From Bacillota bacterium (GTDB taxonomy: Bacteria; Bacillota; Clostridia; Peptostreptococcales; Anaerovoracaceae), in assembly GCA_029006195.1 (NCBI GenBank), contig JAQXGH010000019.1:1-64000 (forward strand): 64,000 nt of DNA. Direction: 5' to 3'. This document shows, one piece after another, positions 1 through 64,000 of the stretch. How positions within the stretch are numbered: the stretch's first letter is position 1; the number at the start of each line of letters is the position of its first letter. Both the position numbers and the translations under genes were made by a program. The notes beneath the pieces were generated by a model that made no database searches, was not told the origin of the DNA, and saw only the letters and a list, made by a program, of their open reading frames with translations.

Positions 1-19
1 ATTTTCTCTCGATTCCGAG

Positions 20-57
20 CAAATAAAAAAGCTTGAAACCGTTGAAATTTCAAGCTT
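20..57 (-). terminator. Rho-independent terminator of tRNA-Arg
   Basis: A perfect 10-bp stem (AAGCTTGAAA at 29-38 against TTTCAAGCTT at 48-57) is followed, reading leftward, by a run of six T, an A and three more T. It lies immediately after the 3' end of the tRNA on the same strand, so it should end that transcript. Confidence 0.85.
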
Positions 58-59
58 AT

Positions 60-134
60 TGGCACCCCCACTCGGAATCGAACCAAGAACTAATCTTTAG
101 GAGAGATTTGTTATATCCATTTAACTATGAGGGC
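60..134 (-). tRNA. tRNA-Arg (anticodon CCU)
   Basis: The reverse strand folds as a complete cloverleaf: acceptor stem GCCCTCA/TGGGGGT (with G-U pairs), D stem GTTA/TAAC, anticodon stem AATCT/AGATT with loop CTCCTAA (anticodon CCT at 34-36), a 4-nt variable loop, and T stem CTTGG/CCGAG with loop TTCGATT. The CCA end is encoded in the DNA (60-62). It reads AGG arginine codons. It has its own promoter and terminator. Confidence 0.95.
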
Positions 135-146
135 ACATCCTCGGTT

Positions 147-175
147 ATGATAACACACCCGAGGTCAATAGTCAA
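147..175 (-). promoter_or_regulatory. Promoter of tRNA-Arg
   Basis: On the minus strand TTGACT (170-175) and TATCAT (147-152) are separated by exactly 17 bp, placing transcription start a few bases upstream of the tRNA 5' end. A CCTCGG/CCGAGG inverted repeat (139-144 and 159-164) surrounds the -10; it has no T-run, so it is not a good terminator for trmL. Confidence 0.65.
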
Positions 176-181
176 AGCGGC

Positions 182-658
182 CTATTCAAGTCCAGGGAAT
201 CCCAGCTGTCTCAGCGCTTCAAACAGAATGATGTTTACCGAATTTGACAGATTCAGCGAACGCAGTCTAGTGTCTGCGCTCATTGGGATTCTAATTGCAT
301 TTTCTGCGTGTGCATCTATAAAGTCACGCGGCAGTCCAGCAGTCTCTCTACCAAACAAGATCATGTCTTCATCTTCAAATTTGACGTCAGTATAGTACTT
401 TCCGCCCTTTGTTGTTGCCAGGAACATGCGCGGTACCTTATCCGCATACTTCTCCATAAACTCATCCAGACTTTCGTGCACTTCTACGTTTACGTATTGC
501 CAATAATCCAGGCCCGCACGCTTAAGACTTTTGTCATCTATCGAAAAACCCAGAGGCTTAACTAAATGCAGAACGCTATCAGTCGCCGCACAAGTTCTCG
601 CCACGTTACCGGTATTTGGCGGTATTTCTGGATTTACCATCACTAAATGTATTGCCAT
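182..658 (-). CDS. trmL: tRNA (cytidine/uridine-34 2'-O)-methyltransferase TrmL
   Basis: A SPOUT-superfamily methyltransferase of 158 residues, the usual length for TrmL, which 2'-O-methylates the wobble nucleotide of leucine tRNAs using S-adenosylmethionine. The three conserved SPOUT motifs are visible: NTGN at 15-18, FGRETAGLP at 102-110 and SLNLSN at 134-139; the last two build the trefoil knot that binds the cofactor. GGAGGAAA stands just before the ATG. It lies 26 bp downstream of the alpha/beta hydrolase gene on the same strand, so the two are probably co-transcribed, and it is followed by a tRNA gene with its own promoter. Identification is firm; the exact tRNA substrates are inferred from the family. 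Confidence 0.93.
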   Translation of the reverse strand: MAIHLVMVNPEIPPNTGNVARTCAATDSVLHLVKPLGFSIDDKSLKRAGLDYWQYVNVEVHESLDEFMEKYADKVPRMFLATTKGGKYYTDVKFEDEDMILFGRETAGLPRDFIDAHAENAIRIPMSADTRLRSLNLSNSVNIILFEALRQLGFPGLE

Positions 659-684
659 TATTTCCTCCTATATATGCAAAACCC

Positions 685-1542
685 TTAAAGCTGACTTATC
701 CAGCTTCCTGCGGTTTCGATTACTTCGTCGCCCTTGCTTTCCTGTCCACCATTGTGGATTTCATGATAGAGGCCTTCCCATTCTATGAATTTAACGTTGT
801 CGCCGTTTTCTTCCATTTTGGCGATCATGGCACGAGTACCGTCAATTGAACAGATTTTGTCTTCTGTGCCGTGCATTACCAAAGTAGGAATATCTTTGGC
901 TTTTCCATTGTTTTCGTGTGTTCCGTTTTCCATTGCCAGGCCAATAGTGAAGCCGTCGTATGCGGTCTGCAATGAAATTCTGTCATGCACCATAGGATTC
1001 TTATTATATGGTTTGACGCTGTCAGGGTGACCAAGCACATCTTCATTAACAGCTGCACTCATTATCATGGATGGCACGATCTTAGATGCAGCCTTTACAA
1101 CTACATAGAGTATTCCCGGAACTGCTCTTACCAGCCTGATCCAAGGTGCTGAGATAACGTAGCCAACAGGCACGTCATTGAGCTCTCCTCTAAATCTATA
1201 GTCCATTGTGATATTGCCGCCCATGCTATGGCCATAAAGCACGATAGGCACGTTCGGATATACACTCTGTGCATGTCTAATTAATACTGTTATATCGTTA
1301 AGCACATCAGCTCTAGGTGCACAATGTCCCCATTTATTCATTGAAATTCCGTGCCCTCTAAGGTCCATACTGAGCACAGCAATATTCTTCTCATGGAAAG
1401 CTTTGGCCATTCTATCATATCTGCCTGCATATTCGCCTATTCCGTGAATGAGGCAAACCACTTTATCGGGATTCTCAAGTGGCCAAGTGTATCCGCCGAT
1501 GTTGCCATTTTCTGTTTGTCTTAATATGAAGTTATCATACAT
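685..1542 (-). CDS. Alpha/beta hydrolase, monoacylglycerol lipase/lysophospholipase-like
   Basis: A 285-residue cytoplasmic serine hydrolase of the Hydrolase_4 group, which includes monoacylglycerol lipases and lysophospholipase PldB. The nucleophile elbow GHSMGG (Ser106), Asp228 in HGTEDKIC and His260 in LYHEIHN form the expected catalytic triad, and the oxyanion HG motif is at 33-34. There is no signal peptide. AGGTGA precedes the ATG. The substrate cannot be told from the sequence; hydrolysis of a lysophospholipid or monoacylglycerol is the family expectation. It heads a likely two-gene unit with trmL. Confidence 0.8.
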   Translation of the reverse strand: MYDNFILRQTENGNIGGYTWPLENPDKVVCLIHGIGEYAGRYDRMAKAFHEKNIAVLSMDLRGHGISMNKWGHCAPRADVLNDITVLIRHAQSVYPNVPIVLYGHSMGGNITMDYRFRGELNDVPVGYVISAPWIRLVRAVPGILYVVVKAASKIVPSMIMSAAVNEDVLGHPDSVKPYNKNPMVHDRISLQTAYDGFTIGLAMENGTHENNGKAKDIPTLVMHGTEDKICSIDGTRAMIAKMEENGDNVKFIEWEGLYHEIHNGGQESKGDEVIETAGSWISQL

Positions 1543-1723
1543 GTTGTCACCTATTAGTCTTTAATTTTTTAATAAGAATATCATTTTGTACCGCATCTTG
1601 CAACACAGCTTTAAGCTGAAATCTTAATGTAAATCTTATGCCATGCATTGTTTAGGCTCTTTCTGTATGATAGTCTATTAACATGACTAATCTATTGCGC
1701 TAAATACTATGAGGAGAACAAAT

Positions 1724-2356
1724 ATGAAGCAGCCTATATCAATAATGTGCTACGGCGATTCAAACACATATGGCTATAATCCCGAAAACGGAATGCGTTA
1801 TCCGTCAAAAGTCAGATGGACAGGAATTCTTCAGAAGAAACTTGGATCAAAATACCAAATCATCGAAGAAGGCTGCAATGGCAGGACTGCCTTTGCCGTT
1901 CCTGAGGACGAACCATGGAAATTTGGCGGCCATGGCCTTGAAGTTTGTCTGAACACACATAAGCCTATTGATATTTTCGTTATTATGCTGGGAAGCAATG
2001 ACCTGAAAACTCATTTTGACGCAAGCCCTGATGATATTGCCGGCGGCGTCAAAAGCATAATCGAAAGAGCCAAAGAATTCCTGACTATCAAACAGGGATA
2101 TGCGCCAAAGACGGTTGTATTTTCACCAGCAGTGCTTGGCGATGGTTTTGGCCCGGATGATGAATTTGACCAAGTGTCAAAGGAGAAGTCTGAGGGCTTT
2201 GCAGTTGCGTTTGCCAAAATCGCAGTAGAAACTGGAAGTTTCTTTATGAATGCAGCGCAGTATATAGAATCATCAAAGATCGATTCACTTCATCTTGATC
2301 CCAAAGCACACGCTAAGCTGGCAGAAGCTTCAGAAAACTTCATAAAAAGCGTTTAA
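1724..2356 (+). CDS. SGNH/GDSL-family esterase
   Basis: A 210-residue cytoplasmic SGNH hydrolase. Block I is GDSNTYG (Ser13 nucleophile), block III is GSND (90-93), and block V is DSLHLD with Asp187 and His190, so all catalytic residues are present. It is closest in style to arylesterase/acyl-CoA thioesterase-I type lipases, but the true substrate is unknown. An upstream in-frame ATG at 1709 lies across the sequence GAGGAG (1711-1716); that purine block is the ribosome binding site for the ATG at 1724, which is therefore chosen. The gene is on the opposite strand to most of the replichore, as is alr just downstream. Confidence 0.82.
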   Translation: MKQPISIMCYGDSNTYGYNPENGMRYPSKVRWTGILQKKLGSKYQIIEEGCNGRTAFAVPEDEPWKFGGHGLEVCLNTHKPIDIFVIMLGSNDLKTHFDASPDDIAGGVKSIIERAKEFLTIKQGYAPKTVVFSPAVLGDGFGPDDEFDQVSKEKSEGFAVAFAKIAVETGSFFMNAAQYIESSKIDSLHLDPKAHAKLAEASENFIKSV

Positions 2357-2385
2357 TGTATAATGTGTCCCAAATTAAACATTTG

Positions 2386-2408
2386 CTTTGTTCAAAATGT
2401 GTTATAAT
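2386..2408 (+). promoter_or_regulatory. Probable promoter of alr
   Basis: The sequence TGTTATAAT ends at 2408 and is an extended -10 element (TGnTATAAT) 45 bp before the alr ATG. The -35 region is weak (ATTTGC at the right distance), as is common for extended -10 promoters. Suggests alr can be transcribed independently of the SGNH gene. Confidence 0.5.
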
Positions 2409-2452
2409 TCCTTTTGCGACATACAATAAACAGGAAGAGAGGTTTTAAGTTT

Positions 2453-3592
2453 ATGTATAAGGAAGCATTACGAGCAGCTTGGGCGGAAATCAATATTTCC
2501 AACTTAGATTACAATATTAAGCAGATCAAGGCTAAAGTTGGCAAAGACATCAAAATCACAGGCATCATCAAGGCTGACGGCTATGGTCACGGCGCAGTTA
2601 AGGTAGCGTCAGTTCTCAGAGCTAATGGCGTTCAGTCATTTGGCGTTGCAACACTGACGGAAGCAATCAAGCTTAGACAGGCCGGTTATAAAATGGAAGA
2701 AATCATGGTTCTTGGTCTCACACCAGATCCATATGTAGATACAATCGTTAACTACGACTTAACACCTGTTGTTTGCAGTTACTCAAATGCAGCTGCAATT
2801 TCAAAGGCTGCAAAGGCTGCAGGCAAAACAATCGAAGGCTACATCGCAGTTGACACCGGTATGGGCCGTATCGGTTATATCCCAGAAGATCCATCAGCAG
2901 TTGCTGACGTTAAGTCAATCAGCACTCTGTCAAACTTCAAGATCAAGGGTCTGTTCTCACACTTCGCTACTGCTGACGCAGCAGACAAGAACTATGCACA
3001 GATGCAGGAACAGAGATATATAGCTTTTGCGAAGAAGCTCATGAAAGAAGACATCGAACTTCCAATGAAGGCTTTAGCAAACAGTGCAGCTATCATGGAA
3101 ATTCCAGATGCACACTTCAATCAGGTTCGCCCTGGTATCATCCTTTACGGACTTTACCCATCAGACGAAGTTGACAGAAACGAGCTGGATCTTAAGCCAG
3201 CAATGTCAGTTAAGGCAAACATTGTTCACCTTAAGAAGGTTCCCGCAGGCACATCAGTAAGTTATGGCCGCAAGTGGACAGCAACTGAAGACAGCCTGAT
3301 TGCTACAATTCCTTTAGGCTACGCAGACGGTTACCCTCGCCCATTCTCAGGCAAGGCTCAGGTTATCGTTAATGGTGTCAAGGCTCCAGTCGTTGGCAAC
3401 ATCTGCATGGACCAATGCATGGTTGACGTTACACACGTACCATATGTACGCATCGGCGACGAAGTAACTGTAATGGGCAAGGACGGCATCTACGAAATTT
3501 CAGCAGATGACATCGCAGATGCAACAGGCACAATCAACTACGAAATCGCATGCGCATTCGGACAAAGACTGCCGAAGGTTTATGTATATTAA
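2453..3592 (+). CDS. alr: Alanine racemase
   Basis: A PLP-dependent racemase of 379 residues that interconverts L- and D-alanine to supply D-Ala for peptidoglycan. The N-terminal TIM barrel carries the PLP lysine (Lys40 in KADGYGHG), and the C-terminal beta domain carries the second catalytic base, Tyr271 in SVSYGRKW; GNICMDQCMVD and PLGYADGYPR are typical Alr blocks. A TTG codon 39 bp upstream stays in frame, but the ATG at 2453 is preferred because GAAGAGAGG lies about 10 bp before it and the family starts here (YKEALRAAWAEI). A terminator follows directly, so it is the last gene of its unit. Confidence 0.95.
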   Translation: MYKEALRAAWAEINISNLDYNIKQIKAKVGKDIKITGIIKADGYGHGAVKVASVLRANGVQSFGVATLTEAIKLRQAGYKMEEIMVLGLTPDPYVDTIVNYDLTPVVCSYSNAAAISKAAKAAGKTIEGYIAVDTGMGRIGYIPEDPSAVADVKSISTLSNFKIKGLFSHFATADAADKNYAQMQEQRYIAFAKKLMKEDIELPMKALANSAAIMEIPDAHFNQVRPGIILYGLYPSDEVDRNELDLKPAMSVKANIVHLKKVPAGTSVSYGRKWTATEDSLIATIPLGYADGYPRPFSGKAQVIVNGVKAPVVGNICMDQCMVDVTHVPYVRIGDEVTVMGKDGIYEISADDIADATGTINYEIACAFGQRLPKVYVY

Positions 3593-3604
3593 TTAGTAAC
3601 AAAG

Positions 3605-3641
3605 AAGCAGTTCCTTTCTTAGGGCCTGCTTTTTTATTTAT
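3605..3641 (+). terminator. Terminator of alr
   Basis: AAGCAG (3605-3610) pairs with CTGCTT (3626-3631), with a partly paired interior, followed by TTTTTTATTTATT. It sits 12 bp after the alr stop codon and just before the first CGACAAGT repeat block. Confidence 0.65.
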
Positions 3642-3649
3642 TCGAATCC

Positions 3650-3710
3650 TGCCAATCCCGACAAGTTTACTTGTACATACGCCCATTTACCGCCAATACC
3701 GACAAGTCCA
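3650..3710. repeat. CGACAAGT repeat block A (left flank of nuclease gene)
   Basis: Two GCCAAT-(C/A)CCGACAAGT units (cores at 3659-3666 and 3700-3707) 41 bp apart, with a head-to-head partner ACTTGTAC at 3669-3676. The block 3652-3707 matches block B (4791-4848) over about 55 bp with roughly seven to nine differences, in the same orientation. It therefore forms an imperfect direct repeat around the nuclease gene. Confidence 0.8.
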
Positions 3711-3726
3711 AGCTATAACACGGCCG

Positions 3727-4602
3727 TCACCTCACCATTCTCATCAAGATCCGGCTAACCACTATGTGCTCAATGTCGCTGATCGACAAAATGTCACTTT
3801 CATAAGTCACAATAAAATTGTCAAAGTGCACCGCACCGCTTCCTCTAAGTGCAGAAATCTTCTCCGCGTTATGGTTGCGGTAACTATTCAAATCAACTCT
3901 CCCTAAATGTTCCCAGATAATAAGTTGCCCATTAGGAAGCATAATCGAAAAATCCGGATAGTACGTCTTATACTTTGGCGCAATCATTTCGCCTCCGATT
4001 TCCATCCACTGCACTTCCACTCGCAGCCCCTGCTCGTAGCGGTAAGGAATACCGAAAGCCTCCAAAACATTTCCGATTGCTTGCTCTGACTTGGACCTCA
4101 CAGCAACACCCGCACTGGTCCTATACTTTAGCTGCTCAGGGTATAGTTCATTTTTCTTATACTCCGCCTTGCTCCACTCGTACTGCTTCGCCGAACATGT
4201 AATCCTCATTATATCGAGGCCCGCATCTTGAAAAACATCCAAAAGCTCCGCCGTACTGCTATATAAGCGCCTAGTCTTTTCAAGCTCGACATTCTGCCCT
4301 GCTTTCAAATACGCCTTGGCCTTTCGCGCGAAATTTAGATCATCTTTCAATTCTTTTAGCAGGCACTCTAAGTACCGGCGCCGTGCCAACTTATACACGA
4401 GCTCCTTATTTCTGGTAATTCCCTTATTTACTCTACCCATGTGATTCGAAAAATAGTAATGATTCCCATCCTTCGCTATCGCCAGCTTCCCGGCCGGAAG
4501 CCCAGCCAGCTCATATTCCAACGTTTCACTCAGTGCAAGCTCCTGTTCGACAGCCTCACAAAGCACCTCCCTAAAATATCCAAATCCCGCCGTCCCTTTC
4601 AT
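3727..4602 (-). CDS. Uncharacterised PD-(D/E)XK-like nuclease protein flanked by repeats
   Basis: A 291-residue protein without signal peptide or membrane segment. The C-terminal half looks like a restriction-endonuclease fold: RSKSEQ (Glu173), YYPDF (Asp217) and IIWEHLG (Glu231) match the E...PD...E pattern of PD-(D/E)XK nucleases, though a His takes the place usually held by the x before Lys. The N-terminal half (YYFSNHMGRV, a basic LARRRYLECLLKEL helix) resembles a family of hypothetical proteins I associate with Clostridia, often in several copies per genome. The start chosen is the ATG at 4602, preceded by AAGGAGGGG; an in-frame ATG 30 bp upstream lacks a site. Unlike its neighbours, which use AGA for arginine, it uses codons such as CGG CGC CGG, suggesting transfer. 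Blocks of CGACAAGT repeats stand on both sides. Function is unknown. Confidence 0.6.
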   Translation of the reverse strand: MKGTAGFGYFREVLCEAVEQELALSETLEYELAGLPAGKLAIAKDGNHYYFSNHMGRVNKGITRNKELVYKLARRRYLECLLKELKDDLNFARKAKAYLKAGQNVELEKTRRLYSSTAELLDVFQDAGLDIMRITCSAKQYEWSKAEYKKNELYPEQLKYRTSAGVAVRSKSEQAIGNVLEAFGIPYRYEQGLRVEVQWMEIGGEMIAPKYKTYYPDFSIMLPNGQLIIWEHLGRVDLNSYRNHNAEKISALRGSGAVHFDNFIVTYESDILSISDIEHIVVSRILMRMVR

Positions 4603-4640
4603 AGGCCCCTCCTTTTTCCCACATATTACCATTCGCTTGC

Positions 4641-4851
4641 AAAGCCTACAACCTACTTGTCGTTTTTCAGTCAGAGACTTGTCCAGTATCTTTATACACT
4701 TTGTTTTTTACAAGTTTTAGCCGCTAAACTTGTCCGAATCCGCCGCCACTGCCTGCTTGGTCAAGTGCCCCTTGCCTGTGGCTGCCATCTAGTCCAATCT
4801 CGACAAGTTTACTTGTACAAACGCCCAGTTCCTGCCAATCCCGACAAGTTG
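4641..4851. repeat. CGACAAGT repeat block B (right flank of nuclease gene)
   Basis: The non-coding stretch between the nuclease gene and the purL terminator holds at least seven copies of the core in both orientations: ACTTGTC near 4654, 4677 and 4728, ACAAGT near 4709, and CGACAAGT at 4801-4808 and 4841-4848, with ACTTGT at 4811-4816. The part at 4791-4848 is a direct repeat of block A. Its beginning (GCAAAGCCTACAACCTACTTGT, then TTTTTCAGTCAG) is shared with block C near 30669-30710. No open reading frame is seen here. Confidence 0.8.
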
Positions 4852-4859
4852 CGCCTATC

Positions 4860-4895
4860 TATATATAAAATAAGAGCCCGCACACGCGGGCTCTC
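4860..4895 (-). terminator. Terminator of the purine operon
   Basis: A 9-bp perfect GC-rich stem (AGAGCCCGC at 4873-4881 and GCGGGCTCT at 4886-4894, loop ACAC) followed leftward by TTATTTTATATAT. It lies 14 bp beyond the purL stop codon. Confidence 0.9.
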
Positions 4896-4908
4896 CCATA
4901 TCATAAGT

Positions 4909-7900
4909 TTACTTGAAGTACTTAACAGCAGCTTCGAACATCTTCATGTCGTATTCGCCGAGTACATTCTTGTAGAGGCCTTCGCCGATTCTTTCAGCGT
5001 GACCCATCTTACCGAATACTCTACCGTCTGGTGAGCACATACCTTCAACAGCGTAGATTGAACCGTTAGGGTTGAATCTGATGTCGTTAGTTGGGTTGCC
5101 GTCTAAATCAACGTACTGAGTTGTGATCTGGCCGTTTGCTGCCAGCTCCTTGATCAGCTCTTCATCTGCCAGGATTCTACCTTCACCGTGTGAGATAGCA
5201 ACTGTGTAGATGTCGCCAACTTCTGTTTCAGCAAGCCATGGTGACTTGTTTGAAGCAACTCTTACTCTTACCAGCTTTGACTGGTGTCTGCCGATTTCGT
5301 TGTATGTCAGAGTTGGGCAGCTAGCATCAGTGTCAATGATCTTGCCGTAAGGTACGAGACCCAGCTTGATAAGAGCCTGGAAACCGTTACAGATACCGCC
5401 CATCAGGCCGCCTCTGTTTTCGAGGAGATCTGTTACAGCATCCTTGATTGCAGGGTTTCTGAAGAATGAAGTGATGAACTTAGCTGAACCGTCTGGTTCG
5501 TCACCACCTGAGAAGCCGCCTGGGATGAAGATCATCTGAGCTTCGCGAGTCTTAGCTGCAAACTTTTCGATAGATTCTGTGATAGCTTCTGCTGTCATAT
5601 TTCTGATTACGATGATTTCAGCTTCTGCACCGGCAGCTTCCATAGCCTTTGCAGTATCGTATTCACAGTTAGTTCCTGGGAATGCTGGGATCAGAACCTT
5701 AGGTCTTGCAACTGGTGCACCCTGATACTTGCATCTTTCTGGTGTTTCGCTTGAAATTGTAGGGATTTCTACGTCAGCAGTTTCGATGTTACATGGATAT
5801 ACTGATTCGAGCTTATCTTCGTATACGCCGAGGAGTCCTTCCAGACATACGCAGTCAGCGCCCATCTTCAGTGCTCTTTCTTCGATTGTTCTACCAAGAA
5901 CAGTACCAGCTTCTACATCGTCTGCAACTTCCAGGATGAATGAACCGTAGTTGTATCCGAAGAGACCCTTAAGGTCAAGTCCTTCTGCATATTCGAAACC
6001 GATCATGTTACCGAATGCCATCTTCATGATTGCTTCTGCAACGCCGCCGATTCCTGGAACGTATGCTGAGTAGATCTTGCCAGCATCGCCAATTTCAGTG
6101 ATCTGCTTGAAAATCTTCTTCAGTGATTCTGTGCATGGAAGTCCGTCTTCATTGAGTTCAGGGCTGATCATGATAACCTTGTGGCCAGCTGCCTTGAATT
6201 CGTTTGTGATGATCTGATCAACATCTGCAGTTGTTACTGCGAACGAAACCAGTGTAGGTGGAACATCGATATCTTCGAATGTACCACTCATTGAGTCCTT
6301 ACCGCCGATAGCTGCTACTTCGAGTCCCATCTGAGCTTCGAAAGCACCCAGTACTGCAGCGAAAGGCTTGCCCCATCTGCTAGGTTCCTTACCAAGTCTT
6401 TCGAAGTATTCCTGGAAGCTGAGGTATGAAGCTTCTCTGCCGCCGCCTGCAGCAACCAGCTTACACATTGATTCAACTACAGCCAGATATGCGCCATGGT
6501 ATGGGCTAGCTGATGCGATAAATGGATTGTATCCCCATGACATGATTGAACATGTTCTTGAATTGCTCTTTTCTACTGAAACCTTCTGAACCATTGACTG
6601 GATCGGAGTCATCTGGTACTTGCCGCCGAATGGCATTGTAACTGTTCCAGCACCGATTGTTGAGTCGAACTTTTCTGAGAGACCCTTCTGTGAACATACG
6701 TTGAGGTCATCTGCCAGTGCCTTATAAGCATCTGTGAAGCCCTTAGCTTCAACATCTGCGATCAGGCTTCCTGAAACTGCTTCTGCTGTAGCCTTTGCAG
6801 CCTTTACTTCGATGTGCTTAGCAGCACCGTTTGTATCCAGGAATGATCTAGCGATATCAACGATTGTCTTGCCTTCCCAGTGCATTACCAGTCTAGGCTC
6901 TTCAGTTACTGTAGCAACTACTGTTGCTTCGAGGTTTTCTGCTGCTGCTAGTTCACAGAATCTTTCTACGTCAGCAGGGTCTACTACTACTGCCATTCTT
7001 TCCTGTGATTCTGAGATTGCCAGCTCTGTACCATCAAGACCTTCGTACTTCTTAGGAACTACGTCGAGATTGATGTCCAGGCCGTCAGCCAGTTCGCCGA
7101 TTGCTACTGATACGCCGCCAGCACCGAAGTCGTTACATCTCTTGATGAGTCTTGAAGCTTCGCCGTTTCTGAACAGTCTCTGGAGCTTTCTTTCTTCAGG
7201 AGCGTTACCCTTCTGAACTTCTGCTCCGCAGCTTTCCAGTGAGCTTACATCGTGTGACTTTGATGAACCAGTTGCACCGCCGCAGCCGTCTCTACCAGTC
7301 TTACCGCCAAGCAGGATTACGATGTCGCCAGCTTCAGGTCTTTCTCTTCTAACGTTTTCTGCAGGAGCTGCACCAACTACAGCACCCAGTTCCATTCTCT
7401 TTGCAACATAGCCGTCATGGTAGATTTCCTGAACGAGGCCAGTTGTGAGACCGATCTGGTTACCATATGATGAATATCCATCAGCAGCTGTCTGTACGAT
7501 CTTTCTATGAGGGAGCTTACCTCTGAGAGTTTCGTTCAGCGGCTTGAGTGGATCTCCAGCACCTGTGATTCTCATTGCTGAGTATACATATGCTCTACCT
7601 GAGAGTGGATCTCTGATTGCACCGCCGATACAAGTAGCCGCACCACCGAATGGTTCGATTTCTGTTGGGTGGTTATGTGTTTCGTTCTTGAACAGCAGTA
7701 ACCAGTCCTCATCCTTACCATCGATGTTTGCCTTGATCTTTACTGTGCAAGCGTTGATTTCTTCTGATTCGTCGAGGCCTTCCATCTTGCCTTCAGCCTT
7801 GAGAGCCTTAGCAGCCAGAGTACCGATATCCATAAGAGTGATTGGCTTAGTTCTACCAAGCTTTTCTCTTGTTGCGATATAGTCGTTATATGCCTTCTGT

Positions 7901-8634
7901 ACGATTTCGTCTTCGAATTCAACGTTATCGATTACTGTATTGAATGTTGTATGTCTGCAGTGATCTGACCAGTAAGTGTCGATCATCTTAATTTCTGTGA
8001 TAGTTGGAACTCTGCCTTCTGACTTGAAGTAATCCTGGCAAACCTTGATATCATCGTAGTCCATAGCCAGGCCCATTGAATCAACCAGAGCCTTAAGACC
8101 AGCTTCGTCCAGATCGTTGAATCCATCAAGTGAAGCTACCATTTCAGGAACATCATATTCCATCTTCAGAGTTTCAGGCATATCCATTGAAGCTTCTCTC
8201 ATTTCAACAGGGTTGATTACGAATCCCTTGATTGCTTCTACCTGAGCTTCTGTTACGTTGCCCTTAAGGATGTAGATCTTAGCAGTCTTAACCAGAGGTC
8301 TTTCCTGCTGTGAGATGATCTGGATACACTGAGCAGCTGAGTCAGCTCTCTGATCGTACTGACCAGGAAGTGCTTCTACTGCGAAAACTGTTTCGCCAGC
8401 AACTATTCCGATTTCTTCTTCAGTCTTGTAGATCATATCGATCTGCGGTTCTGAAAATACGCTGCCGATGCACTGTTCGAATAAAGCATCATCGATACCT
8501 TCAACATCGTATCTGTTGAGAACTCTAACGCCTTCAAGTGCTTCTATTCCAAGGAAAGTTCTTACCTGAGAAAGCAGGCCCTTAGCTTCACTAGCAACTG
8601 CAGCCTTCTTCTCAACGAACACTCTATTTACCAT
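4909..8634 (-). CDS. purL: Phosphoribosylformylglycinamidine synthase, single-chain
   Basis: A 1241-residue enzyme that converts FGAR to FGAM with glutamine and ATP (step 4 of IMP synthesis). It is the large single-chain form, not the PurS/PurQ/PurL complex. The synthetase core holds repeated AIRS-like domains (FKNETHNHPTEIEPFGGAATCIGG near 320, GCGGATGSS) and the C-terminal class I glutaminase domain starts at about residue 985 (KVLIPAFPGTNCEYD) with nucleophile cysteine in GGICNGFQ and the His-Glu pair in SHGEGR. It is the last gene of the purine operon, overlapping purD by 7 bp and followed by a strong terminator. Confidence 0.97.
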   Translation of the reverse strand: MVNRVFVEKKAAVASEAKGLLSQVRTFLGIEALEGVRVLNRYDVEGIDDALFEQCIGSVFSEPQIDMIYKTEEEIGIVAGETVFAVEALPGQYDQRADSAAQCIQIISQQERPLVKTAKIYILKGNVTEAQVEAIKGFVINPVEMREASMDMPETLKMEYDVPEMVASLDGFNDLDEAGLKALVDSMGLAMDYDDIKVCQDYFKSEGRVPTITEIKMIDTYWSDHCRHTTFNTVIDNVEFEDEIVQKAYNDYIATREKLGRTKPITLMDIGTLAAKALKAEGKMEGLDESEEINACTVKIKANIDGKDEDWLLLFKNETHNHPTEIEPFGGAATCIGGAIRDPLSGRAYVYSAMRITGAGDPLKPLNETLRGKLPHRKIVQTAADGYSSYGNQIGLTTGLVQEIYHDGYVAKRMELGAVVGAAPAENVRRERPEAGDIVILLGGKTGRDGCGGATGSSKSHDVSSLESCGAEVQKGNAPEERKLQRLFRNGEASRLIKRCNDFGAGGVSVAIGELADGLDINLDVVPKKYEGLDGTELAISESQERMAVVVDPADVERFCELAAAENLEATVVATVTEEPRLVMHWEGKTIVDIARSFLDTNGAAKHIEVKAAKATAEAVSGSLIADVEAKGFTDAYKALADDLNVCSQKGLSEKFDSTIGAGTVTMPFGGKYQMTPIQSMVQKVSVEKSNSRTCSIMSWGYNPFIASASPYHGAYLAVVESMCKLVAAGGGREASYLSFQEYFERLGKEPSRWGKPFAAVLGAFEAQMGLEVAAIGGKDSMSGTFEDIDVPPTLVSFAVTTADVDQIITNEFKAAGHKVIMISPELNEDGLPCTESLKKIFKQITEIGDAGKIYSAYVPGIGGVAEAIMKMAFGNMIGFEYAEGLDLKGLFGYNYGSFILEVADDVEAGTVLGRTIEERALKMGADCVCLEGLLGVYEDKLESVYPCNIETADVEIPTISSETPERCKYQGAPVARPKVLIPAFPGTNCEYDTAKAMEAAGAEAEIIVIRNMTAEAITESIEKFAAKTREAQMIFIPGGFSGGDEPDGSAKFITSFFRNPAIKDAVTDLLENRGGLMGGICNGFQALIKLGLVPYGKIIDTDASCPTLTYNEIGRHQSKLVRVRVASNKSPWLAETEVGDIYTVAISHGEGRILADEELIKELAANGQITTQYVDLDGNPTNDIRFNPNGSIYAVEGMCSPDGRVFGKMGHAERIGEGLYKNVLGEYDMKMFEAAVKYFK

Positions 8635-9911
8635 TTAAGTCTCCTTTCTTCTCTATAAGCCTTCTTACCGATATCGCATCTGAAGTAAGCCTTCTCGAAG
8701 CTGATTTTTTCTACATTGTAGTAAGCAGTTTCGATTGCTTCTTTAAGAGTGCTTCCTACTGAAGTTACACCCAGTACTCTGCCGCCTGATGTTACGAGGT
8801 TGCCGTCTTCATCAAGCTTAGCACCTGCAATGAATACTTCTGTATAATCGTCAATGTTGCCCATTGTGATAAGCTTGCCCTTTTCATAGCTCTGTGGATA
8901 TCCGCCTGAAGCCATTACTACGCAGCAAGCATGCTTATTTGAGAACTTAACTTCTGTTTCAGCCAGAGTCTGATTAGTTACTGCCTGCATGATTGTGAGG
9001 AGATCGCTTTCCAGAAGTGGAAGAACTACCTGAGTTTCAGGATCGCCAAATCTGCAGTTGTATTCGATAACCTTAGGGCCATCTGCTGTAATCATAAGGC
9101 CGAAGTAGAGGCAGCCCTTGAATGTTCTACCTTCAGCGTTCATTGCTTCGATAGTTGGAACGAAAATTTCCTTCATGCATCTTTCAGCAACTTCGTCTGT
9201 GTAGCAAGGGTTAGGAGCGATAGTTCCCATACCGCCAGTGTTGAGACCCTTATCATTATCCAGTGCTCTCTTGTGGTCCATTGATGAAACCATAGGAACA
9301 ACTGTCTTACCGTCTGTAAATGAAAGAACTGATACTTCAGGACCAGTCAGGAATTCTTCGATTACAATAGTGCTGCCGCTTTCGCCGAACTTCTTGTCTT
9401 CCATCATTTCCTTGACTGCAGCCTTTGCATCTTCGCGAGTTTCAGCGATGATAACGCCCTTACCTAAAGCCAGGCCGTCAGCCTTGATAACTGTAGGAAT
9501 TGGAGCATCTTCCAGATATGAAAGAGCTTCTTCCATATTTTCAAATACTTCGTACTTAGCAGTTGGGATGCCGTACTTCTTCATCAGGTTCTTTGAGAAA
9601 ACCTTACTAGCTTCGATGATTGCCGCATTCTTGTTAGGGCCGAAGCAAGGGATTCCCAGAGCTTCCAGTTCATCAACGCAACCCAGTGCGAGAGGATCGT
9701 CAGGTGTTACTATTGCGTAATCTACAGGATTTTCTTTCGCAAAAGCTACAATCCCTTCAATGTCAGTAGCACCGATAGCAACGCATTCAGCGTCTGCTGC
9801 GATACCGCCGTTTCCTGGCAGAGCATAAATCTTCTCTACGTCAGGATTCTGAGCGATTTTCTTGATTACTGCATGTTCGCGGCCACCGCCGCCGATTACC
9901 ATAATTTTCAT
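8628..9911 (-). CDS. purD: Phosphoribosylamine-glycine ligase
   Basis: A 427-residue ATP-grasp ligase that joins glycine to phosphoribosylamine (step 2 of IMP synthesis). The N-terminal Rossmann-like domain begins MKIMVIGGGGREHA, and the ATP-grasp core shows PTVIKADGLALGKGV, FGESGSTIVIEEFLTGPEVSVL and EYNCRFGDPETQVVLP with metal-binding residues. The length matches the family. It overlaps purL by 7 bp, which suggests coupled translation, and follows the AICAR transformylase gene by 16 bp. Confidence 0.97.
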   Translation of the reverse strand: MKIMVIGGGGREHAVIKKIAQNPDVEKIYALPGNGGIAADAECVAIGATDIEGIVAFAKENPVDYAIVTPDDPLALGCVDELEALGIPCFGPNKNAAIIEASKVFSKNLMKKYGIPTAKYEVFENMEEALSYLEDAPIPTVIKADGLALGKGVIIAETREDAKAAVKEMMEDKKFGESGSTIVIEEFLTGPEVSVLSFTDGKTVVPMVSSMDHKRALDNDKGLNTGGMGTIAPNPCYTDEVAERCMKEIFVPTIEAMNAEGRTFKGCLYFGLMITADGPKVIEYNCRFGDPETQVVLPLLESDLLTIMQAVTNQTLAETEVKFSNKHACCVVMASGGYPQSYEKGKLITMGNIDDYTEVFIAGAKLDEDGNLVTSGGRVLGVTSVGSTLKEAIETAYYNVEKISFEKAYFRCDIGKKAYREERRLKW

Positions 9912-9927
9912 CTATAAACCCCCGGTA

Positions 9928-11112
9928 TTAGTGGTGGAATAATCTCACCTTATTGAATATCATTACCATGTTGTACTTGTTAGCAGTTGCGATTACTTCA
10001 TCGTCTCTTACTGAACCGCCAGCTTCAACAACGTAGTCAACACCGCTCATTCTAGCTCTTTCGATTGAATCGCCGAATGGGAAGAATGCATCTGATGCGA
10101 GGACGCCGCCCTTAAGACCCTGCAGGTAAGCCTTCTTTTCTTCTGCAGTGAAAGGTTCAGGCTGCTCTGTGAAGTACTTCTGCCAGTTGCCGTCTGCACA
10201 AACGTCTTCTTCGTATTCGTTAACGTATGCGTCGATAGCGTTATCTCTAACTGCTCTAGCGATCTTTTCTTTCCAAGGCAGGTTCAGAGTCTTTTCGTGA
10301 AGTCTCAGGTGCCATGTGTCAGCCTTTGATGCAGCAAGTCTAGTACAGTGGATTCTTGACTGCTGGCCAGCTCCGATACCGATGCACTGACCGTCTTCTA
10401 CGAAGCAAACTGAGTTTGACTGAGTGTACTTCAGCGCGATCATTCCGATGAGCAGGTCCTGCTTAACTGATTCAGGCAGTTCCTTGTTTTCTGTTACGAT
10501 ATTTTCGAGAAGGCTGGCATCAATCTTCAGATCGTTGTGAGTCTGTACGAATGTGATACCGAATACTTCTCTTGATTCCAGTTCAGCTGCTTCGTAGTTA
10601 GGGTCGATTTCGATTACATTGTATCCACCCTTCTTCTTAGCGCTGAGGATTTCCAGTGCTTCAGGAGTGTAACCAGGAGCGATAACGCCGTCGGATACTT
10701 CTCTCTTGATGATTCTAGCTGTTGTTTCATCACAAACATCTGACAGTGCCAGGAAGTCACCGAATGAGCAAAGTCTATCAGTTCCTCTAGCTCTAGCATA
10801 TGCACATGCGATCGGTGATTCGTCAAGGCCTTCGATATCGTCAACGAAGTATGCCTTCTTCATATCTTCAGTAAGAGGTCTGCCGATTGCTGCTGATGTT
10901 GGTGAAACGTGCTTGAATGAAGTTGCTGCTGGCATTCCAGTAGCTTCCTTCAGTTCCTTAACCAGCTGCCATGCATTGAACGCATCCAGGAAGTTGATGT
11001 ATCCAGGTCTGCCGTTCAGAATCTTGATAGGAAGGTCACTTCCGTCCTTCATGTAAATCTTAGCTTCTGGCTGATTAGGGTTACAGCCGTACTTTAATTT
11101 TAATTCGTTCAT
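9928..11112 (-). CDS. purH: AICAR formyltransferase, stand-alone
   Basis: A 394-residue protein corresponding to the transformylase part of PurH, which formylates AICAR to FAICAR with 10-formyl-tetrahydrofolate. The TSFKHVSPTSAA block near residue 65 contains the Lys-His pair essential for transfer. There is no N-terminal MGS-like IMP cyclohydrolase domain, which normally makes PurH about 510 residues; a separate PurO-type cyclohydrolase is encoded directly upstream. The ATG at 11112 is chosen; a GTG nine bases upstream lies inside the ribosome binding site AGGTGG. It is the sixth gene of the operon. Confidence 0.9.
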   Translation of the reverse strand: MNELKLKYGCNPNQPEAKIYMKDGSDLPIKILNGRPGYINFLDAFNAWQLVKELKEATGMPAATSFKHVSPTSAAIGRPLTEDMKKAYFVDDIEGLDESPIACAYARARGTDRLCSFGDFLALSDVCDETTARIIKREVSDGVIAPGYTPEALEILSAKKKGGYNVIEIDPNYEAAELESREVFGITFVQTHNDLKIDASLLENIVTENKELPESVKQDLLIGMIALKYTQSNSVCFVEDGQCIGIGAGQQSRIHCTRLAASKADTWHLRLHEKTLNLPWKEKIARAVRDNAIDAYVNEYEEDVCADGNWQKYFTEQPEPFTAEEKKAYLQGLKGGVLASDAFFPFGDSIERARMSGVDYVVEAGGSVRDDEVIATANKYNMVMIFNKVRLFHH

Positions 11113-11129
11113 TATAGCCACCTGCTTTC

Positions 11130-11846
11130 TTATGCGTTCTTATTGATGAGTCTTTCATCATATTCGCCAGTTACTGCGTCTGTGTATCTAACGTAAAGTG
11201 AAATCTTGTTGTCAGCATCCAGTGCTTCCCAGATTTCATTTGTTAATGCGTCGATGTCTTCAGGAATAGCAACTCTTTCAGGTTCACCCTGGAATGTTGG
11301 AAGTGGGTTGCCATCGCCAACGTAAGTGTGGATGAAGTGGCCAACTCCTGGAAGTGAAGGATATGAGAATGTGTATCTGCTGCATGCAGTTCCTTCAGCA
11401 TCTGCACTCTTAAGAATGCTCATTTCATAAGAGAAATCGTTATCTGCGAAGTTTACGATTCCGCTGATTCTTGGTGTGAGATTTGGTGCATCTGGTTCGA
11501 ATTCTCTAGCTGTAAGTGCCTGTGAGAAGCTCTTGCCTGCTGCCAGACCATCGTAGATTGTATCAGTCTGATCACCGTTTGTTACGATGAGGCTGTTTTC
11601 ATACTTTCTGATTGCTGCATAGATGATGAGGCTAGGGTCTTCAACCTTTGATGCATCAAATGGTTCTGTGTAAACAGCGCCGTCCTTAAGAGTGAACACT
11701 CTGTTTCTGCTGTTAGCACTTCTACCCATGATGAAGTAAGCAATTGCTGACTTGCCGGCAGGAGTCTTACCAACTACGATACCGCGGCCAACATATGAGT
11801 TGCCCTTAACCTGTGTAGTCATTGTATTGATCTTATATACGTCCAT
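11130..11846 (-). CDS. purO: IMP cyclohydrolase, PurO-type
   Basis: A 238-residue protein resembling archaeal PurO-family IMP cyclohydrolases: the opening NSYVGRGIVVGKTPAGKSAIAY followed by GRSANSRNR and a later TNGDQTD matches the pattern of that family, which adopts an Ntn-hydrolase-like fold and closes FAICAR to IMP. Its position directly before the stand-alone AICAR transformylase (17 bp apart) supports the role, since together they replace bifunctional PurH. Spacing to purN is about 25 bp. Assignment rests on recalled motif similarity and context. Confidence 0.85.
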   Translation of the reverse strand: MDVYKINTMTTQVKGNSYVGRGIVVGKTPAGKSAIAYFIMGRSANSRNRVFTLKDGAVYTEPFDASKVEDPSLIIYAAIRKYENSLIVTNGDQTDTIYDGLAAGKSFSQALTAREFEPDAPNLTPRISGIVNFADNDFSYEMSILKSADAEGTACSRYTFSYPSLPGVGHFIHTYVGDGNPLPTFQGEPERVAIPEDIDALTNEIWEALDADNKISLYVRYTDAVTGEYDERLINKNA

Positions 11847-11871
11847 TTCTGTTTTATCCTTTCGTTAATGC

Positions 11872-12489
11872 TTAGCCGCGTGATGCCACGATTTCAGCAC
11901 AAATCTTCTCTGTTGATGCAGGCAGAATGATCCATTCAGCCTGTTCCATTACTCTCTTCTGCAGAACTTCAGGAGTATCTCCTTCCTGAACTTCAACAGC
12001 CTTCTGCATGATGATTTCTCCACCGTCAGGAACTTCGTTCACGAAGTGAACTGTAGCGCCTGTAACCTTAACGCCCTTTTCCAGAGCAGCTTCATGAACA
12101 TGAAGTCCGTAGAAGCCTTTACCGCAGAATGAAGGGATAAGTGACGGATGAATGTTTATGATTCTCCTTTCGAAGTGCTTAATGAAGTTTTCGCTTAAAA
12201 TGCTCATGAATCCTGCTAAAACGATGAGGTCGATTCCTCTGTTATCCAGTTCTTCGATGAGTCTTTTCTCGAAACCTTCTGCACCGCCGCAGCTCTTTCT
12301 TGTAATGCAAAGTGCTTCGACGCCTGCATTCTCAGCACGTGTGAGAGCATATGCGTTCTTGAAGTTTGAAATTACAAGTTCGATGCTGCCGCTATTTATG
12401 ATTCCGCTCTTCTGAGCATCCAGGAGGGCCTGAAGATTAGTTCCCCCACCGGATACTAAGACAGCGATTTTAGCCTTTGCATTTGACAT
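11872..12489 (-). CDS. purN: Phosphoribosylglycinamide formyltransferase
   Basis: A 10-formyl-THF-dependent GAR transformylase of 205 residues (step 3 of IMP synthesis). AVLVSGGGTNLQALL binds the phosphoribosyl group, and the catalytic Asn-His-Asp set appears in INIHPSLIPSF, with the Asp in the later VPDGGEII region. Three in-frame starts lie within nine bases (GTG 12498, ATG 12495, ATG 12489); the last is chosen because AGGTGAT overlaps the purM stop and sits at the right distance. It is translationally close to purM. Confidence 0.95.
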   Translation of the reverse strand: MSNAKAKIAVLVSGGGTNLQALLDAQKSGIINSGSIELVISNFKNAYALTRAENAGVEALCITRKSCGGAEGFEKRLIEELDNRGIDLIVLAGFMSILSENFIKHFERRIINIHPSLIPSFCGKGFYGLHVHEAALEKGVKVTGATVHFVNEVPDGGEIIMQKAVEVQEGDTPEVLQKRVMEQAEWIILPASTEKICAEIVASRG

Positions 12490-12498
12490 ATTCATCAC

Positions 12499-13542
12499 CT
12501 AGCAAAGTTCAACCTTGCTGTCACCTTCGATGATTTCGCCGATGATGTATGCGTCTTCGCCGTTTGCCTTAAGGATTTCCAGAGCCTTGTCTGCGTCTTC
12601 CTTCTTAACAACGATGCTCATGCCAACGCCCATGTTGAATGTGTTGAACATGTCTCTTTCTGTGATGCCGCCAACTTCAGCGATGAGCTTGAAGATAGGC
12701 AGAACCTTTACAGCATCCTTCTGGATCTTAGCACAGAGTCCATCAGGAATGCTTCTTGGAATATTTTCGTAGAAGCCGCCGCCAGTGATATGTGAGATGC
12801 CCTTAACCTTTACTTCTTCGAGAAGTGCGAGTACAGGCTTAACGTAGATCTTTGTTGGAGTCAGCAGTGTTTCGCCGATTGACTTGCCGCCGAGTGCTTC
12901 AACAGGTGACTTGATGTCAGCGTTTTCTACATCAAATACTTTTCTTACCAGTGAGAAGCCGTTTGAGTGAACGCCTGATGATGGGAGTGCGATTACGATG
13001 TCGCCAGCTTCCATTGTGTTGTTGTCGATGATTGCATCCTTGTCAACAACGCCTGTTACATAACCTGCCAGGTCGTATTCGTCTTCTGGATAGAATCCAG
13101 GCATTTCTGCTGTTTCACCGCCAACCAGTGCAGCGCCTGACTGGATACATCCGTCGCAAACGCCCTTAACGATAGCTTCCATTCTTTCTGGAACGTTCTT
13201 GCCGCATGCGATGTAGTCCAGGAAGTAGAGTGGCTTAGCGCCGCCGCAGATGATGTCGTTAACACACATTGCTACACAGTCGATACCAACTGTGTCATGC
13301 TTGTCCATGAGGAAAGCCATCTTAAGCTTAGTGCCTACACCGTCAGTACCACTTACCAGAATAGGTCTAGTGATTCCTGTGAGGTCCAGTTCAAACATTC
13401 CTCCGAAACCGCCGATATCTGAGCATACACCCGGAGTCTTAGTTCTAGCGATGTGTGACTTCATAAGCTCTACGGCTCTGTAACCTGCTGTAATATCTAC
13501 GCCAGCAGCTGCGTATGCATCTGATTTTGAATTGTTGTTCAT
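12499..13542 (-). CDS. purM: Phosphoribosylformylglycinamidine cyclo-ligase (AIR synthetase)
   Basis: A 347-residue ATP-dependent enzyme that closes FGAM to AIR (step 5). The AIRS family blocks are clear: [12 protein letters not shown] near 41, [13 protein letters not shown] near 64, [21 protein letters not shown] and a C-terminal [13 protein letters not shown]. Length is normal. It starts 6 bp after the purF stop and ends just before purN, in a tight operon. Confidence 0.97.
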
Positions 13543-13548
13543 GCCTAA

Positions 13549-14973
13549 TTATTCCTTTCCGCTCCAGCAATATGTGCATAACTTGCCTGGTTCAATTCCG
13601 ATAGCTTCTATTACTCCATCCAGTGACTGGAATTCGAGTGTTGTAAGGTTTAATTCCTTACAAATGATTTCTCTGAGTTTCTTACCTCTTTCGCTCTTAG
13701 GATCGAGGTATTCATCGATATGCTTAACGCCTTCTTCACCTTCAAGTTCAACGACTGTTCTCTTAGCGATGAGTTCCATGTCAGTTCTTGCTCTTGAGAA
13801 GTTCAGGTACTTACATCCGAACATGATTGGAGGACAAGCTGATCTCATGTGAACTTCCTTAGCTCCGTTTTCATACAGGAAGTCAACAGTTTCTCTCATC
13901 TGTGTTCCTCTAACGATTGAGTCGTCTACGAGGAGGAGGCTCTTATCCTTGATGAGTTCTGTTACAGGAATCTGCTTCATCTTAGCAACCTTGTTACGTT
14001 CGTTCTGAACTGTAGGCATGAAGCTTCTTGACCAAGTTGGTGTGTACTTGATGAACGGGCGAGCGAATGGGATCTTACTTTCGTTCGCATATCCGATTGC
14101 GTGAGGTGTACCTGAATCAGGAACGCCGCCTACATAGTCAACGCCAACATTTGTTCCAGTTTCGTTATCGAAGTCTGCCATGATAGCACCGTTACGATAA
14201 CGCATTACTTCTACGTTTACTCCTTCGTATGATGAAGTTGGGTATCCGTAGTATGACCAGAGGAATGCGCAGATTTTCATTTCTTCGCCAGGCTTCTGCA
14301 GCTGCTTAACTCCGTCAGCTGTTACTTCTACGATTTCTCCAGGTCCGAGTTCTTTGAAGTTTTCGTAACCCAGCTTCTGGTTAGCATAGCTTTCGAAAGT
14401 TACACTGTAGCCGTCTTCTCTCTTACCGATCACGATTGGCAGTCTGCCCAGCTTATCTCTAGCTGCGATGATGCCGCCGTCATTCTTAAGAATCAGGATA
14501 GAAGCAGTACCTTCGATTTCTTCCTGTGCGAATTTGATACCTTCTACGAAAGTGCTCTTCTGGTTAATCAGAGCTGCTAGAAGTTCTGTCTGGTTGATCT
14601 TACCGCCTGTCATAGCGTCGAAGTGTCCGCCGCTGTATGACAGATAATTCTCGATAAGCTTATCTTCGTTCTTAATTACGCCGATTGTGCAGATAGCGTA
14701 AGTTCCAAGGTTTGATCTGAGAAGTAAGGGCTGTGGATCATAGTCTGAAATGATGCCGATTGCTGAATTACCCTTCATCTCTCTGTGGATACCAGCGAAC
14801 TTTGTTCTGAATGGTGAATTCTCGATATTGTGAATCTGTCTCTGAATACCTATTTCTTCATCATATGCTGCCAGACCGCCTCTTCTAGTGCCTAAATGCG
14901 AATGGTAGTCAACACCATAATATACGTCAGCAATAGCATCGCCTTTACTTGCTACTCCAAAAAAACCTCCCAT
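13549..14973 (-). CDS. purF: PurF-family amidophosphoribosyltransferase lacking the N-terminal Cys
   Basis: A 474-residue homologue of glutamine PRPP amidotransferase, which makes phosphoribosylamine, the first purine intermediate. The phosphoribosyltransferase part is intact (LLLVDDSIVRGTQM, PRPP loop at 349-358), and the C-terminus LCTYCWSGKE keeps the cysteine pair seen in iron-sulfur PurF proteins. The glutaminase part keeps SHLGTRRGG (25-33), but the protein begins MGGFFG, where the family has MCGVFG: the nucleophile cysteine is replaced by Gly. The start is fixed by GGAGG 8 bases before the ATG, and no Cys occurs before residue 95. I recall similar MGGFFG proteins in other Clostridia. 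It may use free ammonia or be helped by another glutaminase. Confidence 0.85.
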   Translation of the reverse strand: MGGFFGVASKGDAIADVYYGVDYHSHLGTRRGGLAAYDEEIGIQRQIHNIENSPFRTKFAGIHREMKGNSAIGIISDYDPQPLLLRSNLGTYAICTIGVIKNEDKLIENYLSYSGGHFDAMTGGKINQTELLAALINQKSTFVEGIKFAQEEIEGTASILILKNDGGIIAARDKLGRLPIVIGKREDGYSVTFESYANQKLGYENFKELGPGEIVEVTADGVKQLQKPGEEMKICAFLWSYYGYPTSSYEGVNVEVMRYRNGAIMADFDNETGTNVGVDYVGGVPDSGTPHAIGYANESKIPFARPFIKYTPTWSRSFMPTVQNERNKVAKMKQIPVTELIKDKSLLLVDDSIVRGTQMRETVDFLYENGAKEVHMRSACPPIMFGCKYLNFSRARTDMELIAKRTVVELEGEEGVKHIDEYLDPKSERGKKLREIICKELNLTTLEFQSLDGVIEAIGIEPGKLCTYCWSGKE

Positions 14974-14999
14974 TTGTTAATCCTCCAATCCTTTATCAC

Positions 15000-15494
15000 C
15001 TATTTGTTAAACTGTTCTTCGATTTTAGCGTTCTTTTCTAAAACCTTAGCTGAATCAGCCGCTCTCTTATCGATGAGCTTCTGTGCTATTTCAGCATCAC
15101 TTACTGCCAATATCTCTGCTGCCAGCAGTGCTGCGTTATCTGCTCTATTGATTCCAACTGTTGCCACAGGAATTCCTGGTGGCATCTGAACTGTTGAAAG
15201 CAGTGCGTCCATTCCGTCAAGATTACTTGACTTACATGGAATTCCGATTACCGGCAGAGTTGTGTTAGCCGCGATGGCTCCTGCCAGGTGTGCTGCCATA
15301 CCAGCCGCTGCAATGATTGCTCCGAATCCGTTCTGGATCGCATTAGCAGCGAAGTCATGTGCTTCTGTCGGAGTTCTGTGTGCTGAGTACACATGTACTT
15401 CGTATGGAATTCCCAGAGTGTCAAGCATGTCGATGCCCTTCTGAACTACTGGGAGGTCACTGTCACTACCCATAATGATTCCGATTTTTTTCAT
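15000..15494 (-). CDS. purE: 5-(carboxyamino)imidazole ribonucleotide mutase / AIR carboxylase
   Basis: A 164-residue PurE with the signature GSDSDLPVVQKG near the N-terminus, SAHRTP near residue 45 and AGMAAHLAG near 75; it makes CAIR, step 6 of IMP synthesis. An ATG 12 bp upstream overlaps the GGAGG site used by the ATG at 15494, so the later start is chosen. No purK follows, so either PurK is encoded elsewhere or this is a class II enzyme that uses CO2 directly; the sequence alone does not settle this. It is the first gene of the operon behind a ZTP riboswitch. Confidence 0.93.
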   Translation of the reverse strand: MKKIGIIMGSDSDLPVVQKGIDMLDTLGIPYEVHVYSAHRTPTEAHDFAANAIQNGFGAIIAAAGMAAHLAGAIAANTTLPVIGIPCKSSNLDGMDALLSTVQMPPGIPVATVGINRADNAALLAAEILAVSDAEIAQKLIDKRAADSAKVLEKNAKIEEQFNK

Positions 15495-15534
15495 ATAAGC
15501 CTCCATAAATTAAAAATGAGCGTAATACACCAAG

Positions 15535-15628
15535 GAGATGTATTCTGCCCAGACGAACGACAATTATCACCTCTGTCACTCCCCTGCGGTGCCCCGCTAT
15601 CGTCAGTCGTGACAGGTTATACATTACT
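15535..15628 (-). ncRNA. ZTP (pfl) riboswitch in the purE leader
   Basis: The leader RNA of purE contains the conserved halves of the pfl motif: CUGUCACGACUGACG pairs with the later part of CGCAGGGGAGUGACAG, and a downstream arm ends in CGUCUGGGCAG. These match the known ZTP/ZMP aptamer, which senses 5-aminoimidazole-4-carboxamide ribotide triphosphate when 10-formyl-THF is short. After it comes a small hairpin (AATACA/TGTATT, 15518-15538) and a U-rich stretch before the ribosome binding site, a possible expression platform. Control of a purE-to-purL operon fits the known targets. Confidence 0.88.
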
Positions 15629-15700
15629 TAAATTTATTAAATATTGTCTTGTGTTTAATACGTGCAAAACCAAAAAATAGCAATAAGCACGCACATTAGT

Positions 15701-15729
15701 ATAATACACCCAAACGCTTGAAATATCAA
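15701..15729 (-). promoter_or_regulatory. Promoter of the purine operon
   Basis: On the minus strand TTGATA (15724-15729) and TATTAT (15701-15706) are separated by 17 bp. Transcription would start near 15694, about 70 bases ahead of the ZTP aptamer. Confidence 0.65.
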
Positions 15730-15766
15730 AAGTTTTTACCACTTCTATAGGCCAATAAAACTAAAA

Positions 15767-15794
15767 AAAGAGATCTGGTTTTCCAGACCTCTTT
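15767..15794 (-). terminator. Terminator after the flavodoxin/ferredoxin gene (possibly bidirectional)
   Basis: A 12-bp stem with one mismatch (AAAGAGATCTGG at 15767-15778, CCAGACCTCTTT at 15783-15794, TTTT loop). T-rich runs lie on both sides (seven T leftward on the minus strand), so it ends the flavodoxin gene and insulates the purine promoter. Confidence 0.85.
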
Positions 15795-15800
15795 GATTTT

Positions 15801-16631
15801 TTATACACAAATTTTATTATCCTTAAGCGGCTGTGCGAAATTCTGCTCCAGCATCTTAACATGTGATAAAAACGCCTCATCTTCAAAATACTTAGCACCC
15901 TTCATGCAGCCTCTGATACAAGCCTGGCACTTGATACAAACGCCAGTAACCTCGCTTACATTTTCAGGGTTAATTGAACCCATTGGGCACTTGCGAGCAC
16001 ATGCGCCGCATTCCCCACACTTAGTCATATCTGTCAGCGGCTTTGCCTTTAAGAATTTAGCCGGCTGTCCATCTACGCCCTTAGGGATATAGTATGGTGC
16101 ATCCGCATCACCTGGAACTTCGATTTCTGCCAGATCTGCTGGTGCGCCAGCTGCTGCGATTTTGCCTGCAGCCTTTTCGCCAAGTTCAGCCGCCTGAATC
16201 AAATCGTCTGCATTCGGACGACCGTCAGCCAAAAGATCCGTAAACGCATGTCTGCATGCAAAAGCTCCAGCTCCCGCGATGCCAAATCCATTTCCAGCCA
16301 TAACGCTTACCAGTTCAGCAAGTGAATTATCGAAACTTCTATTGCCAAAAGTAACTACAGGAACCGCTACTGCACCCGCTCCGTCAAAACCTTCCTGCAG
16401 ATATGGCAGGAGTTTGTTTGGAGTTTTGCCAGCATAAGTCGGAACCCCGATAACAGCAACCTGACCCTCGCCAAACACCTGCTTTGATTCTCTAGCAGCA
16501 GGATTAGCGATGTTTACTTCCGCAAGTTCTGCGCCAAGTACTTCTGCCATTTTAGCGGCAACCGCTGTTACAATTTTCTTAGTATTTCCAGTTGCACTAA
16601 AATATACTGCTGTCACTTTATTAATATTCAT
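15801..16631 (-). CDS. EFR1-type flavodoxin/ferredoxin fusion protein
   Basis: A 276-residue cytoplasmic electron carrier. The N-terminal flavodoxin-like domain has the FMN phosphate loop FSATGNTKK near residue 12; the C-terminal part has two [4Fe-4S] motifs, CGECGACARKCP and CIKCQACIRGC. This matches the EFR1-family flavodoxin-ferredoxins common in anaerobic Firmicutes, whose electron partners are generally unknown. The ATG at 16631 is favoured: AAGGAG lies 8 bases before it but only 2 before the ATG at 16637. It seems monocistronic, between its own terminator and an upstream gene on the same strand. Confidence 0.85.
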   Translation of the reverse strand: MNINKVTAVYFSATGNTKKIVTAVAAKMAEVLGAELAEVNIANPAARESKQVFGEGQVAVIGVPTYAGKTPNKLLPYLQEGFDGAGAVAVPVVTFGNRSFDNSLAELVSVMAGNGFGIAGAGAFACRHAFTDLLADGRPNADDLIQAAELGEKAAGKIAAAGAPADLAEIEVPGDADAPYYIPKGVDGQPAKFLKAKPLTDMTKCGECGACARKCPMGSINPENVSEVTGVCIKCQACIRGCMKGAKYFEDEAFLSHVKMLEQNFAQPLKDNKICV

Positions 16632-16663
16632 AGCCATGTCTCCTTATTATTTCGTTAACGCCA

Positions 16664-17683
16664 TTAGTATACCGAAACAAGTTTGTTTCGTAAACCTAGC
16701 ATGGCTTTGACCGCCTGGAGTTCTTCTTCTTTTGTTATTGGTTTTACCTTATAGAGGCGACCATAAATCCTTTGCTTCTTGAACTTTCTCACAAGCGGGT
16801 TGTCTTCTTCAAACTCATCGAGAATCTCTATCAGCCTTTTTACAGATTCATCACTCGCATCAATTGCAGCGTAGCCCATCTGCTCGAGATAGTCGTTGAT
16901 ATCTTCAGTTGTCATACCTAAAGCAACACACAGATCTATATGAGTTCTCTTAGCACTAGGAATCATTTTGACGCCACTTGTTTTCTTACGGGTTTTCCTG
17001 TCTATGACGTTGATTTCATTAGGATCCCCTGTAAGATAGTTTATCATTGAGTCGTTAAGATACTCACCTCTTAGTGAGTTTAGACACCACTCAACCTCAC
17101 TGTTTTCGTTAAGAACGCGCAGTATTTCATCCACATATTTAGATAAAATTCTTCTCGGTCTAGCGTACGCAGTGTTGATTGCGCCTAGATTTTCTCTAAT
17201 AAATTTAACCAGACCACTAAATTCATGGTCATATTCGATATCCGATATCTTCGCGTCAAGATTTACAGTTTCAACATATATGGCAATGTTCTCCTGCCAG
17301 ATCGCATCGTAAACTTCGTCGATAAGGTCTCTGCATATTTCGTATTTCTGATAGTAATTTGTATCAGACTCCGTATCATTGACATTGGCATTTATTAGAT
17401 AAACCCATGCTAAGTCTCTAATAACATCCTTAACATACAGTTTCTTTTTATCGCCGTACTTAGCAATCCATCTATTAATATCTTCTAGCGGCAGCTTAAG
17501 AGCCATACCAATTCCAATAAAGGTTTCACGCTTGTGCGGCATCTTTGACCAAAATGCCGGCTTATCCTTTACTGGTTCCCCTAAGTATTCACAAAGTTCT
17601 CTAGGTCCAACCCCCTTTTCCCGTGCCAGTCCCCTCATTTCATCACGCCATGAGTAAACCTTAAACTTTGAAACAATTCCCAT
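16664..17683 (-). CDS. Protein with two HTH-like repeats, next to Ser/Thr kinase
   Basis: A 339-residue soluble protein of unknown function. It contains two diverged copies of one module, at about 48-98 and 240-291, each with KR-T-I-(x4)-AL-x3-EDIN followed by a short helix; the first ends with LYVKDVIRDLAWVYL. This resembles the XRE/Cro-like module (..AL.LS.EEAN.LL...GY..LY.R..RDA..I..) that in Clostridia often accompanies Ser/Thr kinases. The linker between the copies is helical and acidic-basic mixed. The ribosome binding site GGAG stands 10 bases before the ATG. It lies 81 bp downstream of the kinase gene on the same strand, so it may be the kinase's partner or substrate; this is inference. 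Confidence 0.55.
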   Translation of the reverse strand: MGIVSKFKVYSWRDEMRGLAREKGVGPRELCEYLGEPVKDKPAFWSKMPHKRETFIGIGMALKLPLEDINRWIAKYGDKKKLYVKDVIRDLAWVYLINANVNDTESDTNYYQKYEICRDLIDEVYDAIWQENIAIYVETVNLDAKISDIEYDHEFSGLVKFIRENLGAINTAYARPRRILSKYVDEILRVLNENSEVEWCLNSLRGEYLNDSMINYLTGDPNEINVIDRKTRKKTSGVKMIPSAKRTHIDLCVALGMTTEDINDYLEQMGYAAIDASDESVKRLIEILDEFEEDNPLVRKFKKQRIYGRLYKVKPITKEEELQAVKAMLGLRNKLVSVY

Positions 17684-17764
17684 AATTACTGCTCTCCAAC
17701 TACGTTCTTTGACCTACAAATGATTAATCTATAACTTACCAAATGCTCTTTTTTTGGGGTATCG

Positions 17765-18727
17765 TTATACCCCCCCCCTAAATTTTAGCAACAATGCTAC
17801 TCTTTCAAGTTCTTCTCGCATTTCTTCGGCAGACCCAAACCTATCATCTGGATTAAAAGCGCATGCTTTCATAACCGCCTTTTTTAATCTGCGAGTGCCA
17901 TTTAGAGGGGGCATCATTATTTCGTTGTTCATTCGCTTTGCTACTGCGACCTCTCGGTCCACTAAAGCGAAATTCGCTGGATATTCTGGCAGAAACGGTG
18001 TCCGGTAATTGTTAAGCATCATGTAAAGAACGATGCCCAGCGAGTAAATGTCCACTCGTTTATCCCATGTTTCACAATTGAACACTTCGGGAGCCATATA
18101 TTCATATGTACCTCTACGGTTTATGTCCGTTACAGACTTGTCGTTCATCCAGGCAATGCCGAAATCGCCCAATTTGTAATTTCCGAATCCCGTTCTGAAT
18201 ATATTCTCCGGTTTAATGTCTCTATGCACTATATTAAATTTTGAACAAAGCTCAAGGGCTTTGCAAATATCGATTCCCATTCTGACAATCTCGGTCAAAT
18301 CGTTAGCAAAATTAGGATTTACTTTAATGATTTTACTTATTGGTCTGAGATATTCCATTTTTAAGATGATGATCCAGCCTGGCAAGTTAGGTCGCTTAGC
18401 AACTATATGATCTTCATAGTTTACAATATGACCTGTTCCCTTAAGCCTCATCAAAGTTGAAATTTCTACAAGCATTTCGTCTTTGACAGCTTCAAGATAG
18501 GCCTCTATTTCCTCATCCGTGAAATTTCTCTCCCTAAGAATTCTTATTTCATCCAAATCCTTAGGTATGGATATAACTTTGGCAATAGAACGAGCGCATA
18601 TGCTCATATCATTTCTTTCAATGGCATATACGCAACCAGTTGAGCCCTCGCTCAATTTGTCTTTTATATACCAAGAGCCGAAAATTGGTTCCCATCTTTT
18701 TATTGCCGCTATATCTAAGTTTTTCAT
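17765..18727 (-). CDS. Soluble Hanks-type serine/threonine protein kinase
   Basis: A 320-residue eukaryotic-like kinase with no membrane segment or PASTA repeats, unlike PrkC. Visible motifs: glycine-rich loop LSEGSTGCVY (25-34), likely ATP lysine Lys50 in RSIAKVI, catalytic loop HRDIKPEN (168-175), DFG (188-190), RGTYEYMAPE (205-214) and DIYSLGIVLYMM. It should be an active kinase. The ATG at 18727 is chosen, with GGAG nine bases upstream; a TTG 15 bp earlier is also in frame. The last codons contain nine consecutive G, a slippage-prone tract. Neighbours include the HTH-like protein gene downstream and a PP2C phosphatase 1 kb upstream. Confidence 0.88.
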   Translation of the reverse strand: MKNLDIAAIKRWEPIFGSWYIKDKLSEGSTGCVYAIERNDMSICARSIAKVISIPKDLDEIRILRERNFTDEEIEAYLEAVKDEMLVEISTLMRLKGTGHIVNYEDHIVAKRPNLPGWIIILKMEYLRPISKIIKVNPNFANDLTEIVRMGIDICKALELCSKFNIVHRDIKPENIFRTGFGNYKLGDFGIAWMNDKSVTDINRRGTYEYMAPEVFNCETWDKRVDIYSLGIVLYMMLNNYRTPFLPEYPANFALVDREVAVAKRMNNEIMMPPLNGTRRLKKAVMKACAFNPDDRFGSAEEMREELERVALLLKFRGGV

Positions 18728-18794
18728 GTCACATTTCTCCAAATTGTCAATCCTATTTTACCATAATCTGCCTGCTTACACGTATTTTTGATGT

Positions 18795-18800
18795 TATAAT
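18795..18800 (+). promoter_or_regulatory. Extended -10 promoter of the hydrolase lipoprotein gene
   Basis: TGTTATAAT (TGnTATAAT) ends at 18800. Transcription starting near 18807 would leave almost no leader for the ATG at 18810, which favours the ATG at 18858 as the start. No good -35 is seen. Confidence 0.45.
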
Positions 18801-18857
18801 CGAATAAAAATGCACAAAAAACGTTCAAAAAGGCACAAAAGCCTCCCAAATAGACCT

Positions 18858-19802
18858 ATGAAAACTACTATTACTAAAGCAATATCTCTGTTGCTTGGCC
18901 TTATTTTATTAATAACAATCCTTTGCGGATGCACACTATCCGAGGATGTATCAGGTAAAATTCAATCCGAAGAATTCTTTCTCGAAAACTCTGACGGCAC
19001 ATTCACACACGGAGAAATTGTTGTGCCTTCAGAAAAAAGCACAATTGCTGATACTAAAATCCCACTTGTCGTTATGTCACACGGCATATATGGAAGCATG
19101 AATAGCGGTGGGGCTAGACAATTATCAGAAAAGCTGGCGGAGAGCGGCATAGCAGCTATCCGTGTTGACTTCAACAGATGCATAACAAAGGATCCCGCTA
19201 TCGCTTTGGCAAAAGACAAGTCAGGTCGCACAAACTCATATACGATTTCTGAAATGCTGGAATCAAATGATTTGGCCATCCACTATGCAATAGATAAATA
19301 CAATGCCGACCCGTATAGAATCGGTCTCTACGGCAGAAGTTTCGGCGGTCGTTTGACTATGGCCATGGGCAACGAAAGTATCGGTGGCTTTGACTATAAA
19401 TCCATGTTTCTTATTGCTCCAGCAGGAAACGAATATGCGCTTATACACTATTTTGGCGGTCAAAAGAATTGGGACAAAATGCGTGCCAAGGCGCAGTCTG
19501 AAGGTTTTGTACAAAAGAACGGTTTGACGTTTACGCCAAAGTGGTTCGAAGACTACTATCGCTATAACCCTGCTTTGACGGGAGACGGTTTTGATGATAA
19601 GCCGGTAATTCTTTATTACAACACAAAAGACACAGTCGTTGAGCCTAAGACTAGTCTCGACTGTGCCTCCGCATACTCGAATATTAAAATTTATAAGGTG
19701 ACCACAGATGATGGTCACGGTTACGAGATGTCATATAAACACTCGAAGTTAAAAGATGAAATCATGGGTCGTGTCACAGAATTTTTTTCTGAAACGCTGT
19801 AA
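18858..19802 (+). CDS. Secreted alpha/beta hydrolase lipoprotein
   Basis: A 314-residue protein with a signal peptide and a lipobox-like LCGC (22-25) after a hydrophobic helix, so it is probably anchored by lipid to the outer face of the membrane. The mature part is an alpha/beta hydrolase: VVMSHGIYG near 70, nucleophile elbow YGRSFGG and a late DDGHGYE with the catalytic His. Substrate unknown. An ATG at 18810 would add 16 basic residues but has no ribosome binding site; neither start is strongly supported. The gene runs opposite to its neighbours and converges on the PP2C gene with an 11-bp gap. Confidence 0.7.
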   Translation: MKTTITKAISLLLGLILLITILCGCTLSEDVSGKIQSEEFFLENSDGTFTHGEIVVPSEKSTIADTKIPLVVMSHGIYGSMNSGGARQLSEKLAESGIAAIRVDFNRCITKDPAIALAKDKSGRTNSYTISEMLESNDLAIHYAIDKYNADPYRIGLYGRSFGGRLTMAMGNESIGGFDYKSMFLIAPAGNEYALIHYFGGQKNWDKMRAKAQSEGFVQKNGLTFTPKWFEDYYRYNPALTGDGFDDKPVILYYNTKDTVVEPKTSLDCASAYSNIKIYKVTTDDGHGYEMSYKHSKLKDEIMGRVTEFFSETL

Positions 19803-19813
19803 CCAATACAGGG

Positions 19814-20638
19814 CTACTTCATCTCCATGACTATGACTGTAGTATTATCCTGACCCAAAGTAACTGCCTTTGACGCGCAGTCTATTTCTTTTTCTGCGAT
19901 TTCCTGAGGCTTAAGCTTAGAAACCAAAATTTTCTTTATTTCTTCATCGCTCAAGAGATTTATAAGGCCGTCACTGCAAAGCAGTATTTTATCTCCCCGC
20001 TTAAGTTCTATGGGGGTGTTGGTCTTATCAACATATCTAATTTCAGGTGCACCAATAAAACTTACTAACGCATCCCCACGCTGATATGGATCATACACGA
20101 ACGAGCTGTCATCTTTTAACTGCTCTGCCATAAAGAGATAATTGTGTTCTCTAGTCAAACGTATCATTTGGTCAGTAGCCGCTTCATAAAAATACAGGCG
20201 GCTATCTCCTACAGAAATCAAATCAAACTTACCTTTATCAATAATTGCCAAAACCAGCGTTGTGCCTGAGCGCATTGACATTCCATCCGAATCTTTAAGC
20301 TCATGCACCATCTCATTCGCTTCAGCAAGGATATGGTCTATATGCTCAATATACCTTCCCTCAGATTCGTCCTTCAAAAGCTGTGACATTACAAAGTCTG
20401 CAACCTTGTTGCTGGCAATATCTCCACCATCAAGTCCTCCCATACCATCGCATATAAGGCCGATAGCTCTAGTTCCATCATCCGACAAATCAAGTCTATA
20501 GGCATCCTCCTGATAACTTCTGGTACCTAAAACAGAACAATGCCCTATGTCTATCCGAAGCGAATCGGACTTATCACAAGGCACATCACTGCTGTAATTC
20601 CCACTCATTCTATTTTTTATCTTTGACAATAACTTCAT
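19814..20638 (-). CDS. PP2C-family protein serine/threonine phosphatase
   Basis: A 274-residue metal-dependent phosphatase of the PrpC/Stp type, which removes phosphate from Ser/Thr in partnership with Hanks-type kinases. Motifs in order: TRSYQEDAY (Asp45, the metal ligand), CDGMGGLDGG (63-72), SGTTLVLAII, SVGDSRLY, LLCSDGLINLLSDEEI and GQDNTTVIV at the C-terminus. The first 25 residues are a short basic extension. It lies 17 bp after the PrsW-type protease gene, in a likely two-gene operon, and about 1.1 kb from the kinase gene; it is probably the kinase's opposing enzyme. Confidence 0.92.
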   Translation of the reverse strand: MKLLSKIKNRMSGNYSSDVPCDKSDSLRIDIGHCSVLGTRSYQEDAYRLDLSDDGTRAIGLICDGMGGLDGGDIASNKVADFVMSQLLKDESEGRYIEHIDHILAEANEMVHELKDSDGMSMRSGTTLVLAIIDKGKFDLISVGDSRLYFYEAATDQMIRLTREHNYLFMAEQLKDDSSFVYDPYQRGDALVSFIGAPEIRYVDKTNTPIELKRGDKILLCSDGLINLLSDEEIKKILVSKLKPQEIAEKEIDCASKAVTLGQDNTTVIVMEMK

Positions 20639-20655
20639 TACATAACTCCTAAAGG

Positions 20656-21387
20656 TTATTTATATAATGGCTCATCGTAAATAAATTGTTCATATGGATA
20701 GAAACAGTTCTTCCAATCTTCAGCAGAGAGAGCATTTATCTTTCTGATTGATACGAAATACATGTATGCAACGAATGCCAGAAGAATAATCGTTGACAAA
20801 CTATTACCCATAAACGCACATGTATCGTATATTCCGTGGATCAGCATAGGAACGCCAAGTGCACAAATCAGATAACAAAATGTCTTTACAACTTGTCCTC
20901 TTATGCTGGCCTGCTTCATCGCGCCATAAAATACGCCCATGAATACGCCACAGAACGAGTGGAGCGGAACAGCCAATATTCCTCTCATGATAGCCACCGA
21001 TATGCCGCCATCAGCAACATATAAAATATTTTCGAGAAGTGCAAAACCTACAGCAACTGAAACGCCATATACTATAGCGTCAAATCTGTAGTCAAAAGCT
21101 CTATTTCTCCAGGACCCGAGGAATAACAGAAGAAATTTGAATGTTTCTTCGCAAAGCGCAGCAACTAAGAAGGCCTCCGCCGCCGCATATGGTAACCCAG
21201 ACAATCCTGCACTAAAACTCTGCATGAAAGTTTCAGCTATTGCTGCTGGCACACACGAAATCGCTCCAAACAATATTAATTTGAATATGAGTCCCTTTGG
21301 CTCACTTTCCACCTTATCCTTGCGATATACGAAAAAGATTATCAGTATACCCGGAAAGAGCGTCAGAAACATTAAAGTGCTAGACAT
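20656..21387 (-). CDS. PrsW-family intramembrane protease
   Basis: A 243-residue multi-pass membrane protein of the PrsW glutamic intramembrane protease family, whose B. subtilis member cuts anti-sigma factor RsiW. Family motifs are seen: CEETFKF (Glu80-Glu81-Lys84), FALLENILY (Glu119-Asn120), PLHSFCGVFMG (His143) and MLIHGIYD. Seven or so hydrophobic segments are evident. The start at 21387 has AGAGGAG upstream; an in-frame TTG 21 bp earlier is part of the leader. It is followed by PP2C. The target here is unknown; there is no anti-sigma factor gene nearby. Confidence 0.85.
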   Translation of the reverse strand: MSSTLMFLTLFPGILIIFFVYRKDKVESEPKGLIFKLILFGAISCVPAAIAETFMQSFSAGLSGLPYAAAEAFLVAALCEETFKFLLLFLGSWRNRAFDYRFDAIVYGVSVAVGFALLENILYVADGGISVAIMRGILAVPLHSFCGVFMGVFYGAMKQASIRGQVVKTFCYLICALGVPMLIHGIYDTCAFMGNSLSTIILLAFVAYMYFVSIRKINALSAEDWKNCFYPYEQFIYDEPLYK

Positions 21388-21448
21388 AAATCTTTCTCCT
21401 CTTCTCAAATTTCCCTTATCATATCACAAACTAACCATTTATTGCTAA

Positions 21449-21477
21449 AAAGTGGCAACCAATTCGGCTGCCACTTT
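21449..21477 (-). terminator. Terminator of the pyr operon
   Basis: A 12-bp stem with one mismatch (AAAGTGGCAACC at 21449-21460, GGCTGCCACTTT at 21466-21477) and short T-runs on both sides. It lies 5 bp past the pyrI stop codon. Confidence 0.8.
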
Positions 21478-21482
21478 GTTTT

Positions 21483-21908
21483 TTATCTGTTGTATTTAAG
21501 AACTGATTCGCAGTAGATGCATCTGTAAGTGCCCTTTTCTCTATCAGTCAGTTTGAACTTATGTGGAATTTCCTGTTCAACTGTTGTGATGCAGCGTGGG
21601 TTCTTACACTTTACGAAGCCTTCTATTTCTTCAGGCATTTCGATGTGAGTCTTGCTTACAAGTTCGCCATCCTTGATAGTGATAACTGTGATGTTTGGAT
21701 CGAGGAATCCGATTGCATCCAGGTTAACATCGATGAGATCACCGATCTTAAGGATGTCTTTCTTTCCCATCTTTCTTGACTCAGCATTCTTGATGAGCGC
21801 TACCTGGCAGTCAACATTCTTAAGCTTAAGAATGTTATAAAGTTCCATTCCCATACCTGCCTTGATATGGTCTAAAACATATCCGTTTCTAATTGCACCT
21901 ATTTCCAT
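21483..21908 (-). CDS. pyrI: Aspartate carbamoyltransferase regulatory chain
   Basis: A 141-residue regulatory subunit that binds nucleotides in its N-terminal domain and zinc in the C-terminal domain. The four zinc cysteines are seen in CKNPRCI and CIYCES. Its start overlaps the pyrB stop by one base, so the two chains are translationally coupled and should form the allosteric ATCase holoenzyme. It is the last gene of the pyr operon, before a terminator. Confidence 0.96.
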   Translation of the reverse strand: MEIGAIRNGYVLDHIKAGMGMELYNILKLKNVDCQVALIKNAESRKMGKKDILKIGDLIDVNLDAIGFLDPNITVITIKDGELVSKTHIEMPEEIEGFVKCKNPRCITTVEQEIPHKFKLTDREKGTYRCIYCESVLKYNR

Positions 21909-22873
21909 TACTTAGCCCACCTTTCTGCTGTGCTTCCAGGAATTGAGAAAGCGTCAGCTTCTTCCAGAAGTTTAATGATCAGAGCCATTCTGATGTACTT
22001 GCCGTTAAGAGCCTGAGTGAAGTACTTAGCTCTAGGGTCATCATCGATTGCTGTTGAAATTTCATTTACTCTTGGCAGTGGATGCAGGATGCTCAGGTCT
22101 TCCTTAGCATTCTGGAGCTTGTCAGGAGTCAGGATGTAGCTGTCCTTCAGTCTTAAGTAATCTTCTTCGTTGAAGAAACGTTCCTTCTGAACTCTTGTCA
22201 TGTAGAGAACATCCAGTTCTGGCATTGCGCCTTCAAGGTCAGTTGTTTCAACATATTCGATTCCGTTTCTATCGAGAACATCTTCCTTAACATAGTCAGG
22301 AATTCTCAGTTCTTCAGGTGCGATAAGCACAAATTTGATACCTTCGTATCTTGACATCGCATTGATAAGTGAGTGAACTGTACGTCCGAACTTCAGGTCG
22401 CCAACAAGACCGATTGTCATGTTAGTGAGTCTGCCCTTTTCACGGCTGATAGTCAGAAGGTCTGTCAGTGTCTGAGTTGGGTGGTTATGGCCACCATCAC
22501 CAGCGTTGATGATAGGCACCTTAGTTCTTGTAGCTGCTACTGTAGGAGCACCTTCCTTAGGGTGTCTCATTGCGATGATGTCAGCGTAGTTACTAACTGT
22601 TCTAATCGTATCAGCAACGCTTTCACCCTTAGCTGCTGATGAGCTCTGTGCTTCTGAGAATCCCAGAACGTTTCCGCCCAGTTCATACATGGCCGCTTCA
22701 AAGCTAAGTCTTGTTCTTGTTGAAGGTTCGAAGAACAGTGTTGCCAGCTTCTTGCCGTGGCACTTGTCACTGTACTTAACAGGGTTGTCAATGATATCTT
22801 TGGCAACCTCTATCAATTCATCGATTTCTGCTTCTGTGAAATCTTTGATATCGATTAAATGTCTCAATTTCAT
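21908..22873 (-). CDS. pyrB: Aspartate carbamoyltransferase catalytic chain
   Basis: A 321-residue transcarbamoylase that condenses carbamoyl phosphate with aspartate. The carbamoyl-phosphate loop [14 protein letters not shown] is near residue 50, the 80s-loop SSAAKGES follows, and HPTQ (near 132) and HPLPRVNEI complete the active site. It is of the PyrI-associated type. Its position in pyrC-K-D-F-B-I is consistent. Confidence 0.97.
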
Positions 22874-22902
22874 GTTTTAGCCTTTCTCCAAATTGGTTTT
22901 AT

Positions 22903-23598
22903 TTAATCAACAAATTCTGCAACGCATCTTTCGTAAGCAGCAACTGGATCTTCTGCTGCTGTGATGCTTCTACCTACTACGATATAATCTGAACCCAGTT
23001 CTTTAGCCTTTGCAGGAGTAGTAACTCGCTGCTGATCGCCTACTGCGTCACCTGCCAGACGTACGCCTGGTGTTACTGTAACGAAGTCTGCTCCGCAGTT
23101 AGCGTGAACAACTGGTGATTCAAGCGGTGAACATACAACGCCGTTGAGGCCGCTCTTCTTAGCGTTTGCTGCATAGTGAGCAACTGTTTCTTCCATTGAT
23201 GATCCTACGAGCAGATCTTCGTGGAGCTGTTCCTCTGAAGTTGAAGTCAGCTGAGTTACTGCGATAAGAACAGCGTCGCTGCCATTTGACCTCAAACCTT
23301 CAACTGCTGCTTCCATCATCTTGCAAGCACCGCTAGCGTGAACGTTTGTCATATCAACGTCCAGCTTAGCCAGAACTGACATTGCCTTTTTAACTGTATT
23401 AGGAATATCGTGGAGCTTGAGGTCAAGGAAAATCTTGTGTCCACGAGCCTTCAGTGTTTTGACCATTTCAGGACCGCCTGCATAGAACAGTTCCATACCG
23501 ATCTTTACAAATGGCTTCTTTCCTTCGAACTTATCAAGAAAGTTCAGAGTGTCTTCTGCGCTGCTGAAATCGCAAGCGATAATTACATCCTTACCCAT
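22903..23598 (-). CDS. pyrF: Orotidine 5'-phosphate decarboxylase
   Basis: A 231-residue TIM-barrel enzyme that decarboxylates OMP to UMP, the last step of UMP synthesis. The active-site DLKLHDIPNTV contains the Lys-Asp-Lys-Asp type residues; TPGVRLAGD and the phosphate-binding VVGRSITAA are at the C-terminal side. Its start overlaps the pyrD stop by one base. No pyrE (orotate phosphoribosyltransferase) is seen in this operon. Confidence 0.97.
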   Translation of the reverse strand: MGKDVIIACDFSSAEDTLNFLDKFEGKKPFVKIGMELFYAGGPEMVKTLKARGHKIFLDLKLHDIPNTVKKAMSVLAKLDVDMTNVHASGACKMMEAAVEGLRSNGSDAVLIAVTQLTSTSEEQLHEDLLVGSSMEETVAHYAANAKKSGLNGVVCSPLESPVVHANCGADFVTVTPGVRLAGDAVGDQQRVTTPAKAKELGSDYIVVGRSITAAEDPVAAYERCVAEFVD

Positions 23599-24509
23599 TA
23601 GTGTGCTCCTCCTATAATTTCTTCTAAACTATTGATACCGTACTTTTCCATTGCTGCCGGCAGATCATTAATGATGTCGCGGCATGCATATGGATTCACA
23701 AGATTAGCTGCACCAACCTGAACTGCAGTTGCTCCAGCCATGATCATTTCAATAACATCTTCTGCCGTGCTTACTCCGCCGCATCCAACGATCGGAATGT
23801 TAACAGCTTCATATACCTGATAAACCATTCTCAGCGCGATAGGGAAAATCGCAGGACCTGAGAAACCGCCCATCTTGTTAGCGATTACCGGCTTGCCAGT
23901 CTTAAGATTGATTCTCATGCCAAGCATTGTATTGATAAGAGTGATACCGTCTGCGCCAGCTTCTTCACAGGCCTTGGCGATAGCAACTATATCTCTTACG
24001 TTTGGTGAAAGCTTAACGATAACAGGCTTTGTCACTTCCTTCTTAACTGCTGCAACTACTGCTGCCGCTGCCTTGGGATCTGTACCGAAAGCCATGCCGC
24101 CGTTATGAACGTTAGGACATGATACGTTTACTTCCAGCCAGCCAACCTGGTCGCACTTATCAAGCTGCTTGCATACTTCTACATATTCATCGATAGCGAA
24201 TCCGCTGATGTTTGCCATAACAGGCTTATTAAAGCACTTAGCCAGTTTTGGCAGTTCCTGTCCAATTACATCTGTAACGCCAGGGTTCTGCAGACCAACT
24301 GAGTTGATCAGACCGTTTGTGCATTCTGCGATTCTAGGAGTTGGGTTACCAAATCTTGGCTCCAGTGTTGTTCCCTTAAATGAGAATGAACCCAGAACGT
24401 TAATATCATAAAGCTCTGCAAATTCATAGCCAAAACCAAAAGTACCACTAGCTGGCATTACCGGATTATCGATTTCGATTCCGCACAGGTTCATCTTAGT
24501 GTTTACCAT
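23598..24509 (-). CDS. pyrD: Dihydroorotate dehydrogenase B, catalytic subunit
   Basis: A 303-residue FMN-containing class 1B enzyme that oxidises dihydroorotate to orotate using NAD+ through PyrK. Motifs include MPASGTFGFGYE at the start, the active-site loop NVSCPNV (Cys as base, typical of class 1 enzymes), VKLSPNVRDI and VGCGGVSTAEDV. It overlaps the pyrK end by 7 bp, in line with the PyrD2K2 complex. Confidence 0.96.
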   Translation of the reverse strand: MVNTKMNLCGIEIDNPVMPASGTFGFGYEFAELYDINVLGSFSFKGTTLEPRFGNPTPRIAECTNGLINSVGLQNPGVTDVIGQELPKLAKCFNKPVMANISGFAIDEYVEVCKQLDKCDQVGWLEVNVSCPNVHNGGMAFGTDPKAAAAVVAAVKKEVTKPVIVKLSPNVRDIVAIAKACEEAGADGITLINTMLGMRINLKTGKPVIANKMGGFSGPAIFPIALRMVYQVYEAVNIPIVGCGGVSTAEDVIEMIMAGATAVQVGAANLVNPYACRDIINDLPAAMEKYGINSLEEIIGGAH

Positions 24510-25255
24510 ATGATTTCACTCCTTTCCAGAACTGGTCCTTCCTTACAAATTCTCTTGTTCCCATACTTTGTCTTACATGAGCATCCCATGCATGCACCAA
24601 ATCCACAGCCCATTCTTTCTTCGAATGAGAAGTGACCAACCGCTTCAGCAGGAACTGTCTTATCGATCGCCTTGAGCATTGGTTCAGGCCCGCATGCGAA
24701 ATATTCAGTTCCGCCAAGTTCGCCAAGAACGTCAGTTACGAAACCTTTAGCTCCAACGCTGCCGTCAGCAGTAACAACTACTGTTTCTGCACCAAGGGCC
24801 TTGAATTCTTGTTCATAGAACACTTCGCTCTCTGTATTAAAACCGATTACAGCAACAGGCTTCTTGCCTGCAGCTATGAGGCTTTTGCAAAGGCCATACA
24901 TTGGCGGCACGCCTGCGCCGCCACCGATGCAAACTGGTCTTTCAGTAACATCTGTTACGTCGTAACCGTTGCCCAGTGTCAGGAGAACGTCAAGGCTATC
25001 GCCTGCCAGCATCTGGCTCATTTTTTCTGTACCCTTACCAACAACCTTGTAGATGATTGTGATTGTGTTTTCGCTCCAGTCACAGATCGAGATAGGTCTT
25101 CTCAGGAAGAAGCCTTCGATTTTGATATTTACAAACTGTCCTGGCTTAATTTCTATTCCCTGGCTCTGGAAAAGTTCTGATGATTCCAGCACCATTTCAT
25201 ATGTTTTGTCAGCAATTTTCTTATTGCTGGCGATCTGCATATTGCTATCTATCAT
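24503..25255 (-). CDS. pyrK: Dihydroorotate dehydrogenase B, electron-transfer subunit
   Basis: A 250-residue iron-sulfur flavoprotein that passes electrons from PyrD to NAD+. The FAD-binding motif FLRRPISICDW is near 52, the NAD-binding GGGAGVPPMY near 110, and the [2Fe-2S] cysteines lie in GCGFGACMGCSCKT and RICKEGPVL. It overlaps pyrC upstream and pyrD downstream. The family is often also called sulfhydrogenase/NfnA-like, but the neighbour PyrD fixes the role. Confidence 0.95.
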   Translation of the reverse strand: MIDSNMQIASNKKIADKTYEMVLESSELFQSQGIEIKPGQFVNIKIEGFFLRRPISICDWSENTITIIYKVVGKGTEKMSQMLAGDSLDVLLTLGNGYDVTDVTERPVCIGGGAGVPPMYGLCKSLIAAGKKPVAVIGFNTESEVFYEQEFKALGAETVVVTADGSVGAKGFVTDVLGELGGTEYFACGPEPMLKAIDKTVPAEAVGHFSFEERMGCGFGACMGCSCKTKYGNKRICKEGPVLERSEIIW

Positions 25256-26393
25256 ATGAATATACCTCCTTGCCTTCTACAAATGTCTTAAGGCATCTGC
25301 CGTTAACTTTCCAGCCGTCAAATGGAGTTGCACGGCCCATTGTCTTGAATGTGCTTGGGTCAAGAACGTACTCTTCGTCAAGATCCCAAACTGTATAATC
25401 TCCTTCACTTACAGGCAGTCCAAATCTCTTTGCAGGCGCGATCGCCATAAGTTCGATCAGCTTTTCCAAAGTGATAATGCCTTCCTTGACCAACCTAGAG
25501 TATAAAACAGGGAATGCTGTTTCCAGACCGATAATACCGAAAGCGCACTTGTCAAATTCCTGGCCCTTTTCTTCTGCGCTGTGTGGCGCATGGTCAGTTG
25601 CCAACATATCGATAGTGCCGTCCTTTAATGCCTCGATCAGTGCCTGTCTATCCTCTTCGAACTTGATAGGCGGATTCATCTTAAATCTTCCAGCCGGTCT
25701 GCCGCCCTCTGCCATTTCGCCGATCGCATCGTAAACATCGTCGCGAGTCAGCAGCAGATAATGTGCAGCTGTTTCACAAGTTACGTCCAGGCCTTCAGCC
25801 TTAGCCTGTCTGATCAGTTCAACTGATTCCTTAGTGGAAACGTGGCACATGTGATAGCTGCATCCTGTCTTTCTAACCAGTTCCAGGTCTCTAGCCAGCT
25901 GCTTGTATTCAGCTTCTGAGCTTTCTCTCGGATAGTTGTTATCCTCGCAGTGAGCAACAACCAGCTTGCCGTACTTCTTGGCCTTGATCATAGCCTCTTC
26001 CATATAGTCGTCGTTCATTACGCCAACGCCGTCATCTGTAAAAGCTACAACCTTATCTGCCAGTCCATCGATATCAGCCATTACTTCGCCCTTTTCACCA
26101 ACAGTGATAGCACCGTAAGGAATAGTTTTGACGATGGCATCTTTATCGATAGCATCCTGCTGAACCTTAAGGTTCTCGATGCTATCCGGACAAGGATTCA
26201 GGTTAGGCATCGAGAGAATGCAGGTGAAGCCGCCGGCAGCCGCTGAAGCAGTACCAGTTGCCACAGTTTCTTTATAACAAAAACCCGGTTCTCTTAAATG
26301 TACATGTACATCTACAAAACCGGGAAATGCAAAAACGTCTTTATTATCAATCGTCATAGTTTTTATTCTGTTTGGGTTTACTCTGTCTGTCAT
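25245..26393 (-). CDS. pyrC: Dihydroorotase
   Basis: A 382-residue class I dihydroorotase of the amidohydrolase superfamily, which cyclises carbamoyl-aspartate. The metal-binding HVHLREPG is near 31, HCED and HMCHVST follow, and LATDHAPH holds the catalytic Asp. The N-terminal small domain is shorter than usual but complete enough to fold with the C-terminal strands. GGAGG precedes the ATG. It is the first gene of the pyr operon. Confidence 0.95.
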   Translation of the reverse strand: MTDRVNPNRIKTMTIDNKDVFAFPGFVDVHVHLREPGFCYKETVATGTASAAAGGFTCILSMPNLNPCPDSIENLKVQQDAIDKDAIVKTIPYGAITVGEKGEVMADIDGLADKVVAFTDDGVGVMNDDYMEEAMIKAKKYGKLVVAHCEDNNYPRESSEAEYKQLARDLELVRKTGCSYHMCHVSTKESVELIRQAKAEGLDVTCETAAHYLLLTRDDVYDAIGEMAEGGRPAGRFKMNPPIKFEEDRQALIEALKDGTIDMLATDHAPHSAEEKGQEFDKCAFGIIGLETAFPVLYSRLVKEGIITLEKLIELMAIAPAKRFGLPVSEGDYTVWDLDEEYVLDPSTFKTMGRATPFDGWKVNGRCLKTFVEGKEVYSYDR

Positions 26394-26438
26394 TTCATTC
26401 CTCCAAAACTAAAACTGAATTCGCGCTTAATCTTATTA

Positions 26439-26468
26439 TTTATATCATACTCAGGGGGTTAACGTCAA
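26439..26468 (-). promoter_or_regulatory. Promoter of the pyr operon
   Basis: TTGACG (26463-26468) and TATAAA (26439-26444) on the minus strand with an 18-bp spacer. The leader before pyrC is only about 40 bases, too short for a PyrR-type attenuator; no such structure is seen. Confidence 0.65.
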
Positions 26469-26474
26469 CGTAAT

Positions 26475-26500
26475 TAAAGGACGCTAAGTAGCGTCCTTAA
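26475..26500 (-). terminator. Terminator of the amino-acid ABC transporter genes
   Basis: A perfect 10-bp stem (AAGGACGCTA/TAGCGTCCTT, around 26478-26499) directly after the ATPase gene stop codon. The T-tract is short on either strand, so termination may be partial. Confidence 0.6.
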
Positions 26501-26502
26501 TT

Positions 26503-27249
26503 TTATCTATTCATAGAACTCAGGAATTCCTTGAGTCTATCAGTTTTAGGATTATTGAAAATTTCTTGTGATGTTCCCTGCTCTGCGATTACGCCCTTAT
26601 CCATGAAGATAACTTTGTCGGCAACGTCGCGAGCGAAGGCCATTTCGTGAGTAACAACTACCATTGTGTTGTCTTTTGACTTGAGTCCCTTGATTACGCG
26701 AAGTACTTCGCCTGTAAGTTCAGGGTCAAGTGCTGAAGTCGGTTCGTCAAAGCAGAGGATATCCGGATCCATTGCCAGTGCTCTGGCGATAGCAACTCTC
26801 TGCTGCTGGCCGCCCGAAAGCTCCCATGGATAGTTATTTGTCTTTTCTGTAAGACCAACTTTAGCGATAAGCTCGTCAGCGTGCTTATCAAGTTCTTCAG
26901 CTGTGCCTTTGCCCAGAAGCTTTGGCGCCAGCGTAATGTTTTCTTTTACTGTGTACTGCGGGAACAGATTGAACTGCTGGAATACCATGCCGAAATGCAG
27001 ACGGTTCTTTCTGATTTCCGCTTCAGTGATTCCCTTTTCTCCGTCAAATACAACTTCGTCGTTAACCTTGATGAGTCCCTTTTCGGCAATTTCAAGATAA
27101 TTGATGCACTTAAGCAGTGTAGTCTTGCCGCCGCCGGATGAACCGATGATAGCTAAGACTTCACCCTTCTCAAGTGAAATGTCTACGCCCTTCAGAACCT
27201 CAAGCTTACCAAAGGACTTATGCAGGTTTTGAACTTCTAATATGCCCAT
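26503..27249 (-). CDS. Polar amino-acid ABC transporter, ATPase subunit
   Basis: A 248-residue ATPase of the GlnQ/HisP group that powers amino-acid import. Walker [13 protein letters not shown] near 36, Q-loop [11 protein letters not shown], signature [15 protein letters not shown], Walker [14 protein letters not shown] and the switch VTHEM are all intact. It follows the permease by 12 bp; the substrate-binding protein gene lies upstream of both. Which amino acid is carried cannot be read from the sequence. Confidence 0.93.
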
Positions 27250-27261
27250 CTTTGATCCTCC

Positions 27262-27918
27262 TTATTTGAAATAGCTGAGTTTCTTCTCGAGCTGATTGAA
27301 ACCGATAGTGATGAGACCACTGAACAGCAGGTAGTAAGCACCTGTCATAAAGAGTGGCCAAATGAGACCGTCAGACTTGATGAACAGCTGACCAGCCCAA
27401 ATGATTTCGTATACCGCGATGATTCTTGCCAGTGAAGTATCCTTAACCAGGTTGATAACTTCGTTTGAAATTGGCGGCAGGATTCTCTTTATTACCTGGA
27501 GCAGGATTATCTTAAAGAATACCTGTCTCTTAGTAAGACCCAGAACCGCGCCGGCATCATACTGGCCCTGCGAAATCGATTCGATGCCGCCTCTGAAAAT
27601 TTCTGAGAAGTAAGCACCGTAGTTAATTATAAAAGCAACAATAACAGCCACAAATCTGCCGCTGTTTCCCATTCCCCAAAGATTCTGTCCAAGTATAAGT
27701 CCCGGACCGTAGTAGATGATAATCAGCTGCAGCATGAGAGGCGTACCTCTGATGATCCAGACAACTGTTTTAGCCACGGCCTTCAGTGGGAAAAATTTAC
27801 TCATTGAGCCAAACGATATGATAAGACCAAGTGGAAGCGCTCCTAAAAGTGTAAGGAAGAAGATTTCCAAAGTCTTCACACTACCATTTGTCAGCTCAAG
27901 CATAACCTGCTGAAACAT
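27262..27918 (-). CDS. Polar amino-acid ABC transporter, permease subunit
   Basis: A 218-residue integral membrane protein of the HEQRo (HisM/GlnP) type with about five hydrophobic segments. The EAA-loop that docks to the ATPase reads YFSEIFRGGIESISQGQYDAGAVLGLT near 105-135. A single permease gene suggests a homodimer. It lies downstream of a hairpin that separates it from the substrate-binding protein gene. Confidence 0.93.
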   Translation of the reverse strand: MFQQVMLELTNGSVKTLEIFFLTLLGALPLGLIISFGSMSKFFPLKAVAKTVVWIIRGTPLMLQLIIIYYGPGLILGQNLWGMGNSGRFVAVIVAFIINYGAYFSEIFRGGIESISQGQYDAGAVLGLTKRQVFFKIILLQVIKRILPPISNEVINLVKDTSLARIIAVYEIIWAGQLFIKSDGLIWPLFMTGAYYLLFSGLITIGFNQLEKKLSYFK

Positions 27919-27975
27919 ATGTTATTCTCCGTTCTAGTGATATAGTTTATAGCTTTTGCAAAATAAAACGAAAAA

Positions 27976-28005
27976 TTTAGCTTACCTCAAAAGAGGCAAG
28001 CTAAA
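27976..28005 (-). terminator. Intra-operon terminator/attenuator after the substrate-binding protein gene
   Basis: A 13-bp stem with one mismatch (TTTAGCTTACCTC at 27976-27988, GAGGCAAGCTAAA at 27993-28005, loop AAAA) followed leftward by TTTTTCGTTTTATTTT. Partial read-through would give more binding protein than membrane subunits, a common arrangement. Confidence 0.8.
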
Positions 28006-28027
28006 CTATATTTGACCGAAATTTTAA

Positions 28028-28840
28028 TTACTTCTGTTCGATGATTGATTCCTGAGTACCGTAAGTCTTAGCGATTTCTTCGATTGTACCATCGGCATAA
28101 GCAGCTACCAGGTATTCGTTCAGTGAAGCAGCCATGTCTGAGCCCTTTCTGAAACCAACGCCGTACAGTTCTTCGTTAAGACCAACTGTTGCAACGAGTT
28201 CAGGATATGAAGTGCCTTCGCCTACCATAGCGCCAGCCATGAGTGAGTCGATAATGCAAGCATCTGCAGTACCAGCAGCAACTTCCATTACAGCATCAGC
28301 CTGAGTTTCAACGCCTGTTGCATCAAAACCGTTTGCTGTAGCCTGTTCTTCACCAGCTGAACCAGCTTCTACTGCGAATGCCAGATCTGCACAATCTTCT
28401 GCGCTCTTGATGCCAGCAGCCTTATCCTTGTTTACTACTACAACCTGTGCGTTGTTGCAGTAAGCATTTGAAGTTTCCATAGCTTCCATAACACCGTCTG
28501 TTAAAGTCATGCCGTTCCATACGCAGTCGATGTTCTTATTTTCAAGTTCCATTTCCTTGCTGTCCCAGTTGATTTCGATGAATTCAACGTCAACGCCGAT
28601 TGATTCGCCGTATGCCTTAGCCAGGTCAGCGTCAAAACCGATCCATTCGCCGTTGTCATCCTTGTAATCCATTGGAGCAAAGTCTGTAATACCAACTACC
28701 ATTGTGCCCTTGTCCTGAACGTATGCCAGATCTGATGCGTTTTCATCAGTAGCTTCATTTGAGCCACCGCAACCAGTCATTGCTACCATACCCAGTGCCA
28801 GAACTGCAACTGATAATAATGCAAGTAATTTCTTTCTCAT
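28028..28840 (-). CDS. Amino-acid ABC transporter substrate-binding lipoprotein
   Basis: A 270-residue extracellular solute-binding protein of family 3. The signal peptide ends in a lipobox-like AMTGC (Cys24), so it is lipid-anchored. The mature protein begins with an acidic stretch and shows the family blocks GTMVVGITDFAPMDY, GFDADLAKAYGESIG and the C-terminal DGTIEEIAKTYG. The ATG at 28840 is chosen, with GAGGAG before it; a GTG 27 bp upstream covers the binding site. First gene of the transporter operon. Confidence 0.92.
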   Translation of the reverse strand: MRKKLLALLSVAVLALGMVAMTGCGGSNEATDENASDLAYVQDKGTMVVGITDFAPMDYKDDNGEWIGFDADLAKAYGESIGVDVEFIEINWDSKEMELENKNIDCVWNGMTLTDGVMEAMETSNAYCNNAQVVVVNKDKAAGIKSAEDCADLAFAVEAGSAGEEQATANGFDATGVETQADAVMEVAAGTADACIIDSLMAGAMVGEGTSYPELVATVGLNEELYGVGFRKGSDMAASLNEYLVAAYADGTIEEIAKTYGTQESIIEQK

Positions 28841-28899
28841 TTTCAATTCTCCTCTAATACTTAACACAAATTATATTATATGCCATTTCGTACCTTGTT

Positions 28900-28937
28900 T
28901 TACATTATCACTTTATCACGCTAAATCGATAATGTAA
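28900..28937 (-). promoter_or_regulatory. Inverted repeat in the leader of the substrate-binding protein gene
   Basis: Perfect 10-bp arms TTACATTATC (28900-28909) and GATAATGTAA (28928-28937) with an 18-nt centre, starting within about 5 bases of the predicted transcription start. It could be an RNA stem-loop or an operator; the sequence does not decide. Confidence 0.45.
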
Positions 28938-28948
28938 TGAACATTTAT

Positions 28949-28977
28949 ACAATACTATAGAGCTCGAGGATTGTCAA
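28949..28977 (-). promoter_or_regulatory. Promoter of the amino-acid ABC transporter operon
   Basis: A consensus TTGACA (28972-28977) and TATTGT (28949-28954) on the minus strand with a 17-bp spacer, giving a leader of about 100 bases. Confidence 0.7.
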
Positions 28978-28984
28978 GTAATTA

Positions 28985-29032
28985 TCACTCGTAATGTGTC
29001 CACATTCTAATGATTCTCACCGTTTTGATATC
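28985..29032 (-). pseudogene. Remnant of a RelE-type toxin C-terminus
   Basis: Directly after the antitoxin stop codon, in the same frame, 15 codons read DIKTVRIIRMWTHYE and then stop. An ending like IIRMWTHYE is typical of RelE/ParE-superfamily toxins encoded next to YefM-like antitoxins. The rest of a roughly 90-residue toxin is missing, so a deletion probably fused the antitoxin end to the last bases of the toxin gene. The match rests on a short peptide and position. Confidence 0.55.
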
Positions 29033-29275
29033 TTAAAACACTTCGCAGTCTTCCAAAGGCTCCAACCTTGCTTTCTCAACACTTTCGCTAAAGCCTGGTA
29101 TTGAATTAAGATATAGAGTCTCTTGAATTGCAGACCAATCTTCTTCAGAAATAATTACCACATTATTTCCTGTAGAAGCATTATAGACATGCATTTCTTC
29201 GTGACATTCGCACACCTCGTTAGCGATCTTATATATATCTTTCCTAGCATTTGTAATGCTGATAGTCTTAGCCAT
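29033..29275 (-). CDS. Orphan YefM/Phd-family antitoxin
   Basis: An 80-residue protein starting MAKTISITNARKDIYKIANEV, the DNA-binding N-terminal part of YefM/Phd antitoxins, followed by VVIISEEDWSAIQETLYL and an acidic tail LEPLEDCEVF that would normally block the toxin. AAAGGGGC precedes the ATG at 29275; an in-frame ATG 45 bp upstream lies in the operator and is not used. No complete toxin gene follows, only a 15-codon remnant. It may still repress its own promoter and could act as an anti-addiction protein against related toxins (inference). Confidence 0.85.
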   Translation of the reverse strand: MAKTISITNARKDIYKIANEVCECHEEMHVYNASTGNNVVIISEEDWSAIQETLYLNSIPGFSESVEKARLEPLEDCEVF

Positions 29276-29292
29276 TATTTGCCCCTTTCTTT

Positions 29293-29316
29293 TAGCGTAC
29301 GCATATACGTACGCTA
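29293..29316. promoter_or_regulatory. Palindromic operator of the antitoxin gene
   Basis: Perfect 9-bp arms TAGCGTACG and CGTACGCTA around CATATA, located just downstream of the -10 and upstream of the antitoxin start. The position and symmetry fit autoregulation by a dimeric YefM-like repressor. Confidence 0.65.
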
Positions 29317-29331
29317 TCACTATTTGTTCTC

Positions 29332-29360
29332 AGTATATTAATCACCCTGGCTCAAAACAA
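29332..29360 (-). promoter_or_regulatory. Promoter of the antitoxin gene
   Basis: TTGTTT (29355-29360) and TATACT (29332-29337) on the minus strand with a 17-bp spacer. The palindromic operator starts about 16 bp downstream of the -10. Confidence 0.6.
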
Positions 29361-29398
29361 TCAAATTTTCATTAAATGTAATATAACAGTAAAAAAGA

Positions 29399-30217
29399 CT
29401 ATTCAAATCCAAAACAAAGCGTCTTATCCGAATGGCTATCACTTGACCAAATAAACTTGCCGCCTTTACCCGCGATGTATTCGCGAATAGGTTTTGACGG
29501 ATACGGATCAGTTTTATAGCCTCTGGAAATTGCTCCGGTATTGATTTCAAACGGTACGCCGGATTCAAGCAGTTTATCCGCTGCTGACTTCCATGCTGCC
29601 ACATATCTGGGATCGTTTTCGTCAAAGACAGCATACTTATCGTTGAACTTACAAACCAGATCAAAATGTCCAATGATATTTGGCTTTATGTCCTCGGCTA
29701 CTTTTGACATTGTATTGAAATACTCAGCCGTCAAAGCGTAGATGTCACCGTCAAAATATCTTTCGGCTGCTGCCTCTAGAATTTCCGCCCCATCGTCAAC
29801 CGGAATATACGCCCAGCCATCAACTTCATAGTATCCAAGTTCCTGGCCGAGAAGATCTGCCCTTGGCGCATCCGGCCCTTTGGCAGGGACGCGTATATAA
29901 TGAACGGAACCAATCACATAATCCCACTTATCCATGGGATAATCCGAGAAATAGTCCTGCTCAATTCCGCAGTACACATCAATCTTGTCCTTGTACTTCT
30001 CCGCCAAAGCTCTTATCTCATCGTGGTATTTGACGATGTTTTCTAAGGACATGCAATATCTTTCATCAAAACTTGTGTAAACGTGCCCAGAAATTCCTAC
30101 AGCCTTAAGTCCGCCGTCGATCGCTGCCAAAACCATTTCTTCTGCGCTATTCTTACCATCGCAGTAAGTAGTGTGCATATGAAAATCCTTTGGCCCTTTG
30201 ATTTCCATTAAGTTCAT
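29399..30217 (-). CDS. hisK: PHP-family histidinol-phosphatase
   Basis: A 272-residue metal-dependent phosphatase of the PHP superfamily (HisJ/HisK type), not the HAD type. Metal ligands are seen in DFHMHTTYCDG (11-21), GISGHVYTSF, GIEQDYF, GSVHYIR, IGHFDLVCKF and SSDSHSD. It converts histidinol phosphate to histidinol. It starts directly at the hisI stop codon, with GGAGG upstream of the ATG, so it belongs to the his gene set. The chain stops soon after LCFGFE, but 272 residues is within the family range. Confidence 0.9.
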   Translation of the reverse strand: MNLMEIKGPKDFHMHTTYCDGKNSAEEMVLAAIDGGLKAVGISGHVYTSFDERYCMSLENIVKYHDEIRALAEKYKDKIDVYCGIEQDYFSDYPMDKWDYVIGSVHYIRVPAKGPDAPRADLLGQELGYYEVDGWAYIPVDDGAEILEAAAERYFDGDIYALTAEYFNTMSKVAEDIKPNIIGHFDLVCKFNDKYAVFDENDPRYVAAWKSAADKLLESGVPFEINTGAISRGYKTDPYPSKPIREYIAGKGGKFIWSSDSHSDKTLCFGFE

Positions 30218-30547
30218 TTATTCTTCCTCCAGTACAGGGAATTCGAAACATGAATAATTGCCAAGGTGGCAAGCTGGTCCGTCTGGATGAACCATAACAA
30301 CAAGCGCGTCCTTATCGCAGTCAGCTGTAATTGATACAATGTGCTGATAGTTACCGCTAGTGTCGCCCTTCAGCCAAAGTTCCTGTCTTGATCTTGACCA
30401 GAAGCAGGTCAGTCTCTTATCCAGGGAAATCTGCAGACTCTCTTTATTCATATATGCCAATGTGAGGACCGCCTTAGTATCTGCATCTTGTACGATTGCA
30501 GGAATCAGTCCCTTTTCGTCAAATTTTAACTCTTCAATCTTTACCAT
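30218..30547 (-). CDS. hisI: Phosphoribosyl-AMP cyclohydrolase
   Basis: A 109-residue single-domain enzyme that opens the adenine ring of PR-AMP in histidine synthesis. Family blocks: AYMNKESLQISL, TCFWSRSRQELWLKGDTSGN near 47-66, the zinc/metal cysteines and aspartates in ADCDKDALVV and GPACHLGNYSCF. The HisE pyrophosphatase domain that is often fused at the C-terminus is absent, and no hisE is found in this window. It is separated from hisF by 327 bp of terminator and repeat sequence. Confidence 0.95.
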   Translation of the reverse strand: MVKIEELKFDEKGLIPAIVQDADTKAVLTLAYMNKESLQISLDKRLTCFWSRSRQELWLKGDTSGNYQHIVSITADCDKDALVVMVHPDGPACHLGNYSCFEFPVLEEE

Positions 30548-30559
30548 TCCGTTTCTCCT

Positions 30560-30820
30560 TATCTTGAACTTGTCTGTTTACGCATATTTTCCGTATTATT
30601 ACAAGTCACACCCAGCCCAACTTGTCGGTTCTGTCCATTAGTGCCCATTTTTTCAAGTTTTAGCCCTCTGCAAAACCTACAAACTTGTACAGCCCACTCT
30701 TTTTCAGTCAGCTCGACAAGTTAACTTGCCATATACCTCGAAAGAGCCGAAACCCGACAAGTCCACCGCTCCGCCACTTGTAAAACACCTGCGAAACGCC
30801 AAATCCCGACAAGTCAAGCA
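30560..30820. repeat. CGACAAGT repeat block C between hisF and hisI
   Basis: This gene-free stretch of about 260 bp holds about ten copies of the core in both directions: CGACAAGT at 30714-30721, 30755-30762 and 30807-30814; ACTTGTCG at 30620-30627; ACTTGTC at 30568; ACTTGTAC at 30683; plus partial copies. The parts TGCAAAACCTACAAACTTGT, TTTTTCAGTCAG and CAAGTTTTAGCC also occur in block B. Spacing between cores is irregular (about 15-50 bp). No open reading frame of note and no cas-like features. Confidence 0.8.
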
Positions 30821-30837
30821 CCAGTCCAACTAAAACA

Positions 30838-30859
30838 GCGAACGCGAGTCCGCGTTCGC
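30838..30859 (-). terminator. Terminator downstream of hisF
   Basis: Perfect 9-bp stem GCGAACGCG/CGCGTTCGC with loop AGTC, followed leftward by TGTTTTAG. The T-run is short, so it may only reduce transcription into hisI-hisK. Confidence 0.65.
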
Positions 30860-30874
30860 CGCCATTCACATAGT

Positions 30875-31633
30875 TTATCTCCTAGTCAGAATGCCGTGTG
30901 CCGCCATTTCCTTCTTAAGGTCGCTGATCGAAACTTCGCCGAAGTGGAAAATAGAAGCTGCCAGTCCTGCATCGATATCTGGAATCTCATCGAACAGTTC
31001 AATAAAATCGTTGATGCATCCAGCACCGCCTGAAGCGATAACTGGAACATTAACAGCTTCGCACACCTTCTTCAGGAGCGGAATATCGAAGCCATTCTTC
31101 ACGCCATCTGTATCGATGGAGTTTACAACAACTTCGCCAGCACCATTGCCAACGCAGCGCTTGATCCATTCGATAGCTTCAAGACCAGTATTTTCACGAC
31201 CGCCCTTAGCGAATACGCGGTATACTCCGTCTACCAGTGAAATATCACATGAAATAACTACGCACTGGTCGCCATAAAGCTTAGCAGCTTCTTCGATAAT
31301 GCCAGGATTTCTGATAGCACCTGAGTTTACGCTTACCTTATCAGCGCCGCACTTCAGAACTCTATCGAAATCGGCAATGCTATTGATGCCGCCGCCAACA
31401 GTAAGCGGGATAAATACCTTACTTGCTGTTTCGCAAAGAATATCTGTGAAAATCTTTCTGCCGTCGCTTGATGCTGTGATGTCATAAAAGACCAGCTCGT
31501 CAGCGCCGTTCTTTGTATAGAATTCAGCCAGCTCGATCGGTGAATTAACATCGTTTAAGCCCTGAAATTTTACACCCTTTACAACACGTCCGTCCTTAAC
31601 GTCCAGACATGGGATAATTCTCTTAGTAATCAT
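30875..31633 (-). CDS. hisF: Imidazole glycerol phosphate synthase, cyclase subunit
   Basis: A 252-residue TIM barrel that, with HisH, converts PRFAR to imidazole glycerol phosphate and AICAR. The start IIPCLDVKDGRVVKGV contains the catalytic Asp (near residue 11), and the second Asp lies in VNSIDTDGVKNGFD; the two phosphate sites are GGGI and ASGGAG. It overlaps the hisA stop by one base. Confidence 0.97.
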   Translation of the reverse strand: MITKRIIPCLDVKDGRVVKGVKFQGLNDVNSPIELAEFYTKNGADELVFYDITASSDGRKIFTDILCETASKVFIPLTVGGGINSIADFDRVLKCGADKVSVNSGAIRNPGIIEEAAKLYGDQCVVISCDISLVDGVYRVFAKGGRENTGLEAIEWIKRCVGNGAGEVVVNSIDTDGVKNGFDIPLLKKVCEAVNVPVIASGGAGCINDFIELFDEIPDIDAGLAASIFHFGEVSISDLKKEMAAHGILTRR

Positions 31634-32346
31634 TACTCTGCCACCTCTACTGCTTTCTTAAGGTCAATGGCCTTTGTATAATAAGCCTTGCCGATGATCG
31701 CGCCATAAAGGCCCGCACCTGCCAGACGCTCAACATCGTCCATTGACGATACACCGCCTGAAGCAGTGATGTTCATATCGAAACGCTTCATCAGTTCAGC
31801 ATAAAGTTCATGGTTAGTGCCCTTCATTGCGCCGTCCTTAGAAATATCTGTACAGATAATAGTCTTAACACCCAGGGCCTGCATCTTAGTGCAGAAATCA
31901 TAAACGTTTTCTTCAGTCTTTTCTGTCCAGCCCTTTACTGCTACAAAGCCGTCTTTGATATCGACGCCTATTGCGATCTTCGGACCGTACTTTTCGACTG
32001 CAGCCTTCGCGAATTCAGGGTCCTTTACTGCGGCAGTACCCAGTATAACTCTATCAAGACCCGCTTCAATATATTTATCGACCACTTCCATACTTCTGAT
32101 GCCGCCGCCGATCTCACAGAAAAGCCCACTGCTTTCCTTGATTCTGCAAACTACATCCAGATTAGGAGTGTTGCCATCGCGAGCGCCTTCAAGGTCCACG
32201 ATATGAATCGCCTTAGCGCCGCAAGCTGCAAAGTCCAGGCCGATTTCTTCCGGATACTCGCTGTAAACTGTCATCTCATCGTAACGGCCCTTATATAATC
32301 TAACTGCTTTACCTTCATAGAGGTCTATTGCCGGAAACAAAATCAT
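31633..32346 (-). CDS. hisA: ProFAR isomerase
   Basis: A 237-residue TIM barrel homologous to HisF that isomerises ProFAR to PRFAR by an Amadori reaction. ILFPAIDLYEGKAVRLYKG carries the catalytic Asp near 8; IGGGIRSMEV and ASGGVSSMDD are the phosphate-binding loops, and CTDISKDGAMKG holds the second Asp. It lies 3 bp after hisH and overlaps hisF. Confidence 0.97.
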   Translation of the reverse strand: MILFPAIDLYEGKAVRLYKGRYDEMTVYSEYPEEIGLDFAACGAKAIHIVDLEGARDGNTPNLDVVCRIKESSGLFCEIGGGIRSMEVVDKYIEAGLDRVILGTAAVKDPEFAKAAVEKYGPKIAIGVDIKDGFVAVKGWTEKTEENVYDFCTKMQALGVKTIICTDISKDGAMKGTNHELYAELMKRFDMNITASGGVSSMDDVERLAGAGLYGAIIGKAYYTKAIDLKKAVEVAE

Positions 32347-32349
32347 CCG

Positions 32350-32967
32350 TTAACCCTCCATTTCGCAGAATGCTCTCAGAATCTTCATGCCAACTTCGCC
32401 GCTCTTTTCCGGATGGAACTGGCAGCCGAATACGTTGCCGTCAGCAAGGGCTGCAGTCAGCTGAGCGCCATACTCAGTTGAAGCAATTGTCGATTCAGCA
32501 CAGTCAGTTGCATAATATGAATGTACGAAATAAACATAATCGCCCTCTTCAATGTACTTAAAGAGCGGGCTCTTGCCGTTTTCGAACTTCAGCGCATTCC
32601 AGCCGATGTGCGGAATCTTGTAATTTGCAGGTGCCACGTCTGCGATTGGAACAACACTACCCTTGATCAGACCCAGGCCTTCGTGTTCACCATATTCGTA
32701 GCTCTTTTCGAGCAAAAGCTGCATACCCAGACAAATACCCATCAGCGGTTTACCAGCCTTTGCAACTTCCATTACGATATCAGCCATTCCTGATTCTCTA
32801 AGCTTATTTGCCGCATCTTCGTAAGCGCCAACACCTGGCAGAATTATTCTGTCGGCATTTCTAATTTTCTCAATATCTGATGTTACCTCTGCCTCTTCAC
32901 CGATATACTTTAGTGAACTCTGCAGAGAAAACAAATTTCCTACACCATAGTCAATTATTGCTATCAC
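32350..32967 (-). CDS. hisH: Imidazole glycerol phosphate synthase, glutaminase subunit
   Basis: A 205-residue class I amidotransferase that feeds ammonia to HisF. The nucleophile cysteine is in GICLGMQLL near residue 80, and the His-Glu pair is in GCQFHPEKSGEVG near the C-terminus. The oxyanion region LPGVGAYEDA is normal. It overlaps hisB by one base. Confidence 0.97.
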   Translation of the reverse strand: MIAIIDYGVGNLFSLQSSLKYIGEEAEVTSDIEKIRNADRIILPGVGAYEDAANKLRESGMADIVMEVAKAGKPLMGICLGMQLLLEKSYEYGEHEGLGLIKGSVVPIADVAPANYKIPHIGWNALKFENGKSPLFKYIEEGDYVYFVHSYYATDCAESTIASTEYGAQLTAALADGNVFGCQFHPEKSGEVGMKILRAFCEMEG

Positions 32968-33572
32968 TACAGTACTCCTTTCGTGGATGGAATCTCATCT
33001 GCGAATTCAGCATCGATAGCAACAGCCATCTTCATGCTTCTGGCTACAGATTTGAAAGCACCCTCTATTATATGATGTGAATTTGTTCCAGCCAGCTGCT
33101 TGATGTGGAGATTGCATTCTGCCTTTCTCACAAAGCCCTGCCAGAACTCTTCAATCAGTTCTGTGTCTAAATCGCCAACTTTCTCAGTTGGAATCTGGAG
33201 GTCATAGCCCAGACAGCTTCTTCCTGAGAAATCAACTGCTGAAAGAATCAGTGATTCGTCCATCGGCAGAATCATGTGGCCATATCTTACTATGCCCTTC
33301 TTGTCACCAAGCGCCTGGTAAAATGCTTCCCCCAGTACAATGCCGATATCCTCAACTGTGTGATGATAATCAACATTAATGTCGCCAACGCACTTGACTT
33401 CCAGATTAAATCTGCCGTGCTTAGCTAAAAGCACCAGCATGTGGTCAAGAAAACCACAACCTGTATCTATATTGCTTTCGCCCTTGCCGTCGATATTTAA
33501 TTTAAGGCTGATATCTGTTTCTGCAGTCTTTCTAGAAATTTCAGCATATCTGTTAGGCTTTAATAAATTCAT
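32967..33572 (-). CDS. hisB: Imidazoleglycerol-phosphate dehydratase
   Basis: A 201-residue monofunctional dehydratase acting on imidazole glycerol phosphate. The manganese-binding histidine motifs GFLDHMLVLLAKHGRF, DYHHTVEDIGI and NSHHIIEGAFKSVARS are present. There is no HAD phosphatase domain, in accord with the separate PHP-type hisK. It overlaps hisC and hisH by one base at each side. Confidence 0.97.
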   Translation of the reverse strand: MNLLKPNRYAEISRKTAETDISLKLNIDGKGESNIDTGCGFLDHMLVLLAKHGRFNLEVKCVGDINVDYHHTVEDIGIVLGEAFYQALGDKKGIVRYGHMILPMDESLILSAVDFSGRSCLGYDLQIPTEKVGDLDTELIEEFWQGFVRKAECNLHIKQLAGTNSHHIIEGAFKSVARSMKMAVAIDAEFADEIPSTKGVL

Positions 33573-34639
33573 TATGCTTCCTCCAGTATTTCTCCTAAAA
33601 CCTTAATGAATTTTTCCATTTGTTTTCTGCTTCCGATTGTAACTCTGTTGTACTGAGCAATTCTTTCCTTAGTGAAATGTCTGATAAGAACTCCTCTTTC
33701 CTTCATAGTCTTGTAAATGTATTCTCCATCTACTCTCGGATGCTTCATGAATATAAAGTTTGCAATTGAGTCTGTCAGCTCGAATCCCATTTCCTTAAGA
33801 GCGTTCACAGTATAAGCTCTGTTCTCGATTATCGTCTGACAATTTGCTTCTGTATAAGCTTCATCATCCATAACACCGATAGCTGCTGCCATTGACATTG
33901 CATTGATGTTATATGGATTAGTTGAATTCCTAATTGTATTTAAGTCCTGAATCAGTTCTTCATTACCGATCGCAAATCCAAGCCTTGCTCCTGCCATTGA
34001 TCTTGATTTTGACAGTGTCTGGATAACCAGAACGTTATCGTATTTCTCAGCGAGCGGCAGGCAAGTTTCTGCTCCAAAGTCTACATACGCTTCATCAATA
34101 ACAACTACGTGATCAGGATTTGACTTAACGATTTCCTCGATCGCGTTTACCGGTAAAGTGATACCTGTATGTGCATTTGGATTAGCGATGAAAATAGTTC
34201 CATCTACATTCATATAATCTGCGATATCGATAGTGAAATCATCCTTAAGAGGAATTTCCTTATAAGGAATTCTATTGATATCTGAGAATACAGGATAGAA
34301 TCCATAAGTAATGTCTGGGAAAATTGCCGGACAATCCTCATCGCAATATGCCATGAATGCGAAGTTGAGAACTTCGTCTGAGCCGTTTGAGAGAACTACG
34401 TTCTTTCTTGAAACTCCGAAGTGTAGTGCGATCTTCTCGATCAGAACCTTACAGTCTGGATCCGGATAAAGCTGCAGCTTCTTCAGAGCTTCGTTCGCCT
34501 TAACGATTGCCTTAGCTGAAGGCGGGAACGGTGACTCGTTTGTATTTAACTTTACATACTGCTGATCCTGTGGCTGTTCACCTGGTTCATACGGGATCAG
34601 ACTTGCATATTTCTTACTTATAAATTTACTCATACTCAC
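33572..34639 (-). CDS. hisC: Histidinol-phosphate aminotransferase
   Basis: A 355-residue fold-type I PLP aminotransferase that makes histidinol phosphate. The PLP lysine is in TLSKSRSMAGARLGF, and the Asp that contacts the pyridine nitrogen is in VIDEAYVDFG. N-terminal LNTNESPFPPS is typical of HisC. It overlaps hisD by one base. Confidence 0.96.
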   Translation of the reverse strand: MSMSKFISKKYASLIPYEPGEQPQDQQYVKLNTNESPFPPSAKAIVKANEALKKLQLYPDPDCKVLIEKIALHFGVSRKNVVLSNGSDEVLNFAFMAYCDEDCPAIFPDITYGFYPVFSDINRIPYKEIPLKDDFTIDIADYMNVDGTIFIANPNAHTGITLPVNAIEEIVKSNPDHVVVIDEAYVDFGAETCLPLAEKYDNVLVIQTLSKSRSMAGARLGFAIGNEELIQDLNTIRNSTNPYNINAMSMAAAIGVMDDEAYTEANCQTIIENRAYTVNALKEMGFELTDSIANFIFMKHPRVDGEYIYKTMKERGVLIRHFTKERIAQYNRVTIGSRKQMEKFIKVLGEILEEA

Positions 34640-35916
34640 TACTCCTCATCAAATCTGATAGTAACACTTCTAGCGTGAGCGTGCAGTTCTTCCTGGTCTG
34701 CGAAGTATGCAACCTTGTCTGCAACCTTGCCGAGGGCTTCTCTAGTGAAATATGTGAACTGTGTCTTCTTAACGAAGTCATCTACTGAAAGCGGACTTGA
34801 GAATTTAGCTGTTCCGCTTGTTGGCAGTGTATGATTAGGGCCAGCGAAATAGTCACCCATTGCTTCAGGACAATTCTTGCCCATGAAGATTGAACCTGCG
34901 TGTCTGATGCTATCAAGATAATCAAAAGGATTATCCATACAAAGCTCCAGATGTTCTGGTGCGATTTCGTTAGCGATGTCGATTGCTATTGTAAGGTCTG
35001 GCGCCACGATGATCTTACCGTTGTTTTCGATCGATGTTCTAGCGATTTCTTCTCTAGGCAGGAGCTTAAGCTGTCTTTCCAGTTCGTCGCTTACAGCCTT
35101 GGCGAGATCCATTGAATCTGTTACCAGAACAGCACTCGCCATCTTGTCGTGTTCTGCCTGTGAGAGCATGTCTGCTGCTACGTATCTGGCATCACATGTT
35201 GAATCAGCAACTACCAGGATTTCGCTCGGACCTGCGATCATGTCGATTGCTACCTGTCCGAATACCTGCTTCTTAGCTTCTGCTACGAATGCATTACCAG
35301 GGCCAACGATCTTATCAACTCTAGGAATTGATTCTGTTCCGTAAGCCAGTGCAGCTACTGCCTGTGCTCCGCCAACCTTGAAAATTTTATCTACGCCGGC
35401 AATTTCTGCTGCTGCGAGAATGATCGGATTTATAGAACCGTCTGCGTTCGGTGGTGTTACGATTACGATTTCACCACAGCCAGCGATCTTAGCAGGAATT
35501 GAATCCATAAGTACTGTTGAAGGATATACTGCTGTGCCGCCTGGAACGTAAAGGCCAACCTTATCCATTGGGATTACCTTCTGTCCGATCACCTTGCCTG
35601 GTTCGTCGTTAATAACGAAGCTGTTTCTAACCTGACGCTGATGGAATTTTCTGATGTTGCCTGTCGCTTCTTCTAAGATAGCGCAAAATTCTTCGCCAAC
35701 TTCTTCCATTGCTCCTGCGATTTCTTCTTTTGATACCTGCAGCCTTCCAAGGTCGGCCTTGTCAAATTTCTTACAGTATGCGAAAAGCGCTGCGTCGCCA
35801 TTAGCTCTAACATCTTCAATTATATCTGTAACGATTCCTGCTACATCCATTTCAGGAACTGTACGTGCAAATATATCTTCTCTTGTTACTTCTTCATAGT
35901 TAAGAATCTTAATCAT
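34639..35916 (-). CDS. hisD: Histidinol dehydrogenase
   Basis: A 425-residue zinc enzyme that oxidises histidinol twice to histidine with NAD+. GLYVPGGTAVYPSTVLM and GPGNAFVAEAK are NAD-related blocks; DMIAGPSEILVVAD, LSQAEHD and APEHLEL carry the zinc and catalytic residues. Length is usual. It follows hisG by 19 bp. Confidence 0.97.
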   Translation of the reverse strand: MIKILNYEEVTREDIFARTVPEMDVAGIVTDIIEDVRANGDAALFAYCKKFDKADLGRLQVSKEEIAGAMEEVGEEFCAILEEATGNIRKFHQRQVRNSFVINDEPGKVIGQKVIPMDKVGLYVPGGTAVYPSTVLMDSIPAKIAGCGEIVIVTPPNADGSINPIILAAAEIAGVDKIFKVGGAQAVAALAYGTESIPRVDKIVGPGNAFVAEAKKQVFGQVAIDMIAGPSEILVVADSTCDARYVAADMLSQAEHDKMASAVLVTDSMDLAKAVSDELERQLKLLPREEIARTSIENNGKIIVAPDLTIAIDIANEIAPEHLELCMDNPFDYLDSIRHAGSIFMGKNCPEAMGDYFAGPNHTLPTSGTAKFSSPLSVDDFVKKTQFTYFTREALGKVADKVAYFADQEELHAHARSVTIRFDEE

Positions 35917-35935
35917 TTTTTCTCCAAATCCTTTT

Positions 35936-36574
35936 TTATTTTCCTACCTTTTCGGCCATAGCCTTTACAACTTTCTCTATTTGTTGGTTCTTGAATTTGA
36001 AGCTGGATTTGTTTGAAATAAATCTCGCACTTATAGGTACGATTTCCTCGATTACCTCCAGATTGTTTTCTCTAAGTGTTGTTCCTGTTTCAACAAGGTC
36101 AACAATTACATCTGAAAGATCAAGGATTGGTGCCAGCTCAATAGAACCATTCAGATGTATTATATCAATATCTCTACCTATTGAGGTATAGAAATTCTTC
36201 GCAACGTTAGTAAATTTTGTTGCAACACGAAGAGTTCTTGAATTATCGTCAACATATCCCTTAGGAGCAGCTACTGACATAATGCATTTACCCATGTTCA
36301 AATCTAAAAGTTCATAAATGTCAGGATTTGATTCAAGCAAAATATCCTTACCTACTACGCCAATATCAGCCGCACCTCTCTCAACATAGATGGCAACATC
36401 TGAAGGCTTAACCCAGAAATATCTAACGCCCGTTTCTTCGTTTTCGAAAATGAGCTTTCTGTTCTTCTCTTTTATCGATGGACATTCAAAACCTGCCCTC
36501 TCGAAAATATCATAAACTTTTTCACCTAGTCTTCCCTTAGGAAGAGCTACGTTAAGCATATCTTTCTTAGCCAC
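35936..36574 (-). CDS. hisG: ATP phosphoribosyltransferase, short form catalytic subunit
   Basis: A 212-residue short HisG lacking the C-terminal regulatory domain, so it needs HisZ for activity and histidine feedback. NVALPKGRLGEKV at the start and DVIVDLVETGTTLRENNL (the PRPP-binding loop) near 155-172 are diagnostic. It overlaps the hisZ stop by 8 bp, in line with the HisG-HisZ complex. Confidence 0.97.
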   Translation of the reverse strand: MAKKDMLNVALPKGRLGEKVYDIFERAGFECPSIKEKNRKLIFENEETGVRYFWVKPSDVAIYVERGAADIGVVGKDILLESNPDIYELLDLNMGKCIMSVAAPKGYVDDNSRTLRVATKFTNVAKNFYTSIGRDIDIIHLNGSIELAPILDLSDVIVDLVETGTTLRENNLEVIEEIVPISARFISNKSSFKFKNQQIEKVVKAMAEKVGK

Positions 36575-37550
36575 GGATAACTACCTCCTCTCCATCAAGC
36601 TTTGACAGTTTGCCCAGTGTATCCATATATACACCAAAGCCAATAGCATTTGACTTTCTGTTCATGTTTCTCATGAGCTTGTCGTACTGTCCGCCTGAGA
36701 GAACTCCATCAGGAACATCTTCTACAAAACCCTTAAAGATGATTCCATTATAGTATTTGATATCACTTACAACTGAGAAGTCGATATTCAGCATATCTTC
36801 AAGTCCTGTACCCTCGAAAGCTTTAACGATTTTTTTAATAAGGTTGAGCGCTTTTTCAAATACTGCTCTGTCCGCATGATCTACAGCTTCTGAAAGCAGA
36901 GCTTCCTCCAGCTGAGGCATTGCCAGCTCTGGTTTACCATAAATTGTTACTAACTTCTGCAGGAGTGTAGCCTTTGCATCAATGATATTGTTCTCAGCGC
37001 AAATCTTCGAAAGGCTGTGTGAGTTCTTCTCACTTATGCACTTGATAATTTCCTCTTCAACTTCCTTGCTCACATTCGCTTCAGTAATAATGTGTGAAAC
37101 GATGTCCAGATTTGAAATATCGAGAATAGCATTTTCCGAAAGCACATCCAGGCTTTCAGCCGCCATAACTAAAACTTCTGTAATGCAATCGTCATTTATA
37201 TTACCCAGGCATTCCAGTCCTACCTGCATGATTTCCTTAAAGTAATGAGTCTTAGGTGAAACTCTATATACATTCTCAGTGTAATAAAGTTTTCTTATAT
37301 CATTTCCTATATGTCTGTTATTCTTAACGATGGATAAAGTAACGTCCGGCTTAAGTGCCATGAGCTTACCATCAGTATCTGTAAAAGTAATAATCGAAGC
37401 AGAGTCCATGAAGTCTCTATTCTTCGCATAAAGATCAAATTCTTCGAACTTAGTCATTCTAAACTGTGAAAAACCGTGTCCGCTGTACAGAGCACGTAAT
37501 GCAAACATGGCTTTCTCTTTATTATTAAGTTCAGCGCCGCTAATAATCAT
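36567..37550 (-). CDS. hisZ: ATP phosphoribosyltransferase regulatory subunit
   Basis: A 327-residue homologue of histidyl-tRNA synthetase catalytic cores that has no aminoacylation role. It keeps motif 2-like LKPDVTLSIVKN and KLYYTENVYRVS and lacks the anticodon-binding domain. It pairs with short HisG. It is the first gene of the his operon, with AAAGGTG upstream of the ATG and a promoter about 40 bases further up. Confidence 0.93.
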   Translation of the reverse strand: MIISGAELNNKEKAMFALRALYSGHGFSQFRMTKFEEFDLYAKNRDFMDSASIITFTDTDGKLMALKPDVTLSIVKNNRHIGNDIRKLYYTENVYRVSPKTHYFKEIMQVGLECLGNINDDCITEVLVMAAESLDVLSENAILDISNLDIVSHIITEANVSKEVEEEIIKCISEKNSHSLSKICAENNIIDAKATLLQKLVTIYGKPELAMPQLEEALLSEAVDHADRAVFEKALNLIKKIVKAFEGTGLEDMLNIDFSVVSDIKYYNGIIFKGFVEDVPDGVLSGGQYDKLMRNMNRKSNAIGFGVYMDTLGKLSKLDGEEVVIRG

Positions 37551-37588
37551 ACTTGTTCACCTTTCTTCTGTTCCAAATGTACTCTCAC

Positions 37589-37617
37589 ACTCTACCACTT
37601 CACCGCAATAAAGTCAA
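37589..37617 (-). promoter_or_regulatory. Promoter of the his operon
   Basis: TTGACT (37612-37617) and TAGAGT (37589-37594) with a 17-bp spacer on the minus strand. The leader is about 30 bases, so no T-box or attenuator fits there. Confidence 0.65.
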
Positions 37618-37630
37618 GGCTGTAAATACA

Positions 37631-37664
37631 AAGGGTGCTGCACCATCACCAGCGCAGCACCTTA
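37631..37664 (-). terminator. Terminator of the arg operon
   Basis: GGTGCTGC (37634-37641) pairs with GCAGCACC (37654-37661) around a 12-nt loop, 30 bp beyond the argD stop and before the his promoter. The following T-run is weak (TTTGTATTT). Confidence 0.6.
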
Positions 37665-37692
37665 TCTATACAAATATCATCCAATTAATTAC

Positions 37693-38865
37693 TTATGCAG
37701 TAAGCAGACCCTTCAGAATTTCCAGGCCCTTTTCCAGCTCCGCATCGCTAATTGACAATGGAGGAAGAAGTCTTACCTTATCCTTAGCTGTCAGAAGCAA
37801 GAGACCTGCTTCGATTCCGGCATTAACCACATCGCCTGCTTTCTTATTCTTCAGCTTGATGCCAACCATCATGCCCTTGCCGCTGATTGCTTCAACTTCG
37901 TCAAGGCCGGCAAGTGCTGCGCGGATCTTTTCGCCCTTTGCTGTTACAGCTGCCAGGAAAGCATCGTCCATTCTTGATACAACGCTAACAGCTCCTGCAC
38001 ATGCTACTGGGTTTCCGCCAAATGTAGTTCCGTGATCGCCAGGAACTAAGATGTCGCATGTCTTTTCGTTGCAGATAACGCCGCCGATAGGAAGGCCGCC
38101 GCCAACGCCCTTAGCGAATGTAACTACGTCAGGTTCGAGGCCATAATGCTGGTATGCGAACATCTTACCAGTTCTTCCTGCACCTGTCTGAACCTCGTCA
38201 ACAATCAGAAGACAATCGTTTTCTTTGCATAGATTGCTTATTGCCGATACGAATTCTCCATCTAAATCTAAAACACCGCCTTCGCCCTGAATCATTTCGA
38301 TCATGATGGCACAAACGTCTGCACCCATAAGCTTCTTCAGGCCTTCAATGTCTCCTGGCTGGCAGTAGCTGAATCCATCAACGAATGGTGTGAAGAATTC
38401 ATGATAATGATCCTGGCCAGTCGCAGTAATTGTTGCCATTGTTCTGCCGTGGAATGAATCAATGAGAGTTATGATTCTGTTGCTACGCACACCCTTAACG
38501 GTACTTCCGTACTTTCTAGCGATCTTTATTGCAGTTTCATTTGCTTCAGCTCCTGAGTTGCAGAAGAAAGCCTTTGCCATTCCTGTCTTTTCTGTAAGAA
38601 GGTCTGCCAGCTTCACACATGGTTCAGTGTAATAAAGGTTTGAGATGTGCTGCATCTTTCCTGCCTGTTCGCACACTGCCTTTACCCATTCGTCATCGCA
38701 AAAGCCAAATGAGTTTACACCGATACCTGATGTGAAGTCGATATATTCTTTACCATTTACATCCTTTAATGTAGCGCCCTTTCCTGATTCAGCAACTACG
38801 TCATAACGTCCGTAAGTGTGGACGATTTTTTCACTTTCTATTTTCTTAATTTCTTCCCCGTTCAT
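37693..38865 (-). CDS. argD: Acetylornithine aminotransferase
   Basis: A 390-residue class III PLP aminotransferase that makes N-acetylornithine. FCNSGAEANETAIKIARKYG is near residue 100, DEVQTGAGRTGK near 225, and the PLP lysine is in VTFAKGVGGGLPIG; GDHGTTFGGNPVAC follows. Position after argB in argC-J-B-D supports the assignment over other ornithine-type aminotransferases. Confidence 0.95.
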   Translation of the reverse strand: MNGEEIKKIESEKIVHTYGRYDVVAESGKGATLKDVNGKEYIDFTSGIGVNSFGFCDDEWVKAVCEQAGKMQHISNLYYTEPCVKLADLLTEKTGMAKAFFCNSGAEANETAIKIARKYGSTVKGVRSNRIITLIDSFHGRTMATITATGQDHYHEFFTPFVDGFSYCQPGDIEGLKKLMGADVCAIMIEMIQGEGGVLDLDGEFVSAISNLCKENDCLLIVDEVQTGAGRTGKMFAYQHYGLEPDVVTFAKGVGGGLPIGGVICNEKTCDILVPGDHGTTFGGNPVACAGAVSVVSRMDDAFLAAVTAKGEKIRAALAGLDEVEAISGKGMMVGIKLKNKKAGDVVNAGIEAGLLLLTAKDKVRLLPPLSISDAELEKGLEILKGLLTA

Positions 38866-38877
38866 TGTTAGTCCCCT

Positions 38878-39777
38878 TTAGTCTTCTTTAAGAATTAATG
38901 TTCCAACGCCCTTCTTAGTAAATATTTCCAGAAGCAAGCTGTGCGGCACTCTGCCGTCCATGATATGAACTCTGTTTACGCCCCTTTTGATTGCGTCTGT
39001 ACAGTTTCTTAATTTAGGAATCATTCCGCCGCTGATGATGCCTTCTTCGATCAGCTTCTCAGTTTCGTCTGTATAAATCTGACCGATAATTGAATCTGGA
39101 TCGTCCGCATCGTATCTTACCCCTTCAACGTCTGAAAGGTATGCCAGCTTTTCTGCGCCAAGAGCGATTGCAATAGCACTTGCTGCTTCATCAGCATTGA
39201 TGTTATATGTCTGGTAATCATCATCAAGTCCGATAGGTGAAATAATAGGAAGATAATCGTTCTTAAGCATATCGTTAATCACCTTGGCATCAACATGCTT
39301 GATGTCACCTACAAAGCCCAGGTCGCCATCTTCGATTTCCTTCTTGTTAACCTTGATCATTCCGCCATCCTTGCCGCTAACGCCTATAGCCTTTACGCCA
39401 AGAGACTGAACTTTTGTAACCAGTTCTTTGTTAACCTTGCCAAGAACCATTTCGGCAATTTCCATTGTTTCCTTATCGGTAACTCTAAGGCCGTTCTTAA
39501 ATTCAGGTTCCTTGCCCTTCAGGCTCAGCCACTTATTAATGTCTTTGCCGCCCCCGTGAACGATTACTGGTTTGAAACCTACAAGCTTCAGCAGTACAAC
39601 GTCTTCGATAACATTCTGCTTGAGTTCCTCGTCGATCATAGCGCTTCCGCCGTACTTGATTACAATAACTTTCCTATTAAACTGCTGAATGTATGGCAGA
39701 GCTTCTACCAGAATTTCAGCTTTTTCTAAATACATACTGTTTATTTCAGGGCTTCTTATTTCGCCACGTAATTCCAT
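38878..39777 (-). CDS. argB: Acetylglutamate kinase
   Basis: A 299-residue amino-acid kinase that phosphorylates N-acetylglutamate. KVIVIKYGGSAM near 35-46 and IVHGGGKDINKWL are the ATP and substrate loops, and YNINADEAASAIAIAL is typical. A 20-residue N-terminal extension precedes the core, similar to the arginine-sensitive, hexameric enzymes; feedback inhibition by arginine is therefore possible. AAGGAG precedes the ATG. Confidence 0.96.
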   Translation of the reverse strand: MELRGEIRSPEINSMYLEKAEILVEALPYIQQFNRKVIVIKYGGSAMIDEELKQNVIEDVVLLKLVGFKPVIVHGGGKDINKWLSLKGKEPEFKNGLRVTDKETMEIAEMVLGKVNKELVTKVQSLGVKAIGVSGKDGGMIKVNKKEIEDGDLGFVGDIKHVDAKVINDMLKNDYLPIISPIGLDDDYQTYNINADEAASAIAIALGAEKLAYLSDVEGVRYDADDPDSIIGQIYTDETEKLIEEGIISGGMIPKLRNCTDAIKRGVNRVHIMDGRVPHSLLLEIFTKKGVGTLILKED

Positions 39778-39789
39778 TTTCTTTTCTCC

Positions 39790-41022
39790 TTAGCTTCTAT
39801 AGTCTCCGTTGATCTGAACATAATCGTAGGTCAGGTCACATCCCCATGCAGTACCTGTGCCACTTCCCTGATTCATATCGATGTTTATAATAATTTCATC
39901 TTCTGAGAGAATAACGCTGGCTTCATCTTCGCTGTACTCGTGGTGAGTGGAGCCTTTGCATACTGTAACGCTTCCCTTTGATGACTTCATTTCAACGTCG
40001 ATGTTGTCAGCGCTGAAATCGCCTTCGCAGTAGCCGATAGCGCAAAGCACTCTGCCCCAGTTAGCGTCAGCACCGAAGATAGCGCACTTAAGAAGGTTTG
40101 ACGAAATTACTGTCTTCGCGATTTTGTTAGCAGTCGCCTCATCAGGAGCGCCTACTACGTTACATTCGATCAGTTTTGTCGCACCTTCTCCGTCTTTCGC
40201 CATCTTTTTAGCCAGATACTGTGTTACTTCTGCCAAGCCTTTTGCAAAGGCTTCAAAGTCTTCCCCATTTTCCTTTATTTCATCATTACCTGCCATACCA
40301 TTTGCCATGATAGCAACAGTGTCGTTTGTTGATGTATCACCATCAACACAGATCTGGTTAAAGCTCTTTTTAATATCTGCACTTAGTGCCTTCTGCAGCA
40401 TCTGAGGAGTGATAGCAGCATCTGTTGTTATAAACGAAAGCATTGTTGCCATATTAGGATTGATCATTCCGCTTCCCTTTGAGATGCCGCCGATAGTTAC
40501 TTTCTTACCACCGATTTCAACTTCTACTGCTCTGTATTTAGGAATAGTATCAGTTGTCATGATTGCTTCAGCTGCATCAGCTGATCCGTTTTCGTTAAGG
40601 CCGGCTACTAATTCCGGCATTCCCTTTTCAAAAGGCTCCATTGACATTGCCTGACCGATTACACCTGTCGATGCTACGATGATGTCCTCTGCCTTAAGTC
40701 CCAATGCCTTAGCTGTAAGTTCACAGGTATCTTCTGCCAGCTTAACGCCTCCTGGTGCACAAGTATTAGCATTACCGCTGTTACAGATAACTGCCTGAGC
40801 ATAGCCGTCAGCGATATTATTTCTTGTTACTGTAATAGGTGCTCCGAAAACTTTATTCTGTGTATATACTGCAGCTGCTGAACACATCTTTTCACTTACG
40901 ATAAGTGCTAAGTCTTTCTTACTGATACTGCTTCTGATTCCGCAGTGTATTCCGTTTGCTTTAAATCCGATTGGGCTGCATACGCTGCCTTCTGGAATTA
41001 CTTTAATATTTACGTCTGTCAT
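39790..41022 (-). CDS. argJ: Bifunctional ornithine acetyltransferase / N-acetylglutamate synthase
   Basis: A 410-residue Ntn-type enzyme that moves the acetyl group from acetylornithine to glutamate, so argE and possibly argA are not needed. The self-cleavage site lies in KGSGMINPNMATMLSF near residue 190: the chain splits before the Thr of ATM. CNSGNANTCAPGG and the C-terminal TAWGCDLTYDYV are typical. It lies between argC and argB with gaps of 1 and 12 bp. Confidence 0.96.
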   Translation of the reverse strand: MTDVNIKVIPEGSVCSPIGFKANGIHCGIRSSISKKDLALIVSEKMCSAAAVYTQNKVFGAPITVTRNNIADGYAQAVICNSGNANTCAPGGVKLAEDTCELTAKALGLKAEDIIVASTGVIGQAMSMEPFEKGMPELVAGLNENGSADAAEAIMTTDTIPKYRAVEVEIGGKKVTIGGISKGSGMINPNMATMLSFITTDAAITPQMLQKALSADIKKSFNQICVDGDTSTNDTVAIMANGMAGNDEIKENGEDFEAFAKGLAEVTQYLAKKMAKDGEGATKLIECNVVGAPDEATANKIAKTVISSNLLKCAIFGADANWGRVLCAIGYCEGDFSADNIDVEMKSSKGSVTVCKGSTHHEYSEDEASVILSEDEIIINIDMNQGSGTGTAWGCDLTYDYVQINGDYRS

Positions 41023-41023
41023 T

Positions 41024-41968
41024 TTATAATAAACCCTTACTTTCTTCGATTCCCATCATGATGTTCATGTTCTGAACTGCGGCACCTGAAGCTCCCTTAC
41101 CGAGATTATCGAAGAGTGCTGTGATGAGAATGTTATCATCTGTTCCATCAATTGCTATTTTTAATTTATTGCTCTTTGCCATTGCGTTTGAGTAGATAAG
41201 TCCGCCTTCAGCGATTGAATCTACTACTTCGATCATTGTGCTTCCGCTGTAGAAATCCTTAAACATTTCTGTTACTGCAGCCTTAGCTCCACCTGCCATC
41301 TGGTCTGCTCCCTTAATGTAGCTTCCCAGGATCGGAACTGATACTTCCATGCCACTAAAGTAGTCAGCTACGATTGGCATGAATGTTGGCTGGTATTTAA
41401 CTCCTGTCATCTTCATGATTTCTGGAATGTGCTTATGCACCTGAGCGATACCATACTGTGCAGGACTATCCAGCAGAACGCTTCTTTCTGGATTTTCGTA
41501 ATCAGCGATCATCTTCTTGCCGCCGCCACTATAACCAGTCAGTGAAGTAATTGCGAATGGATAATCATCTCCTGCAAGTCCTGATTCGATCAATGGTCTA
41601 ATAATCGAAATGGCACCTGTTGCATGACAACCTGGGTTAGCTACTCTGTTAGAATTCTTAATTAATTCTTTCTGTCCCTTACATAATTCAGGGAAACCAT
41701 ATACCCATGCGTCATCTGTTCTATGTGCTGTTGATGTATCGATGATTCTACTGCCTGCTGAGACATGCTGTGCGATTTCTTTTGATGCTGCATCTGGTAA
41801 GCATAAAAAAGAAACATCAGCCTGTTCAATCAGCTCGGCTCTCCTTTCAATACTCTTTCTGTTTTCTTCTTCTATATTTAAGATGTTTATATCATCTCTT
41901 TTACTAAAATATTCGTGAATCTTTAATCCGGTCGTTCCTGCGGCTCCATCAATGAATACGTTAATCAT
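41024..41968 (-). CDS. argC: N-acetyl-gamma-glutamyl-phosphate reductase
   Basis: A 314-residue reductase of the shorter (type 2) class. DGAAGTTGLKIHEY is the NADP-binding start, FLCLPDAASKE follows, and NPGCHATGA contains the catalytic Cys near residue 112; the base His lies in the VHKHIPE region. It is the first gene of the arg operon, behind ARG boxes. Confidence 0.95.
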   Translation of the reverse strand: MINVFIDGAAGTTGLKIHEYFSKRDDINILNIEEENRKSIERRAELIEQADVSFLCLPDAASKEIAQHVSAGSRIIDTSTAHRTDDAWVYGFPELCKGQKELIKNSNRVANPGCHATGAISIIRPLIESGLAGDDYPFAITSLTGYSGGGKKMIADYENPERSVLLDSPAQYGIAQVHKHIPEIMKMTGVKYQPTFMPIVADYFSGMEVSVPILGSYIKGADQMAGGAKAAVTEMFKDFYSGSTMIEVVDSIAEGGLIYSNAMAKSNKLKIAIDGTDDNILITALFDNLGKGASGAAVQNMNIMMGIEESKGLL

Positions 41969-42007
41969 TTGTTACTATTCCCTCTTTTCATATATATAAA
42001 CAATTCC

Positions 42008-42036
42008 ATTGTAACATATTTTGTCCTTCTTATGCA
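42008..42036 (-). promoter_or_regulatory. Promoter of the arg operon
   Basis: On the minus strand an extended -10, TGTTACAAT (TACAAT at 42008-42013), lies about 40 bases before argC. The -35 position (42031-42036, TGCATA) is covered by an ARG box, so ArgR binding would block RNA polymerase. Confidence 0.6.
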
Positions 42037-42068
42037 TATTTATTCGCATTTATGAATTAAAATAAACG
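42031..42068. promoter_or_regulatory. Tandem ARG boxes (ArgR operator)
   Basis: The sequence at 42031-42048 matches 17 of 18 positions of the general ARG box TNTGNATWWWWATNCANA, and 42051-42068 matches all but two of the fixed ones. The two are separated by 2 bp, the usual layout for binding of an ArgR hexamer. Confidence 0.7.
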
Positions 42069-42117
42069 GCATTGCTATAGACTATACCACTTTAGTCCTA
42101 TAAAATCAATACCGTTT
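42064..42117 (-). terminator. Long inverted repeat, probable terminator of the sprT-like gene
   Basis: AAACGGCATTG (42064-42074) pairs with CAATACCGTTT (42107-42117), and inner segments pair partly as well. Short T-rich runs follow on both sides. On the minus strand the interior also holds a promoter-like TTGATT-17-TATAGT (42104-42109 and 42081-42086) pointing at argC. Confidence 0.5.
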
Positions 42118-42160
42118 AGTTCTTTTGTTTCTATTAATTTGTTAACCTTTAGTCTAATTA

Positions 42161-42664
42161 CTAATGTGGATCGACTATTTCCAGCTTTCCTCCACACTTA
42201 CACTTGTAATTATCTATGTTCTTGGCCACTGCTCCCATGCGTATTCTAGGGAATTCTTTGCCGCATGATTTGCATTTAATAATGTATTTTGTTCTTCCTA
42301 AAGGACTCTTTTCTGGCAGACCCATTTCTTCAAATTTCGAGGTAGTCTTTATATTGTAGCCATACTTTTTATTCATTATTTCTGCATATTCCTTCCAAGT
42401 ATCACTGTGCTTGAAAGATTTCTTAGCAGTGTGGAGAACTTCGTGAGCTACTACGCTTCTTATTGCCATATCATCAGCATCCAGAAGGAACTCACTTATT
42501 TCGATGACGAATACGCCACCAACAGTTTTACAGCATCCGAATCTTCTTCTTGGTCTAGGATTAACATATACATGTTCTTCTATCTTATTTGAAATCGGGA
42601 TTCCTGCTGCTTTCGCCTCGCGAATAACACTCGCAAGTACTTTATCAATATCTCTCTTATCCAT
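42161..42664 (-). CDS. SprT-like zinc metallopeptidase domain protein
   Basis: A 167-residue protein with the metallopeptidase motif HEVLHT (HExxH) and a following KHSDTWKEY, as in SprT/Spartan-type domains, plus a C-terminal zinc ribbon (CKSCGKEF and CKCGG). The Spartan group acts on DNA-protein crosslinks in eukaryotes; the bacterial role is poorly known. The start could be the GTG at 42673 or the ATG at 42664; neither has a strong ribosome binding site. It is downstream of parB with a parS-like site in between. Confidence 0.8.
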   Translation of the reverse strand: MDKRDIDKVLASVIREAKAAGIPISNKIEEHVYVNPRPRRRFGCCKTVGGVFVIEISEFLLDADDMAIRSVVAHEVLHTAKKSFKHSDTWKEYAEIMNKKYGYNIKTTSKFEEMGLPEKSPLGRTKYIIKCKSCGKEFPRIRMGAVAKNIDNYKCKCGGKLEIVDPH

Positions 42665-42688
42665 TGAAATCACTCACTTTCACGCATT

Positions 42689-42704
42689 TGTTTCATGTGA
42701 AACA
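42689..42704. promoter_or_regulatory. parS-like site (one mismatch)
   Basis: TGTTTCATGTGAAACA differs from the parS consensus TGTTTCACGTGAAACA at one central position. It lies in the gap between parB and the sprT-like gene, about 1.9 kb from the perfect site. Confidence 0.8.
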
Positions 42705-42734
42705 TTATATATTTTGTCCTGTGAAATAATTGAT

Positions 42735-43706
42735 TTATCCGAGAGTTTTCAGCAGTTCTATGAGTCTTTCTAGCTCTTCTCTGCTGTAATATTCAATCTC
42801 AATCTTCCCCTTCTTGCCAGACTTTTTAAGATTTACCTTAGTACCCAGAGCATTCTTAAGATCTTCTTCAAGTCTCTTCTCATCAGCACTCTTCTGAGCT
42901 TTCTTTCTACTTGCTTTCTTAGGATCCTTCTTAGCTTCCCCTGCCAGCTTTTCGATTTGTCTAACAGAAAGGCCCTCTTCTGCTGTTCTGTTTGCTAAGA
43001 TGATCTGTGTGTTTTCATCCTTTATAGCAGCTAAAGCTCTAGCATGTCCTGTCGTAATTTTACCTGCTTCGGTAAGATTTCTTACTACTTCAGGGAGTTT
43101 AAGGAGTCTTAGGCTATTTGTGATATAAGGTCTGCTCTTACCCACGCTGATTGATACCTGTTCCTGTGTAAGGCCATAAGTCTCAATCATCTGCTTAATT
43201 CCTTCTGCTTCTTCGATAGGATTAAGGTCTTCTCTCTGCATGTTTTCGATTATAGCGAGAAGCATGTTTTCTTCATCGCTAAGTTCTCTTATAATGCAAG
43301 GAATTTTCTTAAGTGCTATGAGTCTGGCAGCTCTCCATCTTCTTTCACCTGCTACGATTTCATAACCCTTATCCATCTTTCTTAAGACGATAGGCTGAAT
43401 GAGTCCGTGCTGTTTAATTGATTCTGCCAGTTCCTGAAGTTTCTCTTCGTCAAAATGCTTTCTAGGCTGTGTAGCATTTGGCTTTATATCATTAATATCT
43501 ATATAAAGCACTCCTGATTCATCTGCTTCTTCATTTTTTACCTGAGATTTATTCTCGGACTTATTAGTATCAGCTGCAGGCTTATCTTCTGTAACTGATT
43601 CATTTTCTTTCTTATTTTCTTTAGCAGGAGTAGGATTAATTTCTACATCTCCGAATAAAGCGTCTAAACCTCTACCTAACCCTCTACTCTTCTTAGATGC
43701 TGCCAT
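42735..43706 (-). CDS. parB: Chromosome-partitioning protein ParB
   Basis: A 323-residue ParB (Spo0J). After the start SRGLGRGLDALFGD there is an acidic low-complexity linker (about 25-65), then the CTPase/ParB-N domain with IVAGERRWRAARL and ENMQREDLNPIEEA, the helix-turn-helix (GLTQEQVSISVGKSRPYITNSLRLL) and a basic C-terminal dimerisation domain. It binds the parS sites found on both sides of the operon and spreads to load SMC. It overlaps parA by one base. Confidence 0.96.
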   Translation of the reverse strand: MAASKKSRGLGRGLDALFGDVEINPTPAKENKKENESVTEDKPAADTNKSENKSQVKNEEADESGVLYIDINDIKPNATQPRKHFDEEKLQELAESIKQHGLIQPIVLRKMDKGYEIVAGERRWRAARLIALKKIPCIIRELSDEENMLLAIIENMQREDLNPIEEAEGIKQMIETYGLTQEQVSISVGKSRPYITNSLRLLKLPEVVRNLTEAGKITTGHARALAAIKDENTQIILANRTAEEGLSVRQIEKLAGEAKKDPKKASRKKAQKSADEKRLEEDLKNALGTKVNLKKSGKKGKIEIEYYSREELERLIELLKTLG

Positions 43707-44479
43707 TATAATGCTCCTTCAAGTTCCAGAAATTCGTCAGCGAAATCCATATATGCAATTGCACCTGTTGACTTAGGATCATACTGAATTACAGGTAATC
43801 CATAACTTGGTGCTTCTGCTAATCTAACATTTCTAGGAATTACTGTAGTATATACTTTCTCTTTGAAGTATTTCTTTACTTCTTCTACAACCTGAATTGA
43901 AAGATTTGTTCTACCATCGAACATGCTTAAAATTACACCTTCGATTTCCAGATCAGGATTCATGTTTCTTTTTACGATATCAATTGTACTCATCAGCTGA
44001 CTTACACCTTCAAGTGCATAGAATTCACACTGAATTGGAATCAGTACTGAATCTACTGCTGTAAGTGAATTAATTGTAAGGATACCTAATGATGGTGGAC
44101 AATCTACGAAAATATAATCATATTTTGGTTTCAGAATGTCTATTGCCATCTTAAGCCTTTTTTCTCTACCTGGTCTGCTGATAAGCTCAACTTCTGCACC
44201 TGCAAGCTGTACGCTAGCTGGCATAATGTCGAGATTTTCAACGGTTGTAGGGAGTATTGCTTCTTCTGGATGATGGTTATCATCAATCAGGATTTCATGT
44301 GTTGTTACATCAAGATCTTTCTTTGAGATACCAACTCCACTTGTTGTATTTCCCTGAGGATCTATATCTAGTATAAGGACTTTCTTACCTTTAATAGCAA
44401 GACTTGCAGCCAGATTTATGTTTGTTGTAGTTTTACCAACTCCACCTTTCTGGTTGAATATAGCTATTGCTTTTCCCAC
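43706..44479 (-). CDS. parA: Chromosome-partitioning ATPase ParA (Soj)
   Basis: A 257-residue ParA-family ATPase. The deviant Walker A loop KGGVGKTTTNINLAASLA is at 11-28 and the Walker B region is FVDCPPSLGILTIN. Only a short N-terminus precedes the ATPase domain, as in chromosomal Soj proteins, which also modulate DnaA. It is the first gene of the pair, with AGGAGG before the start. Confidence 0.97.
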   Translation of the reverse strand: MGKAIAIFNQKGGVGKTTTNINLAASLAIKGKKVLILDIDPQGNTTSGVGISKKDLDVTTHEILIDDNHHPEEAILPTTVENLDIMPASVQLAGAEVELISRPGREKRLKMAIDILKPKYDYIFVDCPPSLGILTINSLTAVDSVLIPIQCEFYALEGVSQLMSTIDIVKRNMNPDLEIEGVILSMFDGRTNLSIQVVEEVKKYFKEKVYTTVIPRNVRLAEAPSYGLPVIQYDPKSTGAIAYMDFADEFLELEGAL

Positions 44480-44558
44480 GTTATTACCTCCTATACATAA
44501 TTTCCTTACACATTATATTACAACTTATTTTATAAAGCTATCATTTTCACAAAAAAAA

Positions 44559-44587
44559 CACAGTCAATGTTACACACATAGACTGTG
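44559..44587 (-). terminator. Terminator of rsmG
   Basis: CACAGTC (44559-44565) pairs with GACTGTG (44581-44587), and the stem is followed leftward by eight T. It separates the rsmG unit from parA-parB. Confidence 0.85.
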
Positions 44588-44589
44588 AA

Positions 44590-44605
44590 TGTTTCACGTG
44601 AAACA
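44590..44605. promoter_or_regulatory. Perfect parS site
   Basis: TGTTTCACGTGAAACA, an exact match to the 16-bp parS palindrome, lies between the rsmG stop codon and its terminator. It is about 7 kb from oriC, where ParB nucleation is expected. Confidence 0.95.
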
Positions 44606-44610
44606 ATTGC

Positions 44611-45321
44611 TTATTTTATAGGATTCTTGGACGGTGTACCCGCCTTTCTAGGGTATGATTTTGGAGTTTTCTTAATTTTTTTTAAGAAAACTAAAGTGTG
44701 TTCGAAACCAGTATTTTCCATTTTTGGATATTCAATTCTTACTTCTCCGCCGCCTAATCTTTCAATAGCAGTACTAGCTTCAGCTATTTCGTCATCACAA
44801 TCAGGACCCTTATAAGCTATAAATGCTCCGCCCTCTTTAACAAATGGAATGCAGTATTCCGAAAGAGTACTCATATTAGCTACAGCTCTGGAAACGCAGA
44901 TATCAAAACTTTCTCTTAAATCCTTTTGACGAGCCAGTTCCTCTGCCCTGCCGTGTATAGCCTTTACATTTCCAATACCAATTTCATCACACAAATTCCG
45001 AATAACTTTAATTCTCTTATTCAGTGAATCCATGAGAACAAATTCTTTATCTGGGAAAGCAATGGCGAGAGGAATTCCAGGGAAGCCACCACCAGTTCCT
45101 ACATCTATAATAGTAGTAGCACTAAGAAATTCTTCATAGTCCGCACAGAGAAGCGAATCAATATAATGCTTCTGTACAAATTCATCTCTATCAGTAATTG
45201 CAGTAAGATTGATGCTTTCGTTAAGCTCAAGGATTCTATTCATGTATGCTTCATACTGGTTGATCTGCTCATCTGTAAATTCGATATTAAGTTTTGTCAG
45301 TGCTTTCTTAAGATTGTCCAT
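44611..45321 (-). CDS. rsmG: 16S rRNA (guanine-527-N7)-methyltransferase RsmG
   Basis: A 236-residue SAM-dependent methyltransferase that modifies G527 of 16S r[22 protein letters not shown] near 72-90 is the SAM-binding motif [15 protein letters not shown] and GAFIAYKGP are also typical. The start overlaps the mnmG end by 14 bp. The C-terminal tail [20 protein letters not shown] is basic. Confidence 0.96.
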
Positions 45322-47197
45322 TTCTCATCCTTCTATTTTTCTCAAGCCAAATCATAAGTACATTAATATCAGATGGTGATACACCTGATATTCTTGATGC
45401 CTGTCCTATTGATAAAGGCTTCATATCATTGAGTTTCTGTCTAGCCTCAATTCTTAATCCTTCGATTTGTGAATAATCGATATCTGGACTAAGTTTTCTA
45501 CCTTCTAGTCTCCTGAACTTTTCTATCTGTTGCTGCTGCTTCATGATATAACCTTCATACTTTATCTGAACTTCCATCATTGTTTTCTGATGATGTGAAA
45601 GTGAAGGTCTTTCAGTATCTATGAAAGCAGTATCATCATAAGTAATTTCTGGTCTCTTTAATATTTCTATAAGTGGAGTGCCACCTGTAATAGGTGTACT
45701 TCCATTATTTTCCAACAATTCATTTATCTGTTCGGGCTTAACTATGAGCTTCTTAAGTCTTTCAGTTTCAGCCTCAACAATCTCTTTTTTAGCTTTATAT
45801 CTAGCAAAACGCTCTTCTGTAACCAGTCCAGCCTCATATCCCTTCTCTGTCAAACGCAAATCTGCGTTGTCTTGGCGGAGAACCAGCCTATATTCCGCTC
45901 TGCTGGTCATAATTCTATAAGGTTCATTAGTACCTTTAGTAATCAAATCGTCTATTAGAACGCCAATATAAGCCTCGCTTCTGTCGAGAACGAACGGATT
46001 TTTTCCATTTAATTTAAAAACAGCATTAATTCCGGCTATAAGACCCTGTGCTGCAGCCTCTTCATAACCTGAACTTCCATTAAATTGTCCTGCGCAGAAA
46101 AGATTTTCGATAGTTTTATTTTCTAAGCTTATCTTTAAATTCAGCGGATCTATGCAGTCATATTCGATAGCATATGCAGGTCTAACAATTTTTAAATTTT
46201 CAAGACCCTCAATCGATTTATAAAATTGCTCCTGTACATCTTCTGGTAAACTTGATGACATACCCTGGATATACATTTCGTCAGTATATAAACCCTCAGG
46301 TTCAATAAATAACTGATGTCTTTTTTTATCAGCAAATCTATTTACCTTATCTTCAATTGAAGGGCAATATCTAGGACCAACACCTTCTATCTGTCCACCA
46401 AATAATGCAGATCTATGGAAGTTTTCTCTGATGATCCTATGAGTTTCTTCATTAGTATATGTAAGCCAACACTTAATTTGATTATCACCGATTTCATCAT
46501 TCATGAAAGAGAAAGGTACTACTACTTCATCCCCTTCCTGTGGAATCATCTTATCATAATCAAAAGAATCAGCTAATGCTCTGGCAGGAGTACCTGTTTT
46601 GAATCTTCTCATAGGAAGACCATATTCTCTTAATCTCTGTGCCAGAACTGTTGATGGAGCCAGTCCATCCGGACCACTCTTATATACACTTTCCCCAATA
46701 AATACTTTACCGGCAAGGAAAGTTCCTGTAGCCAGGATTACAGCCTTTGCAGTATAATATGCTCCCGTTTTCAGGATGACACCGGAGGCTTTACCATCTT
46801 CTATAATAAGATCAATTACTTCACCCTGCTTAAGATCGAGATTTTCGACTTTCTCGATAGTTTTCTTCATTTCTATATGATACTGATTTTTATCAGCCTG
46901 CGCTCTAAGTGAATGAACCGCAGGTCCCTTAGCAGTATTGAGCATACGACTCTGGATGAATGTCTTATCAATATTAAGACCCATCTGACCGCCAAGAGCA
47001 TCAATTTCTCTAACAAGATGGCCCTTACCTGTTCCGCCTATTGATGGATTACATGCCATCATTGCAACTGCTTCCAAATTAATAGAAAGCATTAAAGTTT
47101 TCTTACCCATTCTAGCTGCAGCAAGACCAGCTTCACATCCAGCATGTCCAGCGCCAACAACTATAATGTCGTATTCTCCCATTAAATACTTATTCAT
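45308..47197 (-). CDS. mnmG: tRNA uridine-5-carboxymethylaminomethyl modification enzyme MnmG
   Basis: A 629-residue FAD protein that acts with MnmE to modify U34 of several tRNAs. [19 protein letters not shown] binds [28 protein letters not shown] and [13 protein letters not shown] are hallmark blocks, and the C-terminal tail [14 protein letters not shown] binds the partner. It lies 10 bp after mnmE. Confidence 0.97.
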
Positions 47198-47206
47198 CTA
47201 ATTACC

Positions 47207-48580
47207 CTACTTTCCTAGACAGAATCTAGAAAATACTTCATTTATTACATCATCTGAAACTGTATTACCAGTTATTTCTCCGAGAAAATCGTACGCATCT
47301 CTAATGTCACATTCAGCGAAATCGAGAGCTGATCCCATTTTAGCAGCATTAAGTGCACTATTTAAGCTAGCCAATGCCCTATTAAGAAGATCAATATGTC
47401 TAACATTATTAACCATAGCGCTATCTCCCTGACTAACCTTTCCACCATAAACATTACTTTCTATAATGTCTTCAATTTCATCAAGACCAGTGCCATTAAT
47501 AAGAGCAGCTACAACTATATCGCTATTAGGCGATATAGTTTTAATATGTGCAAAATCTATAAGCGATTCCTTATCAGCTTTGTTGATAATTATCATAGAC
47601 TTCTTAGAATTTATATAGTCAATCAATTCTAAATCAGAATCAGTAAGATTTTCACTTCCATCAACAACCATGATCACATAGTCTGCTTTATTAAATGCAT
47701 CCTTACTCTTCTCTATACCAATTCTTTCTATCTCGTCTTCCGTTTCTCTAATGCCTGCTGTATCAATAAGGTTAACTGGAATATTTCTTATGTTAACTGT
47801 TTCTTCAATCGTATCCCTAGTTGTTCCAGGAATATCAGTTACGATAGCTCTGTTTTCTCTAAGTAAACAATTGAGAAGTGATGACTTACCAACATTAGGT
47901 CTGCCAACAATAGCAACATTTAAACCGTCCCTTATAAGTCTGCCAGCGTCAGCTCCTTCAAGGATTTTCTTAACCATAGATATAGCTGTTTCAGTATCAC
48001 CTATTAACTTATTATAAGTCAATTCTTCTATATCCTCATCTGGATAATCGATATTAACAGCAATTTCTACCTGTATATCAAGCAGCAGTTTCAGAACTTC
48101 ATTTACCTTAGAAGATACTGAACCTTCAAGCTGCGAAAGTGCAACATCAAAACTTTTTTCTGTCTTTGCCTTAATAAGATCAATTACTGCTTCAGCCTGT
48201 GATAAATCAAGTCTTCCATTAAAGAAAGCTCTTTCAGTAAACTCACCAGGTTCTGCAAGTCTGGCTCCTGACGCAAGAATAAGTTCCAAAGTTTTATTTA
48301 ATGAAACCATGCTCCCATGACAATTAATTTCAACAACATCCTCAGCAGTATAAGTATGCGGCCCCTTCATATAAACAGCCATTACTTCATCTACTGTGCT
48401 CCCCTTTCTATAGTCAACGATCTTACCATATGTGAGATATTTATTTTTTATAGCACCTTTACAAACGAAAATTTTATTAAGAATTTCCAGAGATTTTTCT
48501 CCACTAATTCTAACAATTCCTATTCCGCCTTCACCATATGCTGTTGAAATAGCAGCAATTGTATCTTCAAAATTAATCAT
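47207..48580 (-). CDS. mnmE: tRNA modification GTPase MnmE
   Basis: A 457-residue protein with an N-terminal tetrahydrofolate-binding domain (MINFEDTIAAISTAYGEGGIGIVRISG start), a helical domain and a Ras-like G domain with GRPNVGKSSLLN, DIPGTTRD, DTAGIRE and NKAD. The C-terminus FCLGK carries the catalytic CxGK motif. It forms a complex with MnmG, encoded directly downstream. Confidence 0.97.
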   Translation of the reverse strand: MINFEDTIAAISTAYGEGGIGIVRISGEKSLEILNKIFVCKGAIKNKYLTYGKIVDYRKGSTVDEVMAVYMKGPHTYTAEDVVEINCHGSMVSLNKTLELILASGARLAEPGEFTERAFFNGRLDLSQAEAVIDLIKAKTEKSFDVALSQLEGSVSSKVNEVLKLLLDIQVEIAVNIDYPDEDIEELTYNKLIGDTETAISMVKKILEGADAGRLIRDGLNVAIVGRPNVGKSSLLNCLLRENRAIVTDIPGTTRDTIEETVNIRNIPVNLIDTAGIRETEDEIERIGIEKSKDAFNKADYVIMVVDGSENLTDSDLELIDYINSKKSMIIINKADKESLIDFAHIKTISPNSDIVVAALINGTGLDEIEDIIESNVYGGKVSQGDSAMVNNVRHIDLLNRALASLNSALNAAKMGSALDFAECDIRDAYDFLGEITGNTVSDDVINEVFSRFCLGK

Positions 48581-48588
48581 AATTCCTC

Positions 48589-48620
48589 TGTAATAAAACA
48601 GGTCCGCTTAAAGCGGACCT
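48589..48620 (-). terminator. Terminator after jag
   Basis: Perfect 10-bp stem AGGTCCGCTT/AAGCGGACCT (48600-48620) followed leftward by GTTTTATTA, 8 bp past the jag stop. It separates the rpmH-to-jag unit from mnmE. Confidence 0.8.
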
Positions 48621-48628
48621 TATTTCAG

Positions 48629-49462
48629 TTATTTCTTAAGTTCAATAATAACTCTTCTGTAAGGCTCTTCGCCTTCACTTCTTGTAATTACATTATTATT
48701 CTGCTGCAGTGTAGCATGTATAACTTTACGTTCATATGGATTCATAGGTTCAAGTCGTACATATCTTCTTGTCTTTACTACCTTAGCAGCAAGTCTGTTA
48801 GCGAGCTGTTCGAGAGTCTTCTGTCTCTTAGCTCTGTAGTTTTCTGCGTCAAGAACAACCTTAACGTAATTATCCTTATCCTTGTTGATAACAAGGCTAG
48901 TCAGATACTGAATAGCATCCAGAGTCTGTCCTCTCTTACCGATAACAGTACGAGAATCCTTACCCTTCATTTCAACGTATACTACGTTGTCACCTTCTCT
49001 ACATGTAAAGTCGAGAGAAAGTCCCATTTTCTCTGTTACTTCCTTGAGGAAAGTAAGAGCATCATTATCTTCAACAACTGTGAGTCCACTCTTATCAATT
49101 TCATCGAGATTAGCACTTAAGTTGTTATTGTTCCTCATTTTATCCTTAGGAACGTTGTTTCCCTTAGATTTATGATTTCTCTTTTTGTCAAAAGACTTCT
49201 TTTCTCTGACCTTAGTTTCCTGAGGTTTTTCTTCCTGCTTAACTTCAGCCTTTGGAGCTGGAGTAGGTTCAGGCTGCGGAGCAATTTCCGGCTTTTTTAC
49301 TTCTACTCTAACTTTAGCAAGCTTAGAACCAATACCAAAGAATCCCTTTGATGGTTCTTCTAAAACCGTAATCTCAACATCCTCTCTGGAGACTTTAAGA
49401 TCAACAAGGGCGAGTTTAACCGCTTCCTCAACGTCCACACCCCATTTTTCCGAGTAATCCAT
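48629..49462 (-). CDS. jag: RNA-binding protein Jag (KhpB)
   Basis: A 277-residue protein with three parts: an N-terminal Jag domain (DYSEKWGVDVEEAVKLAL... GFFGIGSKLAKVRV), a charged linker at about 60-125, then KH (VIGKRGQTLDAIQYL) and R3H domains (NPYERKVIHATLQ, EPYRRVIIEL). KhpB binds many RNAs with KhpA and is tied to cell elongation. The ATG at 49462 is chosen, with GGAGGAG nine bases upstream; a TTG 18 bp earlier lies in that site. It follows yidC as usual. Confidence 0.94.
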   Translation of the reverse strand: MDYSEKWGVDVEEAVKLALVDLKVSREDVEITVLEEPSKGFFGIGSKLAKVRVEVKKPEIAPQPEPTPAPKAEVKQEEKPQETKVREKKSFDKKRNHKSKGNNVPKDKMRNNNNLSANLDEIDKSGLTVVEDNDALTFLKEVTEKMGLSLDFTCREGDNVVYVEMKGKDSRTVIGKRGQTLDAIQYLTSLVINKDKDNYVKVVLDAENYRAKRQKTLEQLANRLAAKVVKTRRYVRLEPMNPYERKVIHATLQQNNNVITRSEGEEPYRRVIIELKK

Positions 49463-49499
49463 GTATATATACTCCTCCAATAGTGAGATTATTCAATAT

Positions 49500-50243
49500 T
49501 TATTTTTTTAATTTTCTTTCAAGCTTTTCTCTAATCCTTTTTTCTTCCTGCTCTCTCTTAATTTTCTTTCTCAGAGACTGCATATGGATATTAAAGAAAA
49601 TCTGTATAATCTGGCTGACTGCCCAATAAAGTGCAAGGCCTGATGGGAATGATCTTGCCATCCACAGAATCATGATAGGGAAGACGTACTGCATCATCTT
49701 CATCATAGCTTCTGATTGGCCGGCCATAGCGCCGCCGGCACCTGTATCGCTAAGAGCCTTATTCATAGTGAATGCGATGAATGTAGCTACACCAGCAATA
49801 ATAGGTAAAATCCACTTGTCAGGCTGTGATAAATCCTGGATCCAAACAAATGGTTCATGGAAAGCGAAAATCATTGAATCCTTATCAATGTAAAGAATAG
49901 GATTTCTGAGCAGTGCGAAGAGACCCATAATAATAGGCATCTGGATAAGCATAGGAAGGCAACCGCCCATAGGGTTAAAACCTTCTTCCTTATACAGCTC
50001 CTGCATCTTAATGTTCATTGTTTCCTGATCGTTAGCATACTGATTCTGTATTGCCTTCATCTTTGATGACATTTCTGACATCATAGCAGTTGATTTTGTC
50101 TGCTTAATATAAAGCGGATAAAGACAAAGCTTAACGAAAATTGTAAATACGATAATAGTAATACCGTAATTACCGATCAGTCCGTACACAAAGTCAAGCA
50201 AATAGCCCATAGGCTTTGCTATAATACCCAGTATTGTATACAT
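49500..50243 (-). CDS. yidC: Membrane protein insertase YidC
   Basis: A 247-residue Oxa1/YidC-family insertase with the first hydrophobic segment near the N-terminus, GITIIVFTIFVKLCLYPLY, then a basic cytoplasmic coiled region and GGCLPMLIQMPIIMGLFALL, with further membrane segments and a basic C-tail (KKIKREQEEKRIREKLERKLKK by position 225-247). The substrate-groove Arg of many homologues appears as Lys (FVKL). There is no clear lipobox. It lies 14 bp after yidD. Confidence 0.95.
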   Translation of the reverse strand: MYTILGIIAKPMGYLLDFVYGLIGNYGITIIVFTIFVKLCLYPLYIKQTKSTAMMSEMSSKMKAIQNQYANDQETMNIKMQELYKEEGFNPMGGCLPMLIQMPIIMGLFALLRNPILYIDKDSMIFAFHEPFVWIQDLSQPDKWILPIIAGVATFIAFTMNKALSDTGAGGAMAGQSEAMMKMMQYVFPIMILWMARSFPSGLALYWAVSQIIQIFFNIHMQSLRKKIKREQEEKRIREKLERKLKK

Positions 50244-50257
50244 TAATAATATTCCTC

Positions 50258-50467
50258 CTATTTTAAAGGATCATATCCTCCCTCATGAAAAGGATGACAT
50301 TTAAGCAGCCTTCTCACTCCGAGGTAGCTTCCTTTAAAAAATCCGTATTTTTCCAATGCCTGAATAAAATAAGTTGAGCATGTAGGATAGAACCTGCATC
50401 TTGCAGGAATACAAGGCGAAATGAACTTCTGATAAAATCTTATAAGCAAAATAAGAACATGTTTCAA
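50258..50467 (-). CDS. yidD: Membrane protein insertion efficiency factor YidD
   Basis: A 69-residue member of the YidD (UPF0161) family: [21 protein letters not shown] followed by ALEKYG and the [13 protein letters not shown] ending. It helps membrane insertion with YidC and is encoded between rnpA and yidC in most Firmicutes. It starts 3 bp after rnpA. Confidence 0.95.
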
Positions 50468-50470
50468 GTT

Positions 50471-50812
50471 CTACCTCTTTCCTATTAACTTAGACCTTCT
50501 TAAAGCGTTATATAAGGAATAACTTACATCTCTATACTTCCTGCCATTGATCGTATTTCTGGCGATGAATATAAAATCATATCCAATAGGAAGCTCCTCA
50601 CAGAGATTTCTGTAGCTTTCCTTCATTAAACGTTTCGCTCTGTTTCTAAGAACGCTATTACCTACTTTTTTGCTTGCTAAAAAAGCTGTTCTATTATACT
50701 CAAGGTTATTTTTCTTATAAAACAGAACAATATATCTATCTGGTATAGATTTTCCTCTTCGATAAACGCTATCAAAGTCTTGTTTATTTCTTAGTATTTC
50801 CTTTTTTAGCAT
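50471..50812 (-). CDS. rnpA: Ribonuclease P protein component
   Basis: A 113-residue basic protein that supports the RNase P RNA in tRNA 5' maturation. The RNP motif RNRAKRLMKESYR is near 69-81 and FLASKKVGNSVLRNRAKR is typical. It follows rpmH by 42 bp. Confidence 0.96.
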   Translation of the reverse strand: MLKKEILRNKQDFDSVYRRGKSIPDRYIVLFYKKNNLEYNRTAFLASKKVGNSVLRNRAKRLMKESYRNLCEELPIGYDFIFIARNTINGRKYRDVSYSLYNALRRSKLIGKR

Positions 50813-50854
50813 TAATTCAGGTTATGTAGTATTAACAAAGTACACTCTGGTGAA

Positions 50855-50989
50855 CTAAGCTGTTAAACTCTTTCTTCCTCTCTGTCTTCTTCTCTTAAGA
50901 ACGTTTCTACCATTCTTAGTCTTCATTCTCTTTCTGAAACCGTGTTCCTTCTTTCTCTGTCTCTTTTTTGGCTGGTATGTCATCTTCAT
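50855..50989 (-). CDS. rpmH: 50S ribosomal protein L34
   Basis: A 44-residue, very basic protein: it begins [20 protein letters not shown] and continues [20 protein letters not shown], which is plainly L34. AGGAGGT stands 8 bases before the ATG. It heads the rpmH-rnpA-yidD-yidC-jag unit, next to the replication origin. Confidence 0.97.
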
Positions 50990-51049
50990 AGCCGTTTACC
51001 TCCTAAATTTCTAAATATTTTCAAAAACGGCATAATTCTCAATTTCAAA

Positions 51050-51284
51050 TTATGCACACATGCTCAAATATTATATAATCAGTCAAATTCTGTGTCAATG
51101 AATTTCGGACGAAGATTCGCTATTTTTCAACGCATAGAGAATTTAAAGAGTTTAAAATAGTACCCTAAACCCTATATGTAGTTGTACCTGTGAAAACTTT
51201 GCACAATTTTATCCACTGGTTGTGGATAAGTATTCTAAACCCGCAAAAATAAACGAAAAATTTTCAACCGAGTATTGTGGATAA
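51050..51284. other. oriC part 1: DnaA-box cluster upstream of dnaA
   Basis: DnaA boxes: TTATGCACA (51050-51058), TTATCCACT (51209-51217, one mismatch), and TGTGGATAA, the reverse of TTATCCACA, at 51221-51229 and 51276-51284. The 363-bp rpmH-dnaA gap holds no genes other than these sites and two promoters. This corresponds to the upstream (incA/B-like) half of bipartite origins. Confidence 0.85.
51070..51098 (-). promoter_or_regulatory. Consensus promoter of the rpmH operon
   Basis: TTGACA (51093-51098) and TATAAT (51070-51075) with a 17-bp spacer on the minus strand: a perfect sigma-70-type promoter. A DnaA box (51050-51058) lies just downstream of its start point. Confidence 0.85.
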
Positions 51285-51294
51285 CTATTTTTGT

Positions 51295-51324
51295 TTGCCT
51301 GTTTTTTGTGTTTTGTTATATTAT
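51295..51324 (+). promoter_or_regulatory. Possible dnaA promoter
   Basis: TTGCCT (51295-51300) and TATTAT (51319-51324) with an 18-bp spacer, about 30 bases before the dnaA ATG and 10 bp after a DnaA box, so DnaA could autoregulate it. Confidence 0.45.
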
Positions 51325-51352
51325 ATATTTACTATATTCGAAAGGTAAAAAG

Positions 51353-52747
51353 ATGACAAAAAAAATAGATTCAAATAAATGGAGAGACATTCTTTCACAT
51401 ATAAATGACGAGGTTACTAGCATCAGTTACAAGACCTGGTTTGAACCACTTGTTCCTTTATACATTGACGATGAGAAAGGAATTTTTTATGTAGCTGCAA
51501 CTGATAGCTTCAAAGTCAATGTAATCAAACAGAACGAAAGATATATTGAGACATTCGAGAATAGTATAGAGAAAGTCTATACTAAGAATTACAAAGTTCA
51601 TGTATCACATAAAAATGAAGATGAAATAGCTATAATTACAGAAGCTGACGAAGAGAAACCTAAGAATCAGGCTGCAGTATCAATAGATCATGACAGCCCA
51701 TATAGGAAAGAGTTCTATCTTAACCCTAAGCTTAGATTTGATAACTTCGTAGTAGGTGCCAACAATAACTATGCACATGCTGTATCACTGGCAGTAGCTG
51801 AGGATCCTGCTAACCTTTATAACCCCCTCTTCATCTACGGAGGATCAGGACTTGGCAAAACTCATCTGATGAATGCAATTGGACACCATATAATAGAAAG
51901 AAATCCTTCAATGAAGGTTCTTTATGTATCATCAGAAATGTTTACCAGCGAACTTCTTAAAGCAATCAGAGACAGAAACGCAAACAGTAAGATGGATTCA
52001 TTTAAACAGAAATACAGAAGCGTTGATGTTCTCCTTATAGATGACATTCAGTTTATTGAAGGTAAAGAAGCAACACAGAACGAATTCTTCCATACATTTA
52101 ATACACTGCATGATATGAAGAAGCAAATCGTTATTTCAAGTGATAGACACCCAAGTAAACTTAAAGACCTGGACGACAGATTAAGATCAAGATTCCAGTG
52201 GAACGTAGTAGCTGACATACAGCCACCTGACTATGAAACAAGAGTAGCTATACTTAGAAATAAAGCTGAACAAGAAAATATCGAACTTGACGATGATCTC
52301 CTCGATGTAATTAATCTCATCGCCGAAAAGGTTAAGTTCAACATCAGAGAACTCGAAAGTGCTTTAACAAGAATTATCAGTTTCTCACATGTATTCCATA
52401 AGAAGATAACTGTTAAATTCGCTAAGGAAAGCCTTAGTGACATTTTCACATCAACTGATAACACAATCAGCTGCGAAACAATTAAGAAAGCTGTTTGTAA
52501 GAAGTACGGAATCAAACTTATGGAAATAGAATCATCACAGAGAAAGAGAGAAATTGCTCATCCTAGACAGATAGCTATGTATCTTTGCAGAGAGCTTACT
52601 GATTTATCACTTCCTAAGATCGGTAAATCATTCGGTGGTCGTGATCATACAACAGTTCTTCACGCTCACGAGAAAATTTCAAAAGAAATAAAATCAAACG
52701 AAGCATTAGCAGAAGAAATCAGAAGCTTAAAAGACGACATACAATAA
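51353..52747 (+). CDS. dnaA: Chromosomal replication initiator protein DnaA
   Basis: A 464-residue initiator with N-terminal domain I (KWRDILSHINDEVTSISYKTWFEPL), a variable linker at about 85-125, an AAA+ domain with Walker A GGSGLGKTHL and Walker B LLIDDIQF, and a C-terminal domain IV with the DNA-binding signature GGRDHTTVLHAHEKI. The in-frame extension to 51275 would run through a DnaA box and encode a hydrophobic stretch; the ATG at 51353 with AAAGG upstream is the right start. Confidence 0.98.
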   Translation: MTKKIDSNKWRDILSHINDEVTSISYKTWFEPLVPLYIDDEKGIFYVAATDSFKVNVIKQNERYIETFENSIEKVYTKNYKVHVSHKNEDEIAIITEADEEKPKNQAAVSIDHDSPYRKEFYLNPKLRFDNFVVGANNNYAHAVSLAVAEDPANLYNPLFIYGGSGLGKTHLMNAIGHHIIERNPSMKVLYVSSEMFTSELLKAIRDRNANSKMDSFKQKYRSVDVLLIDDIQFIEGKEATQNEFFHTFNTLHDMKKQIVISSDRHPSKLKDLDDRLRSRFQWNVVADIQPPDYETRVAILRNKAEQENIELDDDLLDVINLIAEKVKFNIRELESALTRIISFSHVFHKKITVKFAKESLSDIFTSTDNTISCETIKKAVCKKYGIKLMEIESSQRKREIAHPRQIAMYLCRELTDLSLPKIGKSFGGRDHTTVLHAHEKISKEIKSNEALAEEIRSLKDDIQ

Positions 52748-52748
52748 G

Positions 52749-52905
52749 TTATCAACAAGGCTGTGGACAAAAAATACAAACCATTAACAGGTTTATGCAC
52801 ACTAATTCTTGGCTAAATTTCAATGAATAAGCATGTTATTAACAATATCCACAGGCCCTACTACTACTACTATAAATAATATATAATAATAATAAAGAAA
52901 AATTG
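52749..52905. other. oriC part 2: DnaA boxes, DnaA-trio and unwinding element
   Basis: Between dnaA and dnaN: TTATCAACA (52749-52757), TGTGGACAA (52762-52770), TTATGCACA (52793-52801), TTATTAACA (52836-52844) and ATATCCACA (52845-52853). A short GC patch (GGCC, 52854-52857) is followed by five CTA triplets (52858-52872), the complement of a DnaA-trio, then a run of A/T (TAAATAATATATAATAATAATAAAG). This order matches the basal unwinding system of B. subtilis oriC, so strand opening should begin here. Confidence 0.88.
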
Positions 52906-52925
52906 GATTCCGAAGGGAGTAATAG

Positions 52926-54041
52926 ATGAAATTTTCATGCAACCAACAGGTTCTCACAAAGGCCTTAAACACAGTTTCAAAAGCTGTATCTAATAGAACA
53001 ACAATGCCAGTTCTCAAAGGCATACTTATCGAAGCTAAAGAAAACGGCACTTTATTAATGACAGCTTCAGATCTTGACATCAGCATCAAGAAAGAAATCG
53101 AAGCTTCAGTTGATGAACCAGGTTCAATAGTAGTTATATCCAAATTATTCGGCGATATAATAAGAAAACTCCCTAATGAAGACATATATATCGAAGATGA
53201 TGGAAATAACTCAATAAACATCAAAACAAACTCTTCTGAGTTTAAGGTAATCTGCCTTCCTACAGAAGAATTCCCTAACATCGGAGATATTGATGCATCA
53301 TCAGATTATATATTATTCGAAAAGAACACATTCAAAGAAATGGTAAGAAAGACTGCATTCGCAGCAAGCATAGATGAATCAAAGGGGATATTAACAGGCA
53401 TCCTTACAGAAATTAACCAGGATGTAGTTAGAATGGTTTCACTCGACGGCTTCAGACTTGCACTTGTAAATGAAATGATGAAGAGCGAAGAAGAAAGAAA
53501 ATTCATCATCTCAGCTAAAATAATGAATGAAATCAGCAAAATCATCTCAGATGAAGAAGACGATGTTGCTATGAGAATTTACAGTAGCGACAAGAAGGCA
53601 GCTTTTGTAATTGGTAAAACAGTAATAATGCTCCGCCTTATGGAAGGAGAATTTATAAAGTATAAGGATCTAATCCCTACAGAAAGCGCAACTAAGGTAA
53701 TTGTTAGCAAGCCTCTCCTCCTCGAAAGCATAGAGAGAGCTTCACTTCTTGCTAAGGAAGGAAAAAATAACCTTATCAAGATGACAATGAGCGGTGATTT
53801 AATGACAATCACTTCAAGATCAGAAGAAGGTAACGTTAAGGAAGAAATTCCAATTGAAATGACAGGCAATGACATCGAAATCGGATTTAACTCAAAGTAC
53901 GTAATCGATGTTCTCAAGGCAATTGATGACGAACACTTCTCAATGAACCTTAAGACTGGAATCTCACCATGCGTTGTTAGACCAGCTGAAGGCACAGACT
54001 ATGAATACCTGATTCTTCCTGTAAGAATCCCATCAATGTAA
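52926..54041 (+). CDS. dnaN: DNA polymerase III sliding clamp (beta subunit)
   Basis: A 371-residue three-domain clamp (MKFSCNQQVLTKALNTVSKAVSNRTTMPVLKGILIEA at the start, ending EYLILPVRIPSM). It forms a ring around DNA that keeps the polymerase attached. AAGGGAG precedes the ATG. It overlaps recF by one base, with no yaaA/S4-domain gene in between. Confidence 0.97.
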   Translation: MKFSCNQQVLTKALNTVSKAVSNRTTMPVLKGILIEAKENGTLLMTASDLDISIKKEIEASVDEPGSIVVISKLFGDIIRKLPNEDIYIEDDGNNSINIKTNSSEFKVICLPTEEFPNIGDIDASSDYILFEKNTFKEMVRKTAFAASIDESKGILTGILTEINQDVVRMVSLDGFRLALVNEMMKSEEERKFIISAKIMNEISKIISDEEDDVAMRIYSSDKKAAFVIGKTVIMLRLMEGEFIKYKDLIPTESATKVIVSKPLLLESIERASLLAKEGKNNLIKMTMSGDLMTITSRSEEGNVKEEIPIEMTGNDIEIGFNSKYVIDVLKAIDDEHFSMNLKTGISPCVVRPAEGTDYEYLILPVRIPSM

Positions 54042-55132
54042 TGTATATCAAATCAATAGAACTAAAAAACTTCAGAAACTATAACGATTTAAACATATCC
54101 TTTAATGAAAGAGTCAATATCCTCATGGGCAATAATGCCCAGGGGAAGACTAATTTGTTGGAGGGTATTTATTTAAATTCAATAGGTAAATCTTTTAAAT
54201 CCGTAAGAGATAAAGAGCTTGTTATGTTCGGAGAAGAGTTTTGCCGAGTTAAAACCACTTACGTCAGAGATGATGAAGAGCGAGTTAACGAAATCGTCAT
54301 AAGCAACACAGGTGTTAAAGGCATCAAAGCTGATGGAGTTAAACTTGCAAAGGCCTCAGAACTTCTCGATAAAGTCTACATCATAGTTTTCTCACCAGAA
54401 GATCTTAAGATAGTAAAAGACGAACCCGAAAAAAGAAGAAAATTCATAGATAGAGAGCTTTGTCAAATCAGACGAGGTTATCTGGCAGATTTGAACAGCT
54501 ATAAGAAAGTTCTGAAGCAGAGAAACACATATCTCAAGGAATCGCGTATCGACGATGGTATTCTTGATATATGGGATTATGAACTAGCTGAATATGGTGG
54601 GAAAATAATAAAAAAGCGTTCAGAATTTGTTAAACAGATTGATGAAATAAGCAGAGATATTCACACAAGACTTACAGGTGGAAAAGAAGAATTGAAAATC
54701 GAATATAGACCAAGCATATTTTCTGAAGAAAATATAAAAGAATATTTTTATCAGGAACTTGTTAAGAACAGAGATGATGATAAACGTAACGGCAATACAA
54801 GCAAGGGTCCTCATAAGGATGATATTAAAATTAGTGCCGACGGAATCAATTTAAGAAAATTCGGTTCACAGGGTCAGCAGAGAACAGCTGCCCTCTCTCT
54901 CAAACTTTCGGAAATAAAAATAATCGAGGAAGAGACGAATGAGAAACCTATTCTCCTTCTCGACGATGTTTTATCAGAACTTGATAATGATAGACAGACA
55001 TACCTCATGAACTCTCTGGGAGAAAATCAGATGTTCATAACTACAACAGATCTTATAGGTCAGGTAGCACGAAATCTTCCTAATAGTAAAATTGTGGTTA
55101 TAAAAAATGGTATGGTTGACACTGAGATATAA
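54041..55132 (+). CDS. recF: DNA replication and repair protein RecF
   Basis: A 363-residue SMC-like ATPase for RecA loading at gaps. Walker A GNNAQGKTNLLEGIYL is at 30-45, the ABC-like signature FGSQGQQRTAALSLKL near 280, and Walker B ILLLDDVLSELD near 305. The start codon overlaps the dnaN stop. Confidence 0.97.
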   Translation: MYIKSIELKNFRNYNDLNISFNERVNILMGNNAQGKTNLLEGIYLNSIGKSFKSVRDKELVMFGEEFCRVKTTYVRDDEERVNEIVISNTGVKGIKADGVKLAKASELLDKVYIIVFSPEDLKIVKDEPEKRRKFIDRELCQIRRGYLADLNSYKKVLKQRNTYLKESRIDDGILDIWDYELAEYGGKIIKKRSEFVKQIDEISRDIHTRLTGGKEELKIEYRPSIFSEENIKEYFYQELVKNRDDDKRNGNTSKGPHKDDIKISADGINLRKFGSQGQQRTAALSLKLSEIKIIEEETNEKPILLLDDVLSELDNDRQTYLMNSLGENQMFITTTDLIGQVARNLPNSKIVVIKNGMVDTEI

Positions 55133-55144
55133 ATATAGACTAAA

Positions 55145-55190
55145 AAAATGCGTTTTGAGGCTATTTTATTTGACTTGAACGCATTTTTAT
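55145..55190 (+). terminator. Terminator after recF
   Basis: AAAATGCGTT (55145-55154) pairs with AACGCATTTT (55178-55187), with a 23-nt loop, ending in TTTTTATT. It lies 12 bp past the recF stop. Confidence 0.7.
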
Positions 55191-55208
55191 TAATTTAGGG
55201 TTATGAAA

Positions 55209-55237
55209 TTGTAAAATCGCTAATTTTGTGGTATTAT
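55209..55237 (+). promoter_or_regulatory. Promoter of gyrB-gyrA
   Basis: TTGTAA (55209-55214) and TATTAT (55232-55237) separated by 17 bp, about 50 bases before gyrB. Confidence 0.6.
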
Positions 55238-55241
55238 ATAG

Positions 55242-57206
<1,965 letters not shown>

Positions 57207-57224
57207 TTAAGAAAGGATCAATAC

Positions 57225-59774
57225 ATGACTACAACATTGCTTGAAGATCAGAAAATGATACAGCATGAGATTCATGACGAAATGAAGAACTCCTACATTG
57301 ACTATGCTATGAGTGTAATTGTAGGAAGAGCCCTTCCGGATGTTCGTGATGGTCTCAAGCCTGTACATAGAAGAATTCTTTATGGAATGACTGGTCTGGG
57401 TATTACTCCAGACAAGCCACATAAGAAGTCAGCCCGTATCGTCGGAGAAGTAATGGGTAAATATCACCCACACGGTGACAGCTCAATCTACGATGCTATG
57501 GTTAAACTGGCTCAGCCGTTCTCAACTAGATATATGCTGGTTGACGGTCATGGTAACTTCGGTTCCATCGACGGCGACGGCGCAGCTGCAATGCGTTATA
57601 CAGAAGCGAGAATGACTCCATTCGCACTGCAGATGCTTAGAGATATCGATAAGGATACAGTAGATTTCATTCCTAACTTCGATGAAGAAGAAACTGAACC
57701 TACTGTGCTCCCATCAAGAGTACCTAACCTTCTTATTAACGGAAGTAACGGTATCGCAGTTGGTATGGCTACATCCATCCCACCTCATAACCTCGGAGAA
57801 ACAATCGACGCATGCGTTAAGATGATCGATGATGAGAATACAACAATTGAAGATATTTGTAAGATCATCAAGGGACCTGACTTCCCTACTGGCGCTCAGA
57901 TTCTCGGCAAGAAGGGAATCAAGGAAGCTTATATGACTGGCCAGGGCAAGGTTCAGGTTAGAGCAGTTTGCGAAATTGAAGAAACTAGCAGAGGTAAATC
58001 ACAGATCATAGTAAGCGAAATTCCTTATCAGGTTAACAAGGCTAGAATGCTTGAAAAAATTGGCGAACTTGTTAGAGATAAGAGAATAGAAGGCATATCG
58101 GCTATACGCGATGAATCTAATAGAGAAGGTATTAGAGTTGTAATCGAACTTAAGGCTTCAGCTAATCCCAAGGTTACACTCAATAAGCTTTATAAGATGT
58201 CACAGCTTCAGGATAACTTCAGTCTTATCATGATCGCTCTTGTAAATGGACAGCCAAAACTCCTTAATATTTATCAGATCCTTGATGAATATCTGAAGCA
58301 TCAGAAAGAAGTTGTAACTAGAAGAACAAGATATGACCTTGCTAAGGCAGAAGCTAGAGCTCACATCTTAGAAGGTTTAAGAATCGCTCTCGATAATATT
58401 GATGCTATCATCAAGACTATCAGAGAAAGTTATAATGACGCCAAAGAAAAGTTAATGGAAAGATTCGGTCTTTCAGAAATTCAGGCTCAGGCTATTCTCG
58501 ATATGAGACTGGCTAGACTGCAGGGTTTAGAAAGAGAGAAGATTGAAGCCGAGTACGAAGAACTTTGCAAGAAGATTGCTTACTATAAGGAACTCCTGGC
58601 AGACGAAAAGAAGCTGATGGGCGTTATTAAGGACGAACTCCTTGAAATTAAGAAAAAGTGGGGAGATAAGAGAAGAACTAAGATCCTCGCGGACGAAGAT
58701 GAAATGGATGAAGAAGACCTGATCGAAGAAAAGCTGGTTGCAATCACTCTGACTCACCGCGGATATCTTAAGAGAATACCTGCTGATACATATAAGACAC
58801 AGAAGCGTGGAGGTAAGGGAATCACAGGACTGACAACTCGTGAAAACGACTTCGTTCAGGATCTGATCCTCACATCAACTCATGATGAATTGATGTTCTT
58901 CACAAATAAGGGTCGTGTTCATAAGATTAAGGCATATGAAATTCCTGAAGCAACTAGAACTGCTAAGGGTACAAATGCTGCAAACTTCCTTAACATGACA
59001 TCTGTTGAAAAGATCAGTGCTATCATTCCGTTCAAGAAATTCAGAGATGACAAGTACTTAATCGCTGTAACAAAGATGGGTACTATCAAGAAAACTGCAA
59101 TTTCACAGTTTGATACAAATCGAAAGAACGGTCTTATTGCTATCAGCCTTAAGGATGGAGACGAACTCGTAGGAATCAAGCAGACTACTGGAACAGATAA
59201 TGTAATTATCGTTACTAAGAATGGTAAGTGCATCTGCTTCTCAGAAGAAGATGTTAGACCTATGGGTAGAGCAGCTGGTGGCGTTCGTGCTATCAATCTG
59301 GAAGATGATGACGAAGTAGTTGCAATGCAGCTTGTACAGCCTGAAGAAGAACTCTTCGTAGTTACAAGCAAAGGCTACGGAAAGCGTACTCCAGTAGAAG
59401 AATATAAGATCCAGGCTAGAGGCGGCAAGGGACTTCTGACTTATGATAAGACTAAGTTCAAGAAGACAGGTCATCTTATCGGAGCAACAGTTGTTGAAGA
59501 TGAAGACGAAATTCTCCTTATTAATTCAGAAGGAACAGTAATCAGAATCGAAGCGAGCGGTGTATCAAAGCTTGGCAGAGCTACACAGGGCGTTAAGATA
59601 ATGAGAACTGATGAAGACGTTGAAATTATTTCAATGGCTAAGGTGATTCGTGAAGAAGAACATGAAAAGGATGCTCAGCTTGCTATGAAGCACAAGGCTA
59701 TGATGAAAGCCGAAAAAGCTAAGCAGGAAGAAGAAATAGACGACGGAACTGAGCAGACTATGCTTGACATATAA
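57225..59774 (+). CDS. gyrA: DNA gyrase subunit A
   Basis: An 849-residue subunit that cuts and rejoins DNA. The catalytic Tyr is in [11 protein letters not shown] near 124, and the quinolone-contact segment [19 protein letters not shown] keeps the Ser and Asp seen in sensitive enzymes. The C-terminal beta-propeller has the GyrA-box QKRGGKGI near 530, which separates gyrase from topoisomerase IV. A charged tail ends the protein. AAGAAAGGA precedes the start. Confidence 0.97.
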
Positions 59775-59801
59775 CCATTAATTTGGAGAGGAGAAATAGT
59801 A

Positions 59802-60785
59802 ATGAAACGTGTATTTTCAGGCGTTCAGCCTACAGGAAACATACATTTAGGAAACTATCTGGGAGCACTGAAGCAGTTCGTTGAACTGCAGGAAGATCAT
59901 GAATGTATCTACTGCATCGTTGATGAACATGCTATCACAGTTCCTCAGGATCCTAAGGAGTTAAGAAAGCACATCCTGGATGTTGCTGCACTCTACCTGT
60001 CAATCGGCGTTGATCCTAAGAAGTCAACAGTATTCGTACAGTCACAGGTAAGCGGACATGCAGAACTGGGATGGATACTTTGCTGTAATTCATATACTGG
60101 CGAACTCAGCAGAATGACTCAGTTCAAGGCAAAGAGCGGTGGTAAGGAATCAGTTGGTACTGGTCTTATGACATACCCTGTTCTTATGGCAGCTGATATT
60201 CTTCTGTATGATACTGATGTAGTTCCAGTTGGTCAGGACCAGAAGCAGCACATCGAACTTACAAGAGACCTGGCAATTAGAATCAACAACAAGTACGGTG
60301 AAGATACATTCGTAGTACCTGATGGCAGATTCATGAAGTCAGGAGCTAGAATAATGTCGCTTGATGATCCTACTTCAAAGATGAGTAAGAGTGCTGAGAA
60401 TATTCACAGTAGAATCTCACTTCTTGATGAAGATAGCAAAATCAAGAAATCAATCATGAGAGCTACAACTGACTCAGATGGCGAAATTAGATTCGACATC
60501 GAAAACAAGCCTGGCGTAAGTAACCTGCTTAATATTTACAGCGCACTTAGCGGCAAGACTGTAGAAGAAATCTTGGCTGCTCAGAACTGGAGAGGTTACG
60601 GAGATCTTAAGAAGGAACTCGTAGCAGTAACTCAGGAAGCACTTGCACCAATTAAGGCAAATTATAACGAAATCCGTGAATCGGAAGAACTTATTAAAAT
60701 ACTTAACGAAGGCGCTGAAAGAGCGAATGTAATCGCTGAAAAGACAATGAAGCGTGTAAGAGATAAATTTGGTCTCGGTTTATAG
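59802..60785 (+). CDS. trpS: Tryptophanyl-tRNA synthetase
   Basis: A 327-residue class I synthetase. The HIGH-like motif is in GVQPTGNIHLGNYLGAL (5-21) and the KMSKS motif is exact (SKMSKSAENI near 193). VPVGQDQKQHIELTRD is typical of bacterial TrpRS. It follows gyrA by 27 bp with GGAGAGGAG upstream; no T-box is present in that gap, so it may be read from the gyrase transcript. Confidence 0.97.
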   Translation: MKRVFSGVQPTGNIHLGNYLGALKQFVELQEDHECIYCIVDEHAITVPQDPKELRKHILDVAALYLSIGVDPKKSTVFVQSQVSGHAELGWILCCNSYTGELSRMTQFKAKSGGKESVGTGLMTYPVLMAADILLYDTDVVPVGQDQKQHIELTRDLAIRINNKYGEDTFVVPDGRFMKSGARIMSLDDPTSKMSKSAENIHSRISLLDEDSKIKKSIMRATTDSDGEIRFDIENKPGVSNLLNIYSALSGKTVEEILAAQNWRGYGDLKKELVAVTQEALAPIKANYNEIRESEELIKILNEGAERANVIAEKTMKRVRDKFGLGL

Positions 60786-60813
60786 GATTGAATCCGTAGG
60801 AAAAATAAAATGA

Positions 60814-60865
60814 AAAAGGGGCGCCGCCCTAGCGATTATTTTTCGCTAACGCGACAGCCCCTTTT
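60814..60865. terminator. Bidirectional terminator between trpS and plsC
   Basis: AAAAGGGGC (60814-60822) pairs perfectly with GCCCCTTTT (60857-60865), and an inner pair TAGCGA/TCGCTA (about 60830-60847) forms a second stem. The genes on both sides converge, and T-runs are available on both strands. Confidence 0.75.
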
Positions 60866-60877
60866 GTTGATGTAATT

Positions 60878-61618
60878 TTAGTCTTCGCCATGAAGCTTAT
60901 TAACACCGTCGACTATGATTTTCTCTATAGCAGCACTAAGCTCCTTCTCTTCTTTTCTAGATATTCCTGCTGTTTCGATTGGCTTATGAATAATCATCTT
61001 AAAAGTTGTAGGTTTGATGATTCCGGTTTCTTCAAACATCTTATAAGTACCGTCAAGGGAAACTGGAATGATAGGAACGCCAGGTTTAGTTGCCAGTTTA
61101 ACAGGACCCTTAAGGAATGGATTTGGTGTGGAGCACTGTGAACGTGTTCCTTCAGGGAATATAACAAGAGAGTAACCCTCATTAATATACTCTACTCCCC
61201 TATTGATAGCTTCAAGCGATGCTCTAGGATCATCTCTTTCGATGAAGACACTTCTGATTCTTCTTATCCATTCTCCATAAAGAGGAATCTTACTGAGACT
61301 ATCCTTGGCAACGAAACCGATTTGGAACTTCTGGAATACTGCAAGCATAGCCAGGATGTCACAGTTGCTCTGATGATTACTCATAATAACAACTGGTCCG
61401 TGCTCCGGAATATTCTCCTCCCCTTCTATTTCTATGTGGCAACCGAATTTCTTCATAAGGCTGTTTGACCATAAAGTTGTAGCTTTAAGAATATGTTCGC
61501 GTTCAGCCTCTCTATCCCCTGATGCTTTAGCTGCTTCAATGTCTTTCTTGCAGCCTTCGAGCCATCTGAGTTCATATATAAGTTTAGCAAAGTTAGGTAT
61601 ATTAGGTAATATCTTCAC
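60878..61618 (-). CDS. plsC: 1-acyl-sn-glycerol-3-phosphate acyltransferase
   Basis: A 246-residue membrane-associated acyltransferase that makes phosphatidic acid. The catalytic NHQSNCD (NHx4D) is at 81-87, and the glycerol-phosphate site FPEGTRS at 154-160; FIERDDPRASLEAI and VPIIPVSLDGT complete blocks II and IV. It starts 2 bp after the shikimate-kinase-like gene, so the two are co-transcribed. Confidence 0.92.
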   Translation of the reverse strand: MKILPNIPNFAKLIYELRWLEGCKKDIEAAKASGDREAEREHILKATTLWSNSLMKKFGCHIEIEGEENIPEHGPVVIMSNHQSNCDILAMLAVFQKFQIGFVAKDSLSKIPLYGEWIRRIRSVFIERDDPRASLEAINRGVEYINEGYSLVIFPEGTRSQCSTPNPFLKGPVKLATKPGVPIIPVSLDGTYKMFEETGIIKPTTFKMIIHKPIETAGISRKEEKELSAAIEKIIVDGVNKLHGED

Positions 61619-61620
61619 TT

Positions 61621-62112
61621 CTATTTTCCTCCTAATGAATCATAGAATGCTTTTTGTCTTTGATAAAAATCGTGAAATTTAGCCCTCTTATCTTCTTCTG
61701 AGCCAAAATTCAGGAAAGCATGATAGGAATTCTGGATAGTCTTGGCGTTCTGCCAAAGCTCCTCTTCGCTCATATCATCCCCGCAAATTCTTATGTCAAA
61801 ATTATCTGCCAGAGCCTTTGACATTTCATCATAAAGAACGCCGTCGCCGCACATAACGACAAGTCCCTCTTTATCACCAATGAATTTGTTAGGATTCTCT
61901 TTTATTTCGTTAAGTATATCATATTCCTTGTTTCTGTATTCGTGTTCACCCATCATCATGCAGATTCTAATAATACTTCTGCCGTCCTTCTTAACGATTT
62001 CTTCGTCAAGATCCAAAAGGGAGAAGTTTGAAGCTTTTGCAAAATTTATAGAATGCTCCCTTATGGGAGCACCGAGATAGCCTGTAACAAGGGTTATTTG
62101 TTTATTCATCAT
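61621..62112 (-). CDS. Shikimate-kinase-like protein with degenerate P-loop
   Basis: A 163-residue protein resembling shikimate kinase: LLDLDEEIVKKDGRSIIRI followed by GEHEYRNKEYDIL matches the shikimate-binding part. The Walker A, however, reads TGYLGAPIREHS where GxxGxGKST is expected, so the Lys-Ser that bind ATP are missing, and the later GGG motif is CGDG. It is probably not an active kinase of the usual type. ATG at 62112 with GAGAGG upstream (62109 is also possible). It precedes plsC by 2 bp. Function unknown. Confidence 0.55.
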   Translation of the reverse strand: MMNKQITLVTGYLGAPIREHSINFAKASNFSLLDLDEEIVKKDGRSIIRICMMMGEHEYRNKEYDILNEIKENPNKFIGDKEGLVVMCGDGVLYDEMSKALADNFDIRICGDDMSEEELWQNAKTIQNSYHAFLNFGSEEDKRAKFHDFYQRQKAFYDSLGGK

Positions 62113-62142
62113 ATATCCTCTCAAAGTGCACATTATTATTAA

Positions 62143-62171
62143 TTGACAAATTTAATCTATAGCAATAATAT
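62143..62171 (+). promoter_or_regulatory. Promoter of the nucleotidyltransferase gene
   Basis: TTGACA (62143-62148) and TAATAT (62166-62171) with a 17-bp spacer, about 55 bases before the start codon. Confidence 0.65.
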
Positions 62172-62231
62172 ACTTTTAACTGTCAAATTATTATAACACG
62201 AAAGTAATAATATGAGAAAGGAAACAAAGTT

Positions 62232-63149
62232 ATGGGAAAAGAACCGACATTAGTAGTAATGGCAGCAGGTATGGGTTCAAGATATGGTGGACTTAAACAG
62301 GTAGATAAAATAACAGACACAGGTGAAATCATTTTAGATTTTTCACTTTATGATGCTATGATGGCCGGTTTTGATAGAGTAATTTTTATCATAAGGGAAG
62401 AACATAGAGAAATCTTTAGAGAATTAGTCGACGAAAGAGCCGGCAGATTCATGAAGGTAGAATACGCATACCAGAAGCTGGACGATATTCCAGAAGGATT
62501 TGAAGTTCCTGAAGGACGTGAGAAGCCATGGGGAACAGGTCACGCGATTTTAGCTTGTCGCGATATGATCGATGGACCATTCGCTGTAATCAATGCAGAT
62601 GACTATTATGGACCAAGCGGATTCGTTGAAGTTTATAATTACCTTTCAACTCATGAAGATGGCGAGAAGAAGGCTTACTGCATGGCTGGATATAAGCTTA
62701 AGAATACAATCACTGAGAATGGACACGTTTCAAGAGGAGTTTGCGAAATCGAAGGTGGTAAGCTCAAGGGAATCAATGAACGTAAGAAAATTGAGAGAAG
62801 ACCTGAAGGCATCGCATATACACTGGACGATGAAACATGGAATGTTCTGGACGAAGACACTATCGTATCAATGAACTTCCTGGGATTCACAGCTAGCATC
62901 ATCGATGAACTTAAGGCTGGTCTTGGAGCATTCCTTGAAAACGAAGTACCAGGTAATACTCTTAAGAGTGAGTACCTCCTCCCTACTGTTGTAAGCAACA
63001 TGATAAAGGAAGGTAAAGCTGACGTTGAAGTACTGACTGCAACAGACAAGTGGTGCGGAGTTACTTATAAGGAAGATAAGGAAACTGTAAAAGCTGAACT
63101 TCAGTCAAAGAAAGATAAGGGACTTTATCCTGATAAGCTTTGGAAATAG
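62232..63149 (+). CDS. Sugar-phosphate nucleotidyltransferase family protein
   Basis: A 305-residue protein with a GlmU/RmlA-type nucleotidyltransferase fold. The start VVMAAGMGSRYGGLKQVDKI (9-28) is a variant of the GxGTR nucleotide loop, with Lys22 as the expected catalytic residue; GTGHAILACRD and VINADDYYG (metal Asp) follow. It likely joins a nucleotide to a sugar or related phosphate for cell-surface use, but the substrate is not evident. GAAAGGAAA precedes the ATG. It stands alone between its promoter and a terminator. Confidence 0.75.
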   Translation: MGKEPTLVVMAAGMGSRYGGLKQVDKITDTGEIILDFSLYDAMMAGFDRVIFIIREEHREIFRELVDERAGRFMKVEYAYQKLDDIPEGFEVPEGREKPWGTGHAILACRDMIDGPFAVINADDYYGPSGFVEVYNYLSTHEDGEKKAYCMAGYKLKNTITENGHVSRGVCEIEGGKLKGINERKKIERRPEGIAYTLDDETWNVLDEDTIVSMNFLGFTASIIDELKAGLGAFLENEVPGNTLKSEYLLPTVVSNMIKEGKADVEVLTATDKWCGVTYKEDKETVKAELQSKKDKGLYPDKLWK

Positions 63150-63155
63150 TAATAA

Positions 63156-63185
63156 AGAGAGGCTAGATATTTTTCTAACCTCTCT
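63156..63185. terminator. Bidirectional terminator
   Basis: AGAGAGGCTAGA pairs with TCTAACCTCTCT (one mismatch) around a TATTTT loop, followed by ATTTTATTT rightward. It serves the nucleotidyltransferase gene and the convergent glucosaminidase gene. Confidence 0.85.
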
Positions 63186-63188
63186 ATT

Positions 63189-63890
63189 TTATTTAAGTTC
63201 GTCTATTCTCTTGTTTCTTTCAGCAGCTATCGTTTGGTAAAAGGATGTAACTTTACGAGCAACCTTGCTATCCCATGCCGGGTCAGCTGCATATGTTTTG
63301 TTAACAGAATCTATAGTCTTGCCTTTATAGAATGATCCGCTAGGATCAAGGTAGCTTTTGGCAAGCACCCTGCCGACTGTATCAAGGCATTCTTCTTTTG
63401 AACTGAAGCCGCTATATCCATAACCACAGAGGTTATTAGGATGGAACTGAATTGTTCCGTATGCACTTTCGTGGGAGGCAATTCCTAGAAGCAGCAGGCA
63501 GTTCAGATTGTAATCGTTATCCATCTGATAAAGCTTCTCTTCAAGTCCAACCAGATTGTATCTGGTAACCAGTTTAAGATCAGCAACTGAAACACCGCTT
63601 GGAATACTCATATCCATACTGCACACTTCGGCATATGAATAGGATTTCATTTTGCCATTTTCTTTGACGTCTTTTATAGTCTTTTGGCGAAGTTCCTCGG
63701 CTATATCGATGTCTTTAGCCTGAGCCGCACTTTCTTTAGCGTTTGCCCTAGCCTCTTCTACCGAGTTATTGATCGCTGCCTTTAAAGCATAATTGTATCC
63801 GAAAACAGTAAGGCCCCCACAAAATAGAATTACAGCGAGTGTAATAAGTATCGTATGTTTTATTGAGAATTTTTCTTTTTTAGTATCCAT
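63189..63890 (-). CDS. Membrane-anchored glucosaminidase (GH73-like)
   Basis: A 233-residue protein with one N-terminal membrane segment (about 11-32) and an extracellular domain. After an alanine/charged helical part (40-75), the region 130-225 shows LLGIASHESAYGTIQF with likely catalytic Glu141, NLCGYGYSGFSSKEECLDTV and YAADPAWDSKVARKV, as in N-acetylglucosaminidase domains that cut peptidoglycan. Its start follows 11 bp after the stop of the partial gene upstream, with GGTGGAG before the ATG, so the two are in one operon. Confidence 0.8.
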   Translation of the reverse strand: MDTKKEKFSIKHTILITLAVILFCGGLTVFGYNYALKAAINNSVEEARANAKESAAQAKDIDIAEELRQKTIKDVKENGKMKSYSYAEVCSMDMSIPSGVSVADLKLVTRYNLVGLEEKLYQMDNDYNLNCLLLLGIASHESAYGTIQFHPNNLCGYGYSGFSSKEECLDTVGRVLAKSYLDPSGSFYKGKTIDSVNKTYAADPAWDSKVARKVTSFYQTIAAERNKRIDELK

Positions 63891-63901
63891 TATGCTCCAC
63901 C

Positions 63902-64000
63902 CTACTTCGTATTTACAGCGGGAATTTGAAGATTACCCATCAGTGCTTCCATTACTTCATCTGTTAAGAGGATTTCCCATCCGCCATAACCATCGCCAGA
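63902..64000 (-). CDS. C-terminal fragment of a gene cut by the window end
   Basis: The last 99 bases encode, on the minus strand, 32 codons and a stop: SGDGYGGWEILLTDEV then MEALMGNLQIPAVNTK. The gene continues beyond the window. I do not recognise the family from this part; it is next to a cell-wall hydrolase gene. Confidence 0.6.
   Translation of the reverse strand, partial: SGDGYGGWEILLTDEVMEALMGNLQIPAVNTK

Follow-up and report, generated by a model that had tools for sequence, protein, structure and literature searches.

Does a nuclease gene that lies within its own array of short repeats encode the enzyme that acts on these repeats? This question arises from a 64,000-nt stretch of Bacillota DNA, referred to as the window, in which a gene for a PD-(D/E)XK-type protein lies between the convergent genes alr and purL (Table 1). 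A reading based on the letters alone, termed the sequence-only reading in the following, had proposed that the protein recognizes, and perhaps mobilizes, the repeats around its gene. The 291-residue ORF on which this proposal was built was confirmed; its frame ends at 3727, and 4602 was used as start throughout, while an alternative ATG at 4632 would yield 301 aa.

Table 1. Features of the window around the nuclease gene and at the second array.
Feature	Position	Strand	Description	Basis
Alanine racemase gene (alr; Pfam Ala_racemase N and C)	2453..3592	+	flank, outside unit	
Left array	3652..3707	.	half-sites 3660(+), 3669(-), 3701(+); unit 3669-3707	
Nuclease gene	3727..4602	-	291-aa PD-(D/E)XK-type protein; undescribed multicopy family	sequence, profile searches, alignment, model
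C-terminal nuclease domain, coding part (residues 155-291)	3730..4140	-	conserved residues	
N-terminal module, coding part (residues 1-117)	4252..4602	-	helix, three strands, long helix	
Right array, upstream of gene	4655..4849	.	units 4677-4715, 4728-4766, 4811-4849	
Right-array half-sites	4655(-), 4677(-), 4709(+), 4728(-), 4760(+), 4802(+), 4811(-), 4843(+)			
Phosphoribosylformylglycinamidine synthase-type gene (purL)	4909..8634	-	flank, convergent with alr, outside unit	
Gene-less array	30568..30814	.	motif and unit as at nuclease gene; units 30568-30606, 30683-30721, 30724-30762, 30776-30814	

Direct repeats indeed bracket the gene, as two 56-nt copies (3652–3707 and 4794–4849) that are 89% identical. 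The right-hand segment is real but longer than had been claimed, with an array beginning at 4655, and although copies of about 55 bp exist, the basic unit is a different one: two inverted half-sites, ACTTGTC and GACAAGT (mapped with at most one mismatch per half-site), whose starts lie 32 nt apart and which follow the consensus ACTTGT-N25-CGACAAGT. CGACAAGT occurs 12 times in the window compared to 1.4 expected occurrences, and none of 100 shuffles reached this number. Eight −/+ pairs at 32 nt were identified in the 64 kb, four around the gene (starting at 3669, 4677, 4728, and 4811 with one mismatch per half-site allowed) and four at 30568–30814, between HisF-like and PRA-CH (HisI) genes that have no nuclease gene between them. 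No other −/+ spacing from 8 to 79 nt recurred three times, and the sole other spacing of this range that did, +/− 9, is likewise confined to the arrays. In the genome as a whole, eight units were found at zero mismatch, all of them in four array places (C13, two on the window contig, and C37); with one mismatch, 28 of 32 units lay inside these places, and the reversed control pattern gave 19 matches. Gene-less arrays of this genome are the one at 30.6 kb on the window contig (C19) and those on C13 and C37. On C37 (L112, 3105–4233), a pair of similar gene-less arrays, separated by about 920 nt, flanks a 183-aa ORF whose only match, to HTH_7, is weak and does not reach the family cut-off.

A search for paralogs of the 291-residue protein revealed a multicopy family with seven places in its own genome, that of the window included, and with matches in 46 of 49 genus genomes, its own among them, reaching up to 16 in one genome. 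In a sample of the phylum, 22 of 398 genomes had a match, several of them weak or inside much larger open frames. The window protein had no Pfam or NCBIfam match above cut-off, and no description of such a family was found in the literature searched (few subscription journals and no preprint servers). The family appears to be large and undescribed, and its members are probable DNA-cutting enzymes. T162, R169, E173, D217-F218, E231-H232-x-G234, and Y241 are invariant in 18 sequences; across 56 aligned sequences, E173, D217, and H232 never vary and E231 hardly does, and these residues stand where the sequence-only reading had placed them. The usual PD-(D/E)XK lysine is absent, being replaced in WEHxG (EHxG). 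An AlphaFold model (mean pLDDT 90.7) comprises an N-terminal helix, three strands, and a long helix, followed by an alpha/beta core with the conserved residues. Using Foldseek, no PDB entry matched this model at E 0.001 or better, and TnsA was among the weak matches (probability 0.75, E 0.55). Profile searches gave a weak match to endonuclease I of the phage T7 type (E 0.19) and, among viral models, matches to TnsA-like, homing endonuclease, and endonuclease I models (E 1.6e-3 to 3e-3) as well as to models named DUF559 and mismatch endonuclease; four better viral models (3e-5 to 4e-4) are named ROS/MUCR regulator or carry no telling name. The likeness to TnsA, phage T7 endonuclease I, Vsr, and DUF559 nucleases is that of a PD-(D/E)XK-type core seen in weak matches only, without a significant sequence relationship; the present family differs further in its N-terminal module and in being encoded by a stand-alone gene with an array. 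A fold search with the N-terminal module led to no assignment: its matches, to prefoldin-like coiled coils, were weak, and none reached E 0.001.

The C-terminal ~130 residues correspond to positions 1085–1215 of the 1221 positions of PADLOC PDC-S68 (2e-19). PDC-S68 models differ, however, in their length of about 1200 positions, compared to about 290 residues here, and the present proteins have another N-terminus and an array. Nuclease domains within open frames of about 1220–1270 aa, as in PDC-S68, were seen in distant genomes (L277, L279, and L280). A phage or plasmid module was considered and rejected, with one partial match in 72,556 plasmids and one in 50,697 phages (E 1e-5), and none of 27 candidate IMG/VR stretches was confirmed. 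Within the window's own genome, a paralog that is 53% identical (L002; G000:C39:173-820) is interrupted by an in-frame TGA, which suggests that copies turn over. Upstream of another paralog (L020, 4960–6080; G000:C44), we noticed by eye apparent copies of the gene's own 5' end together with ATATGGAAA repeats, stretches that look like decayed partial duplications.

To score arrays, the commonest 7- or 8-mer on both strands of the adjacent noncoding DNA (≤1200 nt per side) was compared to dinucleotide shuffles, and a z value ≥4 was taken as an array. In the genus set, where the loci tested were mostly best-scoring matches and not a random sample, an array was present beside 49 of 83 homologs compared to 10 of 201 control genes, which were not adjacent to a homolog. 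Further homologs from named records gave similar proportions (28 of 43 versus 4 of 107 controls). Pooled without a duplicate contig, 76 of 125 testable homologs had an array compared to 17 of 368 control genes, some of the latter being counted twice. When the proteins were grouped at 70% identity, 63 of the 104 clusters included an array-bearing member. One-direction tandem repeats without alternating half-sites, such as those with periods of 17, 53, and 13 nt in L171 (6840–6950), L174 (5292–6515), and L190 (1460–1525), respectively, were counted as arrays in this test. Five of the ten positive controls of the genus set are themselves gene-less arrays carrying the motif of a family gene of the same genome, which applies to the 30.6-kb array of the window (two neighbors), to TATAGAA in L061, and to ATCTCGAA in L123 (two neighbors), the motif of the L124 gene of that genome.

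The remaining 49 testable homologs, including the own-genome paralogs L017–L021 with scores below 4, have no array by the z test. These 49 homologs could be taken to mean that the repeats are due to chance, or are ordinary intergenic repeats unrelated to the gene. We regard this as practically negligible given the difference between homologs and controls, a 10.5-bp period that is absent from control repeats, and the exchange of the array as one block with the N-terminal region (both described below). The motifs are private to the genes and differ even between family genes of one genome; examples are GGTGTACA, CGTGACAA, ATTCTATA, AGTCTCCA, TGGACAA, and TAGATACA, besides others. The expectation of one CGACAAGT motif for the whole family is not borne out. 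At the own-genome paralog loci L002–L008, for which CGACAAGT was the only motif searched, it was absent, and because motifs differ between genes, a search restricted to CGACAAGT would wrongly refute the idea of gene-linked repeats. Regarding position, 39 of the 76 arrays lie only upstream of the gene, 28 only downstream, and nine on both sides, as at the window gene. Weak motif calls are unreliable; the word called automatically for L102 is a secondary one, and inspection by eye gave CAACCAC, similar to the L104 motif, as the likely motif of this locus. A supposed motif switch at the L106/L107/L109/L110 locus was dropped, the called word of L106 being probably not its half-site, as both L106 and L107 contain TCATAA/TTATGA sites, close to TCATGA of L110.

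Across the family, adjacent motif copies alternate in orientation (174 of 228 pairs in the genus set and 100 of 143 in the named-record set; 228 of 306 after collapse at 70% identity), in Butyrivibrio L188 and L206 every 31–33 nt. Same-orientation spacings, counted once per array, cluster at 41, 52, 62–63, 73, and 84 nt, and a period scan peaked at 10.25–10.5 bp. With one spacing per array (n = 61), a period of 10.5 bp gave the highest R (0.66) in a scan from 8 to 14, and control repeats (n = 60) gave 0.11 at this period; the phasing tests include related genes, which are not independent. Alternating half-sites at multiples of 10.5 bp speak for protein binding on one face of duplex DNA: the spacing is what cooperative binding to one helix face would need, pointing to double-stranded sites. 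A reading in which the inverted pairs, like REPs, work in a folded single-stranded form of DNA or RNA was put aside as very improbable, because spacings between separate pairs are helically phased too, which hairpins do not need, and because no Rfam family reached its gathering score in the window arrays (window 1–40000 scanned). What could be said for it is that the pairs, being inverted repeats, might fold into stems enclosing loops of about 20 nt, and that the alternation resembles BIMEs (PMC2817692).

The strongest evidence for a link between protein and motif is provided by two block exchanges, one at groEL–hslO and one in Butyrivibrio. At groEL–hslO, the nuclease halves of the L102, L104, and L105 proteins are almost the same, but L105 differs in the first ~110 residues; the motifs are GTACAA in L105, AACCACT in L104, and CAACCAC in L102 (the last by eye). 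Between L102 and L105, the DNA flanking the block of array plus N-terminal coding region is 92% identical on one side and 86% on the other, and the block itself does not align except for patches of 40–46 nt. Likewise, Butyrivibrio L184 and L206 have the left flank (81%) and the C-terminal coding region (78%) in common and differ in the array and the N-terminal region; compared to L201, one patch of 76 nt aligns. The L184 genome, which lacks a TACGTGA-type gene, contains zero TACGTGA units, and such units are present in the six other genomes searched. As the array and the N-terminal coding region change as one block while the flank and the nuclease half are kept, the N-terminal module probably reads the motif. 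From these relatives we infer that residues 1–117 of the window protein would be its specificity domain. In Type I restriction specificity subunits, swapping the DNA-reading module switches the recognized sequence; in the present case, the module is replaced jointly with its presumed target array, within a single block of DNA.

Comparisons were also made over all pairs, with a shared motif defined as similarity above the 97th percentile. The motif was in common in 58 of 59 pairs with an N-terminal identity ≥0.5, most of which are Butyrivibrio orthologs and not independent, but also in 59 of 76 pairs with a C-terminal identity ≥0.7, compared to 1 of 62 pairs with a C-terminal identity of 0.5–0.7. 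Outside Butyrivibrio, the motif-sharing pairs (L061/L066, L083/L128, L098/L099, and L060/L065) are same-locus orthologs with alignable flanking DNA, so the common motif may there reflect plain descent. L098 and L099 had first passed for different loci, since no neighbor protein matched; their flanking DNA aligns on both sides, and the argument for a travelling unit was dropped. Joint travel of gene and array is suggested solely by L188, which has TACGTGA in common with other Butyrivibrio genes and of which the gene aligns but no flank does. Taken together, the gene and its signals appear to change, and probably move, together.

Evidence for movement comes from empty sites and from arrays without a gene. 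For the window locus, alr was never adjacent to purL within the available sequence of 29 relatives' alr loci, and the empty-site test was therefore made at groEL–hslO. There, the groEL terminator is directly followed by hslO in three close relatives (G005, G037, and G021), whereas G033, G010, and G006 carry the array and the gene in one orientation between the two genes. At groEL–hslO, G007 carries a 298-aa member (55% identical) in opposite orientation and G003 a shortened 203-aa family ORF with an adjoining TTTTGACAA array. Family ORFs also lie downstream of groEL in G019 and G020 (L255 and L259; 130 and 304 aa). More generally, 36 of 105 homologs are located between convergent genes compared to 111 of 965 background pairs, a comparison that includes related, non-independent genes.

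Dispersed arrays were found in G014, where the motif of one of its family genes occurs 70 times, compared to three occurrences of the reversed control. Of 20 places fetched, 16 are alike over up to ~230–265 nt (70–93% alike), 11 contain two −/+ pairs 32 nt apart and five contain one, and a family ORF is present at just one of them (L312, beside the known gene); inner spacings are mostly 62–63, 73–74, or 84 nt. In an alignment of 15 elements of this one genome, from which L313 was left out as a copy of L306, the ends are inverted, with L311 and L312 only partly alike. Inspection of the aligned elements by eye revealed no target-site duplication, and their ends are fuzzy. Beyond G014, a single family match (C43) was found in the Butyrivibrio YAB3001 genome (that of L202), which carries units at six more places spread over five other contigs, and the Su6 genome has one further unit place. 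The motif of G016 is not dispersed and clusters only at its gene (6 of 21 copies). Together with the gene-less arrays of the window's own genome, the empty sites and dispersed arrays indicate, at the level of sequence comparison, that the unit or its array moves. In being gene-less, about 230–265 nt long, inverted at the ends, and present at many loci, the G014 elements are like MITEs of DNA transposons, but their presumed partner is a PD-(D/E)XK-type nuclease, their sites are phased pairs, and no target-site duplication was seen. A classical two-ended transposon would also differ from the family at large, in which no more than nine of the 76 array-bearing genes have arrays on both sides.

These elements might also be moved by another enzyme, with the nuclease genes riding on the arrays or attacking them. 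The G014 elements, with no visible target-site duplication or identified donor, would suit this, and mobilization by the nuclease is something we infer. Yet under such a scheme it would be hard to see why motifs differ between genes of one genome, why the array and the N-terminal region are exchanged together, and why the genome with the exchanged gene (L184) has no units of the old motif; we rate it as improbable. The reading we prefer, and hold to be rather probable on sequence grounds, is that of a two-part enzyme whose own array is its target and part of its own mobile unit. The N-terminal module would read a half-site of 7–8 bp and the C-terminal PD-(D/E)XK-type domain would act as nuclease. 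As a dimer or higher assembly, the enzyme would bind two inverted half-sites ~32 bp, i.e., three helical turns, apart, and the phasing of arrays would bring every bound copy onto the same side of the DNA. A cut or nick in the array may then allow the array, with or without the gene, to enter intergenic spacers by copying or transfer, with gene-less arrays and MITE-like derivatives as the outcome. Direct support comes from the array–gene linkage, the gene-specific motifs, the phasing, the block exchange, the empty sites, and the dispersed gene-less arrays, whereas binding, cutting, and mobilization are presumed activities of the nuclease. The original proposal of recognition, and perhaps mobilization, is thereby supported as far as sequences go, by the local arrays at 76 of 125 testable relatives, by arrays that change with the N-terminal part at two loci, and by gene-less arrays of the same motif elsewhere. 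A bolder version, which we advance tentatively as a serious possibility, would be a new class of mobile element, in which a nuclease of PD-(D/E)XK type, its reading module of ~117 residues being exchangeable, serves as transposase on helically phased arrays of its own half-sites, several nuclease–array pairs with different motifs coexist per genome, and specificity changes over time as array and module are swapped as one cassette.

Doubt concerns mainly the direction of action: the nuclease itself may move the arrays, or it may be controlled or restrained by them. In the latter case, the array would be an operator or sink that regulates or titrates the nuclease, for instance by keeping a defense nuclease inactive, and would be neither cut nor moved. 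Helical phasing suits cooperative binding of this kind, the array ends some 20–55 nt before the start codon at Butyrivibrio L188 and L206, and the nuclease domain resembles the C-terminus of a candidate defense protein, PDC-S68. We nevertheless consider this explanation unlikely, as 28 of the 76 arrays lie solely downstream of their gene, gene-less arrays are present at other loci, the dispersed G014 family has inverted ends, and housekeeping genes stand on both sides at the window and groEL loci, the two neighborhoods annotated.

The closest known parallel is the REP/RAYT system (REPtron, with REPINs and BIMEs), in which an enzyme gene lies beside cognate short repeats of alternating orientation, enzyme and repeat change together, and gene-less copies are dispersed (PMC2817692, PMC8266576). 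The nuclease family is alike in its cognate alternating repeats, in enzyme–repeat co-change, and, clearly in G014 and the YAB3001 genome, in dispersed gene-less copies. Coevolution of enzyme and repeat was seen at two loci by block exchange, the pairs matching in N-terminal module and motif being mostly same-locus orthologs. The enzymes, however, are different: RAYTs are HUH (Y1) transposases related to IS200/IS605, whereas the enzyme here is of PD-(D/E)XK type, and the window protein had no Y1 transposase match in Pfam, NCBIfam, or PHROGs. Furthermore, REP/RAYT units always have two inverted flanking repeats, whereas the array is one-sided in 67 of 76 cases here; the GTAG tag found there has no counterpart, as neither GTAG nor another tag is common to the consensus motifs; the half-sites here are short, phased at 10.5 bp, and look like duplex sites; and several genes with different motifs occur per genome, at low to moderate copy number. 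The comparison with REP/RAYT elements made by the sequence-only reading therefore holds for the logic and fails for membership, with no sign of an HUH tyrosine transposase and with sites that look duplex and helically phased.

With the likely target adjoining many family genes, specificity becomes readable from the genome, and a family without a Pfam, NCBIfam, or significant solved-structure match is now linked to a likely target. The 63 array-bearing protein clusters can serve as a table of ~117-residue modules and 7–8 bp targets for learning a recognition code, and exchanges at one and the same locus open the emergence of new specificities to direct testing. Should it be the enzyme that moves the array, REP-like repeat systems would have evolved on at least two occasions, from unrelated nucleases; a REPtron-like world would have been invented a second time with an unrelated enzyme, along with a natural library of matched module–target pairs. 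Two minor observations concern the window's own genome. At a further paralog (L007, 1946–2090; G000:C41), an 18-bp repeat in about eight copies lies, by its coordinates, within the coding frame, and the window itself carries a ZMP/ZTP riboswitch at 15540–15620 on the minus strand.
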